NCBI RefSeq assembly: GCF_016925535.1
Contig: NZ_CP070496.1
Coordinates: 2,542,001 to 2,606,000 of the forward strand
Origin: Natronoglycomyces albus
GTDB taxonomy: Bacteria > Actinomycetota > Actinomycetes > Mycobacteriales > Micromonosporaceae
Direction of reading: 5' to 3'
Length of the DNA: 64,000 bases
Part shown: positions 1 through 64,000 of the stretch, one piece after another
Layout: the number at the start of each line of letters is the position of its first letter
Position numbering within the stretch: the stretch's first letter is position 1
Translations under genes and position numbers: made by a program
The notes under the pieces: model-generated
What the model was told of the DNA's origin: nothing
The model's input: only the letters and a program-made list of their open reading frames with translations
Databases searched by the model: none

Positions 1-2873
1 CAGGCACCGCGGGCGGTAATACCCATCTTCTTGTGGTCGTATCCGACCGAGCCACCGGAGGCGAAGGCGTCACCGAGCCAGAAGCCGTATGCGGCCGAGA
101 CTTCGTTGGCGATATCAGAGAAGGTGGCGGTTCCCTTGTCCGCGGCGACGACCAGGTAGGGGTCGTCGCCGTCGTGGCGGACGATGTCCCGTGGTGGGAC
201 GACGTTGCCTTCGGCGTCACGGTTGTCGGTGACGTCCAGCAAGGAGGAGATGAACATCTTGTAGCAGGCGATGCCCTCCTCTTGCCGCTCTTCACGATTG
301 GCGAAGTCGGTCCGTTTGACGACGAATCCGCCCTTCGAGCCCACCGGGGTAATGACGGTGTTCTTCACTTCTTGGGCCTTGACTAGGCCGAGGATTTCGG
401 TGCGGAAGTCTTCGCGCCGATCGGACCAACGCAGCCCGCCTCGGGCGACCTTGCCGTAGCGCATGTGGACGCCCTCCATGCGCGGGGAATACACGAACAC
501 CTCGAAGGACGGTCGGGGCTCGGGCAGGAAGTCGACGGCGCGGGCGTTGATCTTGTAAGCGACGTAGTTCTTGAGGCGACCGGCTTTGGTGCGCTGGTAG
601 TAGCTGGTGCGCAGGGTGTTGAGGATGAGAGTGAGGAAGGATCGCAAGATGCGGTCGGCGTCCAGGGATGGTACGTCCGCTAGGAGAGCTTCGACGTGGT
701 CCAAGCAGGTGGCCGCTAGTGCGTCGCGGTCGCCCTCGATGCTTGGTTTGAAGCGAGCTTCGAACAGTTCGAGCAGCCCGGCGGCGATGTCAGAGTGGTC
801 GATGAGCGTTTGGGCGATGAAGTCCTGGGTGTGGATCGTGCCCGCCTGCTGAAGATACTTCGCATATGAGCGCAAGACGACCACTTGCTGCCAGGTGAGC
901 TTGGCGCAAACGACCAGTTCGTTAAACGGGTCGTGTTCGGCTTCGCCCATCCAGGCGGCGCGGAAGGCGTTTTCGACCCGGGAGCGCAGCTGGGGGACCT
1001 GCTCGCCTTCGGGGCATTGCATGCGCAGCCCGAAGTCGTGCATGTAGATGTTGCCGTCGGAGCGTTTGACCACGTACGGGCGCTCCTCGGTGGCTTCGAG
1101 TCCTAGACTTTGGAGCACCGGGAGAGCTTTGGACAAGGTGATGGCCTTGCCGAAGTTATAGATCTTGAACCGAACGCGCGCGTCGTCGTGATTGACCCGG
1201 AACAGGTGCAGTGCCATGTCGCCGGGGGCGGAGACGAGTTCCAGCTTGGCGATGTCTTGAGCGGCTTGGAGCGGCGTGTGTTCGGCTTTGTAGGTGTCGG
1301 GGTAGGCCGCGTGGTATTCCTCGTAGAGGCTGCGAGCTTGGCCCTGCCCAATGTGGTGATCCAGCTGCAAGGCCAGGTCGGCGTCCCAGGAGCGAGTGGC
1401 TTCGGACAGTTCGCTTTGGATGCCCTCGACGTCGATGAATTCGGGAGTATTGGCCGGGTCTAGGCGCACGATGAAGTGCAGTCGCGCCAGTACCGAGTCG
1501 GAGACGCGGGTGGCAAAGTCTACGCCGATGCCGCCGAGCCGGTTGACCAGGATGTTCTGGATTTTCAGCCGGTTTGCGGTGTTGAAACGGTCGCGCGGAA
1601 GGTAGACCAGGCAGGAGACAAAGCGGCCGTAGTTGTCCCGGCGGACGAACAGGCGCAGACGGCGGCGGCCACGCAGGCGCAGCACCCCCATCACGGTGGA
1701 GTAAAGGTCGTCGGTGCGAGTTTGGAACAGTTCGTCGCGCGGGTAGGCCTCCAGGGCTTGGACGAGGTCCTTACCGGCGTGAGAGGTGAGGGTGAGACCG
1801 GATCGCTCGATCACCTCGGCGACTTTCCGCTTCACGACCGGGAGCACCTTGACCGACGCTTGGTAGGCGGCGGTGGCGAAGAGACCCAGGAAGCGCTGTT
1901 CACCGATGACATCGCCGTTGTCGTTGAACAGTTTGACGCCGATGTAGTCCATGTAAGTGGTGCGGTGAACGGTGGAGCGGCCATTGGCCTTGGTGATCAT
2001 GAGAAGGCGCTTGGCGTAGACCTGTTCCCGCGCTTCGGGGGCCATGCTGGAGAGTGACTTGCCCGAATTCGGGGCGTTGCGCAGCAGCCCGAGCGCGGAA
2101 CCTTCGACGGCTTTGAGGAGGGTGTCGTCGCCTTCTTCAACGAGACGGTACTCGCGATAACCCAAGAAGGTGAAGTTATTGTCGGCCAGCCAGTGCAACA
2201 ATTCGACAGTGTCGGAGAGGTCTTTCTGCGGCACTGGCGGGTTGGCGGCGTCGCTTTCGAGGCGAGCGGCGATTTCTAGGGCCCGAGTACGCATGGGCTG
2301 CCAGTCTTCGACGCAGACGCGCACGTCACCAAGTACGTCCAGGATTTCCTGCTGCAGGCCCGACAGCAGGGTCTCGTCGGTGAGTCGCTGCACTTCGATG
2401 TGCATCCACGACTCGACCACGGCCTCTTCGCCCGAATAGGGTGCTCGCAGAAGTTTGCCCTCCGCGTCACGCTGCACGGAGACAACCGGGTGCACAAAGA
2501 CGTCAATGTCGATGTTGTGCCGGTTGAACACGCCAGTGAGGGAGTCCACGAGGAAGGGCATGTCGTCGCAGACCACGCTGAACCGAGTGTGGCTTTCCGC
2601 GTCGGGGCCTTCCTCGGAGTTGGGTGCCTCAACGCTGATGCACACTTCTCCGGGCATCCGGCGGTCGGCAAGACGGCGATGAGTAACCGTGATGTCCAGA
2701 AGCTCTTGTGCGCTGCGTCCCACCAAATCGTCATCGGCGACGAGTCGCCAATATACGTCGACCAAATCGGAAAGCGACTCCTTGGAGCCGGCCAATGACG
2801 CCGCCTCTTCCAGTAGTGCCTCCCGGTTTGGAAGGACATCGCTGAACTCTTCATCACCGATAAACGACAACAC
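1..2873 (-). CDS. gdh: NAD-specific glutamate dehydrogenase, large class, 3' end outside window
   Basis: Oxidatively deaminates glutamate to 2-oxoglutarate with NAD+. The frame is open for 957 codons and runs off the window, so the C-terminal part (about 40% in this roughly 1600-residue family) is missing here. The N-terminal part shows DDMPFLVDS near residue 100, typical of the Bac_GDH family. The last 150 residues carry the catalytic-domain signatures GGLRWSDR, PVGSKGGFV and ADKGTATFSD. The start is set by an in-frame TAA at 2880-2882; the GTG at 2873 follows it with GGGAG about 10 nt upstream. The gene is transcribed toward the window edge. The family call is very secure; the upstream kilobase holds no partner gene. 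Confidence 0.95.
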   Translation of the reverse strand, partial: MLSFIGDEEFSDVLPNREALLEEAASLAGSKESLSDLVDVYWRLVADDDLVGRSAQELLDITVTHRRLADRRMPGEVCISVEAPNSEEGPDAESHTRFSVVCDDMPFLVDSLTGVFNRHNIDIDVFVHPVVSVQRDAEGKLLRAPYSGEEAVVESWMHIEVQRLTDETLLSGLQQEILDVLGDVRVCVEDWQPMRTRALEIAARLESDAANPPVPQKDLSDTVELLHWLADNNFTFLGYREYRLVEEGDDTLLKAVEGSALGLLRNAPNSGKSLSSMAPEAREQVYAKRLLMITKANGRSTVHRTTYMDYIGVKLFNDNGDVIGEQRFLGLFATAAYQASVKVLPVVKRKVAEVIERSGLTLTSHAGKDLVQALEAYPRDELFQTRTDDLYSTVMGVLRLRGRRRLRLFVRRDNYGRFVSCLVYLPRDRFNTANRLKIQNILVNRLGGIGVDFATRVSDSVLARLHFIVRLDPANTPEFIDVEGIQSELSEATRSWDADLALQLDHHIGQGQARSLYEEYHAAYPDTYKAEHTPLQAAQDIAKLELVSAPGDMALHLFRVNHDDARVRFKIYNFGKAITLSKALPVLQSLGLEATEERPYVVKRSDGNIYMHDFGLRMQCPEGEQVPQLRSRVENAFRAAWMGEAEHDPFNELVVCAKLTWQQVVVLRSYAKYLQQAGTIHTQDFIAQTLIDHSDIAAGLLELFEARFKPSIEGDRDALAATCLDHVEALLADVPSLDADRILRSFLTLILNTLRTSYYQRTKAGRLKNYVAYKINARAVDFLPEPRPSFEVFVYSPRMEGVHMRYGKVARGGLRWSDRREDFRTEILGLVKAQEVKNTVITPVGSKGGFVVKRTDFANREERQEEGIACYKMFISSLLDVTDNRDAEGNVVPPRDIVRHDGDDPYLVVAADKGTATFSDIANEVSAAYGFWLGDAFASGGSVGYDHKKMGITARGA

Positions 2874-2940
2874 TTCGGCTTATCTCCCAACCTGGGTTGT
2901 GTGCTCACCTCGTTGTGAACTGTTCGCGTTCACGCGAACG

Positions 2941-4145
2941 TCTTCAGCCTAGATCCTACGCGCCAAGTTGGGCGGCGACTAATCCGCCATATTCAACTTT
3001 TTGGTGGCAATGAGAACGCCTTTTCCTGCGATTTTGTTGCCACAGAGCCAGACGAAAGCCAGTGCGAAAAAGCTTGAGCGCTTCAAACTTGGAGCCACGT
3101 CTCACCCAGGCGTCCCCTACTGGTCAGTAACGAGCAGGGAGTCACACCGTTCACTTGACTCCCTATCCACCGGCGCTCAACCAACGACCCTGACGCCCTA
3201 TCGGGCCTCGGTGGCTAGCGGTTACACGGCCGGCCAGCGGGCCAACGCTCCCCACCGGGGCAGGATGAACGCCAGCGAGGTTTCGCGGGAGCATCCGACC
3301 TCCCTGGACCCACAATCTGGGCCTGGCCCCAGGCAAACCCGGACGCTTTACCGGTCGATCTTCCCCACCGGTAGCGGCCCACATTTGAGCTCCCCATGCG
3401 GATCGCCCTCTGGAGGCGACAGAGGAGAGAATCAGTTCAATCGCATATTTCACACCGAGGCGTACACGTTATTCACCGGCCGAAAACGTGGTCACCGAAA
3501 AATAGACCCATATACGAAAAGCGAAACGAGGTTCTATATATATTGATAAATTTAGATACTTAAGTTATCCACAGGTGACAATCTATTCCTTGGCAACAAA
3601 AACGACATCACGTAAAATTAAAATGGGGGTCCCTATATGAATCCGTTTCATGTTTGGCGCTTTTTCTTGCTTCCCTGGTTCTAGTTCCAACGACGACAAA
3701 AACCCTTACGCTGTGCGAGTACGCAGGCTTCTTCTGTAGGCTTTGTCGCGGCCATGACTGATGAGGAATAAAACCCCCATACTTCGTTCCCGCAGAGTCC
3801 ACACCCCTGCCAGGCGTCCGCACCGCGCATAACGCATGCTCACTTGAGCCAAGTTTCACGAGCGCACAGCCTCAGGGCTTGACCGCAAGCGCCCTCATCA
3901 CCGGGTCGCAACACCCATCTCAGGCCGCTCCAGCGCCACCACCGGCGTTTCGCCCACCTTCTCCACACTGCTTTCAGCCACTGATTCACACCGACCCAGC
4001 GATGCGGTTTGACAATAGCCACGTGCGCAATCAGGGCCTGAGATTTCACCACCGCAGTGGCCATCCCAACCGCCGCACCCCACAGGCGAAAATGAACCAT
4101 TTGGGTGCGCGATTTCAGGTCTCAACCTGCGACTTCATCTATGGG
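2941..4145. other. non-coding stretch with an AT-rich core and a DnaA-box-like site
   Basis: About 1.2 kb between the divergent-looking gdh start and the arginase-like stop. Open frames here (for example 3001-3546 on plus) lack homology I can recognise, lack a convincing ribosome binding site and have atypical composition. Around 3480-3620 the sequence becomes strikingly AT-rich compared with the rest of the window and contains one TTATCCACA at 3565-3573. There is no dnaA or dnaN nearby, so I do not call an origin. The short inverted repeat GTGGCAA/TTGCCAC lies near 3003-3045. Confidence 0.5.
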
Positions 4146-6080
4146 TCACAGCAGGCGCCGAGAGGTCGGAAAACGACCAGCGGCGGCAATCGCGGCATCG
4201 CAATCGGACCGATCCAAACCTAAAGACTTCGATCCGGTTAGCGCGGCCACAAGCGTATCGACCAGCTCTCCCGCATAGGTACCTTGTGGATCATAGTCGG
4301 GGTCGAACACCGTCACGTCCATCCCGATGCACTTGGGGTTCGACACCAAGCTCTCCAACAACTGGCCCAGCTCCCCATGGCTGATGCCGCCCGGAGTGGG
4401 GCCGTCCACCGCCGGCATCACCGAGGGATCGAGCACGTCGGAATCCACATGCACCCAGAACGCCTCAACCTCCGCCAAGCGATCCAAGGCCCACTCCGCC
4501 GAACGCGGTGTGCCCTCGGCCCGCATCTGTGGCACGGTGCGGACCCCGATGCCCGAGGCAGACAGCTCCACCCGGTGCGGGTCATCGGCCCGCAACCCGA
4601 GGGTCACGACGTTCTCCGCTTCAAAGTACGGTCGCAGACCATCGATGTCGGTCAGATCCGGCTGGCCGCGCCCCGTCACCAACGCCAGGTCCTCAGCGGC
4701 GGCGGCGCCAACGAATTTCGAATTACCCGGGTGTCGGAAATCTGAGTGCGCGTCGATAAACACCAGGCCAATCTGAGAGTCTCGTTCCTGGGACAGATGC
4801 CGAGCCGCCAGCGCGTTGCCCAACAGGATCGAACAGTCACCCCCCAGCACCAGCGGGAAATGGTTTTCCTCCCACATGGCGCGGACCCGATTTGACAGCC
4901 GCACAGTGTAGTCGGCGATCGACTCGGCCTGACCTACGCCGTCGCCGGGTCTCCAATCGGAGCAATCGAATCGGGGCGGCGTGAGGCATCCGGCATCGTG
5001 GGCGCGCAGTCGTTTGAGAAGTTGATGGTCACGCAAAGCGCCGGGAGCTTTCGCGCAACCGGGGACGGTGTGGGGAGTCGGCGGACGCAGCCCAAGGTTG
5101 GATGGGGCGTCCACGATCGCGATCGAGCGGCCCGCCGTCTCATCCGCTTTGTTGCGCGGCTGAAGAGGTGCCTGCGGATCAGCTGTCTCCCGTCGGGATG
5201 GCCGTTGTTCGGATGCCACCAGTGGGGTTGACCGAGACTCGGCCGAGGTTCGTTTGACCGCCACTAGACTCGCCGGCACCTCGTCGACAGGTTCGGAGCT
5301 CGGCGGCTCTTGCGGTTCTGGGTCGGGTTCCGGTTCCGGTGTTGGGCCCGGATAGGGGTCCGGGAGTGGCTTCGGTTCCGGCTTGGGCTTGTGATCTGGG
5401 TCAGGTTCCGGTTCCGGCAGTGGTTCCTCCTCAGGCGTCGGAGGTCGCCCAGAAGCCTCGTCGTGGTTCGGTTCTGCCCTCGAGGGCTCCAATGTGGGCG
5501 CGGCGTCGGGTTCCGACTCCAGTTGTCGGGGTGAATCCGCTGCCTCGGGTCGGGGCTCGATCGGGTTGTGCGGGGGGAAGACCGCGCCCTCGAATGCAGT
5601 CGATGGTTGGCTCTCCTCGACCTTTGCCGCGGCGGTGCCGGACTCGGCGATACGGTCCGGCTCGGATTGGTCGGACTGTTCGGAGGTGGGCTCGAGAGGC
5701 TGATCTACCACCTGAGTTTGGGGGGTCTCAGGGCTCGCAGAGTCTGTTGTCGCAGTGGGCGATGGGGCGGGTTCGGGTGCCTCGGTGGGCTGCGGAGGGG
5801 GGTCCGTTTCTTCGGCCCCACCCTCGGCGGCGGGTTCGGTCGGCGGGCTCTCGGAATGGCCCTTTGGTGAGTTTCCCTCCACTGGCTTTAGCAAAGCGAC
5901 TGGTACCACGGGGTTTTTCGACAGCAGTGACACCACTGAGTTGGCCGATTCAACGGGGGGAACTGGCGGGGTCTTTGGTGACGCGGAGCGCGGAGCCCCG
6001 GCTGCTGTGCCGCCACCTCGTCCACCTGCTGAGCCCTTCGAGTGAGAGCGATGGGAGCTGCGCTTCTTTTTGTTCGCCAT
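4146..6080 (-). CDS. arginase/agmatinase-fold hydrolase with long Pro/Glu-rich N-terminal extension
   Basis: 644 residues in two parts. Residues 1-315 are low complexity: a basic Lys/Arg/Ser start, then a Pro/Glu/Asp-rich stretch densest at 212-262, with no signal peptide. Residues 318-640 are an arginase (ureohydrolase) fold: GGDCS at 413-417, DAHSD at 443-447 and HVDSDVLDP at 544-552 supply the binuclear Mn site. The first ligand, normally His in GGDH, is Cys416, so substrate and metal use may differ from true arginase. The usual family length is about 300, so the extension doubles the protein. ATG is preceded by GGGAGGTGG. The gene stands alone; function beyond the fold is unknown. Confidence 0.85.
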   Translation of the reverse strand: MANKKKRSSHRSHSKGSAGGRGGGTAAGAPRSASPKTPPVPPVESANSVVSLLSKNPVVPVALLKPVEGNSPKGHSESPPTEPAAEGGAEETDPPPQPTEAPEPAPSPTATTDSASPETPQTQVVDQPLEPTSEQSDQSEPDRIAESGTAAAKVEESQPSTAFEGAVFPPHNPIEPRPEAADSPRQLESEPDAAPTLEPSRAEPNHDEASGRPPTPEEEPLPEPEPDPDHKPKPEPKPLPDPYPGPTPEPEPDPEPQEPPSSEPVDEVPASLVAVKRTSAESRSTPLVASEQRPSRRETADPQAPLQPRNKADETAGRSIAIVDAPSNLGLRPPTPHTVPGCAKAPGALRDHQLLKRLRAHDAGCLTPPRFDCSDWRPGDGVGQAESIADYTVRLSNRVRAMWEENHFPLVLGGDCSILLGNALAARHLSQERDSQIGLVFIDAHSDFRHPGNSKFVGAAAAEDLALVTGRGQPDLTDIDGLRPYFEAENVVTLGLRADDPHRVELSASGIGVRTVPQMRAEGTPRSAEWALDRLAEVEAFWVHVDSDVLDPSVMPAVDGPTPGGISHGELGQLLESLVSNPKCIGMDVTVFDPDYDPQGTYAGELVDTLVAALTGSKSLGLDRSDCDAAIAAAGRFPTSRRLL

Positions 6081-6303
6081 TGCTCGATGCCACCTCCCGC
6101 CGCATATGCTGTTCGGACCTTATCTACACACTGTTTACCGTATTCGGGCCACTCGTGGCTGAATACAGCATCTCAGGCGGATCAAGATCACGTGCGACCC
6201 ACTCGCCGTGACCATGCATTTGGGGCATTTCCACCTCATTGGACGGCTAGTCCGCACCACCACTCGATGCATAAGGCATGGGCATCATGGTAGGTGCACC
6301 TTT

Positions 6304-6403
6304 GAGGCTGGCGCAAAAGTGCGAGTTCAAGGCCGCACGAGTCAACGTTTACGCAGGTAAACGAGCCGATGTGAACGCCGAACGTGACTTTTGCATAAGC
6401 CTC
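6304..6403. repeat. 100-bp palindromic interspersed repeat, copy A
   Basis: One of three exactly 100-bp, ungapped relatives in the window (others at 39337 and 43757). By my count it is 84% identical to copy C and 77% to copy B. The ends form an inverted repeat (GAGGCT...GCAAAAGT against ACTTTTGCATAAGCCTC). The centre is the palindrome GTTTAC-gcag-GTAAAC at 6347-6362. It lies between the arginase-like gene start and the aldo/keto reductase remnant. Confidence 0.85.
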
Positions 6404-6474
6404 GTTGATCGTCTCGAGGAGGATTCCCTACTGTTGGTCGGTGGACGGTCGAGGTATTCACTGGCAGCACGAGG

Positions 6475-6977
6475 TCATTCGTCGCTCGTCAGCGAATTGA
6501 CATCGGACTCGTCCAACCGCAATGTCCCCGCCGTGATGTTCTCCTCCAGATGTGTGGTGTTGCCAGTACCGGGAATGGCCAGAATGTGCGGGCCGCGCAC
6601 CAAGGTCCAGGCAAGCCTGATCTGCGCTGGTATCACTGCGTATTTTTGGGCCATCGTCACAAGTTTCTGTTCGTACCGCCCACTGTTACCGCCCTCCGTG
6701 CCCTCGCGCGCGATCGCGAAGTAGGGAACGAAGGCGATCCCTTGTCTACCGCATTCGTCGACGAAGGCATGCATACGTTGGGTGGCCCCGATTCCGTAGG
6801 CGTTCTGGACGCACACAACCGGGGCCACGCTCTGCGCCTTGGGCCAAGTGCTGGGCTGCGCAGCAGTGTGAGCATCTGGGCGCGATCGCTGGGCATTCCA
6901 TCACGCTTGGTGGTCAGACGCGTTGACCCGTATCCCATGCGGTGGACCGTCCGGTTGTCCAGTTTCCAAGTCCCCGA
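6475..6977 (-). pseudogene. aldo/keto reductase remnant, internal deletion plus frameshift
   Basis: Two pieces of one aldo/keto reductase in different frames. The N-terminal piece, about 6977-6855, reads RTVHRMGYGSTRL, the family's first strand and cofactor loop. The C-terminal piece, 6850-6475, reads APVVCVQNAYG and then HILAIPGTGNTTHLEEN, the NADP-binding end. Roughly 120 residues between them, including the catalytic Asp/Tyr/Lys/His region, are missing and the frame changes near 6850. No start with a ribosome binding site precedes the first piece. It is non-functional as an oxidoreductase; the 118-codon open frame that remains is unlikely to be a separate gene. Confidence 0.75.
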
Positions 6978-7223
6978 GGCAGCGGCGTGAATCGCTAGCG
7001 GCACTCGTTTTCCCACCTGTGAGGCAAGGCCATTCGCGCAAAGGAAGCGTGAGCCTACAACAGCGTTTCCACATGAGACGAATGTGGAATTCCGGGAGGA
7101 TGTCAGCGACGAGGTGTCTACCGCGCCTCCGCAACTCGAGCGCGGGTTGATCCATCTGGTATGCCACAGACTTGGGGTTGCGACTTTTCCTCGGCTGTGG
7201 AAGCCGAAGGTCTTCGTATAAAT

Positions 7224-7263
7224 CGGTGGGGCCTCACCCGGTAATCCGGGCGAGGCCCCACCG
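7224..7263 (-). terminator. hairpin terminator after the thioredoxin-like gene
   Basis: Twelve-base perfect arms (CGGTGGGGCCTC / GAGGCCCCACCG) with a smaller nested GC stem, 15 nt beyond the stop codon of the minus-strand gene. There is no strong U-run, which is common for actinobacterial terminators. Confidence 0.75.
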
Positions 7264-7278
7264 TATGGGCACAAAAAC

Positions 7279-8175
7279 TTAGAAGAGCACCGCGCTCAGT
7301 TTGCGGCGCGCCGCCATCACCGTCTCGTCGTCGTTACCGGCGATCCGGAACAGGTCGACCAGGTGCTTACGCACGCGTTCCTTGTCGTCTCCGAACAAAC
7401 GCCCGATCAACGTGATCAATCGCTGGTATCCGGCTTCAGCCTGTCCGGAGAGAACTTGAAGGTCCGCCGCCGCCAGCGCCAAGTCGATATCGTGCGGGTT
7501 GGCGTCGGCCTTTGCCACCGCGTCCGATTCCAGTCGCTCGGCTCGCCGAAGTAGCTGCACTTGGGCGAGCCCGGCTTCGGCTTCGGAGGAGGCTGGGTTG
7601 TTTTTCAGATAATTGTTGTACGCCTTTTGGGCCTCATCGAGGTCGCCCTCGACCATCGCGTTCTCGGCGGCAGCCAGCTCCGGATCAACTTGCTGCGGAA
7701 TGTCGGTTCCCGCCTCGGAGGCGAGCTTATTGAGCCATTGGCGTAGGCCCTGCTCGGTTTGCGGACCTTGGATGAGGTCGACGGGACGGCCCCCGGCGAT
7801 GGCCACCACAGCCGGTAGCGCCTGCAACTGCAAGGCGGCGGCCAACTGCTGGTTACTTTGGACATCGGCCTTTGCCAGCGTCCAAGCTCCCTGCGCTTCG
7901 GCGGCAAGCTGCTCCAAGTGGCCCTTGGCCTGCACGCTCTCAGCCGACTGCGCGGCCCAAAACACGACCACGACGAGGGTGTTGAGCGAGCGTTGTAGCA
8001 CCTCGGACTCAGCGGTGGCGTCGGTGATGTCCACCGAGACGACGCCACTGTCCGGCGCGCTGGGACTCGTCGTCGGCTGGCCCTCCGCGCCCGCTGGCGG
8101 AGCTGGTGGCTGGCCGCCAAGGGCGGACAGGTCTATAGCACTGCTGGAAAATCGTGACGGCACAGAATCGCTCAT
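7279..8175 (-). CDS. thioredoxin-domain protein with TPR-like C-terminus (co-chaperone YbbN family)
   Basis: 299 residues. After a Pro/Ala-rich 40-residue lead comes a thioredoxin fold in which the active-site CxxC is replaced (VVFWAAQSAES), so it is not a redox thioredoxin. The C-terminal half is helical with TPR-like units, for example AEAGLAQVQLLRRAERLE and a DDETVMAARRKL end, matching the actinobacterial tetratricopeptide thioredoxin/YbbN family thought to act as a holdase or co-chaperone. An upstream GTG frame extends to 8244. I choose ATG 8175 because TAAAAT lies 7 nt before it (leaderless start) and homologues begin here. Monocistronic, with its own terminator. Confidence 0.85.
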   Translation of the reverse strand: MSDSVPSRFSSSAIDLSALGGQPPAPPAGAEGQPTTSPSAPDSGVVSVDITDATAESEVLQRSLNTLVVVVFWAAQSAESVQAKGHLEQLAAEAQGAWTLAKADVQSNQQLAAALQLQALPAVVAIAGGRPVDLIQGPQTEQGLRQWLNKLASEAGTDIPQQVDPELAAAENAMVEGDLDEAQKAYNNYLKNNPASSEAEAGLAQVQLLRRAERLESDAVAKADANPHDIDLALAAADLQVLSGQAEAGYQRLITLIGRLFGDDKERVRKHLVDLFRIAGNDDETVMAARRKLSAVLF

Positions 8176-8182
8176 GAAGGTA

Positions 8183-8188
8183 ATTTTA
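8183..8188 (-). promoter_or_regulatory. -10 box for a leaderless transcript of the thioredoxin-like gene
   Basis: TAAAAT on the minus strand, followed by 7 nt and then the ATG at 8175, with no Shine-Dalgarno sequence. Confidence 0.55.
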
Positions 8189-8288
8189 GAGGCTTGGCGA
8201 ATCGCCCTCCGCCAAGGCCGCGCGACTTGAGGCCGGTATGTCACGACCCCGGCTGAGCAGGCACGACGGAGGGCATAAAAGTGGGGTT

Positions 8289-8735
8289 CTACCCAGCGGC
8301 TTCATCGCGTCCTTTGACAGCGAGCGCGTCGGCTCGGTCGTTGCCCTCGTCACCAGAGTGGCCGCGAACCCAATGCCATTCAACTTGGTGCGGTTGTGCG
8401 GCCTCGTCCAGACGCTTCCACAGGTCGGCATTCTTCACCGGCTTCTTCGCGGACGTCATCCAGCCATTGCGCTTCCAGTTGGCCATCCAGCTGCGGATGC
8501 CGTTACGAACATAGGTGGAGTCGGTGTATACCTCGACGGTGGTTGGGCGGGTGAGCACTTCGAGAGCTTTGATCGCGGCGGTGAGTTCCATCCGGTTGTT
8601 GGTGGTCTCGGCTTCGCCGCCGTACAGCTCCTTTTCATGGTCGCCGTAGCGCAGGTAGACCCCCCACCCTCCCGGACCAGGGTTTCCGGAGCAGGCTCCA
8701 TCGGTGTAGATGACGGCGACATTGTTCTGATTCAT
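8289..8735 (-). CDS. rnhA: ribonuclease HI
   Basis: Cleaves the RNA strand of RNA-DNA hybrids. At 148 residues it is a standard single-domain bacterial enzyme. The four acidic catalytic residues are present: Asp12 ([14 protein letters not shown]), Glu50 (NRMELTAAI), Asp72 (TDSTYV) and Asp133 (DRADALA); the nearby conserved His126 is in RGHSGDEGN. No hybrid-binding or CobC-type fusion domain is attached. Its start lies 6 nt after a TACAGT box and has no ribosome binding site, so it is probably leaderless. It sits between the thioredoxin-like gene and the Mn exporter, all on the minus strand but with separate transcription signals. Confidence 0.95.
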
Positions 8736-8741
8736 AGGCGC

Positions 8742-8747
8742 ACTGTA
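8742..8747 (-). promoter_or_regulatory. -10 box for leaderless rnhA transcript
   Basis: TACAGT on the minus strand with a 6-nt gap to the ATG at 8735; no Shine-Dalgarno sequence between them. Confidence 0.55.
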
Positions 8748-8750
8748 ATA

Positions 8751-8779
8751 CCCGGGCGCAGCGCGCTGTTGCGCCCGGG
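8751..8779 (-). terminator. GC hairpin after the Mn exporter gene
   Basis: Arms CCCGGGCGC / GCGCCCGGG, 12 nt beyond the exporter stop codon. It also lies just upstream of the rnhA promoter. Confidence 0.65.
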
Positions 8780-8791
8780 GCCGCTACCCGA

Positions 8792-9388
8792 TCAGCTGAG
8801 GAGCATCCGTATTCCCTCATATGCCAGGAAAAGCCCGAACAGCGCAAAGAGGACCGCCGCCCCATAACGCACCGCTTGTTTGGGTAGTGTCTTGCCCAGA
8901 AAAGCGCCCACGGCGATGGCGATAAGGCTGGAGGTCACCATGCCCACTGTCGCGCCTGCCCACACGCCCCACGGTTGATATTGGGTAGCCAGGACGATGG
9001 TGGCGAGCATTGTCTTATCGCCGATCTCAGCGAGCACAAAGGCCATGAAAATGGTGAGAACTGGGGCCCTCCACCATCGAGCCGAAGGCTGGGTGTCCGC
9101 TCCGTCGTCATCATCATCCTTCTCCAGGACAGTCCACAGAGCGAAAGCGAGGAAGACAACCGCTGCGGCGAGAGTGATCCAGCCAGTGGGCAAGGTCAAG
9201 CCGAGGCCGAAGCCAATGGCGACCGAAATGGCGTGAAGAAGCGCAGCTGCGGCACTGATACCGATGAGGACGGGCCAAAAGCGATAGCGGCTGGCAAATG
9301 TCAAAGCCATGATCTGGGACTTGTCGCCGAGCTCGGCGAGGAAGACAACACCTATGCTCACCAGCAGGGCCGTGGTAAATCCGTCCAC
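8792..9388 (-). CDS. TMEM165/GDT1 (UPF0016) family manganese exporter
   Basis: 198-residue membrane protein with six predicted helices in two repeats, each bearing the family signature: ELGDKS at 19-24 and EIGDKT at 121-126. An Asp-rich cytosolic loop (DDDDDGAD, about 91-98) separates the halves. The family exchanges Mn2+ or Ca2+ for protons; the Mn2+ riboswitch directly upstream makes Mn2+ efflux the likely role here. I use GTG 9388 rather than the longer frame to 9472: homologues start here, GGGAG lies 6 nt upstream, and the longer frame would translate through the riboswitch expression platform. Confidence 0.9.
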   Translation of the reverse strand: MDGFTTALLVSIGVVFLAELGDKSQIMALTFASRYRFWPVLIGISAAAALLHAISVAIGFGLGLTLPTGWITLAAAVVFLAFALWTVLEKDDDDDGADTQPSARWWRAPVLTIFMAFVLAEIGDKTMLATIVLATQYQPWGVWAGATVGMVTSSLIAIAVGAFLGKTLPKQAVRYGAAVLFALFGLFLAYEGIRMLLS

Positions 9389-9431
9389 AAAAAACTCCCG
9401 GGTCGGGCCGGGAGAAGGTACGACTCCCAGC
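9386..9431 (-). promoter_or_regulatory. riboswitch expression platform: terminator/antiterminator overlapping the SD
   Basis: On the minus strand CTCCCGG-cccga-CCCGGGAG-TTTTTT is an intrinsic terminator ending at the GTG start. Its 3' arm contains the GGGAG Shine-Dalgarno, so folding would block both elongation and initiation. Just upstream, GCTGGGAG (9424-9431) can instead pair with CTCCCGGC, the terminator's 5' arm, making an antiterminator. The two folds are mutually exclusive, as expected for an ON switch driven by Mn2+. Confidence 0.75.
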
Positions 9432-9564
9432 ATGGGGCCGGGACGAGGGCGCACAGATCTTCGACCCGACAATTGCCGTCACGAGACTGTGCCATGAGGC
9501 TAACGATCACCCAGGTCAGGCCACATCGAAGGCCGAACAGAGGCGAAGGCACAGTGCCGTTGGT

Positions 9565-9686
9565 CGAAGGTCTCGCCCACCAGGTTCGCCGCATGTGGCG
9601 ACCAGGTCACGCAGCCGGGTAGGCGCCCTAGATTGGGTGGCGCGCACCAGTATGTCGACTGCGTTGTTGAGGGCTACTCCCCTTCG
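9565..9686 (-). ncRNA. yybP-ykoY manganese riboswitch aptamer
   Basis: The leader of the TMEM165-type gene carries both conserved halves of this aptamer on the minus strand: CGAAGGGGAGTAGCC at the 5' end and GGCGAGACCTTCG at the 3' end. CGAAGG (9681-9686) pairs with CCTTCG (9565-9570) as helix P1. The variable arms between them are GC-rich and foldable. The distance to the terminator/antiterminator is about 130 nt. The class is well known to sense Mn2+ and to control this exporter family. Confidence 0.88.
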
Positions 9687-10137
9687 GTTGACAGCCTAGC
9701 GTGACCGTCGATGCTTGCGAAACCCAAGGTGTCGATACTCTCAAAGAGAAACCGTGACCGGGATACCAAGACGTTTCAGCCGGCAACAGCTCACGGGTGG
9801 GCCCAATCACCCCAGACCATAGGTACGGTCGCCCAGCCGGGGCACCACTACCGCGCCAGCCTTACGGTGGCAACGACCCCAACCGGCCCGTTCCAGCCCT
9901 ATAGGTGGTAGACGCCCGCTGGCAGTCGCTGTCGCAATTCAGGGAAGTTTATTGGAGTCGTTGAGCCAGCCAACTCGTTTATGAGCACCTTAAACCGCAG
10001 TGACCTCCGCCTTTATCACAGATATGGCGATTGTTCACTTCACCACGGTGACCATGCTTGCGACAAGGACGGCCTAAGAACCCTCTCGATGAGGAGTTAC
10101 TCCTTGGCCCCCACATTGGGCGGTCCGCTTTGAGTCA
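9687..10137. other. intergenic, promoter side of the Mn riboswitch
   Basis: 450 bases with no credible gene. Short open frames have no recognisable product. The part nearest 9690 must contain the promoter of the riboswitch transcript, but I cannot place its boxes with confidence. Confidence 0.4.
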
Positions 10138-11880
10138 TCACGCGAAATTGGCCGGTTCGCGATACTCGCCCCACTCCTCCTTCAACGCCCCACAGATCTC
10201 CCCCAACGTGGCCTCGGCCCGCGCAGCCTCCAACATGGAGGGAATCACATTGGCTTCGGTACGGGCAGTTTCCACCATGGCGCGAACTGCCGCGTCCACA
10301 TTGCCCTGGTCACGGGCCGCCCGTCGTGAAGCCAACGCCGCCTTTTGGTCTCGCTCCACATCCTCGCTGATACGCAAGATATCGAGATCCTTCATGACCG
10401 TGTCAGTCTGCGTCGTGACACCGACGATATGTTTTTCCTTTTCTTCGATCTGCCGCTGGTAGACATACGCCGACTCCGCAATCAGCGAGGTGAACCAGCC
10501 ATCCTCGATCCCCCGCAGAATCCCAGTGGTGATCGGACCAATCTCATGACGCCCCTGCGCCAACGCCCGGCGAGCCGTCTGGGCCGGGCCCCCCTCATCG
10601 ACGGGCTCTCCACCCAAAGCCAGAATCTGACCGAAAATGTCGTTGGCCGCCCGTTCAATCTTGTCGGTTAGCGCCTCGACATACCACGAACCACCCAGCG
10701 GGTCAGCCACGTTGGTAACACCGGTCTCCTCTTGCAAAACCGATTGCGTACGCAGCGCGATCTCGGCCGACTCGTCCGTGGGCAAAGCAAGCGTCTCGTC
10801 AAGCGCGTTCGTATGCAGCGAGTTGGTGCCTCCCAACACGGCCGCCAACGCTTCCACGGCGGTGCGCACCACATTGTTGTACGGCTGCTGGGCAGTCAGC
10901 GACACTCCGGCGGTTTGCGTGTGGAAACGCAGCCATTGAGTACGTTCCCGCTTCGCGCCGAAGACGTCTCGCATCCACGTGGCCCAAATACGGCGGGCGG
11001 CGCGAAACTTGGCGATCTCTTCGAAAAAATCGATATGGCTGTCGAAGAAGAACGACAGCCCAGGCCCGAAGGAGTCCACATCGAGCCCGCGAGAGAGCCC
11101 CAACTCGGTGTAGGAGAAGCCATCGGCCAGGGTGAACGCGAGTTCTTGCGCGGCCGTCGCCCCAGCCTCACGAATGTGGTACCCCGACACCGACAGCGGC
11201 TTATAGCGTGGAATCGCCTCCCCGGTGTACTCCATCAGGTCGCCGATGAGCCGCAAATGCGGTTTGGGGGGAAAGAGCCATTCCTTCTGGGCGATGTACT
11301 CCTTGTAAATGTCGGTTTGCAACGTCCCGTCGAGGGCGGCGATGTCGACTCCTTGGCGTTCGGCGGCCACCAGGTACATGCAGAATATGGGGACCGCTGG
11401 CCCGGAAATGGTCATCGAGGTGGTGACATCTCCCAGAGGAATGTCACCGAAGAGAATGTCCATGTCCGCCGCCGAGTCCACGGCCACCCCGCAATGTCCG
11501 ACCTCTCCGAGTGCCCGTTGCTCATCGGAGTCACGCCCCATCAGGGTGGGCATGTCGAAGGCGACCGAGAGACCGCCGCCGCCGGCGGCCAGCAGCATCT
11601 TGTAACGCTGATTTGTCTGTTCGGCATTGCCAAAACCTGCGAACTGGCGGATCGTCCACGGCCGCCCCCGGTAGCCGGTCGCATAGAGACCGCGCGTAAA
11701 GGGGAACTCTCCTGGCCAGCTGATTCGTTCCATCCGGGGATCGTCAACGCCCGGGGGTGGACCATAGACCGGGTCGACCTCCATCCCTGAGAGTGTGGTG
11801 AAGTCAGCGTCTCGTTTCCTAGCCGCCTCATAGCGTTCTTGCCAGCGTGCACGCGCTTGGGCGATCTCATCGGCGTCCAC
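10138..11880 (-). CDS. acyl-CoA mutase large subunit (isobutyryl-CoA mutase IcmA-like)
   Basis: 580 residues forming the substrate-binding TIM barrel of a B12-dependent acyl-CoA mutase. The C-terminal B12-binding domain of methylmalonyl-CoA mutase is absent, so a separate small subunit is needed; none lies in the window. The substrate-pocket region reads TGYRGRPWTIRQFAG, as in isobutyryl-CoA mutases, rather than the MYxFRPW of methylmalonyl-CoA mutase. LGGTNSLHTNALDE and ADPLGGSWYVE are family hallmarks. Such enzymes interconvert isobutyryl- and n-butyryl-CoA, linking valine breakdown and polyketide precursors. GTG start with GGAGGTGAG. The exact substrate is inferred from the pocket only. 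Confidence 0.85.
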   Translation of the reverse strand: MDADEIAQARARWQERYEAARKRDADFTTLSGMEVDPVYGPPPGVDDPRMERISWPGEFPFTRGLYATGYRGRPWTIRQFAGFGNAEQTNQRYKMLLAAGGGGLSVAFDMPTLMGRDSDEQRALGEVGHCGVAVDSAADMDILFGDIPLGDVTTSMTISGPAVPIFCMYLVAAERQGVDIAALDGTLQTDIYKEYIAQKEWLFPPKPHLRLIGDLMEYTGEAIPRYKPLSVSGYHIREAGATAAQELAFTLADGFSYTELGLSRGLDVDSFGPGLSFFFDSHIDFFEEIAKFRAARRIWATWMRDVFGAKRERTQWLRFHTQTAGVSLTAQQPYNNVVRTAVEALAAVLGGTNSLHTNALDETLALPTDESAEIALRTQSVLQEETGVTNVADPLGGSWYVEALTDKIERAANDIFGQILALGGEPVDEGGPAQTARRALAQGRHEIGPITTGILRGIEDGWFTSLIAESAYVYQRQIEEKEKHIVGVTTQTDTVMKDLDILRISEDVERDQKAALASRRAARDQGNVDAAVRAMVETARTEANVIPSMLEAARAEATLGEICGALKEEWGEYREPANFA

Positions 11881-12236
11881 GACTCACCTCCAGGCAACGT
11901 CGAACCATACTCATTCACTGTTGCGTAAGTCTCAATCGTAGTGCACGATGCGCCTGCCACCAGGGGGCCAACGCAGGTCAATTGGTCATGAATGACCACC
12001 TCAGGCGGCGACTCGCTACGTGAAGGCGACACAGACACCTAAATACGGACGGAATAAGACACAGCACCGACATGGCCCTACGCCTCTCCCTGGGCGCTGG
12101 CAGTGGGCAAGCCCCTGCGGCTAGTTCAGGGAAGTCGAACACATGCGAGTGCCGCCCGACTATCGTCGCGTCGAGCGGCACCGTCGCAGGCCGTGCGGGC
12201 CTATGAAGTTAGGTGGTGTGGTGGACAACCACGTGG
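11881..12236. other. intergenic between mutase and gltX
   Basis: 356 bases. It holds the mutase ribosome binding site at its left end (GGAGGTGAG on minus) and presumably the mutase promoter. I see no gene, strong hairpin or repeat. Confidence 0.4.
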
Positions 12237-13739
12237 CTAAGCGCCGGGTCCGGTCGCGGCATTCTCGGCCACGATCAGGCGTGCCGCCCGCAGCCGGTCG
12301 AGAGTGAGTTCGCGTCCGAGCAATTCCATTGATTCGTACAACGGCGGAGATACGGTCTTGCCGCACACCGCGACTCGCAGCGGCTGGAACGCCTTGCGTG
12401 GCTTGAGCCCCAGTTTGTCGACCAGGGTCTCTTTCAAGGTCTCCTCAATGGCCGGTGTAGTCCACTCGGACAGCTCCGATAGAGCGTCGAGGGCCCCGTC
12501 AAGGGGCTCGGCGGCGTCGACTTTGAGCGCTTTGGCCACCGATGCCTCATCCAGCTCGAAGTCTTCTCCCGCGTAGAGAAACCGCAGCATGTCAGCGGCC
12601 TGACCGAGCGTTGAATTGCGTTCCTGCACCAAAGGTGTCGCCTCTTGGAGAATCCGCAACTGTTCGGCGGAAGGCTCCTTCGGAAGCAAGTTGCGGCTTT
12701 GAAGTTCGGGCAACAGGAGGTCGGCTAGCTGATCGGCCTCGATCATGCGCAGGTGTTCACCGCAGATGGCGTTGAACTTCTTCTCATCGAAGCGGGCCGG
12801 GTTGGAGTTGACGTTGGCCAGATCGAAATTGTCGATGAGTTCTTGGACGGTGAACACGTCACGGTCGCCTGAAATCGCCCAGCCCAGCGTCGCCACGTAG
12901 TTGAGGACGCCCTCGGGCAAATATCCTTCGTCGCGGTAGGCCAGCAGGTTCGAGCGTGGGTCCCGTTTGGACATTTTCTTGCCGCGTTCGTCGACAATGA
13001 GCGGCAGGTGGGCAAACTCTGGCACTTGCTGAGCAATCCCCAGTTCGCTCAGGGCCCGGTACATGACGATCTGGCGCGGGGTGGAGGGCATAAGGTCGAC
13101 GCCGCGCACGACATGGGTGATGCCCATCATCGCGTCGTCGACCGGGTTGGTCAGCGTGTACAGCGGAGATCCGTCGCCACGGGCGATCACGTAGTCGGGA
13201 ATGGTGCCCGCCGGAGTGGTGTTCTCTCCACGCACGCCGTCGACATAGGTGATGTCTTCCGCTGGCATGCGCATCCGGACCACCGGGGTGCGCCCTTCAG
13301 CCTCAAAGGCGGCGATCTGGTCCTCGCTGAGGTCGCGATCGAAGTTGTCGTAGCCGAGCTTCGGGTCGCGACCGGCTGCTTTATGGCGGCTCTCGACTTC
13401 CTCGGCCGAGGAGTACGCCTTGTAGGCGTAGCCGCTCTCCAGCAGTTGCTGGATCACGCGCGCGTAAATCTCAGAACGTTCGCTTTGCCGATAAGGGCCG
13501 TTGGGGCCACCAACATCGGGACCCTCATCCCACGTGAGGCCAAGCCAACTGAGCCCTTCGACCAGCTGTTGGTACGACTCTTCGGTATCACGGGAGGCGT
13601 CGGTGTCCTCGATCCGGAACACGAACGTGCCGCCGTGGTGGCGGGCGTATGCCCAACTGAACAAACAGGTGCGGACAAGTCCGACGTGCGGAGTGCCAGT
13701 AGGTGACGGGCAGAACCGCGTCACGACCTTTTTAGTCAC
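12237..13739 (-). CDS. gltX: glutamyl-tRNA synthetase
   Basis: Charges tRNA-Glu. The product has 500 residues. The class I signatures are present: FCPSPTGTPHVGL, where the HIGH motif appears as HVGL (18-21), and the KMSKR loop in the second third (DERGKKMSKRDPRSNL). The FRIEDTDASRD motif of the glutamate pocket follows the Rossmann start. The C-terminal anticodon-binding helical region is complete. The start overlaps the stop of the upstream FAH-family gene by 8 bp, a coupling also seen in mycobacteria, so the two are probably co-transcribed. No terminator is obvious after the stop. Confidence 0.96.
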   Translation of the reverse strand: MTKKVVTRFCPSPTGTPHVGLVRTCLFSWAYARHHGGTFVFRIEDTDASRDTEESYQQLVEGLSWLGLTWDEGPDVGGPNGPYRQSERSEIYARVIQQLLESGYAYKAYSSAEEVESRHKAAGRDPKLGYDNFDRDLSEDQIAAFEAEGRTPVVRMRMPAEDITYVDGVRGENTTPAGTIPDYVIARGDGSPLYTLTNPVDDAMMGITHVVRGVDLMPSTPRQIVMYRALSELGIAQQVPEFAHLPLIVDERGKKMSKRDPRSNLLAYRDEGYLPEGVLNYVATLGWAISGDRDVFTVQELIDNFDLANVNSNPARFDEKKFNAICGEHLRMIEADQLADLLLPELQSRNLLPKEPSAEQLRILQEATPLVQERNSTLGQAADMLRFLYAGEDFELDEASVAKALKVDAAEPLDGALDALSELSEWTTPAIEETLKETLVDKLGLKPRKAFQPLRVAVCGKTVSPPLYESMELLGRELTLDRLRAARLIVAENAATGPGA

Positions 13740-14508
13740 GAGAAATCACCGAATTCTTCAAGGAACCAATACCGTCAATGCGAACCTCAACATTGTCTCC
13801 GGCCTCGATCGTATCGACTCCCGCAGGAGTGCCGGTGAGGATCACATCTCCCGGAAGTAGCGTCATGACCTGCGATACGTAGGCGACGATGCTGGCGGGG
13901 TCGAAAATCATCTGCGAGGTGCGGCCCAGTTGTCGCACCTCTTCATTGACCTCGCAACGCACTTGGGCGTCACCGGGATCAAAGTCGGTCTCGATCCAAG
14001 GACCGAGCGGGCAAAAGGAGTCGAAGCCTTTCGCGCGGGCCCACTGCCCATCGCTGCGTTGCAAGTCGCGAGCAGTGACGTCGTTGGCGCAGGTGTATCC
14101 GAGGATGGCGTCGCGGGCGGTGTCCTTGTCGACCTCGCGAGCTCCGGGTAGCCCAATGACGATTGCCAGCTCGGCCTCATGATCGACGCGCGAGGAGATG
14201 GCTGGCAGACGTATGGCCTCTCCGGGGCCAATCACGGACGTCGACGGCTTCAGGAAGATCAGCGGCTCGGAGGGAACCTCAGCGTCCTGTTCGGCGGCGT
14301 GGTCGGCGTAGTTGCGCCCCACACACACGACTTTGGAGGGCAGAATCGGCGCCAAGAGCCGCACGTCCTCCAGGGCCCATTTTTGCCCTGTGGTTGCGAC
14401 CTGGGCGAAGGGGTGGCCTTCGATTTCCGAAGCCATGGCCCCGGGACCTTCCCCTTCGAGCAGGGCAAACGACATTCCTTGCGGATGGGCGATGCGTGCT
14501 ATGCGCAC
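13732..14508 (-). CDS. fumarylacetoacetate hydrolase (FAH) family protein
   Basis: 258 residues. The C-terminal FAH fold begins near residue 58 (KVVCVGRNYADHAAE) and carries acidic metal ligands in DHEAELAIVIG and NDVTARDLQ; GDVILTGTPAGV closes the fold. Family members act on C-C bonds of 2-keto acids or decarboxylate or hydrate them (for example hydroxyhepta-dienedioate isomerase, acylpyruvase). The substrate cannot be read from sequence. The GTG start has GGGAG 7 nt upstream. It precedes and overlaps gltX, the conserved actinobacterial arrangement, with no known metabolic reason. Confidence 0.88.
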   Translation of the reverse strand: MRIARIAHPQGMSFALLEGEGPGAMASEIEGHPFAQVATTGQKWALEDVRLLAPILPSKVVCVGRNYADHAAEQDAEVPSEPLIFLKPSTSVIGPGEAIRLPAISSRVDHEAELAIVIGLPGAREVDKDTARDAILGYTCANDVTARDLQRSDGQWARAKGFDSFCPLGPWIETDFDPGDAQVRCEVNEEVRQLGRTSQMIFDPASIVAYVSQVMTLLPGDVILTGTPAGVDTIEAGDNVEVRIDGIGSLKNSVISRD

Positions 14509-14713
14509 AGTTGAGCTCCCTCGTGATCGTCGGCTCGGGTCGTCACTTGAATCCTAGAGCCTAACTGGGACGGGTTCGGGCACGGCCGTCCCAGGAGACG
14601 TAGCCGACGGTCGACAACTGAGTGCCAGCTGTGGCCCATGAACGGATCACGGGTCAGGCGGACTAGCTCGGCATACCGGTTCGCGGCCCTCAACTGTGCT
14701 CTCACCGATCTTC

Positions 14714-15109
14714 TTATACGACGGCGATCACCCAGGGAACAACGAGCAACAATGTCGTCAGCAAAGCACCGACGACTATTCCGCCGCCAAAGGCGCGCAG
14801 CTTGCCCGACAACATGAGCGCGAAACCTAGGACGAAAATCGCGGGGGTGGCGATAGCGCAGGAAATGACCGAGGCTCCCAGCCGCACGTCAAAGTTGACG
14901 GCGTTGGGCACCAGCACGAACCCTAGGGCGAGGGCGAAGACGAGGTGTATGACCGCACCGATGGGCAACCCTGTGAAGAAACGACGCTTCTTGTAGACCG
15001 CGTTGCGTGCCGCTACTTCGGCGGCGTGTGCCCGGCTGGACGACTGATATGAACTCACGCCCCTCACTCTAGTCGTCGCCTGCTGCCGTGCGTAAAAACT
15101 CCCGCTCAT
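14714..15109 (-). CDS. small membrane protein, unknown function
   Basis: 131 residues. A hydrophilic N-terminus of about 45 residues (Ser/Arg/Ala-rich) is followed by three predicted transmembrane helices: GAVIHLVFALALGFVLV, VISCAIATPAIFVLGFAL and GGIVVGALLTTLLLVVPWV. I recognise no named domain. The first ATG (15109) has a weak ribosome site; a GTG at 15058 is preceded closely by GAGGGG and is a reasonable alternative giving 114 residues. It stands alone, divergent from the secreted propeller gene. Confidence 0.65.
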   Translation of the reverse strand: MSGSFYARQQATTRVRGVSSYQSSSRAHAAEVAARNAVYKKRRFFTGLPIGAVIHLVFALALGFVLVPNAVNFDVRLGASVISCAIATPAIFVLGFALMLSGKLRAFGGGIVVGALLTTLLLVVPWVIAVV

Positions 15110-15386
15110 ACCGTTTCTTATACTATGCCGTCACTCACCGTAGGGTCGCGACATGCAAGGCCGCCCCGAGGGCAAGGCGCCTTAACGTGAGTCGGTGCTG
15201 CCCCATCCATCGGACGTGGACGGCCATGGGCGCCATTGGGGGCCAACCAAGCCGGCGGCGAAAACACTCAAAAGCCACCGAAGATCTAGTACGAACAGCC
15301 ATGTGGAGTCAACCGTTCGGTCAACGATCGGCGTGTCCGCAAACCAGATCCGCGATTGGCTCACCCTTGCGTGCAAACATGTCCAC

Positions 15387-16529
15387 ATGCGTCGATTGAC
15401 CACTGTCTTTGCTCTCGTCGCCGTCTTGGCGATGACGATGTCGCCCGCCTCCGCGGTCGAATCCGATTCACCCATGCCTTCGGCGGCATTCAACAGCGAT
15501 GTACGTGCCGTCGCCTATGACGGCGACCGCGTCTTCGTCGGCGGTGACTTTTCCAGTTCCCGTACGACCAACGGCTCCTACTTCAACCGCAATTACCTCG
15601 CGGCCGTGAATTCTTCCAACGGAAACCTACTTGGTTTCAATCCCTCAGTCGACGGGAGGGTGCTGGCGCTAGAGACTCACCAGGGTTACTTGTACGCTTC
15701 GGGCGAATTCCGCCGGGTCAACGGCGTGAGCATGCCCCGATTGGCCCGATTCGACCTAGAAACCGGCGAACTTGACGAGGACTTCCGCGTCGTTCCCTCC
15801 GCCTTGGTCTACGGGCTCAAGGGAAGTGGAGACCGACTCTACGTCGGCGGACAGTTCGCCTCGATCGACGGCGTACAGCAGCCACGCTTGGCGGCGATTG
15901 ACCTGACTGACAATTCGGTCGACACCGACTTTCGGCCGGTCGTCAACGGCGGGTCGGTACGCGATGTCGACGCGGCTCACGGCCGCGTATACCTGTCGGG
16001 AGCTTTTCTGGCCATGGAGGGTAACGGCCGATGGGCCACGCTCGCGGCCGTTGACCCCGACACGGGAAACCTGGATCGATCCTTCGACCCGCAGGTACGG
16101 GCCCTAATCCGCAAGATCGCCATCGGCGGCGACACTATTTACGCCACTTTGGACGCCCGTGGAGGCACTCTCAACGCCATAGACCTCGATGGAAAGACCA
16201 AGTGGTATTCGGCCACCGACGGCGGAATTCAAGCCGTGGCGGTCAGCGGTGACACCGTGATGATCGGCGGTCACTTCGAGGAAGTATGTGTTGACCGACG
16301 CTCCGGCCCCAGAGGCGAGTGTGTCAACGGCACCCTAGCTGACCGGCGCAAACTATACGCGGTTGACACCGACGGTGAACTCCTCCCATTCCACCCCGAC
16401 GCCGACTCTGTCGTTGGAGTATGGGATATCAAGCCGCACCCCTCCAACGGCTCCTTCGCCGTGGGCGGTGCCTTCATGACCTTTAACCAGGGTCAAGTGT
16501 TCCAGCGCGGTCTGGCTCTGTTCAACTAG
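15387..16529 (+). CDS. secreted beta-propeller protein (delta-60 repeat/DUF5122-like)
   Basis: 380 residues with an N-terminal signal peptide (MRRLTTVFALVAVLAM then ASA, cleavage near residue 23). The mature part is a run of about six blades, each with the pattern VFVGGDF / LYASGEF / LYVGGQF / VYLSGAF / VMIGGHF / FAVGGAF followed by x-x-R-LA-x-D. This is the delta-60/DUF5122 type of extracellular propeller. The function is unknown; such proteins are usually surface or secreted binding scaffolds. The frame is open back to 15195, but the signal peptide fixes the start at 15387, where no ribosome site is seen and AAACAT lies 6 nt upstream. Confidence 0.8.
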   Translation: MRRLTTVFALVAVLAMTMSPASAVESDSPMPSAAFNSDVRAVAYDGDRVFVGGDFSSSRTTNGSYFNRNYLAAVNSSNGNLLGFNPSVDGRVLALETHQGYLYASGEFRRVNGVSMPRLARFDLETGELDEDFRVVPSALVYGLKGSGDRLYVGGQFASIDGVQQPRLAAIDLTDNSVDTDFRPVVNGGSVRDVDAAHGRVYLSGAFLAMEGNGRWATLAAVDPDTGNLDRSFDPQVRALIRKIAIGGDTIYATLDARGGTLNAIDLDGKTKWYSATDGGIQAVAVSGDTVMIGGHFEEVCVDRRSGPRGECVNGTLADRRKLYAVDTDGELLPFHPDADSVVGVWDIKPHPSNGSFAVGGAFMTFNQGQVFQRGLALFN

Positions 16530-16544
16530 TCGGCCACTTCGACC

Positions 16545-16580
16545 ACGGCCCCGCTGTTCAATGGAGAACAGCGGGGCCGT
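16545..16580 (+). terminator. hairpin terminator after propeller gene
   Basis: Fifteen-base perfect arms starting ACGGCCCCGC with a short AATGG-type loop, followed by TTTGG, 16 nt after the stop codon. Confidence 0.85.
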
Positions 16581-16922
16581 TTGGCGTTTCCGTCAACTCA
16601 CGCTAGACCCAGTGACGATGGGTCCTAGCGCTGCCGCCCACACCGCGACGTTGGAGACGGTGAAACCAACCCGCCCACCAACTTCAACATGCTCCGAAGA
16701 AGGTAGCCAGCACTGTCAACACTATGATCAGTCGGCGTCGCAACGTTGCGTGGACCAAGCGCCGCAACGCCTCGCGGGGTCTGGTCGGATGGTGTGCGCT
16801 GGCACGACTGGCCGCGCGGCGCCGGGATTGACCTCCCGGGTGGGAAGAGGCAGCATCATGCGAACGGCTATCCGTATGACACATGACGACTGCCGTATTT
16901 ATCAACGTGGATTGGAGACCTC
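16581..16922. other. intergenic upstream of TetR gene
   Basis: 342 bases. No gene that I can support. It should contain the TetR promoter and operator, but I found no clear long palindrome close to the start. Confidence 0.35.
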
Positions 16923-17576
16923 GTGCCTGTAAAGAAGGCGGCCACGAAGAAGCTGACGGTTCCCCATCGGGCGAAGGCGACCGGCCCCAAGCGCCAGGCG
17001 CGTGGAGAACGACGCATCGAGCAGTTGCTCGACGCCGCCGCCGAAGTGTTCGGCCAGGTGGGATATTCCGCGGCGACCACGAATGCCATCGCGGAGAGGG
17101 CCGGAGCTTCGCCAGGCACGCTGTATCAGTTTTTCAAGAACAAGGACCAAATCGCGACCGCGCTCTTGCAGCGCTATATTGGCCTGCTGAAGGAGGCGCA
17201 CGGCGCGACCTTCACGGCTGACCTGGCCAGGTTTCCGCTGCGCGACATTGTGGAAAAGATCGTCAACCCCATGATCGACTTCGACCGGACTCATCCGGCC
17301 TTCTACGCGCTCCAGACCGCTCCAGAGTTCGAGCAACGCACAGCCGAGGCAAAGCGACCGCTGCAAGTGGCGATGCTGAGCCGTATCGACCGAATTCTGT
17401 CTGCCCTCGATGAGGACATGGGAGAGCAGGAACGACAGCTACACGGCGTGGTGTCGGTGCATCTGTTCCGTGGAATGTTGCCAATGGTCATGGCGGCCAA
17501 TCACAGTGAACTACCGGCGGTGCGGAAGGCCGTCGCCGACGCGATCGAGGGCTATCTGGCCAAGCACTTCGGCTAA
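16923..17576 (+). CDS. TetR/AcrR family transcriptional regulator
   Basis: 217 residues. A Lys/Arg-rich 30-residue tail precedes a TetR HTH: RIEQLLDAAAEVFGQVGYSAATTNAIAERAGASPGTLYQFFKNK, quoted here only as its landmarks AAEVFGQVGY, IAERAGASPGTLY and FFKNKD. The C-terminal ligand domain is unremarkable (DFDRTHPAFYALQTAPEF). GTG start. The stop codon lies 65 bp inside the 3' end of the convergent citramalate-synthase-like ORF. Its target and ligand are unknown. Autoregulation is usual in the family but no operator is evident. Confidence 0.85.
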   Translation: MPVKKAATKKLTVPHRAKATGPKRQARGERRIEQLLDAAAEVFGQVGYSAATTNAIAERAGASPGTLYQFFKNKDQIATALLQRYIGLLKEAHGATFTADLARFPLRDIVEKIVNPMIDFDRTHPAFYALQTAPEFEQRTAEAKRPLQVAMLSRIDRILSALDEDMGEQERQLHGVVSVHLFRGMLPMVMAANHSELPAVRKAVADAIEGYLAKHFG

Positions 17577-18248
17577 TTCCAAACCCAGGCCGTAGACGAA
17601 CGATTCGGTCAGTGCCTGCCACGACGCCTCGATGACATTCTCGTGTACCCCCACTGTGGTCCACTTTCGGTCGGCATTGGCGGTGCTTACGTGGACTTGG
17701 CAGGTCGCTGCGGTTCCCGGCACGTTAGACAGGATACGAACGGTGTAGTCGGTCAGACGCATGTCCTCAAGTTGCCGGTAGCGCGGTGTGAGGGCCTTTC
17801 GCAGCGCCTGGTCGAGGGCGTTGACCGGGCCGCTGCCCTCGGCGGTCGAGATGACGCGTTCTCCCTCGACATCGAGACGAACGGTAGCCTCGTCGCGGGT
17901 TTCCCCCGAGCCGGAGTGTTCCACGAGCACCCTATAGGACTCGACTCGGAAGGGGCGAGGAAGGCCCGATTCCAGCTCGTCCTTCGCCAACAGTTCGAAT
18001 GAGGCGACAGCCTTCGCAAACGACCAGCCCTGTGCACGGCGGTTGCGGACTCGCTGAGTGAGGCGTTTCAGTGCCGCTTCTTTGCCACGGACGGCGATGC
18101 CTCGGCCCTCCAGCATGGCAATGAGCCCCCTCTCGTCTGTCAGAGCCTGTTCCAGCTGATCAATGCCGAATTGACCGGGCAATTGTCGGGGCGCGTTGGC
18201 TGTGTGGTGGCTATCGGTGGCACCGGCTGCGGTTTCCTGCGTCTTCAC
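17511..18248 (-). CDS. citramalate/isopropylmalate synthase regulatory (LeuA dimer) domain without catalytic barrel
   Basis: 246 residues matching only the C-terminal third of (R)-citramalate synthase. The linker helix appears as KRLTQRVRNRRAQGWSFAKAVASFELL. The LeuA allosteric domain follows with ERVISTAEGSGPVNALDQALR, TDYTVRILS and WTTVGVHENVIEASWQAL. The whole acetyl-CoA/pyruvate TIM barrel (about 340 residues) is absent, so it cannot make citramalate. The start is GTG 18248, with GAGGACGAG upstream; a TTG frame extends to 18296 into a terminator. The last 66 bp overlap the end of the convergent TetR gene. It is either a relic or a stand-alone leucine/isoleucine-sensing domain. Confidence 0.75.
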   Translation of the reverse strand: MKTQETAAGATDSHHTANAPRQLPGQFGIDQLEQALTDERGLIAMLEGRGIAVRGKEAALKRLTQRVRNRRAQGWSFAKAVASFELLAKDELESGLPRPFRVESYRVLVEHSGSGETRDEATVRLDVEGERVISTAEGSGPVNALDQALRKALTPRYRQLEDMRLTDYTVRILSNVPGTAATCQVHVSTANADRKWTTVGVHENVIEASWQALTESFVYGLGLELAEVLGQIALDRVGDGLPHRR

Positions 18249-18290
18249 TCTGGCTCGTCCTCTATCAGCGCGATTGGCGTGGTGCGGGAA

Positions 18291-18321
18291 AAACAAAAAC
18301 CTCCTGCTATACGCAGGAGGT
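18291..18321 (-). terminator. intrinsic terminator just upstream of the CimA-like gene (possible attenuator)
   Basis: On minus: ACCTCCTGC-gtata-GCAGGAGGT followed by TTTTGTTTTT. It ends 42 nt before the GTG start and faces the same way, and no gene upstream on this strand needs terminating. That suggests transcription attenuation in the leader. Confidence 0.7.
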
Positions 18322-18342
18322 CTGGCGCGTGGTGGGCGGTCT

Positions 18343-18375
18343 CTACCGCTGCCGCACGCGCCTGCACATAATCAT
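18343..18375 (-). CDS. possible 10-residue leader peptide
   Basis: A short frame reading MIMCRRVRQR and then TAG, placed 22 nt before the terminator hairpin in the CimA-like leader. The position suits a translational attenuator, but the codons do not show the Leu/Ile/Val run expected for branched-chain control and the ribosome binding site is poor. Offered only as a candidate. Confidence 0.25.
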   Translation of the reverse strand: MIMCRRVRQR

Positions 18376-18688
18376 GTTGGCGATTGTCACGCCCCGAAGT
18401 ATGCCACTAGTTTCACGATCTGGCTATATTTTCCCACTAAGTAGGAGATTCGGCGTGTCGGGGAAGGGTTTGAGGGGCCACAATATGGCCAGAGAGCTAT
18501 ATTCCTGGCCGCAGGAGGGCAGGGTGCTGTGAGGGCGGTCGAGGCCGGGCCGCTGGAACGTCACGAAGCTGGGGTGGTAATCACATGAGGGATCGAACAG
18601 CGTCGCGTACCTGACTTACGCGGCGAGCATGGGCATGCCACCATCATGACGCTTGATGGAGTCAGTTACTCAATGGAGAGGCGAGAGC
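18376..18688. other. divergent promoter region, CimA-like and PRPP synthetase genes
   Basis: 313 bases shared by a minus-strand leader and a plus-strand gene. The inverted repeat CCATCA-n7-TGATGG lies near 18643-18661, about 30 nt before the PRPP synthetase start, and could be an operator. No further gene is seen. Confidence 0.4.
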
Positions 18689-19633
18689 ATGGATGACAAT
18701 GAGATGGTGGTGCTTGGTGGTTCAGCATCACAGAAACTATCAAGAAGTATCTGCGATATTCTCGACATTCCCCTGGGGGACAACGAAGTAGTTCGTTTCT
18801 CCGAGGGGAATCTTTTTGTCAAGGTAAATCAGAACGTGCGCGGCAGACACGTCTACTTGGTGCAGTCAACGGCCTTCCCGGTCAACGACAACTTTATGGA
18901 GCTTCTGTTTTGGATCGACGCGCTCAAGCGTGCCTCGGTGGCTTCGGTGACCGTGGTGATTCCCTACTTCTCCTATGCCAAGGGCGATAAGAAGGACGAA
19001 CCGCGCGTGTCGATCCGGGCTCGGGTTTGCGCTCAAGCTATCGAAAGCGCGGGGGCTGACCGCGTCGTCACTCTGGACTTGCACGCACCACAAATCCAGG
19101 GGTTCTTTCAACTGCCGGTCGATGACCTGTACGCAGCGCCGGTCCTGGTGGAAGCCATCGCCGCCGAGAACATCCCGAACCTCGTGGTCGTGTCTCCGGA
19201 TGCCGGGTTCGCCAAGAAGGCCAAAGAATACGCTCGCCGTTTGGGCTCCCCGTTGGCCATCGCGGACAAGGAGCGCCACGACCATTCCGAGACTGCGGTC
19301 GTGGCGGACTTGATAGGCGAGGTGGACGGGCGCAACGCCCTCATCGTGGATGACTTCACGATTTCGGCCGGGACCCTCGCGGAGGTGGCGGAGGTGTTGC
19401 GGGACCGCGGTGCCAACTCGGTACAGGCGGCCATAAGCCACGGCGTGTTCACGGGCAAGGCCATGCAGCGTCTCGACGATAGCCCCATCGAAGCATTGTG
19501 GGTGACTGACTCAGTCGAACGCGAGCAGTCCGAACTGTCGGCAAAGGTGCGCACGGTCTCGGTGGCGCCACTATTCGCCGAGGCGATCAAGCGCATTCAC
19601 CACCGGGAGAGCATTTCCAGCCTCTTCAACTAG
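18689..19633 (+). CDS. ribose-phosphate diphosphokinase (PRPP synthetase) homologue
   Basis: 314 residues. It makes PRPP from ribose 5-phosphate and ATP for nucleotides, His and Trp. Family landmarks: NVRGRHVYLVQS, the Mg site DLHAPQIQGFFQLPVDDLYA, and the PRPP loop VDDFTISAGT. The loop departs from the usual DDMIDTAGT, so this is a diverged copy, perhaps secondary to a standard prs elsewhere. ATG 18689 follows GGAGAGGCGAG; the frame is open further upstream but without homology. It is transcribed alone, with a terminator after the stop. Confidence 0.85.
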   Translation: MDDNEMVVLGGSASQKLSRSICDILDIPLGDNEVVRFSEGNLFVKVNQNVRGRHVYLVQSTAFPVNDNFMELLFWIDALKRASVASVTVVIPYFSYAKGDKKDEPRVSIRARVCAQAIESAGADRVVTLDLHAPQIQGFFQLPVDDLYAAPVLVEAIAAENIPNLVVVSPDAGFAKKAKEYARRLGSPLAIADKERHDHSETAVVADLIGEVDGRNALIVDDFTISAGTLAEVAEVLRDRGANSVQAAISHGVFTGKAMQRLDDSPIEALWVTDSVEREQSELSAKVRTVSVAPLFAEAIKRIHHRESISSLFN

Positions 19634-19651
19634 CTCACTCAGTCTGACTCT

Positions 19652-19683
19652 AGGCCCGGCCAAACATACGCTTGGCCGGGCCT
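19652..19683 (+). terminator. hairpin terminator after PRPP synthetase gene
   Basis: Perfect 12-base arms AGGCCCGGCCAA / TTGGCCGGGCCT with an 8-base loop, 19 nt after the stop. It may serve both strands. Confidence 0.75.
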
Positions 19684-19748
19684 CGCCTGACCCTAAAGAG
19701 CCTGCGCCACCATCGATAGCCAGGACACGCTGGCTGTTTGTGTGTGTT

Positions 19749-19994
19749 TTAGGAGAAGTCAAACTCGCCTGGTTCGATTCCAGTGAGGAATGAGGCCCAT
19801 TCGTCCTGGGTGTAGACAAAAACGGAACCATCGGGGTGATGGGAGTGACGGACGGCGACCCGGCCCGAGCCATCTGCCAGAGGACCTACTCCAACACACT
19901 GACCGTTGGAATTGGGGATCTTGGAGCTTTTTCGCCACTCAATGCCCGAACGTTCGACTGCCGATAGAACCTGTCTGGCCCTTGCGTTGTTCAT
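19749..19994 (-). CDS. DUF397 domain protein
   Basis: 81 residues matching DUF397: IEWRKSSKIPNSNGQCVGV, VAVRHSHHPDG and a WASFLTGIEPGEFD end. In actinobacteria these small proteins are paired with an XRE/DUF5753 regulator and act in developmental or antibiotic control, partly as antitoxin-like partners. The ATG overlaps the partner's stop by 4 bp. Here the partner has lost its DNA-binding domain, so the pair may no longer regulate. Confidence 0.85.
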   Translation of the reverse strand: MNNARARQVLSAVERSGIEWRKSSKIPNSNGQCVGVGPLADGSGRVAVRHSHHPDGSVFVYTQDEWASFLTGIEPGEFDFS

Positions 19995-20593
19995 GGGTTT
20001 CCTTCAACGAGAGTCTTAATCAAGTTTGTTGAGTCTTCGAGTGTCCGCGCCTCCTCTACTAGCTTGGCCCACCGGAGACGAAGCCGCTCAACGTCCGGCT
20101 CCTCGATGTAGAGCGACCCACCTTGAGTCATCGCCAAGGCGATGTCTTGGAAGTATCTCGGCATGTCATAAACGTGGAAGGCTCCGTCGATACCACCGTG
20201 AAGACCATTTTCCATGCCCATGACACGAACTTCAATGTGATGAAGTTTCGACTGCTCAAGCAAATATCGCAGCTGTTCCTGCTGCACCTCGTGGGAACCC
20301 ATCTTCGTCCGAAGAACTGACTCCTCGATGATGACGCTCAACTTGGTTGGCGAGTCAGTCCCGAAGATCCTCTTTCGCTCCATCCGAATGTCTACAAGAT
20401 TGTTGATCTGGTCATCGGAGGCATCGGGCTCAGCGAAGTAGCTAATCAGCGCATGAGCATACTCGCGAGTCTGTAGAAGTCCGTCAACCAGCATGTTCTG
20501 GTATGAGCGTGGAGACCTTTGTACTTCCCAGCAAGGATCAACAAATGAAGTTCCGTTGCCGACTGGTGGTGGAGTACCGAGTGACAGGGGCAT
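19991..20593 (-). pseudogene. DUF5753 regulator lacking its N-terminal HTH
   Basis: The 200-residue frame contains the DUF5753 domain (YQNMLVDGLLQTREYAHALI; SVIIEESVLRTKMGS; GAFHVYDMPRYFQD) but not the roughly 70-residue XRE helix-turn-helix that precedes it in a normal protein of about 280 residues. Similarity begins near 20527. Upstream DNA immediately belongs to the divergent SPFH-like frame, which overlaps by 90 bp. The simplest reading is that a deletion or rearrangement removed the 5' end. It is translationally coupled (ATGA) to the DUF397 gene. Confidence 0.65.
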
Positions 20594-21183
20594 GGACGGC
20601 AGCCAGTATGCCCCAGCAAGAGGTTAGGGAACGCGTATTGAGGTATGCCTCCCAAATCACCGAGAGTCTGCGTCTGACGCGGGCTGGCGACCTACGCGAA
20701 CGCATCAATTTCGAACTGGGCTCGCACCGAGACGCCGCTGGCGTCCCTTTGCGGTACGGCATCAACTGTGTCAATGTCATGGTCGATGAAGACGAGGTCG
20801 AGACTGTCCGCCGCATTGTTGACATCAAGCGCGATGTCGCGCTTCAGCCGTATCTGGACGAACGCGTCAAGGCTCGCATGAACTTTTACGGCGAAACCTT
20901 GTCGACATCGCGCACTGCCGCGCTGTGGTGGCTTGCGGAGAATCCGAGCAATGTGGAGCAACTGCCGCATGTCGCCCGCGTTTTCAACGATTTCATCTCG
21001 CTGACCGACAATGCCCCGCAAAGCGATGGCGCAGGTGACTTCCTCGCCGAGTTTTTCGCCCACATTCGCCCCAATGACCAGGAGGCGTTTGGTCACTTCA
21101 TCCGGCAGCTGATCGACCGCGCGGGAAGCCCCGATGCGGATGTCTTGCTTAAAAGGTGGGAGGAATTGGTTCAGAACCTGTGA
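20503..21183 (+). CDS. uncharacterised protein, possible 5'-truncated SPFH/band-7-like
   Basis: 226 residues. The opening (KFRCRLVVEYRVTGAW) and the following helical part (VLRYASQITESLRL; ERINFEL) resemble the middle of SPFH/band-7 proteins, but the usual N-terminal strand region is missing and there is no membrane segment. The C-terminal half (DFLAEFFAHIRPNDQEAFGHFIRQL) is unknown to me. The start codon has no clear ribosome site and lies inside the truncated DUF5753 frame. Both genes seem cut at the same point near 20525. The assignment is weak. Confidence 0.45.
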   Translation: MSVETFVLPSKDQQMKFRCRLVVEYRVTGAWTAASMPQQEVRERVLRYASQITESLRLTRAGDLRERINFELGSHRDAAGVPLRYGINCVNVMVDEDEVETVRRIVDIKRDVALQPYLDERVKARMNFYGETLSTSRTAALWWLAENPSNVEQLPHVARVFNDFISLTDNAPQSDGAGDFLAEFFAHIRPNDQEAFGHFIRQLIDRAGSPDADVLLKRWEELVQNL

Positions 21184-21711
21184 CATCACTGCGGAGGTGT
21201 CGCTCAACGGGCGGCCGGATCGAGTCACCGTGCCAGACTCTCCCGCCGCCCCCTCCCGGCCGGGATCGCGCATTCATTGGGCGACCTGGCCGGAAGGCAT
21301 ATGTCACCGTCAGGGGCCACTAGGCAGTGGAATCAGAAAAAGGCCCCGAAGGTGAGATTTCCTCACCGGGGGCCCCTTCTTACATTTTCGCAAAAGAGAG
21401 AAAACGGCGTCAATATGATCTTTGTCCGCTTGTGGAAAAGTCATCCTCGCTGGAAGCTTGTACGGCCTCGAGGTTAGCCGCCCCAGCCAGAGGAGCCACA
21501 GCTAGAACACCACAGGTTTGCTGAACAATGAGCCCGGTGGACGGCATCGGATCCGAATGCCGCAGTTGGGCCGCTTCGCGATCCGACCGCAGCTGTACAC
21601 CCCTAGTAGCCTGCGGTTTAAGTGCGGACCCCATCTAGCATTTCTGAGTCTCATCACGCACGACGCCGGACCTTAGAAAAATGAACGGCACTCGACGGCT
21701 GCGGATCCCGT
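21184..21711. other. intergenic with terminator-like repeat
   Basis: 528 bases between convergent genes. It contains the hairpin described separately at 21342. Short frames here have no recognisable product. Confidence 0.4.
21342..21374. terminator. hairpin sharing sequence with a second locus
   Basis: GGCCCC-gaa-GGTGAG-atttc-CTCACC-GGGGGCC, followed by CTTCTTACATTTT. About 42 bp around it match 39231-39272 (GAAGGTGA..., TCACC, GGGGCCCCTT shared), so it may be a small repeat as well as a terminator. Confidence 0.6.
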
Positions 21712-22512
21712 TCACTGCCCGCCAGGCCCCGAAGGAGCCTCCAAGCTTCCACGCATCTGGCCCGCCGCGTCGGCCTCGGCCCGCAGTTGCAACGCCGCGT
21801 CAGACAGCCGATTCAACGTCGGGTCCTCCCCAACCGTCTCCAGCGCGTCGGCCAAACCCCTTTGTTCGCTCAGGCACTCCCCCGCCGCTACCACCATCTC
21901 CTCATAGGCACTGACCCCACTCTCCAGTCGGTTCAGCAGCGTTTGCCGGGACAGCTTCAACCGCTTCTTCTGCTCGGCGGGGGCCACGGCCATCGTCTTC
22001 TCCAGACCGCGAATACGTTCGGCCAATTCACGCAGCGCGGGGCCGGTATCCGAAACGCTCTGCAAAACCTTCGAAGCCGATTCGCTTGGGTCCAGCTGCT
22101 TAGCCAAGCCTTCGGCAGTCTCGGTCGCCGCGACAAGTCTCTGGTAGGGCTTCCACGCCAACGAACCGCGATAATGCTTACGCTCACGTGCGACTCGCAT
22201 CGTCCCCGCCAGCTCGCTCTTCCAGGTGCGGGCCTCCTCGCGGATGCCCGCCGGGCCATAGAGCGCCAGCGAGTCGCGAATATGCGGCATCGCCTTGCTA
22301 GTGCGCCGGTAGTCGCCCCAGCGAATGAGCGCCATAGTTCCGCTCAATCCAACGAGACCCACCCACACACCATCGGTCGCCGTCACTCCGGAATACGGAA
22401 TAAAGAAAGCACCACACGCGGTGAAAATGCCGGTGAACACCGTCCAGCTTTTGGCCGCGCTGAGGCTTCGATGCAGTCGCCTAGTCGCGACTTGCCTCTC
22501 TGTACTCTCCAC
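21712..22512 (-). CDS. pspM: phage shock envelope stress protein PspM
   Basis: 266 residues. Two closely spaced hydrophobic segments near the N-terminus (VFTGIFTACGAFFIPYSGV and DGVWVGLVGLSGTMALI) precede a long helical region with heptad-like spacing, the PspM layout. PspM is the membrane partner that binds PspA at the inner leaflet in actinobacteria. The GTG start at 22512 has AAGGAG about 8 nt upstream; the longer frame to 22578 lacks support. It is downstream of pspA and clgR in the standard order, with about 175 bp between pspA and pspM. Confidence 0.8.
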   Translation of the reverse strand: MESTERQVATRRLHRSLSAAKSWTVFTGIFTACGAFFIPYSGVTATDGVWVGLVGLSGTMALIRWGDYRRTSKAMPHIRDSLALYGPAGIREEARTWKSELAGTMRVARERKHYRGSLAWKPYQRLVAATETAEGLAKQLDPSESASKVLQSVSDTGPALRELAERIRGLEKTMAVAPAEQKKRLKLSRQTLLNRLESGVSAYEEMVVAAGECLSEQRGLADALETVGEDPTLNRLSDAALQLRAEADAAGQMRGSLEAPSGPGGQ

Positions 22513-22686
22513 CGCACCACTCCTTGCTGAAAACAACTCGGCCGAGCATCCTGGCCTGGGCCGCCTCACAACGCCCACCCCACAGCGATGGAGGGTGTTT
22601 AGCTAGACAGTACGCGGACGGTATGGCTCGGACGGCAATCCCAGGCCGGGCCTAGGATGCTCGGCGTCTGATATGGAGTTCAACCA

Positions 22687-23547
22687 CTAAGAACTGGAGT
22701 CGGCTTCCTTGCTGCCCTCATCGCCCAAGGAGGCGCGGATGTCATCCAAACGAGCGTTCGTGACCGATTCCTTGCCCTGCGAAGCAGCGGCTGGCGCTGC
22801 GGAGTCCTTAGAACCCGACAGCTTTTCGCCCTCCAGGGACGAGCGGATCTGGTCCAAGCGCGACGCGCCCGCCATGTCGACGCTGGCCTTCTTGACTTCC
22901 ATCATGCGGCCTTCGACGGAATTGCTGGCTAGGTCGGCGCGACCCATCGCATTCGCGTAACGAGCCTCGATCTTGTCGCGAACCTCGCCAAACGACGGAG
23001 TGTTGGAGGGGGCCGCCATGTTCGACATGGACTCCAACGACGAAGCAATAGTCTCTTGCATTTTGGCTTGCTCCAGCTGGCCAAGAAGCTTCGTGCGTTC
23101 CTGGAGGCGCTGCTGCAATTGCATCTGATTGGATTCCACAGCCTGCTTGGCCTGCTCGGCGGCAGCCACAGCCTGGTCATGCATCGTCTTCATGTCTTCC
23201 AAAGACTGTTCCTGGCTGACCAATTGCCCCGCCAATACCTCGGCTGTGCTTTCAAACTCTTGGGCCTTCTTCTCGTCACCCTCAGAGCGAGCCTTGTCAG
23301 CCAAGACCAACGCTTGCCGAGCCTGCGACTGCAACTTCTCAACCTCGGACATGGTGCGGTTAAGCTTCATTTCCAACTGGCGTTGGTTACCGATCACGGA
23401 AGCGGCCTGCCCGACCAGCGTCTGGTGTTGCTTCTGGGCCTCTTCAACCGCCTGCTGGATCTGGATCTTCGGGTCGGCGTGTTCGTCAATTTTGGCACCG
23501 AACAACGCCATCATGTACTTCCAGCCTTTGACAAACGGGTTGGCCAT
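22687..23547 (-). CDS. pspA: PspA/IM30 family envelope-stress protein
   Basis: 286 residues, almost entirely helical and coiled coil. It opens with [16 protein letters not shown], the amphipathic membrane-binding helix. Gln/Lys/Glu-rich helices follow ([38 protein letters not shown]), and then an actinobacterial Ala/Ser tail in which a short unit, RLDQIRSSL or RLDDIRASL, occurs twice. PspA oligomerises on stressed membranes and, in mycobacteria, sequesters ClgR. ATG with GGAAGGA upstream. It is flanked by pspM and clgR. Confidence 0.93.
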
Positions 23548-23943
23548 TATCGGGGTCCTTCCGGTGACTTCATAACGCCGACACTTCTAGAGTACCTAGC
23601 TATGCATTCTCTAACGCGCCTGCAACCTGTGCTCAAACGAGGAATAGGCCCTGGCCTACGCTCCAGGAAGTGCGGCGCCGTGCGACATGCGCGCACAACT
23701 GTCAACTGCATAGTAAATAACACCATACCCAGGCGCGCGCACTCGAGCTGACGTGGTTTGGCCGAAAAAAAGTCCACCGGCGAGCTGATCGGCTCGGATC
23801 CGGCGCGGGCATACCCGGCATAGGAGCTGGGGTGAACGCAGCGGATGGAGGCTCAGCCAATCGACCTGGAACGCGGTCCGTGGCGGTTCGTCCCGACTAT
23901 CCCCGTCGAAGAAGAGTGGGCGTTTTCACGCCCGCGCGGGTAC
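23548..23943. other. intergenic between pspA and clgR
   Basis: 396 bases. It should contain the pspA promoter. A small GGGCGT/ACGCCC hairpin at 23918-23933 could end the clgR transcript. A 61-codon plus-strand frame at 23845 has no homology and is not called. Confidence 0.4.
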
Positions 23944-24486
23944 CTAGGCGGCGACGTCGGCCTTAGCCTCAACCACGGGCATGACCCGGCCGGGCAAGCG
24001 CCGACGAGATCGGGCCTCGGACAGTGAAGTGGGAAGGCAAGCGGTGATGTCGGGCCGCTGCGCCACCCGGGGCGAAGGGGACCGCTCGGTCGCGTCCTCG
24101 GCACGAGTTCCGTACGCCCCTAGAAGCTTCACGCTGGCCACGGGCTGCTCGGAGGGGGCAGATTCCTCCGCCGGTGCGGAGTCTGCCGACTCGGAAGGGG
24201 AATCATCCATTCCTTGCCGCTCCAGCGGCTGGGCATCAGCGGACATCGAGCCCTCAGTTTGGGCCACTGATTTGGAGACTTCGGCCAACAATTGGCTAAG
24301 TTGCAGTTCCAAAGCTGCGCATACGGCCGCCAGCAATTCCGAGGAGGGCTCTTTGTGCCCACGTTCTATTTCAGACAAATAACCCAGACTGACGTTGGCT
24401 TCAGCGGAAACCTCGCGGAGGGTACGCCGCTGGGCACTACGATGATGCCGCAGCGCCTCGCCTAGAACTCTGCGCAGCAACACCAT
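23944..24486 (-). CDS. clgR: XRE-family regulator ClgR
   Basis: 180 residues. The N-terminal XRE helix-turn-helix is clear: TLREVSAEANVSLGYLSEIERG, seen as SAEANVSLGYLS and IERGHKEPSSE. ClgR activates clp protease and psp genes during envelope or protein-folding stress. The middle is Ser/Glu-rich and disordered. The last residues, KADVAA, resemble the small-hydrophobic degron by which Clp proteases remove ClgR, which fits known post-translational control. ATG with GGGAGAG. It precedes pspA and pspM and follows pgsA in the same direction. Confidence 0.88.
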   Translation of the reverse strand: MVLLRRVLGEALRHHRSAQRRTLREVSAEANVSLGYLSEIERGHKEPSSELLAAVCAALELQLSQLLAEVSKSVAQTEGSMSADAQPLERQGMDDSPSESADSAPAEESAPSEQPVASVKLLGAYGTRAEDATERSPSPRVAQRPDITACLPTSLSEARSRRRLPGRVMPVVEAKADVAA

Positions 24487-24559
24487 TGATCTCTCCCGTC
24501 CTCGGCTACCGTGGGTGATCTGTTACCGGAGGTTATCTCATCCTACCGCGCCGACACGA

Positions 24560-25156
24560 CTACGTCGTGGACGCGGCATTGCTGGGGCCCTTACGGCCAG
24601 CTGCCCAGACCCTGACCACATATTCAATGCCGGTGACAACCGTCAGCAAAACCGCGGCGGCCATGATCCACGGCCCCAAAGCCGCGATTGGCTCCGGCCA
24701 TGGCCACAGATACCACGCAATTGCGGTGATCTGCAACACTGTCTTCACTTTACCGCCGTGGCTGGCCGCAATCACTCCACGTCGTATAACAGCAAGACGC
24801 AGGAGGGTAATTCCCACTTCGCGCAACAAAATCACGATGGTGACCCACCAAGGCAGCAGACCGTAGAAGCTCAGGAGCACCACGGCAGTACCGATAAGGG
24901 CTTTGTCGGCGATGGGGTCAGCCAGCTTTCCGAACGCTGTGACCAAGCCACGGGAACGAGCCAACCAGCCGTCGATGAAATCGGTGACCGAGGCGATGAG
25001 GAACACCAGGCACGCGGCAACTTGCCACCACAGGTGATCCATCCCGGAAACGACGACACAAGCTGCGAAAACGGGAACAAGCAGGATTCGCCCCACAGTC
25101 ACCACGTTCGCGATGTTGTATGGCGATGGCTGGGTCACGTTCTCGCTGTGGGGCAT
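24560..25156 (-). CDS. pgsA: CDP-diacylglycerol--glycerol-3-phosphate 3-phosphatidyltransferase
   Basis: 198 residues, integral membrane. It forms phosphatidylglycerophosphate, the committed step to phosphatidylglycerol and cardiolipin. The CDP-alcohol phosphotransferase motif D-x2-DG-x2-AR-x8-G-x3-D-x3-D is intact, with Asp59, Asp62, Gly63, Ala66, Arg67, Gly76, Asp80 and Asp84. Four to five hydrophobic helices are visible. The start codon touches the rimO stop, so the two are translationally coupled, an arrangement conserved in actinobacteria together with clgR downstream. Confidence 0.92.
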   Translation of the reverse strand: MPHSENVTQPSPYNIANVVTVGRILLVPVFAACVVVSGMDHLWWQVAACLVFLIASVTDFIDGWLARSRGLVTAFGKLADPIADKALIGTAVVLLSFYGLLPWWVTIVILLREVGITLLRLAVIRRGVIAASHGGKVKTVLQITAIAWYLWPWPEPIAALGPWIMAAAVLLTVVTGIEYVVRVWAAGRKGPSNAASTT

Positions 25157-26628
25157 CAGTCGCTTCCCTTGTGGACTTCGGCGTTCGTGTCAACATCGGC
25201 GATCAGGTCGACGCCGTGGCTGTCGACAACTCGCGCAGCGACAATATCTCCCGGCTGCAAACCGTCCACATGGCCCACCAGGGCCACCGTTCCATCCACT
25301 TCGGGTGCCTGGTGCGCGGCGCGCCCGTCAACGCCATCGTCCTCAACCTGTTCGACCAGGACGCTAACGATCTCACCGATCCGCTCGGAAGCGCGCTCGG
25401 TGACCAGGTTGTCCACCAAAGAGGCGATGCGCTCGACGCGGGCGTTGATTTCGTCTTCATCGACGTGGCCATCCAGGTCCACAGCCGAGGTGCCGTCCTC
25501 ATCGGAGTAGGCAAAGACGCCCACCGCGTCCAAACGGGCCTCAGTGAGGAAATGCTCCAGCTCAGCCACGTCCTGTTCAGTCTCACCGGGGAAACCGACG
25601 ATGACGTTGGTTCGAGCCCCGGCCTCGGCATCAAGGTTGCGAATCTGTTCCAGCAGGGCCAGGAAGGTCTCGGTCGAACCAAAACGACGCATCCGGCGCA
25701 GCACCTCGGCCGAGGAGTGTTGGAAGGAAAGATCGAAATAGGGCACGACCTTGTCCAGGCGTGCCATGGCCACGATCAAATCGGGACGCAACTCAGCTGG
25801 TTGCAGGTAGGAGAGGCGAATCCATTCAATGCCGTCGATGGCGGCCAAACTCTCCAGGACGCCCTCCAGCGCGGCCGGGTTTCCCAGGTCCTTGCCGTAG
25901 GAGGTCGTGTTCTCGGAGACGAGATTGAGCTCCTTGACGCCCTGCTGCGCCAGCCACTGAGCCTCGGCGACAATCTCCTCGGGCAGGCGGGAGACGAACG
26001 CGCCACGGAACGAGGGAATCGCACAAAAGGAGCACCGGCGGTCACATCCGGAGGCAATCTTTAGGTTCGCGACCGGACCGGAGTCCAGCCGGTGTCGCAT
26101 GACCTGGATATGTTGCGGGGCCCCTTCGGCGTCAACGCTCTTGGCCTGTTCAGCACGGTCGCTGGGTTGATGTCCAGGCACGACCACAGAGGCGTCCTGC
26201 CGTTTCGCCGGAGAGATCGGCAGCAGTTTACGCCTGTCGGTCGGGGTATGGGAGGCCACCTCGCGGCCCGCGACGATGTCGTCAAGGCGGCCAGCGATGT
26301 CTGGGTAGTGATCGAAACCCAATACCGCATTGGCCTCGGGCAGATTCTCAGCCAGATCCTTGCCGTAGCGTTCGGCAAGGCAGCCGGTGGCCACGACCTT
26401 GGCCCCGGTGTCGGCTGCCGCCAGAAGCGTATCGATGGATTCCTGCTTAGCCTGCTCGATAAAGCCACAGGTGTTGACCATGATCACGTCGGCACCATCG
26501 CCGTCAGTCGTGACCTTCCAACCGCCCTTGGCGAGCCGGGCGGCCAGTTCCTCGGAGTCCGTCTCGTTGCGGGCGCAGCCGAGGGTCAGGACCGCTACGT
26601 TGCGAGAAGTTTCTTTGGCTGAAGACAC
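25156..26628 (-). CDS. rimO: ribosomal protein S12 methylthiotransferase RimO
   Basis: 490 residues. A radical-SAM enzyme that adds a methylthio group to an Asp of ribosomal protein S12. The N-terminal UPF0004 cluster ligands are Cys18, Cys54 and Cys83. The radical SAM cluster is CDRRCSFC at 195-202. A C-terminal TRAM-like beta domain (VEVDGTVALVGHV region) completes the family layout. An insertion of about 50 residues (roughly 128-180) separates the first two domains. It overlaps pgsA by one base and is preceded by a divergent lipoprotein gene. Confidence 0.93.
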   Translation of the reverse strand: MSSAKETSRNVAVLTLGCARNETDSEELAARLAKGGWKVTTDGDGADVIMVNTCGFIEQAKQESIDTLLAAADTGAKVVATGCLAERYGKDLAENLPEANAVLGFDHYPDIAGRLDDIVAGREVASHTPTDRRKLLPISPAKRQDASVVVPGHQPSDRAEQAKSVDAEGAPQHIQVMRHRLDSGPVANLKIASGCDRRCSFCAIPSFRGAFVSRLPEEIVAEAQWLAQQGVKELNLVSENTTSYGKDLGNPAALEGVLESLAAIDGIEWIRLSYLQPAELRPDLIVAMARLDKVVPYFDLSFQHSSAEVLRRMRRFGSTETFLALLEQIRNLDAEAGARTNVIVGFPGETEQDVAELEHFLTEARLDAVGVFAYSDEDGTSAVDLDGHVDEDEINARVERIASLVDNLVTERASERIGEIVSVLVEQVEDDGVDGRAAHQAPEVDGTVALVGHVDGLQPGDIVAARVVDSHGVDLIADVDTNAEVHKGSD

Positions 26629-26786
26629 TCAGAAAGCCTACCTACCTTCTCGCTGAGCGTTTGCACTGATCGTCGCCGAGGTCAGACCCGCCACTGGCCA
26701 CGACGGCCGTTACTTAGCACAACAGTAGGATAAACGGTGCAAATAGCTCACGCCTGTGATGGCCAATGTCACGCGACACAGCACAG

Positions 26787-26792
26787 TACGAT
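26787..26792 (+). promoter_or_regulatory. -10 box for a leaderless lipoprotein transcript
   Basis: TACGAT, a 6-nt gap (TGATGA), then the ATG at 26799; no Shine-Dalgarno sequence. Confidence 0.55.
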
Positions 26793-26798
26793 TGATGA

Positions 26799-27881
26799 AT
26801 GCCCCGTATTACACCTCGGTATTCGCCCAATCCGATTACCCGCTCCCCCCACGGTCGGCGTAGCCTCGCCGCCGCCTCCTTGGCCGTGACGGCGGCCTTC
26901 TTGCTCGCCAGTTGCGCTGACTCGACGGACATCTCGATTCAGACCAACCCCGGTTGGAGCATCGAGGAGGCTTCCGTATCGGTCTCGATCTGCCCTCAGG
27001 ACTCGTCAGACCGGTTGGAGTCCGCGGTGTTGCGCGGCGCTCACTTTGGGCTGGAAGTTGAGTGCGTGGCTTCATTGAGCGAGATCCCCGACGATTACCA
27101 AATCCGCTATCTCACCGGAGACATCGACTTCTATCCGCTGCCGCCTGGATACGAGTTCACGCTGGTGCAGATGGCTCCAGACACCAGCACCAGTCCGTCC
27201 CACACCAGCGACGACTCAAAACTGGAGACAGTGCTCATAGTCGATGACCACGAGTGGCGTTTCGACGGTGCCCCTGAGCCGGGCGCGGCCTACATGGTGG
27301 CGGCCAAGGCCGACCCCGAGATCACCCTGCACGTGACCGATGCCGGGGTGCAGCAAACCATGGACTTGAACTCAGGAGAACGCACTGAGTCGGTCACCGC
27401 CCTCTACGAAGGCGACTTGACCTCAATCCTCACCGACTCTTTCGAAGGCGAAGTATCGGGTTCGAACAGCCGCTGGAATGCCAGCTACGGCTACTACATC
27501 CAATTCGACGCCTCCCGGGACGTATGGGATTCCGAGGCCGAGGAGTGGGTCAGCGATCTCGACAAAGCCCTGCTCACCGTGACATACCTCTGGCCGGACA
27601 CCTCCGGCGGTGACGTCTCGTGGGACCTGGACCCGGAATCGGCGCTGACGGTCAGCGCCGATGGCGACTCGCTGTCACCGACCCGCGTAGACCGCGAGGA
27701 CACCTCGTTTGACTGGGGCGACGCCGAGTGGATCGACGCCTATTTCGAGGTTGACGGAACTGCACTGGAGTTCGAAATCGCGTTCGAAATCGACGGGACG
27801 TTGACGGTCAATGAGGACAACTCAACGATGAGAATCAGCGAAGGCAAGGAGACGGTGACCTTCGACCTCGACTTTTCCTGA
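26799..27881 (+). CDS. secreted lipoprotein of unknown function
   Basis: 360 residues. A twin-arginine-like basic start and hydrophobic stretch end in the lipobox LLASC, with Cys39 the lipidated residue. The mature protein is very acidic (many Asp/Glu) with beta-strand-like segments and no domain I recognise. One part (DVSWDLDPESALTVSADGD) reads like a low-complexity beta sandwich. It is divergent from rimO and ends at a strong bidirectional terminator shared with the next lipoprotein. Acidic exported proteins recur in the window, which may reflect a saline habitat. Confidence 0.75.
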   Translation: MPRITPRYSPNPITRSPHGRRSLAAASLAVTAAFLLASCADSTDISIQTNPGWSIEEASVSVSICPQDSSDRLESAVLRGAHFGLEVECVASLSEIPDDYQIRYLTGDIDFYPLPPGYEFTLVQMAPDTSTSPSHTSDDSKLETVLIVDDHEWRFDGAPEPGAAYMVAAKADPEITLHVTDAGVQQTMDLNSGERTESVTALYEGDLTSILTDSFEGEVSGSNSRWNASYGYYIQFDASRDVWDSEAEEWVSDLDKALLTVTYLWPDTSGGDVSWDLDPESALTVSADGDSLSPTRVDREDTSFDWGDAEWIDAYFEVDGTALEFEIAFEIDGTLTVNEDNSTMRISEGKETVTFDLDFS

Positions 27882-27916
27882 CCCCACTACCACGGCTTGA
27901 GGGGAACGAGGCACAC

Positions 27917-27949
27917 GTTGGGCCCCCGCGCTTCGCGCGGGGGCCCAAC
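27917..27949. terminator. bidirectional GC hairpin terminator
   Basis: Arms TTGGGCCCCCGCG / CGCGGGGGCCCAA around a CTTCG loop, lying between two convergent lipoprotein genes. Confidence 0.85.
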
Positions 27950-27961
27950 TGCCATTGCGGG

Positions 27962-28534
27962 TCATGTTGCCTGATCGGTGATCGGCTGACCGTTCACGTC
28001 TAGGACGAACCAGGCATCTTGTAGGCCCTGGCCATTCGTGTCTCCCTCGCGGGAGTCATCGAAGTAGTAGTAAAGCGGGTGGCTGTTGTAGGTGACCTGG
28101 AGGCTGCCATCCTCACGTTCGACGGTGTCGACCAGGCTCTCGTCTAGCTGCTCGTCGACATCCAGCTCGGCCCCGGGGGTCACGATGTACGGCGGCCACG
28201 CCTCGACGCAGTCGTCGTAACAGGTCGGGTCGCCCGCGTCATCGTCGGTGAACAGGTACAGAGTCATGTCATCGTCCCCTGTGAGGATGACACCGAAGGC
28301 GCTGTCGTCCTCCGTGTTCAACTCGATTTCGTCGGCTGGCTCCGGCCCACCGGGGGCACCATAGCCGTTGTCGTCATCCATGTCATCGTCGCCGATGCCA
28401 TCGTCAATGATGCCGTCGTCAGGGGTCATGTCGGTATCGTCGTCATCGCCGCACGCGCTCAACGCCAATCCCAGCGCGAGCGCGGCCGGAATGGCGACCG
28501 CTTTCGTCGCGAATCTTCTCGTTACTGTGCCCAT
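27962..28534 (-). CDS. secreted lipoprotein-repeat (COG4315/Lipoprotein_15) protein
   Basis: 190 residues. Signal peptide with lipobox ALSAC, Cys28, then an Asp-rich linker of about 35 residues (DDDDTDM, DDDMDDD). The C-terminal domain has two copies of the Lipoprotein_15 motif: MTLYLFTDDDAGDPTCYDDC followed by AWPP, and TYNSHPLYYYFDDSREGDTN. The family is extracytoplasmic; its role is unknown. A TACAAT box lies 8 nt before the ATG, so the mRNA is leaderless or nearly so. Convergent with the preceding lipoprotein. Confidence 0.85.
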   Translation of the reverse strand: MGTVTRRFATKAVAIPAALALGLALSACGDDDDTDMTPDDGIIDDGIGDDDMDDDNGYGAPGGPEPADEIELNTEDDSAFGVILTGDDDMTLYLFTDDDAGDPTCYDDCVEAWPPYIVTPGAELDVDEQLDESLVDTVEREDGSLQVTYNSHPLYYYFDDSREGDTNGQGLQDAWFVLDVNGQPITDQAT

Positions 28535-28593
28535 GTGCGCAGATTGTATGGTAATTGGACGGCTCTGGCGGGAATTTCGGGAAGAAGTCGGAC

Positions 28594-31077
28594 TTAACTT
28601 CCCCCACGAATAGCCGCGATGGTGTTAGCCAACTCTTCGGGTTTGATCAACACGTCGCGGGCCTTCGTGCCCTCGCTGGGCCCCACCACACCACGCGATT
28701 CCATCAAGTCCATGAGGCGTCCCGCTTTGGCGAACCCGACCCGCAGCTTACGTTGCAACATCGATGTGGAGCCGAATTGTGTGGTGACCACTTGTTCAAT
28801 CGCCTGACACAAGATGTCGAGGTCATCGCCGATGTCTTCGTCGATCTCCTTCTTAGCGGCCACCGGAGCGGTCACCTCCTCGATGAACTCTGGCTCCAAC
28901 TGGTCTTTCGCATGCTCGACCAGCGCCTCAATCTCAGAGTCAGATATCCACGCGCCTTGAATACGGCCCGGCTTGGACTCACCCATCGGCAGGAATAGGC
29001 CATCGCCTCGCCCAATGAGTTTCTCGGCACCGGCTTGGTCGAGGATGACGCGCGAATCGGCCAGCGATGAGGTGGAAAACGCCAGCCGGGAGGGGACGTT
29101 GGCCTTGATCAACCCGGTGACCACGTCTACCGAGGGCCGTTGCGTGGCCAGCACTAGGTGAATGCCGGCGGCACGTGCCAGCTGCGTGATGCGCACGACG
29201 GCGTCTTCCACATCCCGGGCGGCGACCATCATGAGGTCGGCCAGCTCGTCGACCACCACCAGCAGGTACGGATAGGGCCGGATCTCCCGCTCGGAACCCT
29301 CCGGCGCCTTGACCTTGCCAGCGCGGACTTTGCGGTTGAAGTCGTCGACGTTTCGCACTCCGGCCATGGCCATGTCGTCGTAGCGCAGGTCCATTTCCTT
29401 GACGACCCATTGCAGGGCGTCTGAGGCTTTCTTGGGGCTGGTGACGATGGGGTGTACCAGGTGGGGGATGCCCTCGTAGTTGGTTAGTTCGACTCGTTTG
29501 GGGTCGATGAGGAGTAGTCGCACTTCTTGTGGTGTGGCGCGGGCCAGCATTGAGCCCAGTAGGGCGTTGATGCAGCTGGATTTACCGGAGCCGGTGGCAC
29601 CGGCGACCAGCAGGTGCGGCATTTTGGTGAGGTTGGCGGTGACGTAGCCGCCCTCGATGTCCTTACCGAGGCCGATGACCATGGGGTGGTTGTCTCCGTG
29701 GGCTTCGGCATAGCGCAACACGTCGCCGAGGGCGACGTCTTCCCGGTCCACATTGGGTATTTCGACGCCGACGGCGCTCTTGCCTGGAATGGGGCTGATG
29801 ATGCGTACGTCTGGGCTCTTGACCGCGTAGGAAATGTTCTTTGACAGTTGGATGATGCGTTCGACTTTGACGGCCGGGCCTAGTTCGACTTCGTATCGGG
29901 TGACGGTTGGTCCACGGGTGAACCCGGTGACCGCGGCGTCTACTTTGAATTCCTCGAAGACTTGTTGCAAGGATGCGATGACGACTTCGTTGGCTTTGGA
30001 GCGGGATTTCGCCTTGACTCCGGCCGAGAGCATCGACAGTCCAGGTAGGACGTAGTCGCTGTCGGCGTCGTCCATGTGCAATGAGGGTTGTTCGAGCCGC
30101 TGGGGCGGTTTTGAATGGGGCGGTGGTGGTTTCGCGGCCGTCGCTGCGGCCTCCTCGTAGTTGAGTTCGGGGACTTCTTCGGGAGCCAGCCGTGGCAGGG
30201 GCGCTGTTTGGCGTTCGTCGGCGGCTTCTTCTGCTGCCAGCGCGCTTTGGCGTCGTCGTGATGGCTTGCGGCGGGATGGTTGCTCGGTTTCTTCGGTTTC
30301 GGCTTCCTCCTCGCCGTAGGGGTCGTAGTGGCCGGTGGCGAGGGCCCACCAGTTGGAGAATTTTTCGGGTATTTCGCGTACTGGGGTGGCGGTGGCCACG
30401 AGGATGCCAAAGAGCAGCACCAGGATAAGGATGGGCACGGCGGCGAACACCGAAACGGCCGCGTCGAGTCCGCTGCCAACGAGCCAACCTATTTGGCCGC
30501 CTGCGTCCATGCGCAGTTCCATGTCCGTGGGCATGGAGCGGCTGATGTGGAGGAGTCCGAGGCTGGACAGCCACATGCAGCCCCAACCGACGATGGCGCG
30601 TCCGTGCGCTTCTTCGGGCGGTACTTGGCGCATGGTGCGGATGGCCCAGATGATGAGCAGTAGCGGCAGGGCGGTGGCGCCGTGTCCGATGATCCACTTG
30701 AGCCCGAAGGCGACGTGTTCGCCGATGAAACCGGTGACGTCGAACCACAGGGTGGTGGCGAGGACGATGGCGAAGGCGATGAGAAGGAGTCCGAGGCCGT
30801 CGCGGCGGTAGGCCGGGTCGATGTCGCGGGCGGAGGCGGCTTCTTTGCGGACCGATCGGGCAGCCCAGCCAAACGATCGGGCGGTGCCGTTCCACAGGCC
30901 GCGTAGTGCCATACCTCCGGCTTCGAGTGGCCCGGGGATAGTGGTTTTGGGTTTCTTGCGGGCGGCTTTCTTGGCGGTCCGCTTTTTTGCCGGGCTGCTT
31001 GCGGCGCGCTTTTTGGCACCCGTTGGTTTCCGGGTGCGTTTGCGAGCGGTCTTGCGAGCGCTAGAAGTCCTGGCCAT
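28594..31077 (-). CDS. ftsK: DNA translocase FtsK/SpoIIIE
   Basis: 827 residues. It pumps chromosomal DNA through the division septum. Order: a Lys/Arg/Ala-rich N-terminal tail of about 45 residues; four transmembrane helices between about 95 and 240; an acidic/Pro-rich linker; the RecA-type motor with Walker A GATGSGKSS near residue 490 and Walker B LLVVVDELADLM; and a C-terminal gamma winged helix (TSMLQRKLRVGFAKAGRLMD) that reads KOPS-like sequences. The basic N-terminal tail is unusually long. The start is 6 nt after a TAACCT box with no ribosome site. It lies in the conserved ftsK-rimO-pgsA neighbourhood. Confidence 0.95.
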   Translation of the reverse strand: MARTSSARKTARKRTRKPTGAKKRAASSPAKKRTAKKAARKKPKTTIPGPLEAGGMALRGLWNGTARSFGWAARSVRKEAASARDIDPAYRRDGLGLLLIAFAIVLATTLWFDVTGFIGEHVAFGLKWIIGHGATALPLLLIIWAIRTMRQVPPEEAHGRAIVGWGCMWLSSLGLLHISRSMPTDMELRMDAGGQIGWLVGSGLDAAVSVFAAVPILILVLLFGILVATATPVREIPEKFSNWWALATGHYDPYGEEEAETEETEQPSRRKPSRRRQSALAAEEAADERQTAPLPRLAPEEVPELNYEEAAATAAKPPPPHSKPPQRLEQPSLHMDDADSDYVLPGLSMLSAGVKAKSRSKANEVVIASLQQVFEEFKVDAAVTGFTRGPTVTRYEVELGPAVKVERIIQLSKNISYAVKSPDVRIISPIPGKSAVGVEIPNVDREDVALGDVLRYAEAHGDNHPMVIGLGKDIEGGYVTANLTKMPHLLVAGATGSGKSSCINALLGSMLARATPQEVRLLLIDPKRVELTNYEGIPHLVHPIVTSPKKASDALQWVVKEMDLRYDDMAMAGVRNVDDFNRKVRAGKVKAPEGSEREIRPYPYLLVVVDELADLMMVAARDVEDAVVRITQLARAAGIHLVLATQRPSVDVVTGLIKANVPSRLAFSTSSLADSRVILDQAGAEKLIGRGDGLFLPMGESKPGRIQGAWISDSEIEALVEHAKDQLEPEFIEEVTAPVAAKKEIDEDIGDDLDILCQAIEQVVTTQFGSTSMLQRKLRVGFAKAGRLMDLMESRGVVGPSEGTKARDVLIKPEELANTIAAIRGGS

Positions 31078-31083
31078 GCGATT

Positions 31084-31089
31084 AGGTTA
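31084..31089 (-). promoter_or_regulatory. -10 box for leaderless ftsK transcript
   Basis: TAACCT on minus, a 6-nt gap (AATCGC), then the ATG at 31077; no Shine-Dalgarno sequence. Confidence 0.5.
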
Positions 31090-31246
31090 CCGTCTTGTGT
31101 CCCTCTCGGCGGTGGACCGGGGCGCAGAGGGTGAGCCGTTTGACCGGCTTTGGCGGACGATTGTTTGTGGCGCAAGGGTTTTCGGGGGCGATGTTTGCGT
31201 CTAAGTTACTGCGATTTTTTCGAATTGTTTAATTGGGGTTGGGGCG

Positions 31247-31891
31247 TCAGTGGGTCTGGCCGCCGGTGGAGGCGATGTCGGTGTCGACCCTAAGCGCGGT
31301 GTGGACGATGGCGACCAGGGCTGTGGCGACTGCGGATGGGTCCAGGGTCGCTTGGCCACCGTCGATGCCTTGTTTCGGGGATAGCGGCACATGGATGAAT
31401 CCGCCTTTGAGTGACGGGTATTCGGTGGCGATGAGGTGGCTGAGGTAGTAGAAGGTGCTGTTACAAACGTAGGTTCCGGCGGTGAGTGAAGCGGCGGCGG
31501 GGACGCCCACGGCGCGGGAGGCTTCAACGCAGGCTTTGACGGGGAGGGCGGCGAAGTAGGCGGCGGGACCTTGGGCAACGACTGGTTCGTCGATTGGCTG
31601 TGCCTGGGCATTGTCTGGGATGGGGGCGTCGATGAGGTTGAGGGCGACTCGTTCGATCGTTAGCGCGGCGCGCCCGGCGGCTTGCCCCAGGCACAGCACC
31701 AAGTCCGGTTGGGCTGTGGCGATGGCCTCGCGCAACTGGAGGGCTGAGTCGGCGAAGGAGACGGGGAGTTCGACCGCTGTGGTGGGTAGCGACAGCCGTT
31801 CGCAGGCGAGTTCGACGGCTTCCCAGGACGGATTGGTCTGCTCCCCACCAAAGGGCTCGAATCCGGTGAGCAAGACTTTCGGCAGCGACAT
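31247..31891 (-). CDS. pcp: pyroglutamyl-peptidase I
   Basis: 214 residues. A cytosolic cysteine peptidase that removes N-terminal pyroglutamate from peptides. The catalytic triad is readable: Glu80 in TIERVALNLID, Cys143 in AGTYVCNSTFYYLSH and His167 in GGFIHVPLSPKQ. The N-terminal LLTGFEPFGG is the family signature. Length is normal. ATG with GGAG 7 nt upstream. It is a single gene between ftsK and the DUF2784 gene. Confidence 0.93.
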   Translation of the reverse strand: MSLPKVLLTGFEPFGGEQTNPSWEAVELACERLSLPTTAVELPVSFADSALQLREAIATAQPDLVLCLGQAAGRAALTIERVALNLIDAPIPDNAQAQPIDEPVVAQGPAAYFAALPVKACVEASRAVGVPAAASLTAGTYVCNSTFYYLSHLIATEYPSLKGGFIHVPLSPKQGIDGGQATLDPSAVATALVAIVHTALRVDTDIASTGGQTH

Positions 31892-32067
31892 CGTGGCTCC
31901 AAGGTGGCAGTGGCGTTTTGGCTCTATGGTGTGGCGCCCAGTGCGGTCGCCGGTCGCCTCCGCGTGTTAATGGAGTTCAAGGTGACCGGGCCGATCACGA
32001 CCTAGCCGTGGCGCGCGGGCACGCCAGGTCGCCCCTGTGACCGTATCCGATGGGTGCGCAGAGGCCT

Positions 32068-32553
32068 TTAGGGTCCCTGCGGGCCCATACGTGGCGGTTG
32101 CGTTGATGTGGGGCCTGTGCCCGTATCGTCGTCTCCGTGATCAAGCTGGCTAGGGCCGCTGGCGTCGGTTGCAGCCGGAGTGGGACTGTCGGCGCCGCGC
32201 GATCGTTGCCATAGCCATATGAGCCCGGCCCATGAGATGGCAATCAGGATGGCGACGACAGTTTGTGCGAAGACGAGGTTGCTTTCGGGATAGACCACGC
32301 CTTCGAGGTAGTGGTCGATAAAGCCCGTCGGGGGCAGTCCTTCTTGCCCGGCTCGATGCCGAAACTCGTCTTCCCAGCCAGTGAGCGGGCAGTCCCAGCC
32401 AATGAAGACCGTTCCCGCCCCGTAGGCGGCGGCACCGAGGTGAGGAATGATCATCCAGCGCCATTTCCAGGCGAGAAACCCACCTAGGGCCACGTAGATG
32501 AGGAAACCAAAATGCGCCGCCATGGTGATGTCGGCGGCAATTCTCCATCCCAT
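32068..32553 (-). CDS. DUF2784 membrane protein
   Basis: 161 residues with three predicted helices. The DUF2784 landmarks are GGFLAWKWRW, IPHLGAAAYG, GWDCPLTGWEDEFRHRAGQ and GFIDHYLEG. A hydrophilic Asp/Pro/Thr tail of about 40 residues follows the last helix. The function of the family is unknown. ATG with AGGAGCG. It is divergent from the SDR gene, whose promoter must lie in the 43 bases between the starts. Confidence 0.85.
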   Translation of the reverse strand: MGWRIAADITMAAHFGFLIYVALGGFLAWKWRWMIIPHLGAAAYGAGTVFIGWDCPLTGWEDEFRHRAGQEGLPPTGFIDHYLEGVVYPESNLVFAQTVVAILIAISWAGLIWLWQRSRGADSPTPAATDASGPSQLDHGDDDTGTGPTSTQPPRMGPQGP

Positions 32554-32584
32554 GAGACGCTCCTATCTTGAGTCGGTGACGATA

Positions 32585-32590
32585 TACGGT
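32585..32590 (+). promoter_or_regulatory. -10 box for a leaderless SDR transcript
   Basis: TACGGT, a 6-nt gap (TCTTCC), then the ATG at 32597; no Shine-Dalgarno sequence. Confidence 0.5.
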
Positions 32591-32596
32591 TCTTCC

Positions 32597-33298
32597 ATGG
32601 GAAAAACTGTTTTGATCACTGGGGCCGGTCGCGGCCTGGGCAAGGCTCTCGCCGCAGAGTTCACTCAGCGTGGGGACCGGGTGGTGGCACATGCGCGCAG
32701 TGCCGAGGCACTGCGAGAGGTGCCCCATGACAAGGCCCTCATCACCGACCTTAGCCAACCTGAGTCGCTAACAAAAGCAGTCGACAAAGCCCACATCGAC
32801 ACTTTGGACGCAATAGTCCACAATGCGGGAGTTGCCGCTATTTCCGCAGTGGCGGACTTGAGCGTCGACCAGTGGCAAGACCATATGAACGTGAACGTTA
32901 TCGCGCCAGCGGAATTGACGCGGCTGCTATTGCCGCAACTGCGGCAAAGCCGAGGGCACGTGGTGTTTGTGAACTCGGGAGCTGGCCTGCGGACTGGCCC
33001 CCAGTGGTCGGCCTATGGCGCGAGCAAGCACGCGCTGCGGTCAATGGCAGATGCGCTGCGAGTCGAAGAGCAGGCCAACGGGGTGCGGGTCACCAGCGTG
33101 TACCCGTCGCATTTCGACACCGACATGCAGCGCAAGGTCCGCCACGCGGTGGGATCGGACTATGACCCGCAGCGGGCGACCACGCCGGAGACGATCGCGT
33201 GGTACATCGCCTCCTTTGTGCACGCGCCAGCCGATGGGGTGGTCAACGAAGTCCGCATCGAGCCTCCCAACCCTCTGCCGATCAAGCCACGGGACTGA
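32597..33298 (+). CDS. short-chain dehydrogenase/reductase
   Basis: 233 residues. NAD(P)-dependent oxidoreductase of the classical SDR fold: TGAGRGLG cofactor loop at the N-terminus, HNAG in the middle, and catalytic Ser...YGASK (NSGAG then SAYGASKHAL). Asn of the tetrad lies in HMNVNVIAP. The frame is open upstream to 32498, but the fold begins at 32597. The substrate is unknown. It ends at a hairpin shared with the RNase J side. Confidence 0.88.
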   Translation: MGKTVLITGAGRGLGKALAAEFTQRGDRVVAHARSAEALREVPHDKALITDLSQPESLTKAVDKAHIDTLDAIVHNAGVAAISAVADLSVDQWQDHMNVNVIAPAELTRLLLPQLRQSRGHVVFVNSGAGLRTGPQWSAYGASKHALRSMADALRVEEQANGVRVTSVYPSHFDTDMQRKVRHAVGSDYDPQRATTPETIAWYIASFVHAPADGVVNEVRIEPPNPLPIKPRD

Positions 33299-33322
33299 TA
33301 ATCGCCCCTACGGACTCCGGTG

Positions 33323-33362
33323 GCGTTAGACGTCGCCGAAACGATGCCGCGACGTCTAACGC
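33323..33362 (+). terminator. hairpin after SDR gene
   Basis: Perfect 13-base arms GCGTTAGACGTCG / CGACGTCTAACGC with a 14-base loop, 25 nt beyond the SDR stop. Confidence 0.75.
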
Positions 33363-33442
33363 AGCACGTCCCATCGCACGAGAGCGGACCGCCAGGTGTC
33401 AAAGCCCGGTACGCCCAGGCATGGCGGCCTAGTCATAACGCC

Positions 33443-33493
33443 GAATGCGTCGAGCCCTCCCGCACCGTCGGTGTGGGAGGGCTCGACGCATTC
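33443..33493. terminator. very long hairpin before rnj stop
   Basis: Twenty-three-base arms with one G-U pair and a CGTCG loop (arms begin GAATGCGTCGAGCCC), 23 nt beyond the RNase J stop on the minus strand. With the 33323 hairpin it insulates convergent genes. Confidence 0.85.
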
Positions 33494-33515
33494 ACTGGCC
33501 CTAAGGGCAGTCTCG

Positions 33516-35207
33516 CTAAACCTCGAGGACGTGCGGGACGATCATGGGACGGCGACGATAGTTCTCGTTGACCCAGCGTCCGACCGTGCGCCGCAGAATC
33601 TGTTGCAGCTCATGCGGGTCGGTCACTCCTTCGCCAGCAGCTCGTTCCATCGCGCCCTCGATCAGAGGCAGCACGTCATTGAAGATCTTCGGGTCCTCAG
33701 AGAAACCCTTGCCCGAAACCGTCGGACCGCCAACGACCTTGCCGTTCTCCGAGTCGATAACCACGGTCGCGGAGATGAATCCACCGTCACCGAGAATGCG
33801 ACGTTCCGAGAGCACCGGCTCCCCCACATCGCCCACGGCGAGCCCGTCCACATAGACATGCTTGATTGGGATTCGCCCGGTCACCCGAGCCCGGCCATCG
33901 ATCAGGTCCACGACCTCGCCGTTCTCCACCAGCATGACCTGGTCGGCGGGCACCCCGGACTCGACTGCGAGACGGGCGTGCGCCTGCAGGTGCCGCGCTT
34001 CCCCGTGCACCGGCATCATGTTCGAAGGCTTGACGGTGTTCAACACATACAGCAACTCCCCGGCCGGGGCGTGGCCTGAGACGTGGACCTTCGCCACGTC
34101 CTTGTGCACCACGGTCGCGCCAGTGCGCGACAGACGGTTGATCACGCCATAAACGGCCGTCTCGTTGCCCGGCACCAGCGAAGACGCCAGGACAACCGTG
34201 TCACCTTCGTCCACGGTGATGTGTCGGTGATCGCCCGAGGCCATGCGCCCCAAAGCCGACATCGGCTCGCCTTGCGAACCGGTCGACATGAAGACGATCT
34301 CGTCGTTCTCCAGCTTCACCGCATCGTCCATGCTCACCATCAACCCGCCTGGGATCTTCAGCAGTCCCAGATCACGGGCGATACCCATATTGCGCACCAT
34401 CGAACGGCCGATGAAGGCGACCTTGCGTCCGTGCTTCTCTGCGGCATCGAGCACTTGCTGCACTCGGTGCACGTGGCTGGCGAAAGACGCGACGATGATG
34501 CGGCCCTCGGCCCCGGCGAAGATGTCCTCCAGCACCGGCCCGATCTCACGTTCGGACGTGACAAAACCAGGGACTTCGGCATTGGTCGAATCCGATAGCA
34601 GCAGGTCCACGCCCTGCGTTCCCATGCGGGCAAACCCGGCCAGGTCCGTGATCCGCCCATCCAGTGGCAGTTGGTCCATCTTGAAGTCACCGGTGTGCAG
34701 ACACAGGCCCGCCTCGGTGCGTATGCCGACCGCCAGCGCGTCGGGGATCGAGTGGTTCACGGCCAGGAATTCCAGGCCGAACGGGCCGACCTCGGTCGAC
34801 TCGCCAGCCGTCACAGTCTGGGTGACGGGTTTGATGCGCCGTTCCCGTAGCTTGGCCTCGATGAGGGCGATGGTGAATTCGGAGCCGACCAGCGGGATGT
34901 CCTTGCGGTGTTCCAGCAGGTAGGGGACGCCACCAATGTGGTCTTCGTGGCCGTGGGTGAGCACGATGGCCTCGATGTCTTCGAGGCGGTCGAGCAGGGA
35001 GGAGAAGTCGGGCAGGATCAAGTCAACGCCCGGCTGGTCGACGTCGGGAAAGAGGACCCCGCAGTCGACGATGAGGATGCGGCCGTTGATTTCGAAGACC
35101 GTCATGTTGCGGCCGATGGCGCCCAGCCCGCCTAGGGCGGTGACGCGAAGCGCTCCGGCGGGGAGTTCTGGCGGTTCGGGCAGGTTGTCGCGGCTAACCC
35201 AACTCAT
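33516..35207 (-). CDS. rnj: ribonuclease J
   Basis: 563 residues. Metallo-beta-lactamase/beta-CASP nuclease with 5'-3' exo- and endonuclease activity in mRNA decay and rRNA maturation. The zinc motif is THGHEDHIGG (HxHxDH at 85-90), followed by HTGDFKMD and SGHAPAGELLYVLN of the beta-CASP part. The C-terminal domain (DPKIFNDVLPLIEGAMERA) is present. The ATG overlaps the dapA stop (TAATG), so the two are translationally coupled; dapA-rnj is a conserved actinobacterial pair. Confidence 0.95.
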   Translation of the reverse strand: MSWVSRDNLPEPPELPAGALRVTALGGLGAIGRNMTVFEINGRILIVDCGVLFPDVDQPGVDLILPDFSSLLDRLEDIEAIVLTHGHEDHIGGVPYLLEHRKDIPLVGSEFTIALIEAKLRERRIKPVTQTVTAGESTEVGPFGLEFLAVNHSIPDALAVGIRTEAGLCLHTGDFKMDQLPLDGRITDLAGFARMGTQGVDLLLSDSTNAEVPGFVTSEREIGPVLEDIFAGAEGRIIVASFASHVHRVQQVLDAAEKHGRKVAFIGRSMVRNMGIARDLGLLKIPGGLMVSMDDAVKLENDEIVFMSTGSQGEPMSALGRMASGDHRHITVDEGDTVVLASSLVPGNETAVYGVINRLSRTGATVVHKDVAKVHVSGHAPAGELLYVLNTVKPSNMMPVHGEARHLQAHARLAVESGVPADQVMLVENGEVVDLIDGRARVTGRIPIKHVYVDGLAVGDVGEPVLSERRILGDGGFISATVVIDSENGKVVGGPTVSGKGFSEDPKIFNDVLPLIEGAMERAAGEGVTDPHELQQILRRTVGRWVNENYRRRPMIVPHVLEV

Positions 35208-36100
35208 TACTTGACCTCAATGCTGGAGAGATTCTCCGTGATCATGTCTAGGAGCACGTTGTCGGCTTCGGGCATCGGCAGGCGCGGTGCGCCAGCGGGT
35301 AGCCCTTTGGACTTGAGTGCGGCCTTGACGGCGATGACGCCTTGCGCGGGGCCCTGGAGGGCATGTAGCGCGGGCAATAGGCGGTCGTTGATTTCGGATG
35401 CGCGGGCGACATCTCCGGCGTCGAAGGCGTCGAACATGGCCACGAGGTGCTTGCCGACCAGGTGCGCGATGACGGAGACGATGCCGTCTTGGCCGGTGGC
35501 GTACGCGGCGAGGTTCAGCGCGTCGACTCCGCAGTAGAAGCGCAGTCCAGTGGCCACGCGTACCCGCTGGGAGTGGGAGATGTCGGCGGTGGCGTCTTTG
35601 ACGGCGATGATGCGGTCGTGCTCGACGAGTCGGTGGAAGGACGCGCCGGTGATGGGCACGCAGGATCGCGGCGGGATGTCATAGAGCATGCAAGGCAGCT
35701 CGGTGGCGTCGGCGATGGTGGTGAAGTGTGCCTCGATGCCCTCTTGCGGGGGTCGGCTGTAGTACGGCGTCACGAGCAATAGCCCGTGGGCTCCGGCGTC
35801 GGCGGCTTGCTTGGCGAGCTTGACGGAGTGGCGGGTGTCGTAGGTGGAGGCTCCGGCGATAATGTGGGCGCGGTCGCCGACCGCGTCGACCACGGCGCGC
35901 ACTAGCTGGGCTTTTTCCTCATCGGAGGTGGTCGGAGATTCGCCTGTGGTGCCGTTGAGCACGAGGCCGTCCAATTTTTGCTCTTCGACGAGGTAGTTGG
36001 CCAGTTCTTTGGCGCCAGCGACGTCCAATTCTCCTCGTGCGTCAAACGGCGTGATCATCGCCGTGAGGGTTCGCCCGAATGGGCGAGTGGTTTCGCGCAT
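35207..36100 (-). CDS. dapA: 4-hydroxy-tetrahydrodipicolinate synthase
   Basis: 297 residues. Condenses pyruvate with aspartate semialdehyde on the way to diaminopimelate and lysine. Schiff-base Lys168 in IIAVKDATAD, Tyr140 in PCMLYDIPPR and Thr51/Thr52 in NGTTGESP form the active site. ATG 36100 has GAGGA just upstream; a TTG frame adds four residues. dapB lies about 8 kb away in this window. A long hairpin separates it from thyX upstream, suggesting its own promoter. Confidence 0.94.
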   Translation of the reverse strand: MRETTRPFGRTLTAMITPFDARGELDVAGAKELANYLVEEQKLDGLVLNGTTGESPTTSDEEKAQLVRAVVDAVGDRAHIIAGASTYDTRHSVKLAKQAADAGAHGLLLVTPYYSRPPQEGIEAHFTTIADATELPCMLYDIPPRSCVPITGASFHRLVEHDRIIAVKDATADISHSQRVRVATGLRFYCGVDALNLAAYATGQDGIVSVIAHLVGKHLVAMFDAFDAGDVARASEINDRLLPALHALQGPAQGVIAVKAALKSKGLPAGAPRLPMPEADNVLLDMITENLSSIEVK

Positions 36101-36262
36101 ATTCCTCACCAAACTACGTCCTCGCGACGTGGCGTTCAGCCTCGGTGACCTGGTCGCGGTTGCGGCTGGGACGGGTCTGAACGCAGTGGTCGCTTCTGTG
36201 TTTACTGTCTCAAGTTTATTGGCCTCAGGGTGCCAATTTACCTACTGAATGGCCTGTTACAT

Positions 36263-36325
36263 CTAGCCCCACCCTCATCAAAAAGGGGGCGGCTACGGGG
36301 AGGCGGGCCGCCCGGGTGGGGCTAG
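36263..36325 (-). terminator. hairpin between thyX and dapA
   Basis: Outer arms CTAGCCCCACCC / GGGTGGGGCTAG enclose a GC-rich 39-base inner region, starting 29 nt after the thyX stop. Confidence 0.75.
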
Positions 36326-36353
36326 AGGATCAACGGATGTCGTCTTTGGGTGT

Positions 36354-37106
36354 CTATCCTTCGGCCACGTACGGGCTGGAGGCTACTTCGGTGTCATCGG
36401 CCAGTTGGGTGATGTCGAAGTCGGAGAACACGTTTGGCACCTTGTTTTGCAGCTGCCGGAGGCATTCGATGGCGAGGGCGCGGATTTCGACATCGGCGTG
36501 CTCGGATGCCCGCATGGCGATAAAGTGCCGCCAGGCGCGGTAGTTGCCGCTGACGACAATTTTGGTTTCGGTGGCGTTGGGCAGCACGGCGCGGGCGGCT
36601 TGGCGCGCCTGCTTTCGGCGCAGGGTGGCGCTGGGGACGTCGGCGAACTTCTTTTCCAGGCCCTCGAGGAGCTGGTTGTAGGAGTTCTGGGCGTTCTCAG
36701 CGGCTTCGAGGAAGAGCTTGTGCAGTTCGGGGTCCTCGGAGATGCACTCGGGTTCAACCATGGCAGCGTCGCGTTCGGGCACGTAGCGCTGGGAGAGCTG
36801 CGAGTAGGAGAAGTGCCGGTGACGGATCAGCTCGTGGGTGAGGGAGCGGGAGACTCCGGTCATGTAGAAACTGACGGTGCCGTGTTCGAGTACGGAGAGG
36901 TGACCCACTCGCATGATGTGGTCGATGTATCCGGCGTTGGTGGCGGTCTTGGGGTTGGGTTTGTTCCATGACTGGTAGCAGGACCGGCCGGCAAATTCGG
37001 CAAGTGCCTGTCCGCCGTCGGCGTCGGTCTCCCATGGCACGTCTTCTGGGGTTTCGAAGTGTGTCCAGGCGATGAGGCGAACTTTCAACGGCACCATTTC
37101 AGTCAT
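36354..37106 (-). CDS. thyX: flavin-dependent thymidylate synthase
   Basis: 250 residues. Makes dTMP from dUMP using FAD and methylene-tetrahydrofolate. The ThyX signature [14 protein letters not shown] begins at Arg95. The start [11 protein letters not shown] at 37106 has GGGGGAG upstream; the frame is open to 37262 but that part has no homology. It neighbours dapA and rnj in the order conserved in Streptomyces and relatives. Confidence 0.94.
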
Positions 37107-37287
37107 GTGTCTCCCCCTAGGTTTGCTGCTAGCGTGTTGCCCCCGAGAATACTTGCCGCTTTGGGGCCGGTCACGGCGCGTCGGTGGATGGATTGCGTCT
37201 ATCTCAGCTGTCGAGTCGAGGCGGTCGCGGTAGGCAAAGACGCAGCGCGTCACCGCCCGCACACGCGACAGTTGACAGACGTCATGG

Positions 37288-37300
37288 ATGATGTCATCAT
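37288..37300. promoter_or_regulatory. 13-bp palindrome overlapping the -10 region of the RHH gene
   Basis: ATGATGTCATCAT is symmetrical except at its centre. TTGACA lies at 37272-37277 and CATCAT (37295-37300) sits 6 nt before the ATG, so it overlaps a likely leaderless promoter. It is a plausible site for autoregulation by the ribbon-helix-helix product. Confidence 0.45.
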
Positions 37301-37306
37301 GGCATC

Positions 37307-37792
37307 ATGGACTTGACACCGTACATCCAATCGCTTCGCAGCAGCCTTACTTCTGCAGCTGGACCTGCTGGGGAGGATGCCACCCGCACCGCTGAGCTAC
37401 TGGCCGACGCACTCGATGCCGGAGCTCGACTAGCTTTGCTGGAGGCGCTCTCCGACGCCGCAGCCGAGATCACCGATCAACTCGACCGCGCCGGATCATC
37501 CGCTTCGGTGGACGTTCGGGTCCGGGGCCGCGCGGCAGATCTGACAGTCTCCAACGTCGAAGCCGCCACTGTGGAACCGGCTCCGGCTCCCGCCACCGAC
37601 GACAACGTCGCTCGCATCACGCTGCGCCTTCCCGAGTCCCTGAAGGACAATGTGGAGGCCGCTGCCGCAACCGAAGGCATCTCCGTCAACGCCTGGTTGG
37701 TGCGTGCGATCAACAATTCCGTACACGGACCCACCCCGCAGGGCAAGGGTTCCCGTTTCAACCAGCGCATCACCGGATACGCCAGGGCCTAA
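37307..37792 (+). CDS. ribbon-helix-helix (HicB/Arc-like) protein
   Basis: 161 residues. The first 75 residues are a helical alpha domain (DLTPYIQSLRSSLTSAAG; ADALDAGARLALLEALSDA). A short Pro/Ala linker leads to a ribbon-helix-helix at about 103-140: RITLRLPESLKDNVEAAA followed by SVNAWLVRAINNSV. RHH proteins bind DNA as dimers. No toxin gene is adjacent; instead the next gene encodes a DUF4097 protein, a pairing seen in other actinobacteria. No ribosome site precedes the ATG. Probably autoregulatory. Confidence 0.8.
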   Translation: MDLTPYIQSLRSSLTSAAGPAGEDATRTAELLADALDAGARLALLEALSDAAAEITDQLDRAGSSASVDVRVRGRAADLTVSNVEAATVEPAPAPATDDNVARITLRLPESLKDNVEAAAATEGISVNAWLVRAINNSVHGPTPQGKGSRFNQRITGYARA

Positions 37793-37962
37793 TAAGTCCT
37801 GTCGTCGTCATCCACACCCGATCGACCACCGCCTCCGCGCGCAGACACACTTCGACACCTTCTGGCCTTGAGATATCCGGTGTCGCGACATACACCACCG
37901 GCCCAGCGCCACACCTTAACCAGGCAAAGACCCGCTCGGCCCACCTCAAGAAAGAGACTTCC

Positions 37963-38841
37963 ATGAACGAGTACACCGAATTCAAACACTCGGGCCCGAT
38001 CACAGCCTCAATCACGCTGGCCGAAGGCTCGGTCACTGTCACCGGCCACGACGCAGACACTATTTTGGTGGAGATCAAGCCCGCCTCGGGAAAGCCCGGC
38101 GCCGACGAAGCTGTCGAAGCGGCAGTCGTGGAGTTTGAGGACGCCCATTTGCGCGTCTCAGCCCCCGACGCGGGCTCGGGCTGGATCTTTATCCGCCGCA
38201 CCACGGCCGTGCACATCCAAGTCAAGCTCCCGCACGGCTCCGACGTATCGGTGAAGTCGGCCTCGGCTCCCATCACGCTCTATGGCGATCTCGGCCCGGT
38301 TTCGGTCAATTCCGTGGCCGGAAGCGCCACGGTCGACAAGGCGGAATCGGTACGTGCCAATACTGTCTCGGGCGCGGTGGTGCTGCGCAACGTGACGGAT
38401 GAGGCGAAGGTCAACACCGCTTCCGGCGCGGTTCAAGTGGACTATGTCGGCGGCGATTTCACCGCCAAGACGGTCTCGGGTTCGATCATCGCCGACCGCA
38501 CGAACGCATCGGTACGGGCACATACGGTCTCGGGTCTGGTACAGCTCAGTTCGCTTCGCCGTGGCACGTGCCGCGCCAACTCCGTCTCAGGCCACATCAG
38601 CCTGGGCATCGTGCCGGGCACGGATGTGTGGATGGACTTGGACGCGAAGGTCGGGACTGTCACGAGCGAACTGGCTGCGGGGGACACCTCGTCGGTGCCG
38701 CACGAAAAAGGCGACGCGCTGGAACTGCACGCCCGCTCACTAAGCGGAAATATCGACTTGCATCGTTCGACCCGGGTCTTAGACACTGAGGTGGTCGAAG
38801 CACCAAACGTGGTCACCCAACATTGCCAAGTGACCGCATAA
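37963..38841 (+). CDS. DUF4097 beta-repeat protein
   Basis: 292 residues. It is a right-handed parallel beta-helix built from short repeats, with the recurring pattern [VA]NTVSGAV, VNTASGAV, AKTVSGSI, AHTVSGLV and ANSVSGHI, typical of DUF4097 (adhesin-like/YvlB). There is no signal peptide or anchor, so despite the adhesin label it looks cytosolic. It lies 170 bp after the RHH gene in the same direction. The role is unknown; in other species such genes are linked to envelope stress or regulatory proteins. Confidence 0.8.
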   Translation: MNEYTEFKHSGPITASITLAEGSVTVTGHDADTILVEIKPASGKPGADEAVEAAVVEFEDAHLRVSAPDAGSGWIFIRRTTAVHIQVKLPHGSDVSVKSASAPITLYGDLGPVSVNSVAGSATVDKAESVRANTVSGAVVLRNVTDEAKVNTASGAVQVDYVGGDFTAKTVSGSIIADRTNASVRAHTVSGLVQLSSLRRGTCRANSVSGHISLGIVPGTDVWMDLDAKVGTVTSELAAGDTSSVPHEKGDALELHARSLSGNIDLHRSTRVLDTEVVEAPNVVTQHCQVTA

Positions 38842-39336
38842 CCGGGCCATGAGCTTTCATCCCTTTCATATGGTCCCACTGCACCATCGCCAAGCGCCGC
38901 CGATTTGGCCACATTGGAGTGGGAGAACGAACCGAGTTGGCTGTTACTCGGTATTGGGAAAGCCCGCTGTCTCTTTGGAAGTTTCCTCGACAAAGAGACA
39001 GCGGGCCGCATCATGTCACGGGCAGTAGGCCACCCTCCCGCAAGGCTTGCTCTGACCAGCGGCCCATTCTCAACTATCTCCTGCGATTGGTGATGATCCC
39101 TCCCAGGTGGCTTGCGGCCCGACCGCCGAGCGCAGCGACACAGACAACTCCGGCACGGTCGTCGCATGGCCTCATCCCAGGGCCCACGCCGAAGGGAAAG
39201 ACCCCGAGCGAGGCCCGTCCCCCCGCACCACCGAAGGTGAAAATTACTCACCTGGGGCCCCTTGTTTTATTATTTCAAGAATCCCCGCCCGGAGCCAAAA
39301 CGATGTTCCTCACCTGTGGATAACCTTGACAACCGC
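38842..39336. other. intergenic between convergent genes, with small hairpin repeat
   Basis: 495 bases. GAAGGTGA-aaatt-acTCACCT followed by GGGGCCCCTTG (39231-39262) matches the hairpin at 21342. A second TTATCCACA, in the same 14-base context as at 3565, lies at 39310-39323 on the minus strand. CCCGCTGTCTCTTTG / CAAAGAGACAGCGGG (38964-39003) is a further perfect inverted repeat, likely the DUF4097 terminator. Confidence 0.5.
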
Positions 39337-39436
39337 GAGGCTTAGGCAAAAATGCGAATTCAAGACCGCAGAAGGCGAAGTTTACTCAGGTAAACGCCCC
39401 GAGGAGAACAACCGAAGTGCCTTTTGCATAGGCCTC
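39337..39436. repeat. 100-bp palindromic interspersed repeat, copy B
   Basis: Exactly 100 bp, aligned without gaps to copies A and C (77% and 83% identical by my count). Ends GAGGCTTAGGCAAAA and CCTTTTGCATAGGCCTC are inverted; the centre GTTTAC-tcag-GTAAAC is palindromic. It lies between the convergent DUF4097 and DUF2752 genes. ACCG occurs close to both ends (ACCGC before, ACCGT after), a possible short target duplication. Confidence 0.85.
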
Positions 39437-39462
39437 ACCGTCATCAATGTTGGTCGAACGGT

Positions 39463-40347
39463 TCAGACGTAGAGATGGATGAAGGGCTCCCACGGCAGAT
39501 TGCGGGCGATCCAATAGACAGCCCATACGCCGAGGAACCAGAACGTGATGCGTGGGGTCACCACGAAGACCGGCCAGCGCCATCCAAGGCGCGGGAAGAG
39601 GCGTGGCACCGACCATTGTGCGAACATCCACGTCAAAAACGGGGCCGCGAACAACGCCATCGCATGATTGCGGGCGGCTTCGGGCAGGTTGAAAGTCAAC
39701 GTGTAGTAAAACGCCCTTGTGCCGCCGCACCCAGGGCAGTCAAAGCCGGTCATGAGTTTGAACGCACACGTGGTGGGCCCGACTTCGTTAGTCGGGTTGT
39801 AGTACAGGACCGCTGCGGCCGCGGTGGCGAACCCCAGCAGCACCGCCACCGGACCCACCCAGGGAAGGGCGAAGAATCGTTTGATGGGCCCGGGTTCTTT
39901 CACCGGCGGGGCCAGCATCTGTTCGGGGTGGGCGGGCGGCCTGACCTCACCCACCTGGTTGGTTTGTAGGGTCTGGACGCTCGAATCCGCCAATGGGGCC
40001 TCTTTGGCGTGAGTCGAACCGCTCGTGGGCTCCGAGGGTGAGGTCGGCGAAGAGGACTCGACCGCGTCGGCGCCGCTGCCAGGTGGGTTGATCTGGGTGG
40101 AAATGGCCTCGCCGTCCCCCGGCTGCGGGGGCGACTCTTCCCGGGCCGCGTCCTGTGGTGAATCGAATTCTTCCGGCTCGTCGGTCTTCGCCCCCGGTCG
40201 GTCAGCGGTGGTGTCGGACCGTTCCTCCTCGAGCGTCTCCTCCTGGGAAACATGCGCGGCGGGGATGACTTCCTGGTCGCGCTGCGATTCCAGTTGAGCG
40301 TTTCGTTCCTGCTCAGGCACAGAATCCTCACTCGCCCGCTCGACCAT
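39463..40347 (-). CDS. DUF2752 membrane protein with disordered acidic N-terminus
   Basis: 294 residues. The first 150 are acidic, Ser/Pro/Glu-rich and probably disordered. The C-terminal part carries the DUF2752 signature FDCPGCGGTRAFYYTL between hydrophobic helices (about four in total). The family is a small inner-membrane protein of unknown function with conserved cysteines. ATG with GGAGG upstream. It is divergent from the GNAT gene across a 50-bp region containing a perfect inverted repeat. Confidence 0.85.
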   Translation of the reverse strand: MVERASEDSVPEQERNAQLESQRDQEVIPAAHVSQEETLEEERSDTTADRPGAKTDEPEEFDSPQDAAREESPPQPGDGEAISTQINPPGSGADAVESSSPTSPSEPTSGSTHAKEAPLADSSVQTLQTNQVGEVRPPAHPEQMLAPPVKEPGPIKRFFALPWVGPVAVLLGFATAAAAVLYYNPTNEVGPTTCAFKLMTGFDCPGCGGTRAFYYTLTFNLPEAARNHAMALFAAPFLTWMFAQWSVPRLFPRLGWRWPVFVVTPRITFWFLGVWAVYWIARNLPWEPFIHLYV

Positions 40348-40364
40348 TCTGGAACCTCCCTCGT

Positions 40365-40397
40365 CCCGCCTAGCCTATCCCCCTTAGGCTAGGCGGG
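40365..40397. promoter_or_regulatory. symmetric divergent promoter: inverted repeat with two -10 boxes
   Basis: CCCGCCTAGCCT-n9-AGGCTAGGCGGG. Each arm contains TAGGCT on the outward-reading strand. For the plus strand, TAGGCT (40385-40390) is 7 nt before the ATG at 40398, giving a leaderless GNAT mRNA. For the minus strand the same hexamer (40371-40376) would start the DUF2752 mRNA with a short leader containing GGAGG. Confidence 0.6.
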
Positions 40398-41012
40398 ATG
40401 CAACCCTCCTTTGTGCGTGCAGCCCGCACGACTGACGCCGCCACTATCGCGCAACTGCACTGGGACGTGCTCCACGGCCCATACCGCCGCCTGATCCCCT
40501 CTGAGGTCATGGAGAACCTCGATCACGAGTGGATGGTCAACCGTTGGCGTGAGGCCATCGAGTCCCCGCCCGATCACTATTCTCGGGTCTATGTCGCCGT
40601 TGACAAGACCTCCTCGCCGGCCGCGATCGCGCGCACCGGCCAGAGCGACCTGCAACAAGACGGCGCGAGCCTGGGCGAAACGGTCGTTGGTTTCGCCGCC
40701 GTCACCCTCCCCGAGCCGGACTCCGGGGTCCCAAACTTCCAACAATCGGCCTTTATCGAGCCGATCATCGTGGCCGAGGGGCACCGCCGGCAGGGGCACG
40801 GCTCCCGGCTCTTGGCCGCGGCGGTGGACCACTGGAGGGAAGGCAAGATTCGCTACGCCTACGCTCTTGTCCTGGCTGGAGACTCCGACACTGAGAATTT
40901 TCTGGCCGGTTCGGGCTGGGCGCCGGAGGGTACCGAGTACCGACACACCTCTCCTGCGGCCAATGTCGTGCAGCGTCGCTGGCATACCGACATCTCTATG
41001 ACAGAAGAATGA
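40398..41012 (+). CDS. GNAT family N-acetyltransferase
   Basis: 204 residues. It opens with VRAARTTDAATIAQLHWDVL, a typical GNAT start. The acetyl-CoA pyrophosphate loop is EGHRRQGHGSRLLAAAV (Q/R-x-x-G-x-G/A) at about 132-148. The acceptor is unknown. An unusually polar insertion (DKTSSPAAIARTGQSDLQQDG) sits in the middle. Leaderless start as judged from the symmetric promoter. Confidence 0.85.
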   Translation: MQPSFVRAARTTDAATIAQLHWDVLHGPYRRLIPSEVMENLDHEWMVNRWREAIESPPDHYSRVYVAVDKTSSPAAIARTGQSDLQQDGASLGETVVGFAAVTLPEPDSGVPNFQQSAFIEPIIVAEGHRRQGHGSRLLAAAVDHWREGKIRYAYALVLAGDSDTENFLAGSGWAPEGTEYRHTSPAANVVQRRWHTDISMTEE

Positions 41013-41087
41013 ATCCCAGCAGTGGATCGTGGCCGCCCATGAGAGGCCGCGACGGCGAAACCACCTCCGGGCGCCCGATCACGGCCT

Positions 41088-41093
41088 TACGAT
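41088..41093 (+). promoter_or_regulatory. -10 box for a leaderless LppM-like transcript
   Basis: TACGAT, a 6-nt gap (AAGGCG), then the ATG at 41100; no Shine-Dalgarno sequence. Confidence 0.6.
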
Positions 41094-41099
41094 AAGGCG

Positions 41100-41777
41100 A
41101 TGAGATATCGGCCGCTTTTGCTCATTGTCGGCACGCTTGTCACCTTGCTGGCCAGCACCGGCTGTATGCGGCTGGAACTGGACTTGGTCATCAACGACGA
41201 CGACACCGTCGACGGTCACATTGTCGCGGCGTGGAGCGATGATTTCCTGGCCGAGGCGGCCTCGGCCGACATCGATTTCGACCCCGATCAAGCCGATGCC
41301 CTCATTGACGCGCTCTTGGGCGACCTTCCCGGTATCGAGGATCGTCGCGATTATCGTCAGGACGGCTTCAGCGGCGAAACCGCTTCGTTCGCCCGTCAGC
41401 CGCTGTCTGATTTCGCCTCGCTCGAAGAGGGGCAGGACTCGCTACAGATCGTGCGGGACGGTTCCCGCTACCAGCTCACTGCCTACTGGAACTTGCAAGG
41501 ATACGATCCGCTCGAGTTCGATCTCAGCGAACAGGTGCCCTCACCTGAGATCACTTTGTCGGTGACGTTCCCCGGCCGAGTCACCGCCCACAACGGGGAT
41601 CTCGATGGTCGTACCGTCACCTGGAACTTGGCCTTGGGCGAGGAACACCATCTCACCGCCGAGGCGGCTGGGCGCAATGCCGGTATGTTGTTGGCCACCG
41701 TCGGCGGCGGCACGGTGGCGATCCTGGCGCTCATGGGTTTGTGGCAGTACCGGATGTTGCGCCGCTATTCTCTCTAG
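41100..41777 (+). CDS. LppM-like lipoprotein with C-terminal membrane helix
   Basis: 225 residues. Signal peptide with lipobox LASTGC (Cys22). The mature domain begins MRLELDLVINDDDTVDGHIV and continues as a beta-rich fold (LTAYWNLQGYDPLEF; SVTFPGRVTAHNG) like mycobacterial LppM. A single helix (GMLLATVGGGTVAILALMGL) and a short Arg-rich tail close the protein, so it is held at both ends. The role in envelope biology is inferred from the family only. Confidence 0.82.
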   Translation: MRYRPLLLIVGTLVTLLASTGCMRLELDLVINDDDTVDGHIVAAWSDDFLAEAASADIDFDPDQADALIDALLGDLPGIEDRRDYRQDGFSGETASFARQPLSDFASLEEGQDSLQIVRDGSRYQLTAYWNLQGYDPLEFDLSEQVPSPEITLSVTFPGRVTAHNGDLDGRTVTWNLALGEEHHLTAEAAGRNAGMLLATVGGGTVAILALMGLWQYRMLRRYSL

Positions 41778-41997
41778 CCGGCACGTTCGCCACCTGCGAC
41801 TCTTCTCCCTCGTGGCTAGAGGCGTCTCTCAGCAGACTTTCAGCCTCTTCGAAGCTTGCTGACAGGTTGCGGTTAGCGTTCGACTTCACAGCGTGACCTC
41901 GGGCATATTCGCAGGTTAACGGGCTGCTTTGTCGGCCTGTACGCCGTATGCTGAAGGGTCTTGCCAGCGTCGCATCCCTGTGGAGAAGAGGAAACAA

Positions 41998-42960
41998 TTG
42001 GACCCCAAGAAAGGCGAGGACACCCCCACCGGCGAGCACAAGAACTCCGGCCTTGACCTTAGTGTCGTCCAGGTGCTCGCCGCCGCCGGAGCCGCCACAC
42101 TCGGGGCCGTCTTCGCAACCGTCATTGGCGTGTACGGCACCATCATCGGTACCGCCGTGTTGAGCTTGATCACGTCGGTGGGCAGTGTACTGCTCGTGCA
42201 TTTCACGAACAAGACCACTGAAAAGATCAAGGTGCCGCTCAAAGGAGCGGTGGGCGGCAGGCCGAATTCTCAACAATCCGACTATGACGGCGACGCCACC
42301 GCGTTGCTGCGGCCGGACTGGGACACCGACGCGGGGGCATACCGCTCGACCCATATCTTCGCCGTCGGAGACCCTGACGCCACTGTCGAATTCGGCACCG
42401 TCGACGAGAACGGCCGCGCAACCGGCGTCGCGACGGTGACCATGGCGGACCCGACGCTGGCAGAGGAGCTGAATTTCCAGGGCCAGAACGACCTGACCGT
42501 GGTTGAGGGGGGCCACCCAGGGCCGACAGGTCCGGAGGCGACAGACGAAGACGAGAAACCCTCCCGTAAGAAACTGTGGGTCTCCATCGCCGTCTCGACC
42601 GTCCTCGTCTTTCTCATCACCGTCGTGGCCCTGACGGTCATGGCGCTGGCTCAAGACAAGAACCCGAATTATTACTTCAGTCCTTCCCCGGGACCGTCCC
42701 CAGGCGTCATGACGCCCAACGTCGAAGAGTCGGTCGACCAATGGGACCCCGCTCCCGGCGGCGAGGACACAAACCAGCCAGAGAACGACCAGGGCACTGC
42801 CGAGCCAACGGAGGACTCCACCCCGGAGACAACACCTCCGGGCGACGATTCCACCGACGAGGGCGACGCGGGCGACGATGAGGTGGACGAGGACGAAGAC
42901 GACGATGAGGACCACGAGGCGGACGCGGACGATCCAGAGCCGACCCCCACCCGCAACTAG
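41998..42960 (+). CDS. membrane protein with acidic extracellular tail, unknown function
   Basis: 320 residues from a TTG start preceded by GAAGAGGAAA; the frame is open to 41929. Two adjacent helices near residues 22-60 (VVQVLAAAGAATLGAVFATV; IIGTAVLSLITSVGSVLLV) are followed by a soluble loop, a third helix (WVSIAVSTVLVFLITVVALTV) and a strongly acidic Pro/Thr/Asp/Glu tail of about 100 residues. The first-half pattern is common in actinobacterial hypothetical proteins. The tail composition suggests an exposed, disordered stalk. Confidence 0.7.
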   Translation: MDPKKGEDTPTGEHKNSGLDLSVVQVLAAAGAATLGAVFATVIGVYGTIIGTAVLSLITSVGSVLLVHFTNKTTEKIKVPLKGAVGGRPNSQQSDYDGDATALLRPDWDTDAGAYRSTHIFAVGDPDATVEFGTVDENGRATGVATVTMADPTLAEELNFQGQNDLTVVEGGHPGPTGPEATDEDEKPSRKKLWVSIAVSTVLVFLITVVALTVMALAQDKNPNYYFSPSPGPSPGVMTPNVEESVDQWDPAPGGEDTNQPENDQGTAEPTEDSTPETTPPGDDSTDEGDAGDDEVDEDEDDDEDHEADADDPEPTPTRN

Positions 42961-43201
42961 TGGTCACGGCTGACCAGAGGCGGTGCCACACCGGTACTGG
43001 CCCTAGCCCGGTCGCGATGTGTCACCGACGCTCATAGGTGACATCGGGCCTGTCGCGATCGCACCCCCACCCATGGACGTCATAAAGCCGACACACCGCG
43101 CAACTACGAAATAACCGACAAAGAGTGCTCCCATAGGTATCGTGAGCGAGTCTGCCCGTCAGGGCAGGCATCACACGAAAACGAAACTCTTTGGGGGAAC
43201 A

Positions 43202-43588
43202 ATGTTCCGTAAGACGCTCAAGACCATCACCGCCGTCGCCTTCGCTGGCGCGCTCGCCGTCGGCTCCGCGACCTCGGCTTCTGCCGACGTGGTCGAGGAG
43301 CACGGCAGCTACGGCTCCGGCGACATCAACGTGCTGTCGAACCTGTGCATCGGAAACTGGAACGGCGACGTCATCAGCATCCTGAAGATCGCCAACTCGG
43401 AGTACCGCGAACTGTGCACGACCTACGGAAGCGGCTCCGGCGAGGGTGACATCAATGTTCTGTCGAACATCTGCGCCCTGAACTGGGACTGGAACAACGC
43501 CGCCAACCTGGGTCTGATCGCCAACAGCAAGGAATACCGCGCTTGCATCGAGTACAACGAGGCGCACGGTGGCGGCGACAAGTGGTAA
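43202..43588 (+). CDS. small secreted protein with two Cys-pair repeats (chaplin-like pattern)
   Basis: 128 residues. Signal peptide (MFRKTLKTITAVAFAGALAV, cleaved after ASA). The mature part is two tandem repeats: GDINVLSNLCIGNWNGD, with IANSEYRELC, and GDINVLSNICALNWDWN, with IANSKEYRAC, linked by Gly/Ser. Each repeat has two Cys about 24 residues apart around a hydrophobic stretch, as chaplin (DUF320) repeats do, but the sequences are not a match I can call. ATG with GGGGGAAC. Possibly surface-active. It is followed by a 78-bp cruciform and repeat copy C. Confidence 0.7.
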   Translation: MFRKTLKTITAVAFAGALAVGSATSASADVVEEHGSYGSGDINVLSNLCIGNWNGDVISILKIANSEYRELCTTYGSGSGEGDINVLSNICALNWDWNNAANLGLIANSKEYRACIEYNEAHGGGDKW

Positions 43589-43671
43589 TGCGTCATACAC
43601 GCGTTGACAACTGAATACAGAACTTCGTATCAGAAGTCCTGAGAGTTTCTTTCGTTTTGTGAACGGTTTAC

Positions 43672-43749
43672 GAATGTGCCTCCGAAAGGCGTAGCGACCA
43701 CCACTGGACCGACGGGTCAATTGGTGACAAGCCTTTCGGAGGCACATTC
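43672..43749. terminator. 19-bp inverted repeat with nested stems (cruciform terminator)
   Basis: Perfect 19-base arms beginning GAATGTGCCTCCG with a 40-base interior that itself pairs (CACCA/TGGTG, GACC/GGTC). It lies 83 nt after the small secreted protein gene. Confidence 0.7.
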
Positions 43750-43756
43750 TTTGTAT

Positions 43757-43856
43757 GCGGCTTATGCAAAAATGCACATTCAAGGCCGCAGGAGGCAAAG
43801 TTTACGCAGGTAAACGAGCCGAAGAGAACGCTGAAAGTGCCTTTTGCATAAGCCTC
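43757..43856. repeat. 100-bp palindromic interspersed repeat, copy C
   Basis: The best preserved copy. Ends CGGCTTATGCAAAA and CTTTTGCATAAGCCTC are inverted, with the central palindrome GTTTAC-gcag-GTAAAC at 43800-43815. TAT flanks both ends. It sits between convergent genes and stops 12 nt before the dapB stop codon. Confidence 0.88.
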
Positions 43857-43868
43857 TATCTGTTAGCG

Positions 43869-44609
43869 CTAGTCGAGAAAAGCGTCGATGCCTACGGTCA
43901 GCCCCCGCACGGCGGGCACTTTACGGATCGACAGCACAACCCCTGGCATAAAGGACATCCGGTCCACCGAATTATGGCTGATGGTGAAGTTCTCCCCTGC
44001 CGAGCCAAACCACACTTGTTGGCTGGCAATGTAGCCCTCCGCGCGGATCGCATGTACCGCAATCCCATCCACGTTCGCTCCCCTGGCACCTTCAAGCTGC
44101 TGCTGGGTCGCGTCCGGGCCCGGACCCAACCCGGCTTCCTCGCGCGACTGAGCCATCAAGCGCGCAGTGTGCACGGCCGTTCCCGAGGGTGCGTCCACCT
44201 TACGCGGGTGGTGAGCCTCAATAACTTCCGCTGAGTCGAAGAACTTCGCGGCCTTGGCAGCGAACTGCATCATCAGCACCGCCCCAATTCCGAAGTTGGG
44301 GGCGATCACCGAACCGAGTTCGGGCTTATCGCGCAGCCACTGTTCGACTTGCCGCAAGCGCGCCGCATCGAAGCCCGACGTGCCGACGACGGAGTGAATG
44401 TCGTGGTCGATGAGCCACTTGAGGTTGTCCATCACAACGTCGGGACGGGTAAAATCGACCGCCACCTCAACGCCTGCCTCAACCAGCGAGGCCAGATCGT
44501 CCCCATGGTCGACCGTCTGGGCCACGGTCATCCCCTCCGCGGCCTCCACCGCCTGACACACGGCCGTCCCCATCCGACCGGCCGCCCCGATCACACCTAC
44601 CTTGATCAA
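43869..44609 (-). CDS. dapB: 4-hydroxy-tetrahydrodipicolinate reductase
   Basis: 246 residues. Reduces the DapA product with NAD(P)H on the way to diaminopimelate. The Rossmann loop GAAGRMG is at 8-14. The catalytic motif EAHHPRKVDAPSGTA supplies His133, His134 and Lys137. The start is TTG with AAGGAGAAACCA upstream. It is downstream of pnp in the same direction but has its own spacing and a terminator between them. Confidence 0.94.
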   Translation of the reverse strand: MIKVGVIGAAGRMGTAVCQAVEAAEGMTVAQTVDHGDDLASLVEAGVEVAVDFTRPDVVMDNLKWLIDHDIHSVVGTSGFDAARLRQVEQWLRDKPELGSVIAPNFGIGAVLMMQFAAKAAKFFDSAEVIEAHHPRKVDAPSGTAVHTARLMAQSREEAGLGPGPDATQQQLEGARGANVDGIAVHAIRAEGYIASQQVWFGSAGENFTISHNSVDRMSFMPGVVLSIRKVPAVRGLTVGIDAFLD

Positions 44610-44728
44610 TGGTTTCTCCTTCGCATCACGTTCGCCCTCACCTTACGTCGCGACCGGGCCACCTTGGCTTGAACGCTTCCCCAGCTCGCCCCAGAGTGGG
44701 CCACCGGCCGGGCTCGATCCTCACACAG

Positions 44729-44765
44729 CAAGGTCCGCCGAGGCGCTGTGCCTCGGCGGACCTTG
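44729..44765 (-). terminator. hairpin terminator after pnp
   Basis: Perfect 16-base arms CAAGGTCCGCCGAGGC / GCCTCGGCGGACCTTG with a GCTGT-type loop, 46 nt after the pnp stop. Confidence 0.85.
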
Positions 44766-44810
44766 GATGTCTGTTACAGGGACGGCTAGCGCCGCCACCC
44801 GAAACCGAAC

Positions 44811-47168
44811 CTAGTCGTCTCCTCCGGGACGACGGCGACGGCGACGACGCGGACGGTCGCCTCCTTCTCCCCCATCCTCATCGCGCGGCTTGCGCTCACG
44901 GTCGCCACCTCGGCCTTCACGGCTACCCTCGCGCTTGGGACGCTCGCGCTGCGGCGGCTCCTCACCTTCGGGGTAGACCTTGTCGAGGTAGATCTTGCCG
45001 CGAGCGTCAATGTCGGCAATCTGGACTTCGACCTTGTCGCCAACGTTGAGCACGTCCTCGACCTTGTCGATGCGCTTGCCATCACCGATCTTCGAGATGT
45101 GCAGCAGCCCGTCGCGGCCCGGCAGCAGAGAAATGAACGCTCCGAAGTCGGTGGTCTTGACGACCGTGCCCAGGAAGCGGTCTCCCTGATTGGGCAGCGT
45201 CGGATTCGCGATGCTATTGATCATGTCGATCGCGGCGTCGGAGGCCTCGCCGGACTCGGCGGCCACATAGATCGTGCCGTCGTCCTCGATGGTGACGTCG
45301 GCGCCGGTCTCCTCGGTGATGCCGTTGATCGTCTGCCCCTTCGGGCCGATGACCATTCCGATCTTGTCGACCGGAACCTTCAGGGTCGTGATGCGCGGCG
45401 CGGTCTTCGACAGCTCCGAGGGCTCCGAAATCGCATCGGACATGACGTCGAGAATCGCGTGACGCGCGTCGTTGGCCTGCTGCAACGCACCAGCGAGCAC
45501 GTCGGACGGCAATCCATCCAGCTTCGTGTCCAGCTGCAACGCCGTGACGAACTCCGGCGTACCGGCGACCTTGAAGTCCATGTCGCCAAAGGCGTCCTCG
45601 GCTCCCAGAATGTCGGTCAGCGTGACGTACGCGGTCTTTCCGTCGACTTCCTGGCTGATCAGACCCATCGCGATACCGGCGACAGGGGCTCGCAGCGGCA
45701 CACCCGCGCTCAGCAGCGACATCGTGGAGGCGCACACCGAGCCCATCGACGTCGAACCGTTGGAACCCAGCGCTTCGGACACCTGTCGGATCGCGTAGGG
45801 GAACTCCTCGCGGCTGGGCAGGACGGGAATGATCGCCCGCTCTGCCAGCGCCCCGTGCCCGATCTCGCGCCGTTTGGGCGAGCCCACGCGGCCGGTTTCG
45901 CCGGTGGAGTAGGGCGGGAAGTTGTAGTTGTGCATGTAGCGTTTCTTCGTCACCGGTGACAAGGTGTCGATGGACTGCTCCATGCGCAGCATGTTGAGGG
46001 TGGTGACGCCCATGATCTGGGTGTCTCCACGCTCGAATAGGCCCGAACCGTGCACGCGCGGCAGGATTTTCACCTCAGCGGAGAGCGGACGGATGTCGGC
46101 GGGGCCGCGTCCGTCGATGCGGACCTGCTCGCGGACTACCCGCTCACGCACTAGCTTCTTGGTCAGTGCGCGGATGGCGTTGCTGATCTCGCCTTCGCGG
46201 TCTTCGAAGTCGCTGCCGATCTTTTCGAGGGCGGACTCCTTGGCCTTGTCCAGCGCGTCTTGGCGCTCGACCTTGTCGGCGATGGCGAGCGCGGCAGTCA
46301 TTTCTGCGGCAACTGCGGTCTCGACGGCGGTGAAGACGTCCTCGCCGTAGTCGAGGAAGCGCGGGAAGTCGCCAACGGGCTTGGCCGCGACGGCGGCTAG
46401 CTCGTTCTGGGCGCGGCATAGCTCGGCGATGACGGGCTTGACCGCTTCGAGTCCCTCGGCGACGATTTCTTCGGTCGGCTTGGGCGCTCCGCCTTCGACC
46501 AGGGCGAAGACGTTATCGGTGGCTTCGGCTTCGACCATCATGATGGCTACTTCGCCATCGTCGAGGACGCGGCCGGTGACAATCATGTCGAATGTGGCGC
46601 GTGCGATCTGTTCCAGGGTGGGGAAGAAGACCCATTGGCCGTCGATGTGGACGGCGCGGGTTGATCCCAGTGGCCCTGAGAAGGGCAGCCCGGACAGTTT
46701 GGTGGACAGGGAGGCGCCGTTCATGGCCACGACGTCGTATTCGTCGCTGTCGTCAACGGCGAGGATCGTGCCGATGACCTGTACTTCGTTGCGGAGCCCG
46801 GAGACGAACGAGGGACGTAGTCCTCGGTCGATGAGGCGGCAGGTGAGGATGGCGTTCTCGCTGGGACGTCCTTCGCGGCGGAAGAACGAGCCGGGGATGC
46901 GGCCGGCGGCGTACATCCGCTCTTCGATGTCGACGGTCAGCGGGAAGAAGTCGAAGTGGTCCTTCGGCTGTTTGCTAACTGCGGTGGTGGACAGCACCAT
47001 TGTGTTGTCCATCTGCACCAGGGTGGCCCCTTGGGCCTGACGGGCGAGTCGCCCGGTGGAGAACGTCAAACGGCGGGTGCCGAATTCTCCATTGTCGATC
47101 ACGGCTGTGGCGTGGTGTTCGCCTAGGTTTATGGCCTCAGCGCCGTGTTCTGTCGTTGACTCTGTCAT
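44811..47168 (-). CDS. pnp: polyribonucleotide nucleotidyltransferase (PNPase)
   Basis: 785 residues. Phosphorolytic 3'-5' exoribonuclease. Two RNase PH cores ([10 protein letters not shown] in the first; [24 protein letters not shown] in the second), then KH ([19 protein letters not shown]) and S1 ([20 protein letters not shown]). The C-terminal 45 residues are an Arg/Gly/Glu/Asp tail ([28 protein letters not shown]), typical of actinobacteria. I choose ATG 47168; ATG 47186 is an alternative and both have weak ribosome sites. It follows rpsO, the classic S15-PNPase order. Confidence 0.95.
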
Positions 47169-47562
47169 ATGAGTCGTTTGCTCCATTTCACATGTGTTGG
47201 AGCGCCCGGCCGGTTTGTGGTTCTGGCCGGTCATCGATCGAAGCACTCGGTGTGGCGTCTGTTGATTCGACCGGGTTGGTCGGATCGTCCGACCTGATGG
47301 GGTCGTGGTGACCGTGGTCGGTGACGTTGTCCGGGTGCCACTACCGAGGACCGGCAGTCGGTGGCTGGGCGCTGTCTAACCTGTCGGCTTGCCAGCGGTG
47401 TCCGCGCGTTCGCAACGTGGCGTTTGCCGCCATGCGCGCGTCCGGGCGGAGTGTGTTCCCCCGACCCGGTCGGTGCGGCATCGCTGCCGCGAGTCGGTAG
47501 CGCGGGCGAGCCGGTTCTAACGCTACCCTCATCGGCGTGGCGCAAGGGTACGAAATAAGCCA

Positions 47563-47588
47563 AAAGGGAGCGACGAATCGCTCCCTTT
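47563..47588 (-). terminator. terminator after rpsO
   Basis: On minus AAAGGGAGCG-attcgt-CGCTCCCTTT then TTGG, within 10 nt of the S15 stop. It separates rpsO from pnp, at least partly. Confidence 0.85.
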
Positions 47589-47596
47589 GACGTCTT

Positions 47597-47866
47597 CTAT
47601 CGCCGCAGCCCGAGGCGCTCGATGAGCGTACGGTAGCGGGAGATGTCTTCCTTCTGCAGGTATTTCAGCAGACGGCGACGCTTACCCACTAGCAGTAGCA
47701 GACCACGACGTGAGTGGTGGTCGTGCTTGTGCTCCTTGACGTGTTCAGTCAGTTCCACGATGCGCGCGGTCAGCAATGCGACCTGCACTTCGGTGGAGCC
47801 GGTGTCCCCGTCGCCGGTGGAGTATTCGGAAATGATTTCTGCTTTTTTAGCAGCTTCGAGCGCCAT
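47597..47866 (-). CDS. rpsO: 30S ribosomal protein S15
   Basis: 89 residues, normal length. Binds 16S rRNA and helps assemble the platform. Landmarks: [36 protein letters not shown] and [15 protein letters not shown] 47866 has AGAGGGAGC upstream; the frame reaches 47992 but that part is leader. It lies between ribF and pnp, as in most bacteria. Confidence 0.97.
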
Positions 47867-47996
47867 AAGCTCCCTCTTGATGGATTCTCCGGGCACATTG
47901 TGGCCGAAGGAGTGATGTTTTTCGGGCGTATCCGCGGCGTCGGGCAGGTACGTCCGGTCACGGTTGTCTTTGTGACCTGGATAGTTTACCAATCCG

Positions 47997-48932
47997 CTAT
48001 TGACGCTTCAGCACCTCGCGGGTCTGTGCGACGTCTGTCTCGATTTGCCAGATGAGTTCATCGACGTTGTCGAACTTGAGCATCTGGCGCAGTCGCTCGG
48101 TAAAGGAGATGCTGACCTGTTCACCGTAGAGGTCTTCGTCGAAGTCCAGAACATAGGCCTCGAGGGTTCTCTTTTCCCCAGCGAAGGTCGGGTTGGTTCC
48201 CACCGAGATGGCCGCGGCGTGTCGTGAACCGTCGGCGCGTGTGAGCCAGCCCGCGTAGATGCCATCGGCTACGACGGCGACGTCGGATTCGTACGACAGG
48301 TTAGCGGTGGGAAATCCCAGTTGAGAGCCTCCTCGCCCGGCTCCTCGCACTACTATTCCCTCGATGTCGTATTCGCGTCCAAGCGCTTCGGCGGCCGCGC
48401 TCACCGCGCCTGCGGCGATGCAGGTGCGAATGTAGGTCGAGGAGAAGGTGGCCTCGTCGTTGCCTTCCAGCGTCGCGGCCACGACGGAGAAGCCCCACTG
48501 TTGCCCGAGGTTGCGCAGGAGATCTAGGTTGCCCGCGGCTTTGTATCCGAAGCGAAAGTTCTCTCCGACCATGACTTGTGCCGCGTGTAGCCGTTCGACC
48601 AGCACGGTGTGCACGAACTCCTCTGGGCTTTGCCGAGACATTTCTTTGGTGAAGGGGAGGACGCATACGCCGTCGACGCCCAGCTCGGCGAGGAGTTGGC
48701 AGCGGCGGCTAAGGGTGGACAGTCTCATTGGGGCCGAGCCGGGCCGCACCACCTGTGCTGGGTGCGGGTCGAAGGTGACGACGACGGACTTGAGGCCGCG
48801 TTCGCGTGCCTGTTTGGCCGCTGAGCCGATGAGTTGGGCATGTCCCCGGTGTACGCCATCGAACACGCCGACGGTGACGACCGAACGACCCCAGCCAGTG
48901 GGGGTCGCCTGAATACCTCGCCAGATTTCCAC
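47997..48932 (-). CDS. ribF: bifunctional riboflavin kinase/FAD synthetase
   Basis: 311 residues. Makes FMN and then FAD. The N-terminal nucleotidyltransferase has [14 protein letters not shown] and [10 protein letters not shown]; the C-terminal kinase has [16 protein letters not shown] and a [17 protein letters not shown] loop. GTG start. TACGAT lies 7 nt before it and there is no ribosome site, so it is probably leaderless. It precedes rpsO by 130 bp. Confidence 0.95.
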
Positions 48933-48939
48933 GTGCTCA

Positions 48940-48945
48940 ATCGTA
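48940..48945 (-). promoter_or_regulatory. -10 box for leaderless ribF transcript
   Basis: TACGAT on minus, a 7-nt gap (TGAGCAC), then the GTG at 48932. Confidence 0.55.
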
Positions 48946-49315
48946 ACGACACCGGTGTGCCTGGCGTGACGTGGCCGGGGAACTTGTTGAGGTCACCGGG
49001 TGCTGTTTGCCGGTGTTGAAGCAGGTCGCTGGGGTAGTGACTCCTCTTGTGCGGGTTGGCCGGTGAGACGGGCATCATGTCGGGCTAGCACGACGAAGAG
49101 GCCGAACTGGCTTGTTCGGCCTCTTCGTTTTTCTGTCTAAGGATTTTTTGAAGGTTATGCGAATGTCTAATGCTGATATCTCTCCTTCCTGTGGCACACG
49201 TTCATCCCACCAATAAGACGTGGCCTGCGGCTGCCCCCGTGTGGTCGCCGGTCGAGTCAACCCAGTCTGCGGCCTTGAGGACCGGGTCCCGGCATCACTG
49301 GTCAGCCTGCGTATC
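48946..49315. other. intergenic containing an orphan plus-strand terminator
   Basis: 370 bases. A textbook intrinsic terminator on the plus strand (49094-49132) has no annotated plus-strand gene before it. The 140 bases upstream show no good ORF, so a short untranslated RNA is possible. No other structure is seen. Confidence 0.4.
49094..49132 (+). terminator. orphan intrinsic terminator
   Basis: CGAAGAGGCCGAA-n8-TTCGGCCTCTTCG-TTTTT. The T-run is on plus, facing away from ribF. No plus-strand CDS ends here. Confidence 0.75.
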
Positions 49316-49348
49316 CGACCGTCCCGATACCCAGTCTCGGGACGGTCG
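49316..49348 (-). terminator. hairpin after small membrane protein gene
   Basis: Perfect 12-base arms CGACCGTCCCGA / TCGGGACGGTCG, 8 nt after the stop. Confidence 0.75.
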
Positions 49349-49355
49349 AGGCTGG

Positions 49356-49601
49356 TCACAACATCGAACTGTTCGTAGTGCCGGTGGAGGCGAACACCAC
49401 GAGCGCGATGACGGCGAACGCCACCAGAATGATCACCCCGGCGATAACACCGATGTTGTTCTGGTTGACGTAGGGATCGACCGCCACGTCCCTATTTGTG
49501 TCAGCTCCTCGCTCTGCTGGCATGGACGGCTGTTCGGGCCTCACGGTCTGCCCGTGAGCTTCGGGCACATAGTGCGAATCTGACATATACGCATACGACA
49601 T
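49356..49601 (-). CDS. small single-helix membrane protein
   Basis: 81 residues. The first 50 are polar (Tyr, His, Pro, Asp), then one helix GVIAGVIILVAFAVIALVVF and a short Ser/Thr tail. No family recognised. ATG preceded by GAGGGGTAAGAG. With its own promoter region and terminator it behaves as a real monocistronic gene. Confidence 0.65.
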   Translation of the reverse strand: MSYAYMSDSHYVPEAHGQTVRPEQPSMPAERGADTNRDVAVDPYVNQNNIGVIAGVIILVAFAVIALVVFASTGTTNSSML

Positions 49602-50058
49602 AACTCTTACCCCTCAATGGGTGGGCCAGTCACTGTCGGGAATCTGCCAATCCGGGGGATGCCTGGCTTACTTTTCATTGTGCCGAAATCTGACAGTTGA
49701 CGAACGATCTTCGCGCAATTAAGCGACCGCCATCCGCGTTCACCGACGTTTTCCCACTTCCAGCGCACAAGATACAGGCGGGTCTGACTGACCATTAAGG
49801 TCAGTCAGACCCGCCTGTATCCACCATGGGGAATCAAACGGTAAATAAGCCGACATCGAGGATCGATGGCGAGTATGTGTGGCCAACCCCAGGGGCCGCT
49901 GCCGAAGCAATCGCTCCAGTGGCGTCATGGCCAGCGCATACGCACCTCTCCTCGTACATTGCGGGCGGAATCCGGCCGGGCACAACCCCGAAACCACCAA
50001 ACCATCCGCAACGGCGATAAACCCGCCATTGGGTCCTGTCAGGCTCCATTCACTGTCA
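49602..50058. other. intergenic with a long perfect inverted repeat
   Basis: 457 bases between the small membrane protein gene start and the ABC operon stop. The left part should hold the promoter of the former. The long hairpin at 49771 is described separately. No gene supported. Confidence 0.4.
49771..49821. terminator. 23-bp perfect inverted repeat, bidirectional terminator
   Basis: Arms of 23 bases beginning GATACAGGCGGGTCTG with an ATTAA loop and no mismatch. It lies about 240 nt beyond the last ABC permease stop and would insulate the operon. Confidence 0.75.
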
Positions 50059-51090
50059 TTACCCCTTCACGCTGCCTGCCAGCAAACCGCGCACGAAGAA
50101 TCGTTGCAGCAAGGCAAACACCAACAGCGGAATGAGGATGGAAATAAAGGCGGCCGCTGGCAATCGTGTCCAGCCATCGCCCCACGTGCCAGCCATGTCG
50201 GCCAACCGCACGGTCAATGGTTGCGTAGCCGGGCCACCGCCAAAGACCAAACCGACGAGGAAGTCGTTCCACACCCACAGGAACTGGAAAATCGCGATCG
50301 AGGCCAGAGCCGGGGTGATCAGCGGCAACACGATCTTGCGGAAGATCACCGAATGGCTCGCGCCATCGACCCGCGCCGCTTCCATCACATCGCGTGGCAG
50401 CTCCGAGACGAAGTTATGCAGCAGGAACGTCGCCAGTGGCAAACCAAAGATCGTATGCGCGATCCATATTTGGATAAAGGTTTGGCTCCCACTGAGATTC
50501 CACGCGGGGATCACCGTGAGCTCTCCAATGGTCAGTCCCTGGCTGAAGAAACTCAGTAGTGGGATGAGCGCCATTTGAATCGGCACGATCTGCAAGGCGA
50601 AGATCCCGATGAACAGCCAGGTGGCACCGCGGAAGTTGATCCAGGCCAGCGCATAGGCGGCCATGGACGCGAATGCCACCGGGAACAGCACCGCCGGAAT
50701 CGTGATCACCAACGAGTTGACGAAGTAATTCACCAACCCACCAGAGGAGCCGGTGGAGTACAGCACGTAGTTGTACGTGTCGAGGGTGACGTTGGGGTTA
50801 AACGGGAACGTCCACCAGCCTGAGGACCGGATGTCGGCCTCGGGCCTAATCGAGTTGATGAACAAACCGGCGGTCGGGATCGTCCACAGTACTGCGATGA
50901 CAATCGCGGCCAGGCTGGCGACCCGGCTAGTAAGCAGCTTGCGGAGCCGGTGCCCACCGGAGGCCAAGGGTACTTCGGTGCGCGGTTTCGGCCTCGCCTT
51001 GACTTGTTCTTTCGAGGTGATGTCGTCAATGACGTCGACCGCGTTGTCGTCATCGGGGGTCGGGGCATTGGCCGGAGGAATGGATGTCAT
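50059..51090 (-). CDS. sugar ABC transporter permease (MalG type)
   Basis: 343 residues, six helices. A cytosolic 50-residue Asp/Lys-rich tail precedes the first helix. The EAA loop that docks the ATPase reads EAARVDGASHSVIFRKIVLP. Two further family stretches are PIQMALIPLLSFF and FLWVWNDFLVGLV. It overlaps the upstream permease by 4 bp (ATGA). No ATPase gene lies in the operon, so a shared MsiK-type ATPase elsewhere is inferred. Confidence 0.92.
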   Translation of the reverse strand: MTSIPPANAPTPDDDNAVDVIDDITSKEQVKARPKPRTEVPLASGGHRLRKLLTSRVASLAAIVIAVLWTIPTAGLFINSIRPEADIRSSGWWTFPFNPNVTLDTYNYVLYSTGSSGGLVNYFVNSLVITIPAVLFPVAFASMAAYALAWINFRGATWLFIGIFALQIVPIQMALIPLLSFFSQGLTIGELTVIPAWNLSGSQTFIQIWIAHTIFGLPLATFLLHNFVSELPRDVMEAARVDGASHSVIFRKIVLPLITPALASIAIFQFLWVWNDFLVGLVFGGGPATQPLTVRLADMAGTWGDGWTRLPAAAFISILIPLLVFALLQRFFVRGLLAGSVKG

Positions 51091-52061
51091 CGTGTCTCCT
51101 CCTGTCGGCGCTTAAGGTTGTGCACTTGGTAGGCGACGATCGGTATGACCATGATGAACAGCACCACGGCCAGCGCCGCGCCGCGCCCGGCTTCGCCCAG
51201 TCGGAATGCCTGGAACCACATGGAGTCGGCCACCACGCCGGTGCGGAATTGACCGCCGGTCATGGTGCGAACGATGTCGAACAGTTTTAGGGACGCGATC
51301 GAGATGGTGACGACCACGACGATGATCGCGGGCCGAATCGAGGGGATCGTGACGCGCCAAAATTCTTGCCAGGGGGTGGCACCGTCGATGCGGGCAGCTT
51401 CTTGGATCTCGGCGGGGATGCCTTTGAGGGCGGCCGAGAGGACCACGGTCGCGAAACCGGTTTGGACCCATATGAGCACCACGATTAGCAGCAGGGTGTT
51501 CCAGGGCCACATTTGTAGCCATGCCTGTGGTTCTCCGCCTAGCCACACCACGACCTGGTTGAGCAGGCCGATTTGGTCGGTTCCTCCTCGATGGTCATAG
51601 ATGAATCGCCAGATGACGGCGGCGCCGACGAAGGAGATCGCCATGGGCATGAAGACCAAGGACTTGTAGATCGCTTCGCCGCGTTTGCCGTCGATGAGGA
51701 CTGCGTAGAGCAGTCCGATACCGGTGGCGATCAGCGGGGTGAGGACTACCCAAAGGAGGGTGTTGAGGAGGATTATCTGGGCGCCGGAGTCGGTGAAAAT
51801 CCATTGGAAGTTGGCGAACCAGACGAAGTTCTCTCCACTGCCGTCAAACATGGACAAGCCCAGGGTGCGGGCGGCCGGAACGACCAGACCCGCCCCCAGG
51901 AGCAGCCCGACGGGGGCGAGGAATACCGCCGCCGTCAGAGCTTTGCTTCCACGTTTGGCGACCAGCTCGGCCAGGGCCAGCAGGACCACGATCACCAGGA
52001 TGAACGCGGCTAGGCCGAGGCCGAGCATAGTCAGTTTCGACACCAGTTGTGAAGTGTTCAC
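51087..52061 (-). CDS. sugar ABC transporter permease (MalF type)
   Basis: 324 residues with about eight helices. The EAA loop is EAARIDGATPWQEFWRVTIPS. An extracytoplasmic part around FVWFANFQWIFTDSG follows the second or third helix, as in MalF/UgpA-type subunits. Pairs with the downstream MalG-type permease to form the channel. It starts 34 bp after the solute-binding protein stop. Confidence 0.92.
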   Translation of the reverse strand: MNTSQLVSKLTMLGLGLAAFILVIVVLLALAELVAKRGSKALTAAVFLAPVGLLLGAGLVVPAARTLGLSMFDGSGENFVWFANFQWIFTDSGAQIILLNTLLWVVLTPLIATGIGLLYAVLIDGKRGEAIYKSLVFMPMAISFVGAAVIWRFIYDHRGGTDQIGLLNQVVVWLGGEPQAWLQMWPWNTLLLIVVLIWVQTGFATVVLSAALKGIPAEIQEAARIDGATPWQEFWRVTIPSIRPAIIVVVVTISIASLKLFDIVRTMTGGQFRTGVVADSMWFQAFRLGEAGRGAALAVVLFIMVIPIVAYQVHNLKRRQEETR

Positions 52062-52095
52062 AGTGTCACGAACCTTGCGTGTAGCTCATGCGTGG

Positions 52096-53445
52096 CTAGT
52101 CGCTCGGCCAGGCGTTCTCGATGTTGCTGGTGACGTCCTCCGCGGAGGTGCCTCCCAGCCAGTCGAGCATTCCGGTCCAGAACGCGGCGGCGCCGACTTC
52201 GCCGGGCATGTAGTCCGATCCGTCGAAGCGTGACGTCATGGTCTCGTCGTGGAGGATCTCCACGGCGCGAACGAGCGCGTCATCGCGGGCGTTCTCTGGG
52301 TCGGCGCCTTGGTGGGCGGTGGTCCACGACCCGGTGGTCATGCGCAGGTTGTGGTAGTCGGCGCTGGCCAGGAACTGGCGAACGGCATGGACTGCCTCAT
52401 CATCGGAGAACGAGGCCACGAATTCCGAGCCAAACAGCATTGGCGCGTCGCCGGGCTCGTCGCCGGGCAGCTGGAAGATGAAGACGTCTCCGTCTTCTGC
52501 GACTTCGACGTCGTCGGGCCACATGGCCGAGTAGAAGGAGGCCTGGCGGTGCATGGCGCATTCGCCGTCGGCGACCGGGTAGCCGGCTTCTTGGAAGGAC
52601 GTGGTGGCGATGGTGTTCACGCCACCGTGTCCGCCGTTGACGTAGTCGTCGTTGAGCAGGATTTCTCCGACGCGGTCGAAAGCGTCGACGATGCCCGGGT
52701 CATCGAAGGGAATGTTGTGGTCAATCCAGTCATCGTAGAGTTCGGGCGACTCGCGCAGGACCGCGTCTTCGATCCAGTCAGTGCCGGGCCAGCCTGAGGC
52801 TTCGCCGGATTCGAATCCGACGCACCAGGGCGTGGTTCCGTCCGCGGCGATGGTCTCAGTGAGGTCCATCATTTCGTCCCAGGTTTCGGGGATGTCGTAT
52901 CCCCCGTCTTCAAAGAAGCTGGGCGAGTACCAGACGAACGATTTGGCGTTCGCCGAGTGTGGTGGAGCGTAGAGCTGGCCGTCAACGGTTCCGTAGTCGA
53001 GCCAGTCTTGGGTCCATCCCTCTTGCGCCGCGGCTTGCGTGTCGGCATCGGCCGGGACCATGTTGTCGACGAATTGGAACATGAGGCCTGGTTGCGGGAA
53101 AAGTGCGATGTCGGGGGCATTGCCTCCGTCGACGCGTACGCGCATGTCGGACTCGAAGGTGCCGGAGCCTTCGTGCTGAATGGTGATGCCCACGCATTCG
53201 GCGAACGAGCTCCAGGCGGCGGTCATCTCGTCGGCTTCATCCCCCCGGATGGAGCTGGAGATGCTGACTGTCTCCCCGTCGAAGGAGCCGTAGTCAGCAT
53301 AGGTGTCGCAGTCCGCGGCCCAGTCTGGCAGTTCTTCGCCGGGCTCTTCGTCGGGCGCGCCGCAAGCGGTTGCAGCCAACGCTATCGCTGCGGCAGAAGC
53401 GGTAACGCACAAGAAACGTTTAGGCAATCTTCTATCCTTTTTCAT
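52096..53445 (-). CDS. extracellular solute-binding lipoprotein (family 1)
   Basis: 449 residues. Lipobox LAATAC (Cys28) after a basic start. Mature protein with ISSSIRGDEADEMTAAW and the hinge segment APPHSANAKSFVWYSP as in carbohydrate-binding family 1. The very acidic composition may reflect a saline habitat. Start ATG 53445; a TTG frame begins six codons earlier. The ligand is not readable, but permease types and fold point to an oligosaccharide or glycoside. Confidence 0.9.
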   Translation of the reverse strand: MKKDRRLPKRFLCVTASAAAIALAATACGAPDEEPGEELPDWAADCDTYADYGSFDGETVSISSSIRGDEADEMTAAWSSFAECVGITIQHEGSGTFESDMRVRVDGGNAPDIALFPQPGLMFQFVDNMVPADADTQAAAQEGWTQDWLDYGTVDGQLYAPPHSANAKSFVWYSPSFFEDGGYDIPETWDEMMDLTETIAADGTTPWCVGFESGEASGWPGTDWIEDAVLRESPELYDDWIDHNIPFDDPGIVDAFDRVGEILLNDDYVNGGHGGVNTIATTSFQEAGYPVADGECAMHRQASFYSAMWPDDVEVAEDGDVFIFQLPGDEPGDAPMLFGSEFVASFSDDEAVHAVRQFLASADYHNLRMTTGSWTTAHQGADPENARDDALVRAVEILHDETMTSRFDGSDYMPGEVGAAAFWTGMLDWLGGTSAEDVTSNIENAWPSD

Positions 53446-53537
53446 CCTATGGAGGGGTGTCAATAGTCACAAAAAGTTTGGTATACCGTGCGCCTGATTG
53501 TCAAGCGAACTGCAAAGTTTTCCAATCTGTGAAAATT

Positions 53538-53547
53538 GTTTCGAAAC
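53538..53547. promoter_or_regulatory. GTTTCGAAAC palindrome upstream of the ABC operon
   Basis: A perfect 10-bp palindrome 93 bp before the binding-protein start. TTGACA on minus lies between it and the gene. LacI-family regulators often use such central-CG palindromes for sugar operons, but no regulator gene is nearby. Confidence 0.4.
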
Positions 53548-53730
53548 GGTAACGATGGAAGTGGACCCTTTGTTCGTTGACGGGCCCATTAGTCCCGAAT
53601 ACGCTTTCTTACCGAAACCAGAAAACTCAGGCAGCGCGAAAAATCTGATCTGGAGCCATACGGCACGCGCGTATAGATCCGCTCCTCTCCCACTCTTCGC
53701 GGCTGCCACCAGCCATATAAGGAATCAATC

Positions 53731-54129
53731 ATGAAAGTCGAACTCAATCACACTGTCATTGTCTGCCGCGACAAATACGCATCGGCGCGCTTTTGGGCCG
53801 ACATTCTTCAACTCCACATTCACGGAGAATTTGGCCCGTTCGTGCAAGTGAGGACGACTAACTCCGTCGACCTGGACTTCCTCACCGTCACCGAGGGTGA
53901 GGACATCACCAGTCAGCACTATGCCTTTTTGGTCGCAGATGAGGTCTTCGATCAAGGATTCGCCCGCATCAAGGCACTGGGGCTGCAATTCCAAGCCGAC
54001 CCGCACGGCAAGCAAATAGGTGAGATCTACCAATACGAAGGCGGCCGCGGCGTCTACTTCTCAGACCCCAACGGCCATTTCCTCGAAATGTTCACGCGCA
54101 CCCCCGGCTACGGGCGTACCGACGGCTAG
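53731..54129 (+). CDS. VOC (glyoxalase/dioxygenase) family protein
   Basis: 132 residues forming one pair of beta-alpha-beta-beta-beta modules. It begins VELNHTVIVCRDKYASARFWADIL and ends YFSDPNGHFLEMFTR. The metal ligands normally at these positions (His in LNHTVI; Glu in HFLEMF) are present. The substrate is unknown; such proteins include glyoxalases, ring-cleavage enzymes and fosfomycin or bleomycin resistance proteins. AGGAATC precedes the ATG. Ends at a hairpin shared with the convergent ThiE-like gene. Confidence 0.85.
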   Translation: MKVELNHTVIVCRDKYASARFWADILQLHIHGEFGPFVQVRTTNSVDLDFLTVTEGEDITSQHYAFLVADEVFDQGFARIKALGLQFQADPHGKQIGEIYQYEGGRGVYFSDPNGHFLEMFTRTPGYGRTDG

Positions 54130-54146
54130 AACCCCGTAACCGTCCC

Positions 54147-54186
54147 CAGCCCGCCCGGTGGCCACTGGTGTTCTCTGGGCGGGCTG
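54147..54186. terminator. bidirectional hairpin
   Basis: Arms CAGCCCGCCC / GGGCGGGCTG with a 20-base loop, between convergent genes. Confidence 0.65.
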
Positions 54187-54201
54187 AGCCAGATGCGGAA
54201 C

Positions 54202-54792
54202 TCACCGAGACTCAATCGCCTCTCGCAAACCAGCCACAACGGTGTGCGGCTCATTGGCCGACATGACCGCGCCCATCACCGCGACCCCCCACGCCCCGGC
54301 GCGGCGACAGTCTCGCGCCTGCTGCGGCCCCGTGATACCGCCCAGCGCCACCACCGGGATCGGATATTCGCGGCAGAACTCGCGCAATCCCCGAAGACCC
54401 ACGGCTGGGCCATAGCCTGGTTTCGAGGCGGTGGGATACACCGGCGAGTACGTGACGTAATCCAAACTCACGTCCACGACCTCCCCGGGATGAACGGAAC
54501 GCCCCAACAATGCCGGGCGTCGTCGGGGCCGCTGGGCGGAGGCGGACAGATGAACTGCCTCGCACTGCTCCGGCGGGTCAGACACGATCAGCTGCGCATC
54601 ATGCGCCACCATGAGGGGCGTCAGTTGCGCGGCCAGGTCCTGACGGGCATCCCAGGGCAGGTGCTTGTCGCGTAGCAAGACATTGAAGGGACCGCCCTGC
54701 AAAGCCAACTTGATCTGATCCACGAGGGGACGCCCACACTGGGTAGTGTCGGTAATTACTAGGAGTCTCTGCCTGGAGGCTGTCACGATCAC
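54202..54792 (-). CDS. thiamine phosphate synthase-like (ThiE/TenI) protein
   Basis: 196 residues, TIM barrel. ThiE landmarks: LLVITDTTQCGRPLVDQI, NVLLRDKHLPWDAR (the R-x-K loop), LGRSVHPGEVV, DYVTYSPVYPTASKPGYGP and PVVALGGITGPQQA. The pyrimidine-binding details are incomplete, so it could be the TenI-type aromatizing tautomerase or a diverged ThiE. No other thi gene is in the window and there is no TPP riboswitch. GTG start uncertain; a second GTG two codons later is as likely. Confidence 0.8.
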   Translation of the reverse strand: MIVTASRQRLLVITDTTQCGRPLVDQIKLALQGGPFNVLLRDKHLPWDARQDLAAQLTPLMVAHDAQLIVSDPPEQCEAVHLSASAQRPRRRPALLGRSVHPGEVVDVSLDYVTYSPVYPTASKPGYGPAVGLRGLREFCREYPIPVVALGGITGPQQARDCRRAGAWGVAVMGAVMSANEPHTVVAGLREAIESR

Positions 54793-54891
54793 CCAGTGTA
54801 TCTAGCTATTTTTGCATGGCGGTTAACTTTTCGATTTTGGTCGTTGCCTGATCTTGCGAGACACATAACGAGAGTGGAAGACTCCAAAGAT

Positions 54892-55677
54892 ATGGACATT
54901 GACGATTCAATTAACACCTTGCTGGGTGAAGGGGCCCGGATCGTCATAGCTGGTGATGAGCTTTCTCCGAACGCTCCCGTCCCCACGTGCCCGGGTTGGA
55001 CGGTGCGGGACCTCCTGCGACATTTGGGAGGTATTCACCGGTGGGCCTACGACATCGTCACGCATCAGAGGCAACACCGCCCCAATGCCGAAGAAATGCG
55101 AGCACTGGTCGGACCACTACCTTCCGACGAGGATCTCGTGCCTTGGGTGAGCAACGGCTTGCAACAGTTGGTAGGCGCTTTCAAAGAAGCTTCACCCGAA
55201 TTGGAATGCTTCCAAGTGTTCCCAGTAGGGACCTCCTTGCAGTTTTGGACCCGCCGCCAAGCCCACGAAACAACCATCCACCGAGTCGACGTCGAATCGG
55301 CCCGCGGCGACGAAATCTCCTCAGTCAAGCGCGGATTCGCCGCCGATGGCATCGACGAACTCCTCACCGGATTTCACGCCCGCACCAAAAGCGACGTGCG
55401 CTCTCCCATTCCCAGTCTCATCCACATCCGCGCAACAGACGCCGAAGTCGACACCGGCTCCTGGTACGTGCACCTATCCGACGTGGAACCGCCTCGCGTC
55501 ACCCGTACCGCCACCGCCCGCCCCGACTGCGTCGTCTCGGGCCCTCTGGAACTGCTGTACCTGGCCCTGTGGAACCGGCTGCCCTTCACCGACCTCGAAG
55601 TCGAGGGCAATCTGGCCCTCCTACAACTGTGGCGCTCCACCTCTGCCATCAAGTGGCGAGGCCCCTCCTTCACCTAA
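54892..55677 (+). CDS. maleylpyruvate isomerase-type (MDMPI/DinB-like) protein
   Basis: 261 residues. The N-terminal four-helix domain has PTCPGWTVRDLLRHLGGIHRWAYDIV, which bears the metal-binding His/Asp pattern of the mycothiol-dependent maleylpyruvate isomerase fold. TRRQAHETTIHRVDVE supplies the second ligand set. The C-terminal part matches the usual SCP2-like companion domain. Members act with mycothiol in actinobacteria; the substrate is unknown. The start is either ATG 54892 or GTG 54874. Confidence 0.82.
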   Translation: MDIDDSINTLLGEGARIVIAGDELSPNAPVPTCPGWTVRDLLRHLGGIHRWAYDIVTHQRQHRPNAEEMRALVGPLPSDEDLVPWVSNGLQQLVGAFKEASPELECFQVFPVGTSLQFWTRRQAHETTIHRVDVESARGDEISSVKRGFAADGIDELLTGFHARTKSDVRSPIPSLIHIRATDAEVDTGSWYVHLSDVEPPRVTRTATARPDCVVSGPLELLYLALWNRLPFTDLEVEGNLALLQLWRSTSAIKWRGPSFT

Positions 55678-55770
55678 GACATCCCGACCGCCAGGCGCGC
55701 TACCCGCCTGCTGAGCAAACCGACTCCACCGCCTCAGTCCCACGACTTAACAGCGGCCCCTGCGACCCGT

Positions 55771-55776
55771 TAGGTT
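55771..55776 (+). promoter_or_regulatory. -10 box for a leaderless ggt transcript
   Basis: TAGGTT, a 7-nt gap (TGCAACC), then the ATG at 55784. Confidence 0.55.
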
Positions 55777-55783
55777 TGCAACC

Positions 55784-57448
55784 ATGCCGAACAACTCTGC
55801 GATCTCTTCGATCTGTCCCCACGCCTCCGGTGCCGGAGCCGACATCATGGAAAAAGGTGGTAACGCCGTCGACGCGGCCATAGCCGCCGGAGCTGTCCTC
55901 GCCGTCACCTCGCAAAACTTCTGCGGCCTCGGCGGCGACCTATTCGCGCTGGTCTGGGACGACTCCTCTCCCGCCCCAGCCGCGCTCAACGCCTCAGGAC
56001 GCTCCGGCAGCGGCGCGAGCGCCCAAACCCTGCGAGCCGACGGACTGGACCGCATTCCGTTCCACCACAGCCCACACGCGGTTCCCGTCCCCGGATGCGT
56101 CGACGGATGGGCCGCCATGCACCAGCGATACGGATCGCTGCCGTGGGCCGATCTCTTCGCCGATGCGATCAACCTGGCCGAAAACGGCTGGCCCTCGTCG
56201 AAATCCCTCGAGCAAGGCGCGACAATGCTCGAAGGCGTCGACGGGGCCGAGGAAATCCGCCAAGCCCGCGCCGGAGAGAAGCTACGGCGCCCCCGCACCG
56301 CACAAGCACTGCGCGACATCGCCAGCAAAGGCCGCGAAGGCTTCTACGAAGGCCCATTCGGCGCAGGGCTCATAGAACTAGGTGCCGGACTCGGCGCGAA
56401 TGGAACCGACCTCTACACCGCCGAGGACCTACGAACCCAGCAAGCCAATTGGGAAAAGGCCCTCGCCGCCACCACCGCCGGACACACCCTATGGACCTCC
56501 CGGCCCAATTCACAGGGCTACCTGCTGAGCCTGGCAATGCGTATCCTCGACCACCTGGAATTCTCCCGCGAAGACGAGGGGCTGTGGGCGCACTACATCA
56601 TCGAGGCCTGCCGCCTAGCTGGCTACGACCGACCCGAATTCCTGCACGAACACGCCGACGCTGAAAAGATCCTGCTCGAAGCAGCCAGTCGTGCCGAGCG
56701 CATCCACCCCGATACCCGCGCCGATGTCAGCGGGCCTCAAGCTGACGGCGGCACCACCTATATGGCAGTCTCGGACTCCCAAGGAATGGCCGTCTCCTAC
56801 ATCCAGTCCAACGCCGCCGGTTTCGGTTCCCTGCTATTCGAGCCTCGCACCGGCATCGCCTTGCAAAACCGAGGCATCGGCTTCAACCTCACACCCGGCC
56901 ACCCCGCCGAATACGGGCCACGCAAACGGCCCCCACACACACTCCTTCCCGCTCTCGTCTCCCGCGAAGACGGCTCGTTGCGCCTGGTCACAGGCACCAT
57001 GGGCGGAGACGCACAACCGCAGATCGTCACCCAAATTCTCGACCGGATTCTGCGAGGCGGCCAGAGCGTCACCCAGGCCATCGGCGCACCCCGGATCCGA
57101 CTAGACGCGGGCCAAACCGGGTTCGACACCTGGTCAAACTCCCACGGCGTCAACCTAGAACAAGACGTACCAACCCCCTGGGAGACCGGCCTACGGCAAC
57201 GAGGACACGAGGTGAACCGCCTGGATGTGATCTTCGGACACGCCCACGCGATCGAAATCACCCCCTCCGGTCAGGTGAGCGCGGCGGCCGACCCGCGCGC
57301 CGAGACAGGCACCGCGCTGGTGTTCTTATACTGTGATCTCCACCGTCACCGGCCCATTGCGCAACTGGCGACGGCCCCGACCGAGCACGGCGCTGGCAGT
57401 CGCCAGCGCCGAGACGGTCCTTCGTCCACTTCGCCGATCTGTAGGTAG
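55784..57448 (+). CDS. gamma-glutamyltransferase family protein with run-on C-terminus
   Basis: 554 residues. Transfers or hydrolyses gamma-glutamyl groups. Family landmarks: GGNAVDAAIAAGAVLAV, NFCGLGGDLFALVW, the nucleophile Thr at the autocleavage site in DGGTTYMAVSD, and GTMGGDAQPQIVTQILDRI. No signal peptide. After GTALV, where relatives end, the frame continues about 45 residues (HRHRPIAQLATAPTEHG...) with no homology, ending 9 bp before yibE/F. Start leaderless by -10 spacing. Confidence 0.88.
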   Translation: MPNNSAISSICPHASGAGADIMEKGGNAVDAAIAAGAVLAVTSQNFCGLGGDLFALVWDDSSPAPAALNASGRSGSGASAQTLRADGLDRIPFHHSPHAVPVPGCVDGWAAMHQRYGSLPWADLFADAINLAENGWPSSKSLEQGATMLEGVDGAEEIRQARAGEKLRRPRTAQALRDIASKGREGFYEGPFGAGLIELGAGLGANGTDLYTAEDLRTQQANWEKALAATTAGHTLWTSRPNSQGYLLSLAMRILDHLEFSREDEGLWAHYIIEACRLAGYDRPEFLHEHADAEKILLEAASRAERIHPDTRADVSGPQADGGTTYMAVSDSQGMAVSYIQSNAAGFGSLLFEPRTGIALQNRGIGFNLTPGHPAEYGPRKRPPHTLLPALVSREDGSLRLVTGTMGGDAQPQIVTQILDRILRGGQSVTQAIGAPRIRLDAGQTGFDTWSNSHGVNLEQDVPTPWETGLRQRGHEVNRLDVIFGHAHAIEITPSGQVSAAADPRAETGTALVFLYCDLHRHRPIAQLATAPTEHGAGSRQRRDGPSSTSPICR

Positions 57449-57457
57449 TGCCGAGAC

Positions 57458-58831
57458 GTGAACAGCCATCACCGAAGCGACAGCGATCCCCCATTCGAGG
57501 ACAGCTCCCAAGCCGAGCCAGCCAATTCCGGCAGCGCGGCAGCCGATCATGCGGCGCATCACGAGGTCGCCAATGACCGGGTGCCACGCAGCGCGTTGCT
57601 GATCTTGATTCCCGCCGCGCTAGCTACATTGGCGGGGCTATTGATGCTGTGGCCCTATGGCTTGGAGGACGCCGAGGGTTTCGACGAGGGTAATGAGGAG
57701 TCCGGCAAGGTTATTGCCGTCTTGGAGGAGCCGTGTCCCGAGTATGAGGACGGGATGCCCACCGGGATGGTCCCTGAGCGATGTGGCACGGTCTTGGTCG
57801 AGGTCACCTCGGGGCCGGATGCGGGAACCGAGATCATCACCGATATTCCGTTCGGGCCCGGTTCCCCGGTCGATGTCGAATCGGGCGACCGGGTGGTGCT
57901 CATGCACTTGCCTGAGGGACAGATTGAGAACCCGTACCACATCATTGACTATGAGCGTGGGCAAGCGCTGTGGGCGTTGCTGATCGCTTTTGTCGTGGCC
58001 ATCATCGCGTTTGGTCGGTGGAAGGGCGCGCGGGCGTTGGTGAGTCTGGCGTTGACCTTTGCCTTGGTGTTGTTGTTTATCGTCCCCGGAATTTTGGACG
58101 GCAAGCCACCGCTCCTGGTGGCGATCGTGGGAGCCTCAGCGATCATGCTGGCCAGCCTGTATATCACGCACGGGTGGAATCGGTCGACGACCATGGCGGT
58201 GCTGGGGACGCTCGGTTCGCTATTGATCACCGGGGTGTTGGCTGGCGCGGCGGTGAACCTGGCTCAGATCAACGGGATCATCGACAGCGAGACGTCGCTG
58301 TTGAGCATGCACTATGGCATCGACATGTCGGGGCTGCTGTTGGCCGGTATTCTCATCGGCGCTTTGGGCGTCATCGACGATGTGACTATTTCGCAGTCGG
58401 CGACGGTCGACGAGTTGACCAAGGCAAACCCGCGCTATTCGCGGCTGCAACTGTATACGGCCGGAATGAGGGTGGGGCGAGCCCACATCACTTCGGTCGT
58501 CAACACGCTGGTACTGGCGTACGCGGGTGCGGCCTTGCCGCTGCTGGTGTTGATCGCGGCTGCCGCGCAGCCGTTGGATCAGGTGGTGACCAGCCAGCTT
58601 ATCGCCACCGAGATCGCCCGGGCCGTCATCGGAACCCTTGGTTTGATCGCGGCGGTGCCGTTGACGACTGGTTTGGCCGCCTGGTTCGCCAAACAGGACC
58701 CTCCGAAACCCAAGAGCGACGCCGATGTGCTGAAGCCACCGACGAAACGCCCTGCGGCCACCCGGAAGAAACGCGACATTCATGACGTGGCGTGGGGCGA
58801 CGAGGAGCCGCCTCATCCAAAGACCGACTGA
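57458..58831 (+). CDS. YibE/F family membrane protein
   Basis: 457 residues. A 45-residue polar N-terminus, one helix (LLILIPAALATLAGLLML), an extracellular beta domain, then about seven helices. Hallmarks are the family's GRWKGARALVSLALTFALV, IDDVTISQSATVDEL and GMRVGRAHITSVVNTLVLAY. Function unknown; a transport role has been suggested for the family. The GTG start lacks a strong ribosome site. The last 206 bp overlap a convergent frame. Confidence 0.88.
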   Translation: MNSHHRSDSDPPFEDSSQAEPANSGSAAADHAAHHEVANDRVPRSALLILIPAALATLAGLLMLWPYGLEDAEGFDEGNEESGKVIAVLEEPCPEYEDGMPTGMVPERCGTVLVEVTSGPDAGTEIITDIPFGPGSPVDVESGDRVVLMHLPEGQIENPYHIIDYERGQALWALLIAFVVAIIAFGRWKGARALVSLALTFALVLLFIVPGILDGKPPLLVAIVGASAIMLASLYITHGWNRSTTMAVLGTLGSLLITGVLAGAAVNLAQINGIIDSETSLLSMHYGIDMSGLLLAGILIGALGVIDDVTISQSATVDELTKANPRYSRLQLYTAGMRVGRAHITSVVNTLVLAYAGAALPLLVLIAAAAQPLDQVVTSQLIATEIARAVIGTLGLIAAVPLTTGLAAWFAKQDPPKPKSDADVLKPPTKRPAATRKKRDIHDVAWGDEEPPHPKTD

Positions 58832-59105
58832 GGGGCTGGGGTGCCGATAAGTCTAGGGTGACTGGATGGAAATCCCAGCTGTGCGGTTCGCGGGCGAGAA
58901 GTTCCGAAGGGGCTGGCGGTACCGGTTGCGGATCGGTTTCCCACGTGACGATGAGGACGACCCGGTCGTCCTGCGAGGAGTACACTTCGGCGTGGCTGTA
59001 CCCGATATTTTGTTGTAGCTGCGGGAGAGCTTGTCGGCGCACCCACTCCAGCAGTTCGAACATGGCGTCGGGTTGAGCTTTGACTTCCCACATACGAGCG
59101 ATCAT
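58626..59105 (-). CDS. antibiotic-biosynthesis-monooxygenase-like small protein, extended into yibE/F
   Basis: The first 80 codons resemble a small ABM-type fold: MIARMWEVKAQPDAMFELLEW, VYSSQDDRVVLIVTWE and HSWDFHPVTL, where relatives stop. No stop codon follows, so the frame runs 79 codons further into the antisense of yibE/F with arginine-rich, non-conserved sequence. TACAGT lies 6 nt before ATG 59105, a leaderless start. The real function probably resides in residues 1-82. Confidence 0.6.
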   Translation of the reverse strand: MIARMWEVKAQPDAMFELLEWVRRQALPQLQQNIGYSHAEVYSSQDDRVVLIVTWETDPQPVPPAPSELLAREPHSWDFHPVTLDLSAPQPLSRSLDEAAPRRPTPRHECRVSSGWPQGVSSVASAHRRRSWVSEGPVWRTRRPNQSSTAPPRSNQGFR

Positions 59106-59111
59106 GTTTTT

Positions 59112-59117
59112 ACTGTA
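59112..59117 (-). promoter_or_regulatory. -10 box for a leaderless ABM-like transcript
   Basis: TACAGT on minus, a 6-nt gap (AAAAAC), then the ATG at 59105. Confidence 0.5.
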
Positions 59118-59743
59118 TGACAACGACATGTGAGCGCTTTCGGGCCATCGGCCGGTGGTGGATACTGCCGATCTCTTGCCATGGTGGCGCTTTATAAGTT
59201 GGAACATGCCCACACGCGACGAAGTGGCCGCGCAGCTAACGCAAATGTTGGCCAAGACCCTGCTAGATCCGCTCGAAACATGGACGGACGACCACCTTGA
59301 ACTCGTTCGCCTGCAAGGGCACGCTCTGACCGAGGTCACCCGTGGACCGACAGGTTGTTCAGCCCCGACAGCGCGACCGTGAAGCATACCGTGGCGCAGC
59401 TCCTGGCCACGTTCTTTGTCGCGATACCGCCCGATCTTCCATGGGCTGGCTCATGGCCTCGGGGAATCTTGGAGGACTGGGCCGAACCACCACCTCACCT
59501 AGCCATCGAGCGGCGCGTCATCGCGAACGGCCTACGCGGCAGCGGCCAATCCCGCGAGGGGCCGCAACCGCTTGCTCGGCGACATCGCCGAGGCCCGTCC
59601 CAACTTCTGGGTGTCTCACCTACACGGAGCAACCCACAACATGCTGGCCACTCACCGCCAAGAAGCCCTCAACCTGATCCGCCAATTCGCCAACCCCACC
59701 GCCCCCGGCCGAGACGAAGCGGGATTGGGTTAGCCCAGACTTC
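59118..59743. other. gene-poor stretch with possible pseudogene fragments
   Basis: 626 bases. On plus, 59207-59382 could encode MPTRDEVAAQLTQMLAKTLL and so on, and 59534-59733 in another frame reads LLGDIAEARPNFWVSHLHG, then NMLATHRQEALNLIRQF and a stop. Both have coding-like codon use but no continuous frame joins them. They may be remains of one disabled gene. I cannot name it. Confidence 0.3.
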
Positions 59744-60664
59744 TCATGCCTCCGAAGCCGAGCCCAAGCGTTTGGCGGAACTGTGTAGCACCTGCAACAC
59801 CGCCATCACGGCCGGACGTTGGGTCGAGGCCGTCCGATGCACCGCGTAGATATCGCGCCCCGACACCGGCGTAGACAAGTTCCGCACCGCCACGCCGCTG
59901 TGCGACACCGTCGCCATGCGGGGCGCGACCGTCACCCCCAGCCCCTTTCCCACCAGAGTGAGGATCGTGCCCAGCCCCTCGAACTCCGAAACCGAAGGGG
60001 CCGAGACTCCCTCGGCCCGCCACAGCCTCTCCAGCGCCGTCCGCGACGGTTCGCCCTCCGGAGAGGCAATCCAGGGCTCCCCCATCAGTTGGGACGCCGA
60101 CAATCGGTCCTCTCCGGCCTCGCGATGACGCGCGGGCAACACCACCACCAAGGGGTCATAGCCCAGATGATGAAACGTCAACGGCCCCTGGGGCCCCGAG
60201 CGGGCCACCCCAGACCAATCATCGACGAGCGCCAAGTCGATGTCGCCCGAACGCACCTGCTTAATGCTGCTGGCCGCCGTGCGTTGCTGCCGCAACACCA
60301 TCGTCAGGTCCCTGTGTTTACGCAGCCTTCGTACCACTGGGGCCGCCAGCGCCACCGCCGCAGTGGGAAAGGCCGTCACCGTCACCCGCCCTCGCGGATC
60401 ATCGTCCAATGCGGCCAGGTCTGCCTCGGCCGCCTCGATGGCGTCCAAAATGGTCCCCGCGTGTTCGACCAATCGGCGACCGGCATCGGTGAGATGGGCG
60501 GAGCGAGCGGTGCGTTCAAGCAGTGCCATACCGGCTTCTTTTTCCAAGGCGGCCAACTGTTGTGACACCGCTGAGGCGGTCATTGACACGGCGCTGGCGG
60601 TGGATGCGATCGATCCACGGGCGGCGAATTCATAGAGCAGTTGCAGACGGCGAACATCAAGCAT
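59744..60664 (-). CDS. LysR family transcriptional regulator
   Basis: 306 residues. Winged HTH at the N-terminus (LQLLYEFAARGSIASTASAVSMTASAVSQQLAALE, seen as its parts SIASTASAVSMTASAVSQQL and LEKEAG). Effector domain from about 95 (GRVTVTAFPTAAVALAAPVV; DIDLALVDDW). Divergent from the aminotransferase gene, the typical control arrangement; 100 bp separate them. TAAGAT 6 nt before the ATG indicates a leaderless start. The ligand is unknown, perhaps an amino or keto acid. Confidence 0.9.
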   Translation of the reverse strand: MLDVRRLQLLYEFAARGSIASTASAVSMTASAVSQQLAALEKEAGMALLERTARSAHLTDAGRRLVEHAGTILDAIEAAEADLAALDDDPRGRVTVTAFPTAAVALAAPVVRRLRKHRDLTMVLRQQRTAASSIKQVRSGDIDLALVDDWSGVARSGPQGPLTFHHLGYDPLVVVLPARHREAGEDRLSASQLMGEPWIASPEGEPSRTALERLWRAEGVSAPSVSEFEGLGTILTLVGKGLGVTVAPRMATVSHSGVAVRNLSTPVSGRDIYAVHRTASTQRPAVMAVLQVLHSSAKRLGSASEA

Positions 60665-60670
60665 AAGGAC

Positions 60671-60676
60671 ATCTTA
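60671..60676 (-). promoter_or_regulatory. -10 box for leaderless LysR transcript
   Basis: TAAGAT on minus, a 6-nt gap (GTCCTT), then the ATG at 60664. It lies inside the divergent control region. Confidence 0.5.
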
Positions 60677-60764
60677 GCCTAAGTAACAGGTAGAAATATT
60701 TGCGTTAATGCTCAAAGAACGTGAAAGTTGAGGAGTCCACAGAGACACAAGCTAGGAGAAGACG

Positions 60765-62000
60765 GTGTCGGTATCAGCCACGCTCGCCGCAAACGAAATC
60801 ATCGCCGCCCGCAGGGCCGCGGGGCAAGACGTCCTCGCCCTGGCCTTCGGGGAGGCCGGTCTACCGGTACATCCGGCACTGATCGGTCAATTGGCCGCCT
60901 CCGCCGGGGAGGCGAACTATGGCCCGGTTGCCGGGATCGGTTCCGCTAGGGACGCGGTCGCTGGTTACTGGACCCGGCGCGAACTGACCACAGGAGCCGA
61001 ACAAGTCTTGTTGGGCCCAGGGAGTAAGTCTCTTCTCTACGCCACACTGCATTCGCTGCAAGGGGACGTCGCGATTCCGCAACCAAGTTGGGTATCGTAC
61101 GCCGCGCAGATCGAGCTACTGGGCCGCAAGGCCATCACGGTCCCGACTCTGCCTGGAGAGGGAGGGGTAACCGATCCGCAGGCGCTGGAGCAAACACTGC
61201 GCGACCAGCCCGGCATTACCGCGGTGGTGGCGACGCTGCCGGACAATCCGACTGGAACCATAGCCAGCAAGCAGACCGTCGAGAAGTTGGCCGAGGTCGC
61301 GCGCCGCCACGAGCTCGTCATCGTTTCCGACGAAATTTACCGTGACCTAGTCTTCGATCAGTCCAATGTGGTGAGCCCGGCTCAGTGGGCACCGGAACGC
61401 ACCGTCGTGACGACATCGCTGAGTAAGAATTTGGCCCTGGGTGGCTGGCGTATAGGGGCGGCCCGGTTCCCAGGATCTCCTCTGGGCCAGAAACTGCGCG
61501 CGGCCGTCGCCTCCGCCGCCAGCGAAATGTGGTCAGCACCAGTAATGCCGATGCAACACGCTGCGGCATACGCGTGGTCTGACCCTACCGAACTAGTCGA
61601 GCGGGTTGGACAGTCGCGACAATTGCACGCGGCGGTGGCCCGCGCGGTGGCTGGCGTCTTCGCCCAGCATGGCGCGGCCATTCAGGAGCCGCAGGGAGGC
61701 TTTTACGTCTACCCCGATTTCGAGATGTTCCGCGAACGGCTTGAGGAAAGGTGGGGTATCGAGGACAGCGCGGGGCTGGCCCAGGTTTTGTTGGACGACT
61801 TCAACGTCGGGGTCCTACCGGGGTCCGCCTTTGGTGCGCCAACCGGCACGCTCACAGCGCGAGTGGCAACCAGCCAGTTGTACGGCAACGGCACCGAACA
61901 GCGATTGGCGGCCCTAGAGTCGGCTGATCCGGTGAAGCTTCCGTGGATTGAGGAGAAGCTTTCCCGCCTCGACTCGGTATTGGAAGACTTCTTGCGTTAA
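60765..62000 (+). CDS. class I/II pyridoxal-phosphate aminotransferase
   Basis: 411 residues, fold type I. The PLP lysine is in TTSLSKNLALGGWRIGAARF. The cofactor-binding NPTG (DNPTGTIASKQTVE) and SDEIYRDLVF, with Asp and Tyr over the ring, are intact. The substrate is unknown. GTG start with AGGAGA. Divergent from the LysR gene, which probably controls it. Terminator downstream. Confidence 0.9.
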   Translation: MSVSATLAANEIIAARRAAGQDVLALAFGEAGLPVHPALIGQLAASAGEANYGPVAGIGSARDAVAGYWTRRELTTGAEQVLLGPGSKSLLYATLHSLQGDVAIPQPSWVSYAAQIELLGRKAITVPTLPGEGGVTDPQALEQTLRDQPGITAVVATLPDNPTGTIASKQTVEKLAEVARRHELVIVSDEIYRDLVFDQSNVVSPAQWAPERTVVTTSLSKNLALGGWRIGAARFPGSPLGQKLRAAVASAASEMWSAPVMPMQHAAAYAWSDPTELVERVGQSRQLHAAVARAVAGVFAQHGAAIQEPQGGFYVYPDFEMFRERLEERWGIEDSAGLAQVLLDDFNVGVLPGSAFGAPTGTLTARVATSQLYGNGTEQRLAALESADPVKLPWIEEKLSRLDSVLEDFLR

Positions 62001-62034
62001 CGTTTGATCCGAAGACCTGATCACACGGGCGGGA

Positions 62035-62069
62035 AAGGACCCGTCGCCCTCTAGGGGTGGCGGGTCCTT
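62035..62069 (+). terminator. hairpin after aminotransferase gene
   Basis: AAGGACCCG...CGGGTCCTT with an inner CGCC/GGTGG stem, 35 nt after the stop. Confidence 0.7.
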
Positions 62070-62285
62070 CGCGTGCGGTGTCGCGCAGCGGCCCTGGTCT
62101 CAGAGGTTCCCGTTCTCAAGGCCACGTTGTGGCGACAAGACGGCTATGTCGGACAGTAGACACACCAACAATAAGGGAACTGGCGAGCCCTCAGCATGCC
62201 TGGAGAGCAGTCGGTCGTCGCGGCACTTGGTATCTGCAAGGAGGCCGCTGGGACCATCGACTCCATCGTCACGACATACCGTGTG

Positions 62286-62633
62286 TTAGAGCCACCCTTG
62301 AACTGCGGAAATGACCGCGTAGATAGTGACGAACACCAAGACTAGGAAGAATACGGCCACCACGATTCCGATGACCCGTTGTACTTCCAGCTCGCTGCCT
62401 TCGCGAACCGGCCCCCGCCAACGGCCATAACGCCAATGGTCACGGCCCGGAGTCAAGTCGGACAGGTCTTCAAGCAGCACCGACAACTCGCCGCGACGGA
62501 CCGCCTTCTTGGCGAGGTCTCGTCGGAGCCGGTATTCCTCGGGCCCCAGCCGCCCCCGCCGCCGGGCCATATTCAGTCGCCCCAAAGTGAATTTACGATC
62601 GTTCTTGGTAGCGCGTGTGGCATCTAGGCTCAT
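62286..62633 (-). CDS. DUF1707-like protein with C-terminal membrane helix
   Basis: 115 residues. The N-terminal part (GRLNMARRRGRLGPEEYRLR; AVRRGELSVLLEDLSDL) matches the short DUF1707 helical domain common in actinobacteria. One helix (VIGIVVAVFFLVLVFVTIYAVI) ends the protein. Function unknown. ATG with AGGAGG 7 nt upstream, one of the strongest ribosome sites here. Confidence 0.75.
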   Translation of the reverse strand: MSLDATRATKNDRKFTLGRLNMARRRGRLGPEEYRLRRDLAKKAVRRGELSVLLEDLSDLTPGRDHWRYGRWRGPVREGSELEVQRVIGIVVAVFFLVLVFVTIYAVISAVQGWL

Positions 62634-62729
62634 GGTCGAACCTCCTCACCGCTGTTTTCTTCCATCATGACAGAAAACAACTACAGAAGTCGACCACAAG
62701 CCAGGCCTAAATTGAGTCGAGAACTCAAG

Positions 62730-63020
62730 TCACTCAACGAATTCGGTGATCTTGTGAGCCAACGTGATGTCTTTCTTGGTGACTTTGTTGCCCGCGTCGT
62801 GAGTGGTCGTGACAACGATGAGCTTGTTGTAAGTGAGGCTCAAGGTGGCGTGGTGATTGAGTTCTTCTTGAAACAAGCCGATCGCCGATACGACGGCGAC
62901 TGCGAAAAGGTGGTTCGGAAACTCGAATTCCGCCGACAGCTTATTGTCCTCAAAGTGCCAACCAGGAAGGTTGGACAGTGCCAGTTCTACTTCACCTTGG
63001 CTCAACGGCTGGGTTGACAT
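62730..63020 (-). CDS. pterin-4a-carbinolamine dehydratase
   Basis: 96 residues, standard size. Dehydrates 4a-hydroxytetrahydropterin, regenerating the cofactor of aromatic hydroxylases. Active-site region ELNHHATLSLTYNKLIVV contains the paired His; the usual third His/Pro of the motif is Ala-Thr here. AGNKVTKKDITLAHKI closes the fold. ATG with GAGGGAG. It starts 11 bp after the carbonic anhydrase stop, so co-transcription is likely. Confidence 0.88.
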   Translation of the reverse strand: MSTQPLSQGEVELALSNLPGWHFEDNKLSAEFEFPNHLFAVAVVSAIGLFQEELNHHATLSLTYNKLIVVTTTHDAGNKVTKKDITLAHKITEFVE

Positions 63021-63030
63021 TGGTTCTCCC

Positions 63031-63654
63031 TCACAGTTTGTCGATGAGTGTGACCGTACCGGTATCGAGGTCATAACCAGCGCCGACCACCAGAATGTCA
63101 GCGTAGGCGGGCCGTCGCTTCAGGTCGGTGATGGTGCGCAGAACCTGAAGCCGCATCGCGTGGCTGGCTGCCTTTTTCGGGTCGGTCTCCTCGAGAGCTT
63201 GGGAAGCGGGCTGCCACAGCTGCTCGACCAAGTAGTTGGTTCGTGGGTCGTGAGTGTCCTCGGAGACGGCGTTCAACGCCGCGCTGATAGCGCCGCAGCG
63301 CTCGTGGCCCAGGACAACGATCAGAGGGACCTTTAGTTCGGCCACAATGAAGTCCAGCGAGCCCAAGGCGGCCCGATCGGGTACGTGACCGGCGGTGCGA
63401 ACGACGGCGAGCTGCCCGAAGTTGCAATCGAAAACGCTCTCGGCGGTCACCCGAGAATCGACACACGTGAAGACGGCGGCCATGGGGTGCTGCTCGGGTG
63501 CGGCCGCTTGGGCGGCGACGATGTCGCGACGGAAACGGGGCTTGCCCTGGCGGAAACGTCCATTGCCCTCCAGCAACTGCTGAAGAGACGATTCGGCCTC
63601 AGACCACGACTGTTCAGTCTGGCCTGGTTGCTTGTCGAGGTAATAGTCTGGCAC
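63031..63654 (-). CDS. beta-class carbonic anhydrase
   Basis: 207 residues. Interconverts CO2 and bicarbonate. Zinc ligands Cys64 (FTCVDSRV), His117 and Cys120 (GHERCGAIS); the Asp66-Arg68 dyad is intact. A longer N-terminal part of about 35 residues fits type II-like enzymes. GTG start; GATGAT lies 6 nt upstream and there is no ribosome site. Followed closely by the pterin dehydratase gene. Confidence 0.93.
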   Translation of the reverse strand: MPDYYLDKQPGQTEQSWSEAESSLQQLLEGNGRFRQGKPRFRRDIVAAQAAAPEQHPMAAVFTCVDSRVTAESVFDCNFGQLAVVRTAGHVPDRAALGSLDFIVAELKVPLIVVLGHERCGAISAALNAVSEDTHDPRTNYLVEQLWQPASQALEETDPKKAASHAMRLQVLRTITDLKRRPAYADILVVGAGYDLDTGTVTLIDKL

Positions 63655-63761
63655 GTCAAAATCATCGCTGACCAGCCGCGACCGCGCAACTACTTCGGCC
63701 TAAAACGCGCGCAAAATCACGGTCAGACCAGGTGAGGCCGCAACGGTGAGAAAGCCTCTAC

Positions 63762-63802
63762 ACCGAGGGTGGGGCCATCATGATGATGGCCCCACCCTCG
63801 GT
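63762..63802. terminator. 19-bp perfect hairpin after the tRNA gene
   Basis: Perfect 19-base arms beginning ACCGAGGGTGGGG with a TGA loop, 20 nt beyond the tRNA 3' end on minus. Confidence 0.85.
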
Positions 63803-63821
63803 AACTGTATTCGTATCGCTG

Positions 63822-63895
63822 TGGGACGTGTCGGGCTCGAACCGACGACCGCCTGATTATGAGTCAGGTGCTCTAACCAGCTGAGCTAACGTCCC
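63822..63895 (-). tRNA. tRNA with CAU anticodon (elongator Met, or Ile-CAU)
   Basis: 74 nt on minus. Acceptor GGGACGT pairs with ACGTCCC; D-arm AGCTCAGCTGGTTAGAGC; anticodon arm CCTGA-CTCATAA-TCAGG; T-arm GTCGG-TTCGAGC-CCGAC; discriminator A. The 3' CCA is not encoded. Met and Ile2 cannot be told apart reliably from this sequence alone; lack of the initiator's GGG/CCC anticodon stem excludes initiator Met. Confidence 0.93.
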
Positions 63896-64000
63896 TCTTC
63901 CACGCATTTGCACCCGGTGTTCCTGCCACGGCAGTTTGATTCCAGGTTCGATTGGCTCCTAAACAGTCAACGAGAGCCGCTCCAGTTTCCGGGCCAAGCT

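Follow-up and report, generated by a model that had tools for sequence, protein, structure and literature searches.

The window analysed here, a stretch of 64,000 nucleotides (C1:2542001-2606000) from the 4.01-Mb genome of Natronoglycomyces albus (G000; three contigs), carries three copies of a 100-bp imperfect palindrome (Table 1). The copies align without gaps and agree pairwise at 77, 84 and 83 of 100 positions, as the preliminary description of this DNA had it (77-84%). According to gene calls from our own codon-usage script, rather than from an annotated record, copy 1 is flanked by two genes on the minus strand, and copies 2 and 3 do lie between convergent genes, as described, with a DUF2752 gene and a DapB gene as their respective right-hand neighbours. 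The inverted ends reported earlier stand in so far as the 15-bp ends pair in the genome consensus; the left end then quoted, GAGGCTTATGCAAAA, occurs exactly in none of the window copies. The centre, reported as invariant over positions 50-60, is so from position 51 to 60, position 50 reading G, T and G. Further clear copies are absent from the window, where the next-best matches reach E 0.34 with R1, a covariance model built from 31 N. albus copies, and 0.031 with R3 (55875-55944).

Table 1. Coordinates of the three element copies and of the parts of copy 3
Feature	Window position (genome position)	Strand	Remarks
Element copy 1	6304-6403 (C1:2548304-2548403)	+	R1 110 bits
Element copy 2	39337-39436 (C1:2581337-2581436)	+	R1 101.8 bits; convergent flanking genes
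Element copy 3	43757-43856 (C1:2585757-2585856)	+	R1 123.7 bits; convergent flanking genes
TAT target duplication of copy 3	43754-43756 and 43857-43859		3 bp
Left terminal inverted repeat, copy 3	43757-43771	+	genome consensus GAGGCTTATGCAAAA, common to the insertion sequence in L035/L036
Right terminal inverted repeat, copy 3	43842-43856	+	TTTTGCATAAGCCTC
5' half of conserved core, copy 3	43782-43794	+	AAGGCCGCAGGAG
Apical stem-loop, copy 3	43800-43815	+	GTTTAC-GCAG-GTAAAC; letters vary in other genomes, pairing kept
3' half of conserved core, copy 3	43821-43831	+	GAAGAGAACGC here, consensus GACGAGAACGC

The surroundings hold three further features. An inverted repeat, GAATGTGCCTCCGAAAGG .. 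CCTTTCGGAGGCACATTC, occupies 43672-43749 just upstream of copy 3, an Actino-pnp RNA (RF01688) scores 53.3 bits at 47226-47355 on the minus strand, and a 117-aa open reading frame at 6475-6828 (minus strand) matches only positions 156-287 of the 291 positions of the aldo/keto reductase profile and is possibly a gene fragment or a frameshifted gene.

On the scale of the genome, the initial count of three copies proves to be a large underestimate. R1 finds at least 135 places at E<=1, of which 111 score 40 bits or higher and 94 reach at least 60 bits; 150 of 2312 candidates were scored for this count, and 135 may be a lower bound. The number of copies lies well above the 20 that had been proposed as the mark of a mobile or structured element. 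The scores grade from near-identical to strongly decayed copies, which indicates a long history of spreading. Specifically, the element combines a length of 100 bp, no coding capacity, high copy number and paired 15-bp terminal repeats with the traces of insertion. Identical 3-bp flanks occur in 41 of 131 copies against about 2 expected, four of the 135 (C1:3219398, 2152410, 230202 and 1733513) having been left out; they are found in 17 of the 31 best-preserved copies and in 1 of the 38 most decayed. Control comparisons in which the two element ends were put in unequal registers gave 0-6 copies with identical flanks. A joint one-base shift of both ends yields counts as high as 41 and 33, which is accounted for by the G and C at the element's ends and their likeness to its target, C-NNN-G. 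In the target, C stands at -4 in 58/93 and G at +4 in 56/93. By the same resemblance the match extends to 5 bp in 17 of the 41 duplications, where the next base on both sides also agrees and a 5-bp reading is possible; 3 bp is the duplication length common to all 41.

Empty sites, which had also been named as a check, exist inside the genome. The copy at C1:2178064 lies within another repeat family and, relative to 13 aligned empty copies of that repeat (distinct matches, without duplicates at one locus and without L030, a 74% match), adds the element and three bases. The extra bases leave TGG beside TAG, an imperfect duplication that would fit three duplicated bases of which one changed afterwards. 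Of the 124 placeable copies, 119 are intergenic, and 7 more have no neighbour in the stretch that was fetched.

The ends of the element also point to a partner. With up to three mismatches, the 16-bp end has 206 matches in the genome against 29 for a reversed control, and among the matches listed there are two places with the ends far apart, at 896 bp (L035) and 544 bp (L036). These ends agree with the element consensus at 15/15 letters on one side and 14/15 on the other, and the open frames between them match HTH_Tnp_4 (E 2.4e-8) and DDE_Tnp_4 (E 4.3e-19). Both copies of this insertion sequence are broken, one by internal stops and the other by loss of its first part, and neither shows a clean 3-bp duplication. 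A composite protein query found only these two at E<=0.001 in the whole genome, and since no intact transposase for the element ends came to light in that search, we infer the driver from the ends. They match those of a broken DDE_Tnp_4 insertion sequence, which identifies the element as a miniature inverted-repeat transposable element (MITE) and a decayed IS5-like element as the one that likely moved it. The two differ in that the MITE contains no part of a transposase gene and has the conserved core as its interior. Taken together, a copy number above 100, terminal inverted repeats, target duplications of 3 bp, an empty site within the genome and an insertion sequence with nearly the same ends support the MITE-like nature suggested at the outset.

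The genome harbours a second MITE family, about 160 bp long, whose ends read GAGCTCCTATCAGG.. or GAGCTCCTATCAGGTTTG... Its middle gives a weak R3 match, with a best E of 2.9e-4 over 12 kb and values between 0.02 and 0.13 for other copies. One copy sits at L125:1346-1511 (C1:555234 on), inside the apical stem-loop of a copy of the 100-bp element and with an apparent TTA duplication; others were seen in L007, L014, L036, L055, L070, L102, L112, L121, L024, L087 and L050.

The preliminary description had further offered a dispersed bidirectional terminator, a role that the N. albus copies do not bear out. In co-directional settings, 36 copies have the core in sense and 32 in antisense, and T-rich tails follow 4 of 131 copies on one strand and 6 on the other, with 2 and 1 as the corresponding counts when a control position 35 nt farther away is taken. 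A hairpin with a T run in sense to the upstream gene, as in an intrinsic terminator, is thus not the pattern of the copies in this genome. Convergent sites outnumber divergent ones (34 versus 17), a preference that also fits promoter avoidance. A consensus terminator scan of window positions 39000-44500 gave 7 sites against 5.0 expected, among them a weak one within copy 2 and another immediately upstream of copy 3.

Core orientation follows the direction of replication. With dnaA at C1:1930, 103 of 135 copies agree with one polarity (odds ratio 10.6, p 7e-10): to the right of dnaA, up to 1.9 Mb, the core is on the minus strand in 57/76, and on the other arm it is on the plus strand in 46/59. 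The 1.9-Mb switch is taken from the data; the contig midpoint in its place gives 102/135, and a free fit of both switch points gives 108/135. On both arms, this orientation places the core sequence on the strand running opposite to the fork, and the lagging-strand template carries the complement of the core. The polarity is present in every gene context, whether both flanking genes are leading (22/31), both lagging (27/37), convergent (29/35) or divergent (14/18), so that transcription is not its explanation. Sorted from the youngest to the oldest copies it reads 27/32, 22/30, 24/32, 13/17 and 17/24, a trend that leans towards polarity being set at insertion, without significance (youngest versus the rest, p 0.25). 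The polarity is broken by 32 of 135 copies, and near the origin 7 of the 8 copies at C1:3.85-3.91 Mb (3849000-3914000) have the wrong sign, a cluster that an old inversion close to the origin would give. The second MITE shows the polarity in 9/15 copies, in a sample biased to places near the element (versus 103/135, p 0.21). GC skew was discarded as a proxy for replication direction in fragmented genomes, being too weak in N. albus itself (53% and 37% positive on the two arms). Neither this polarity nor the phylum-wide conservation of the core had been part of the preliminary description.

The element folds more stably than its composition would give. The RNA fold of copy 3 reaches -39.9 kcal/mol against -24.45 +/- 3.03 in 200 shuffles (z -5.1), and its DNA fold has z -4.2. 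The core, AAGGCCGCAGGAG / GACGAGAACGC, is asymmetric, lies between covarying helices and is found across Actinomycetota with different arms. A fold set by hand comprises an outer helix, an internal loop with one core strand on each side, a short helix and an apical helix. It was evaluated on 22 chosen ungapped sequences, the same ones from which it had been set, and this circularity together with kinship among the rows inflates the following values: 86.8% of cells are paired against 65.7% in shuffles and the covariation score is 0.54 against 0.16, both reached by 0/500 shuffles, and sliding the partner by one column leaves a score of 0.18 or less. Two other measures are less clear-cut, with two-sided changes in 13 of 20 pairs (11.1 expected; 30/500 shuffles reach this) and 32 further pair types (27.7; 17/500). 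Two-sided change affects 4/6 apical and 8/11 outer pairs, and the loop strands are fixed. Covariation of the arms could alternatively arise when template switching perfects imperfect palindromes; the fixed loop strands would be explained by neither that process nor the inflation of the tests. Nor does a plain MITE explain the fixed loop. The earlier characterisation as a structured repeat, and the compensatory changes suggested as its check, thus find support across genomes; on the N. albus copies alone, RNAalifold returns an alternative fold with little covariation.

Wobble pairs offer a hint as to which strand folds, since a strand kept for its fold should tolerate G.T wobbles of its own. 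Outside the model positions, the core strand has 40 G.T against 21 A.C cells (32/37 copies examined, p 0.02), inside them there are 27 against 17 distinct cases in genomes found by pattern (p 0.17), and 65 N. albus copies have 138 against 136. Weakly, these numbers speak for folding of the core strand outside N. albus and for neutral decay within it. Two other ideas about the fold were set aside. Outer arms as pre-existing host palindromes were rejected after a scan for perfect 11-bp arms in 88.6 kb of a MAG resembling the related genome G046, where arms of the AGAG..CTCT type occur only around cores; integron attC and group II intron readings were dropped for want of an end motif.

Beyond N. 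albus, the core appears with other arms. Among 60 relatives, none of which belongs to the genus of N. albus, R1 finds 14 copies in G046 and one in G039; those of G046 have the same core and very different arms, which within each copy are largely complementary. A pattern specific to N. albus retrieves nothing from the genome contig collection. The exact core pattern, AAGGCCGCAGGAG-N18-34-GACGAGAACGC, retrieves 31 loci there, 30 in MAGs labelled Actinomycetota and one labelled Fibrobacteres; the sources are Frankiaceae and Frankiales MAGs, a Nanopelagicales MAG, RRmetagenome_bin2, an Actinomycetota MAG and the Fibrobacteres-labelled MAG. Because their elements are identical, G046 appears to be the MAG RRmetagenome_bin2, and A5 carries some loci twice, the two being apparently one genome. 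The record title of this genome says Acidimicrobiales and its placement is in the order of N. albus, so that one label may be off. The core pattern has 0 loci in viral contigs, and two plasmid queries gave no match; a single 29-base match inside a Pseudomonas phage gene was dismissed as chance.

A search with R2 over 396 genomes of the phylum gives 23 genomes at E<=0.001, N. albus included; in five of the other 22 (G422, G395, G142, G384 and G135; E 8.8e-5 to 7.6e-4) core and arms are unconvincing by eye and the matches may be chance. In G421 (best E 9.4e-11) and G403 (best E 1.4e-9) the model is matched by elements with diverged core letters. In 20 chosen genomes, R3 counts range from 1 to 64, led by G046 (64), G421 (23), G456 (19), G258 and G345 (15 each), G223 (14), G077 (13) and G453 (12). 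Within the single genome G345 the arms are of three main types, GTGTCGCGTGT.., GGCCATGTCTCC.. and GGCCGTGTTGCG.., the inner parts of which look related. Since arms differ between and within genomes around one core, the core travels with several sets of ends. In several genomes, core units stand in tandem about 80-101 bp apart (L182:884-1044, L175:5632-5789, L192:6863-7022 and L194:1501-1679), and in the Fibrobacteres-labelled MAG four tandem 111-bp core units run in frame inside a 1723-aa open reading frame (L172:272-684), which we take to be a UvrA-like gene.

The polarity recurs in other genomes. In G345, of the same order and with a recognisable core (dnaA at 1207), 13/15 copies have the same sign, one tandem pair included; with that pair counted once the figure is 12/14 (p 0.013), with 4/4 in settings of lagging-strand genes. 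All eight copies of G403 (dnaA at 2590) fit, as do 4/4 matches, one tandem pair among them, on the dnaA contig of G223, the only contig of that genome on which matches are placeable. In G421, a single switch placed between 0.875 and 1.297 Mb accommodates 23/23 copies, and one at the antipode 20/23; its origin had been guessed at about 2.6 Mb from the match list, a guess recorded only after dnaA had been located at 2606721. The core letters of G421 and G403 have diverged and 14 of the 23 G421 copies are preceded by a separate hairpin and lie 51-69 bp past a stop codon, so the polarity there is not independent of genes. G421 loci such as L246, L235, L227 and L248 are composite: the stop codon is followed by a hairpin of varying sequence, about 28 bp long and of the GTTCC..GGAAC type, and then by the divergent core element, which is flanked by CGACGCTGCGG and CCTCGCTGAC and often has a third small hairpin behind it. 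Across 53 matches in genomes other than N. albus (tandem neighbours counted apart), co-directional settings are antisense in 27 cases and sense in 4, in a mixed set for which origins are not known and gene and fork effects are inseparable. Moreover, 20 of the 53 matches lie within 15 nt of a stop codon; some of the adjoining gene ends presumably belong to rpsI and rpmG. Such placement behind stop codons in a fixed sense, in other lineages, is not explained by transposition at forks alone.

The available data are compatible with a model, to which we assign a probability of roughly 0.8, in which a 100-bp MITE has been spread by an IS5-like DDE transposase, belongs to a core family of phylum-wide range and has its orientation set by the replication fork. 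In this model, a transposase with HTH_Tnp_4 and DDE_Tnp_4 domains, probably that of the decayed insertion sequence, would read the ends GAGGCTTATGCAAAA common to it and the MITE. The MITE inserts between genes, preferably at C-NNN-G, and duplicates the middle 3 bp, as the duplications, the target and the empty site show; its orientation would be fixed at insertion through transposition at the fork. By conservation and covariation it forms part of a wider family of hairpin elements in Actinomycetota in which one folded core is kept and the arms turn over. Spread driven by a DDE transposase at or near replication forks is the best-supported mechanism. A bolder extension, which we hold to be doubtful, would make the core a structural module, as folded DNA or RNA, common to miniature transposons that differ in their ends and probably also in their transposases; it would tie insertion or survival to the moving fork and would have spread through the phylum as a replication-coupling cargo independent of any one transposase.

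Could the polarity have come about after insertion? Copies inserted at random might have been lost from the wrong strand, for example because the hairpin hinders lagging-strand synthesis or because a copy the right way round is useful to the chromosome. Selection of this kind, possible if rather unlikely in our estimate, gains from the two oldest and most decayed classes, which keep the polarity at 13/17 and 17/24, from the same sign in another genus with different arms (G345) and from the same sign in the divergent class of G421 and G403. Over time, however, selection should raise the polarity of old copies, and it is the youngest that have the highest (27/32), a difference short of significance (p 0.25). 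A structured RNA gene or 3'-UTR hairpin, acting in termination or mRNA stability and mobile by coincidence, would have its core read in RNA. This is unlikely, even though the helices covary and copies outside N. albus are mostly antisense to co-directional neighbours (27 versus 4) with 20/53 close to the stop codon on that side. In N. albus sense is not preferred (36 versus 32), T-rich tails are rare and wobbles do not differ (138 versus 136); elsewhere the G.T wobbles are commoner on the core strand, opposite to the mRNA strand (40 versus 21; 27 versus 17), and no Rfam 15 family matches over the element, at gathering scores in the window or at E<=10 in five loci.

Fork-set insertion by a DDE transposase, as preferred here, also has to be set against more distant readings. 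A REP/REPIN-type element, moved by a Y1 tyrosine transposase on the single-stranded lagging-strand template in the manner of IS200/IS605, is very improbable: 3-bp target duplications and ends common to a DDE-type insertion sequence do not fit Y1 transposition, and a search for Y1 transposase (PF01797) had no match in any of 14 copy-bearing genomes (several of them incomplete assemblies) and matches in 5 of 14 control genomes, which makes a REP/RAYT system unlikely. What speaks for it is that replication polarity marks IS200/IS605 (review PMC5371812) and that GACG in the core is CGTC on the other strand, beside the apical hairpin, as in CGTC-tagged REPs (PMC3733652). In N. albus, the Y1 reading is largely refuted. 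The chance that the core is kept as a peptide (KAAG..DENA) in a protein-coding repeat is close to nil. It draws on the four in-frame 111-bp units in the UvrA-like frame, and against it stand the intergenic position of 119/124 N. albus copies, which already refutes it in this genome, an in-frame stop seen by eye in the loop of the Frankiaceae versions and variable parts that covary as helices.

These findings bear on what a miniature element can carry. To our knowledge, MITEs normally keep little beyond the ends that the transposase reads; here the interior is a conserved, folding part that occurs with different ends, as in the three arm types of G345 and, by a weaker match, in the second MITE of N. 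albus. Additionally, the copies mark the direction of replication on both chromosome arms independently of genes, so that in copy-rich genomes their polarity reads out replichores and old inversions. The element thereby offers a testable case of a miniature transposon that uses the replication fork via its own structure, with a motif that can be searched for and deleted.

Among bacterial MITEs, the ERIC/RU, Correia and RUP elements share with it a hairpin of about 100 bp, terminal inverted repeats, a short target duplication and ends in common with insertion sequences, as well as an intergenic position, many copies and decay among them. They duplicate TA, whereas the present element duplicates 3 bp at C-NNN-G and differs further in its asymmetric core, conserved across orders with differing arms, and in its strong replication polarity. 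RU sequences have themselves been described as MITE-like (PMC2759123). A literature search over the titles and abstract openings of open-licence papers returned no actinobacterial MITE with such a core and none with replication polarity, a result that does not prove that none has been described.

Among published elements, the CGTC-tagged REPs provide the closest analogy, both by their form and by the missing transposase. They are described as 20-40 bp long, with stems of 8-9 bp that begin with two A/T positions, and most have a CCA tail (PMC3733652). As described there, they are likewise palindromic and intergenic, have CGTC at the hairpin foot and no dedicated transposase, and some families sit inside larger palindromes; the main text of that paper does not contain the word 'Actinobacteria'. 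The present element has CGTC at one hairpin foot, GACG being (nearly) invariant in A4 columns 54-57. In contrast, measured against the families described in PMC3733652, it lacks their size, stem and CCA tail: its apical part is a 3-bp plus a 6-bp helix that starts with G-C (in 22/22 rows), and its length is 100 bp here and more elsewhere. As for orientation, the review PMC5371812 describes a fork-set direction for Tn7 and IS200/IS605 and, citing Gomez et al. 2014, similar biases in several insertion sequence families with transposases that bind the sliding clamp. All of these have in common with the N. albus element a single direction relative to the fork; unlike them, it has no genes, had no Y1 transposase in the 14 copy-bearing genomes searched, and keeps the same sign among lineages whose arms differ.
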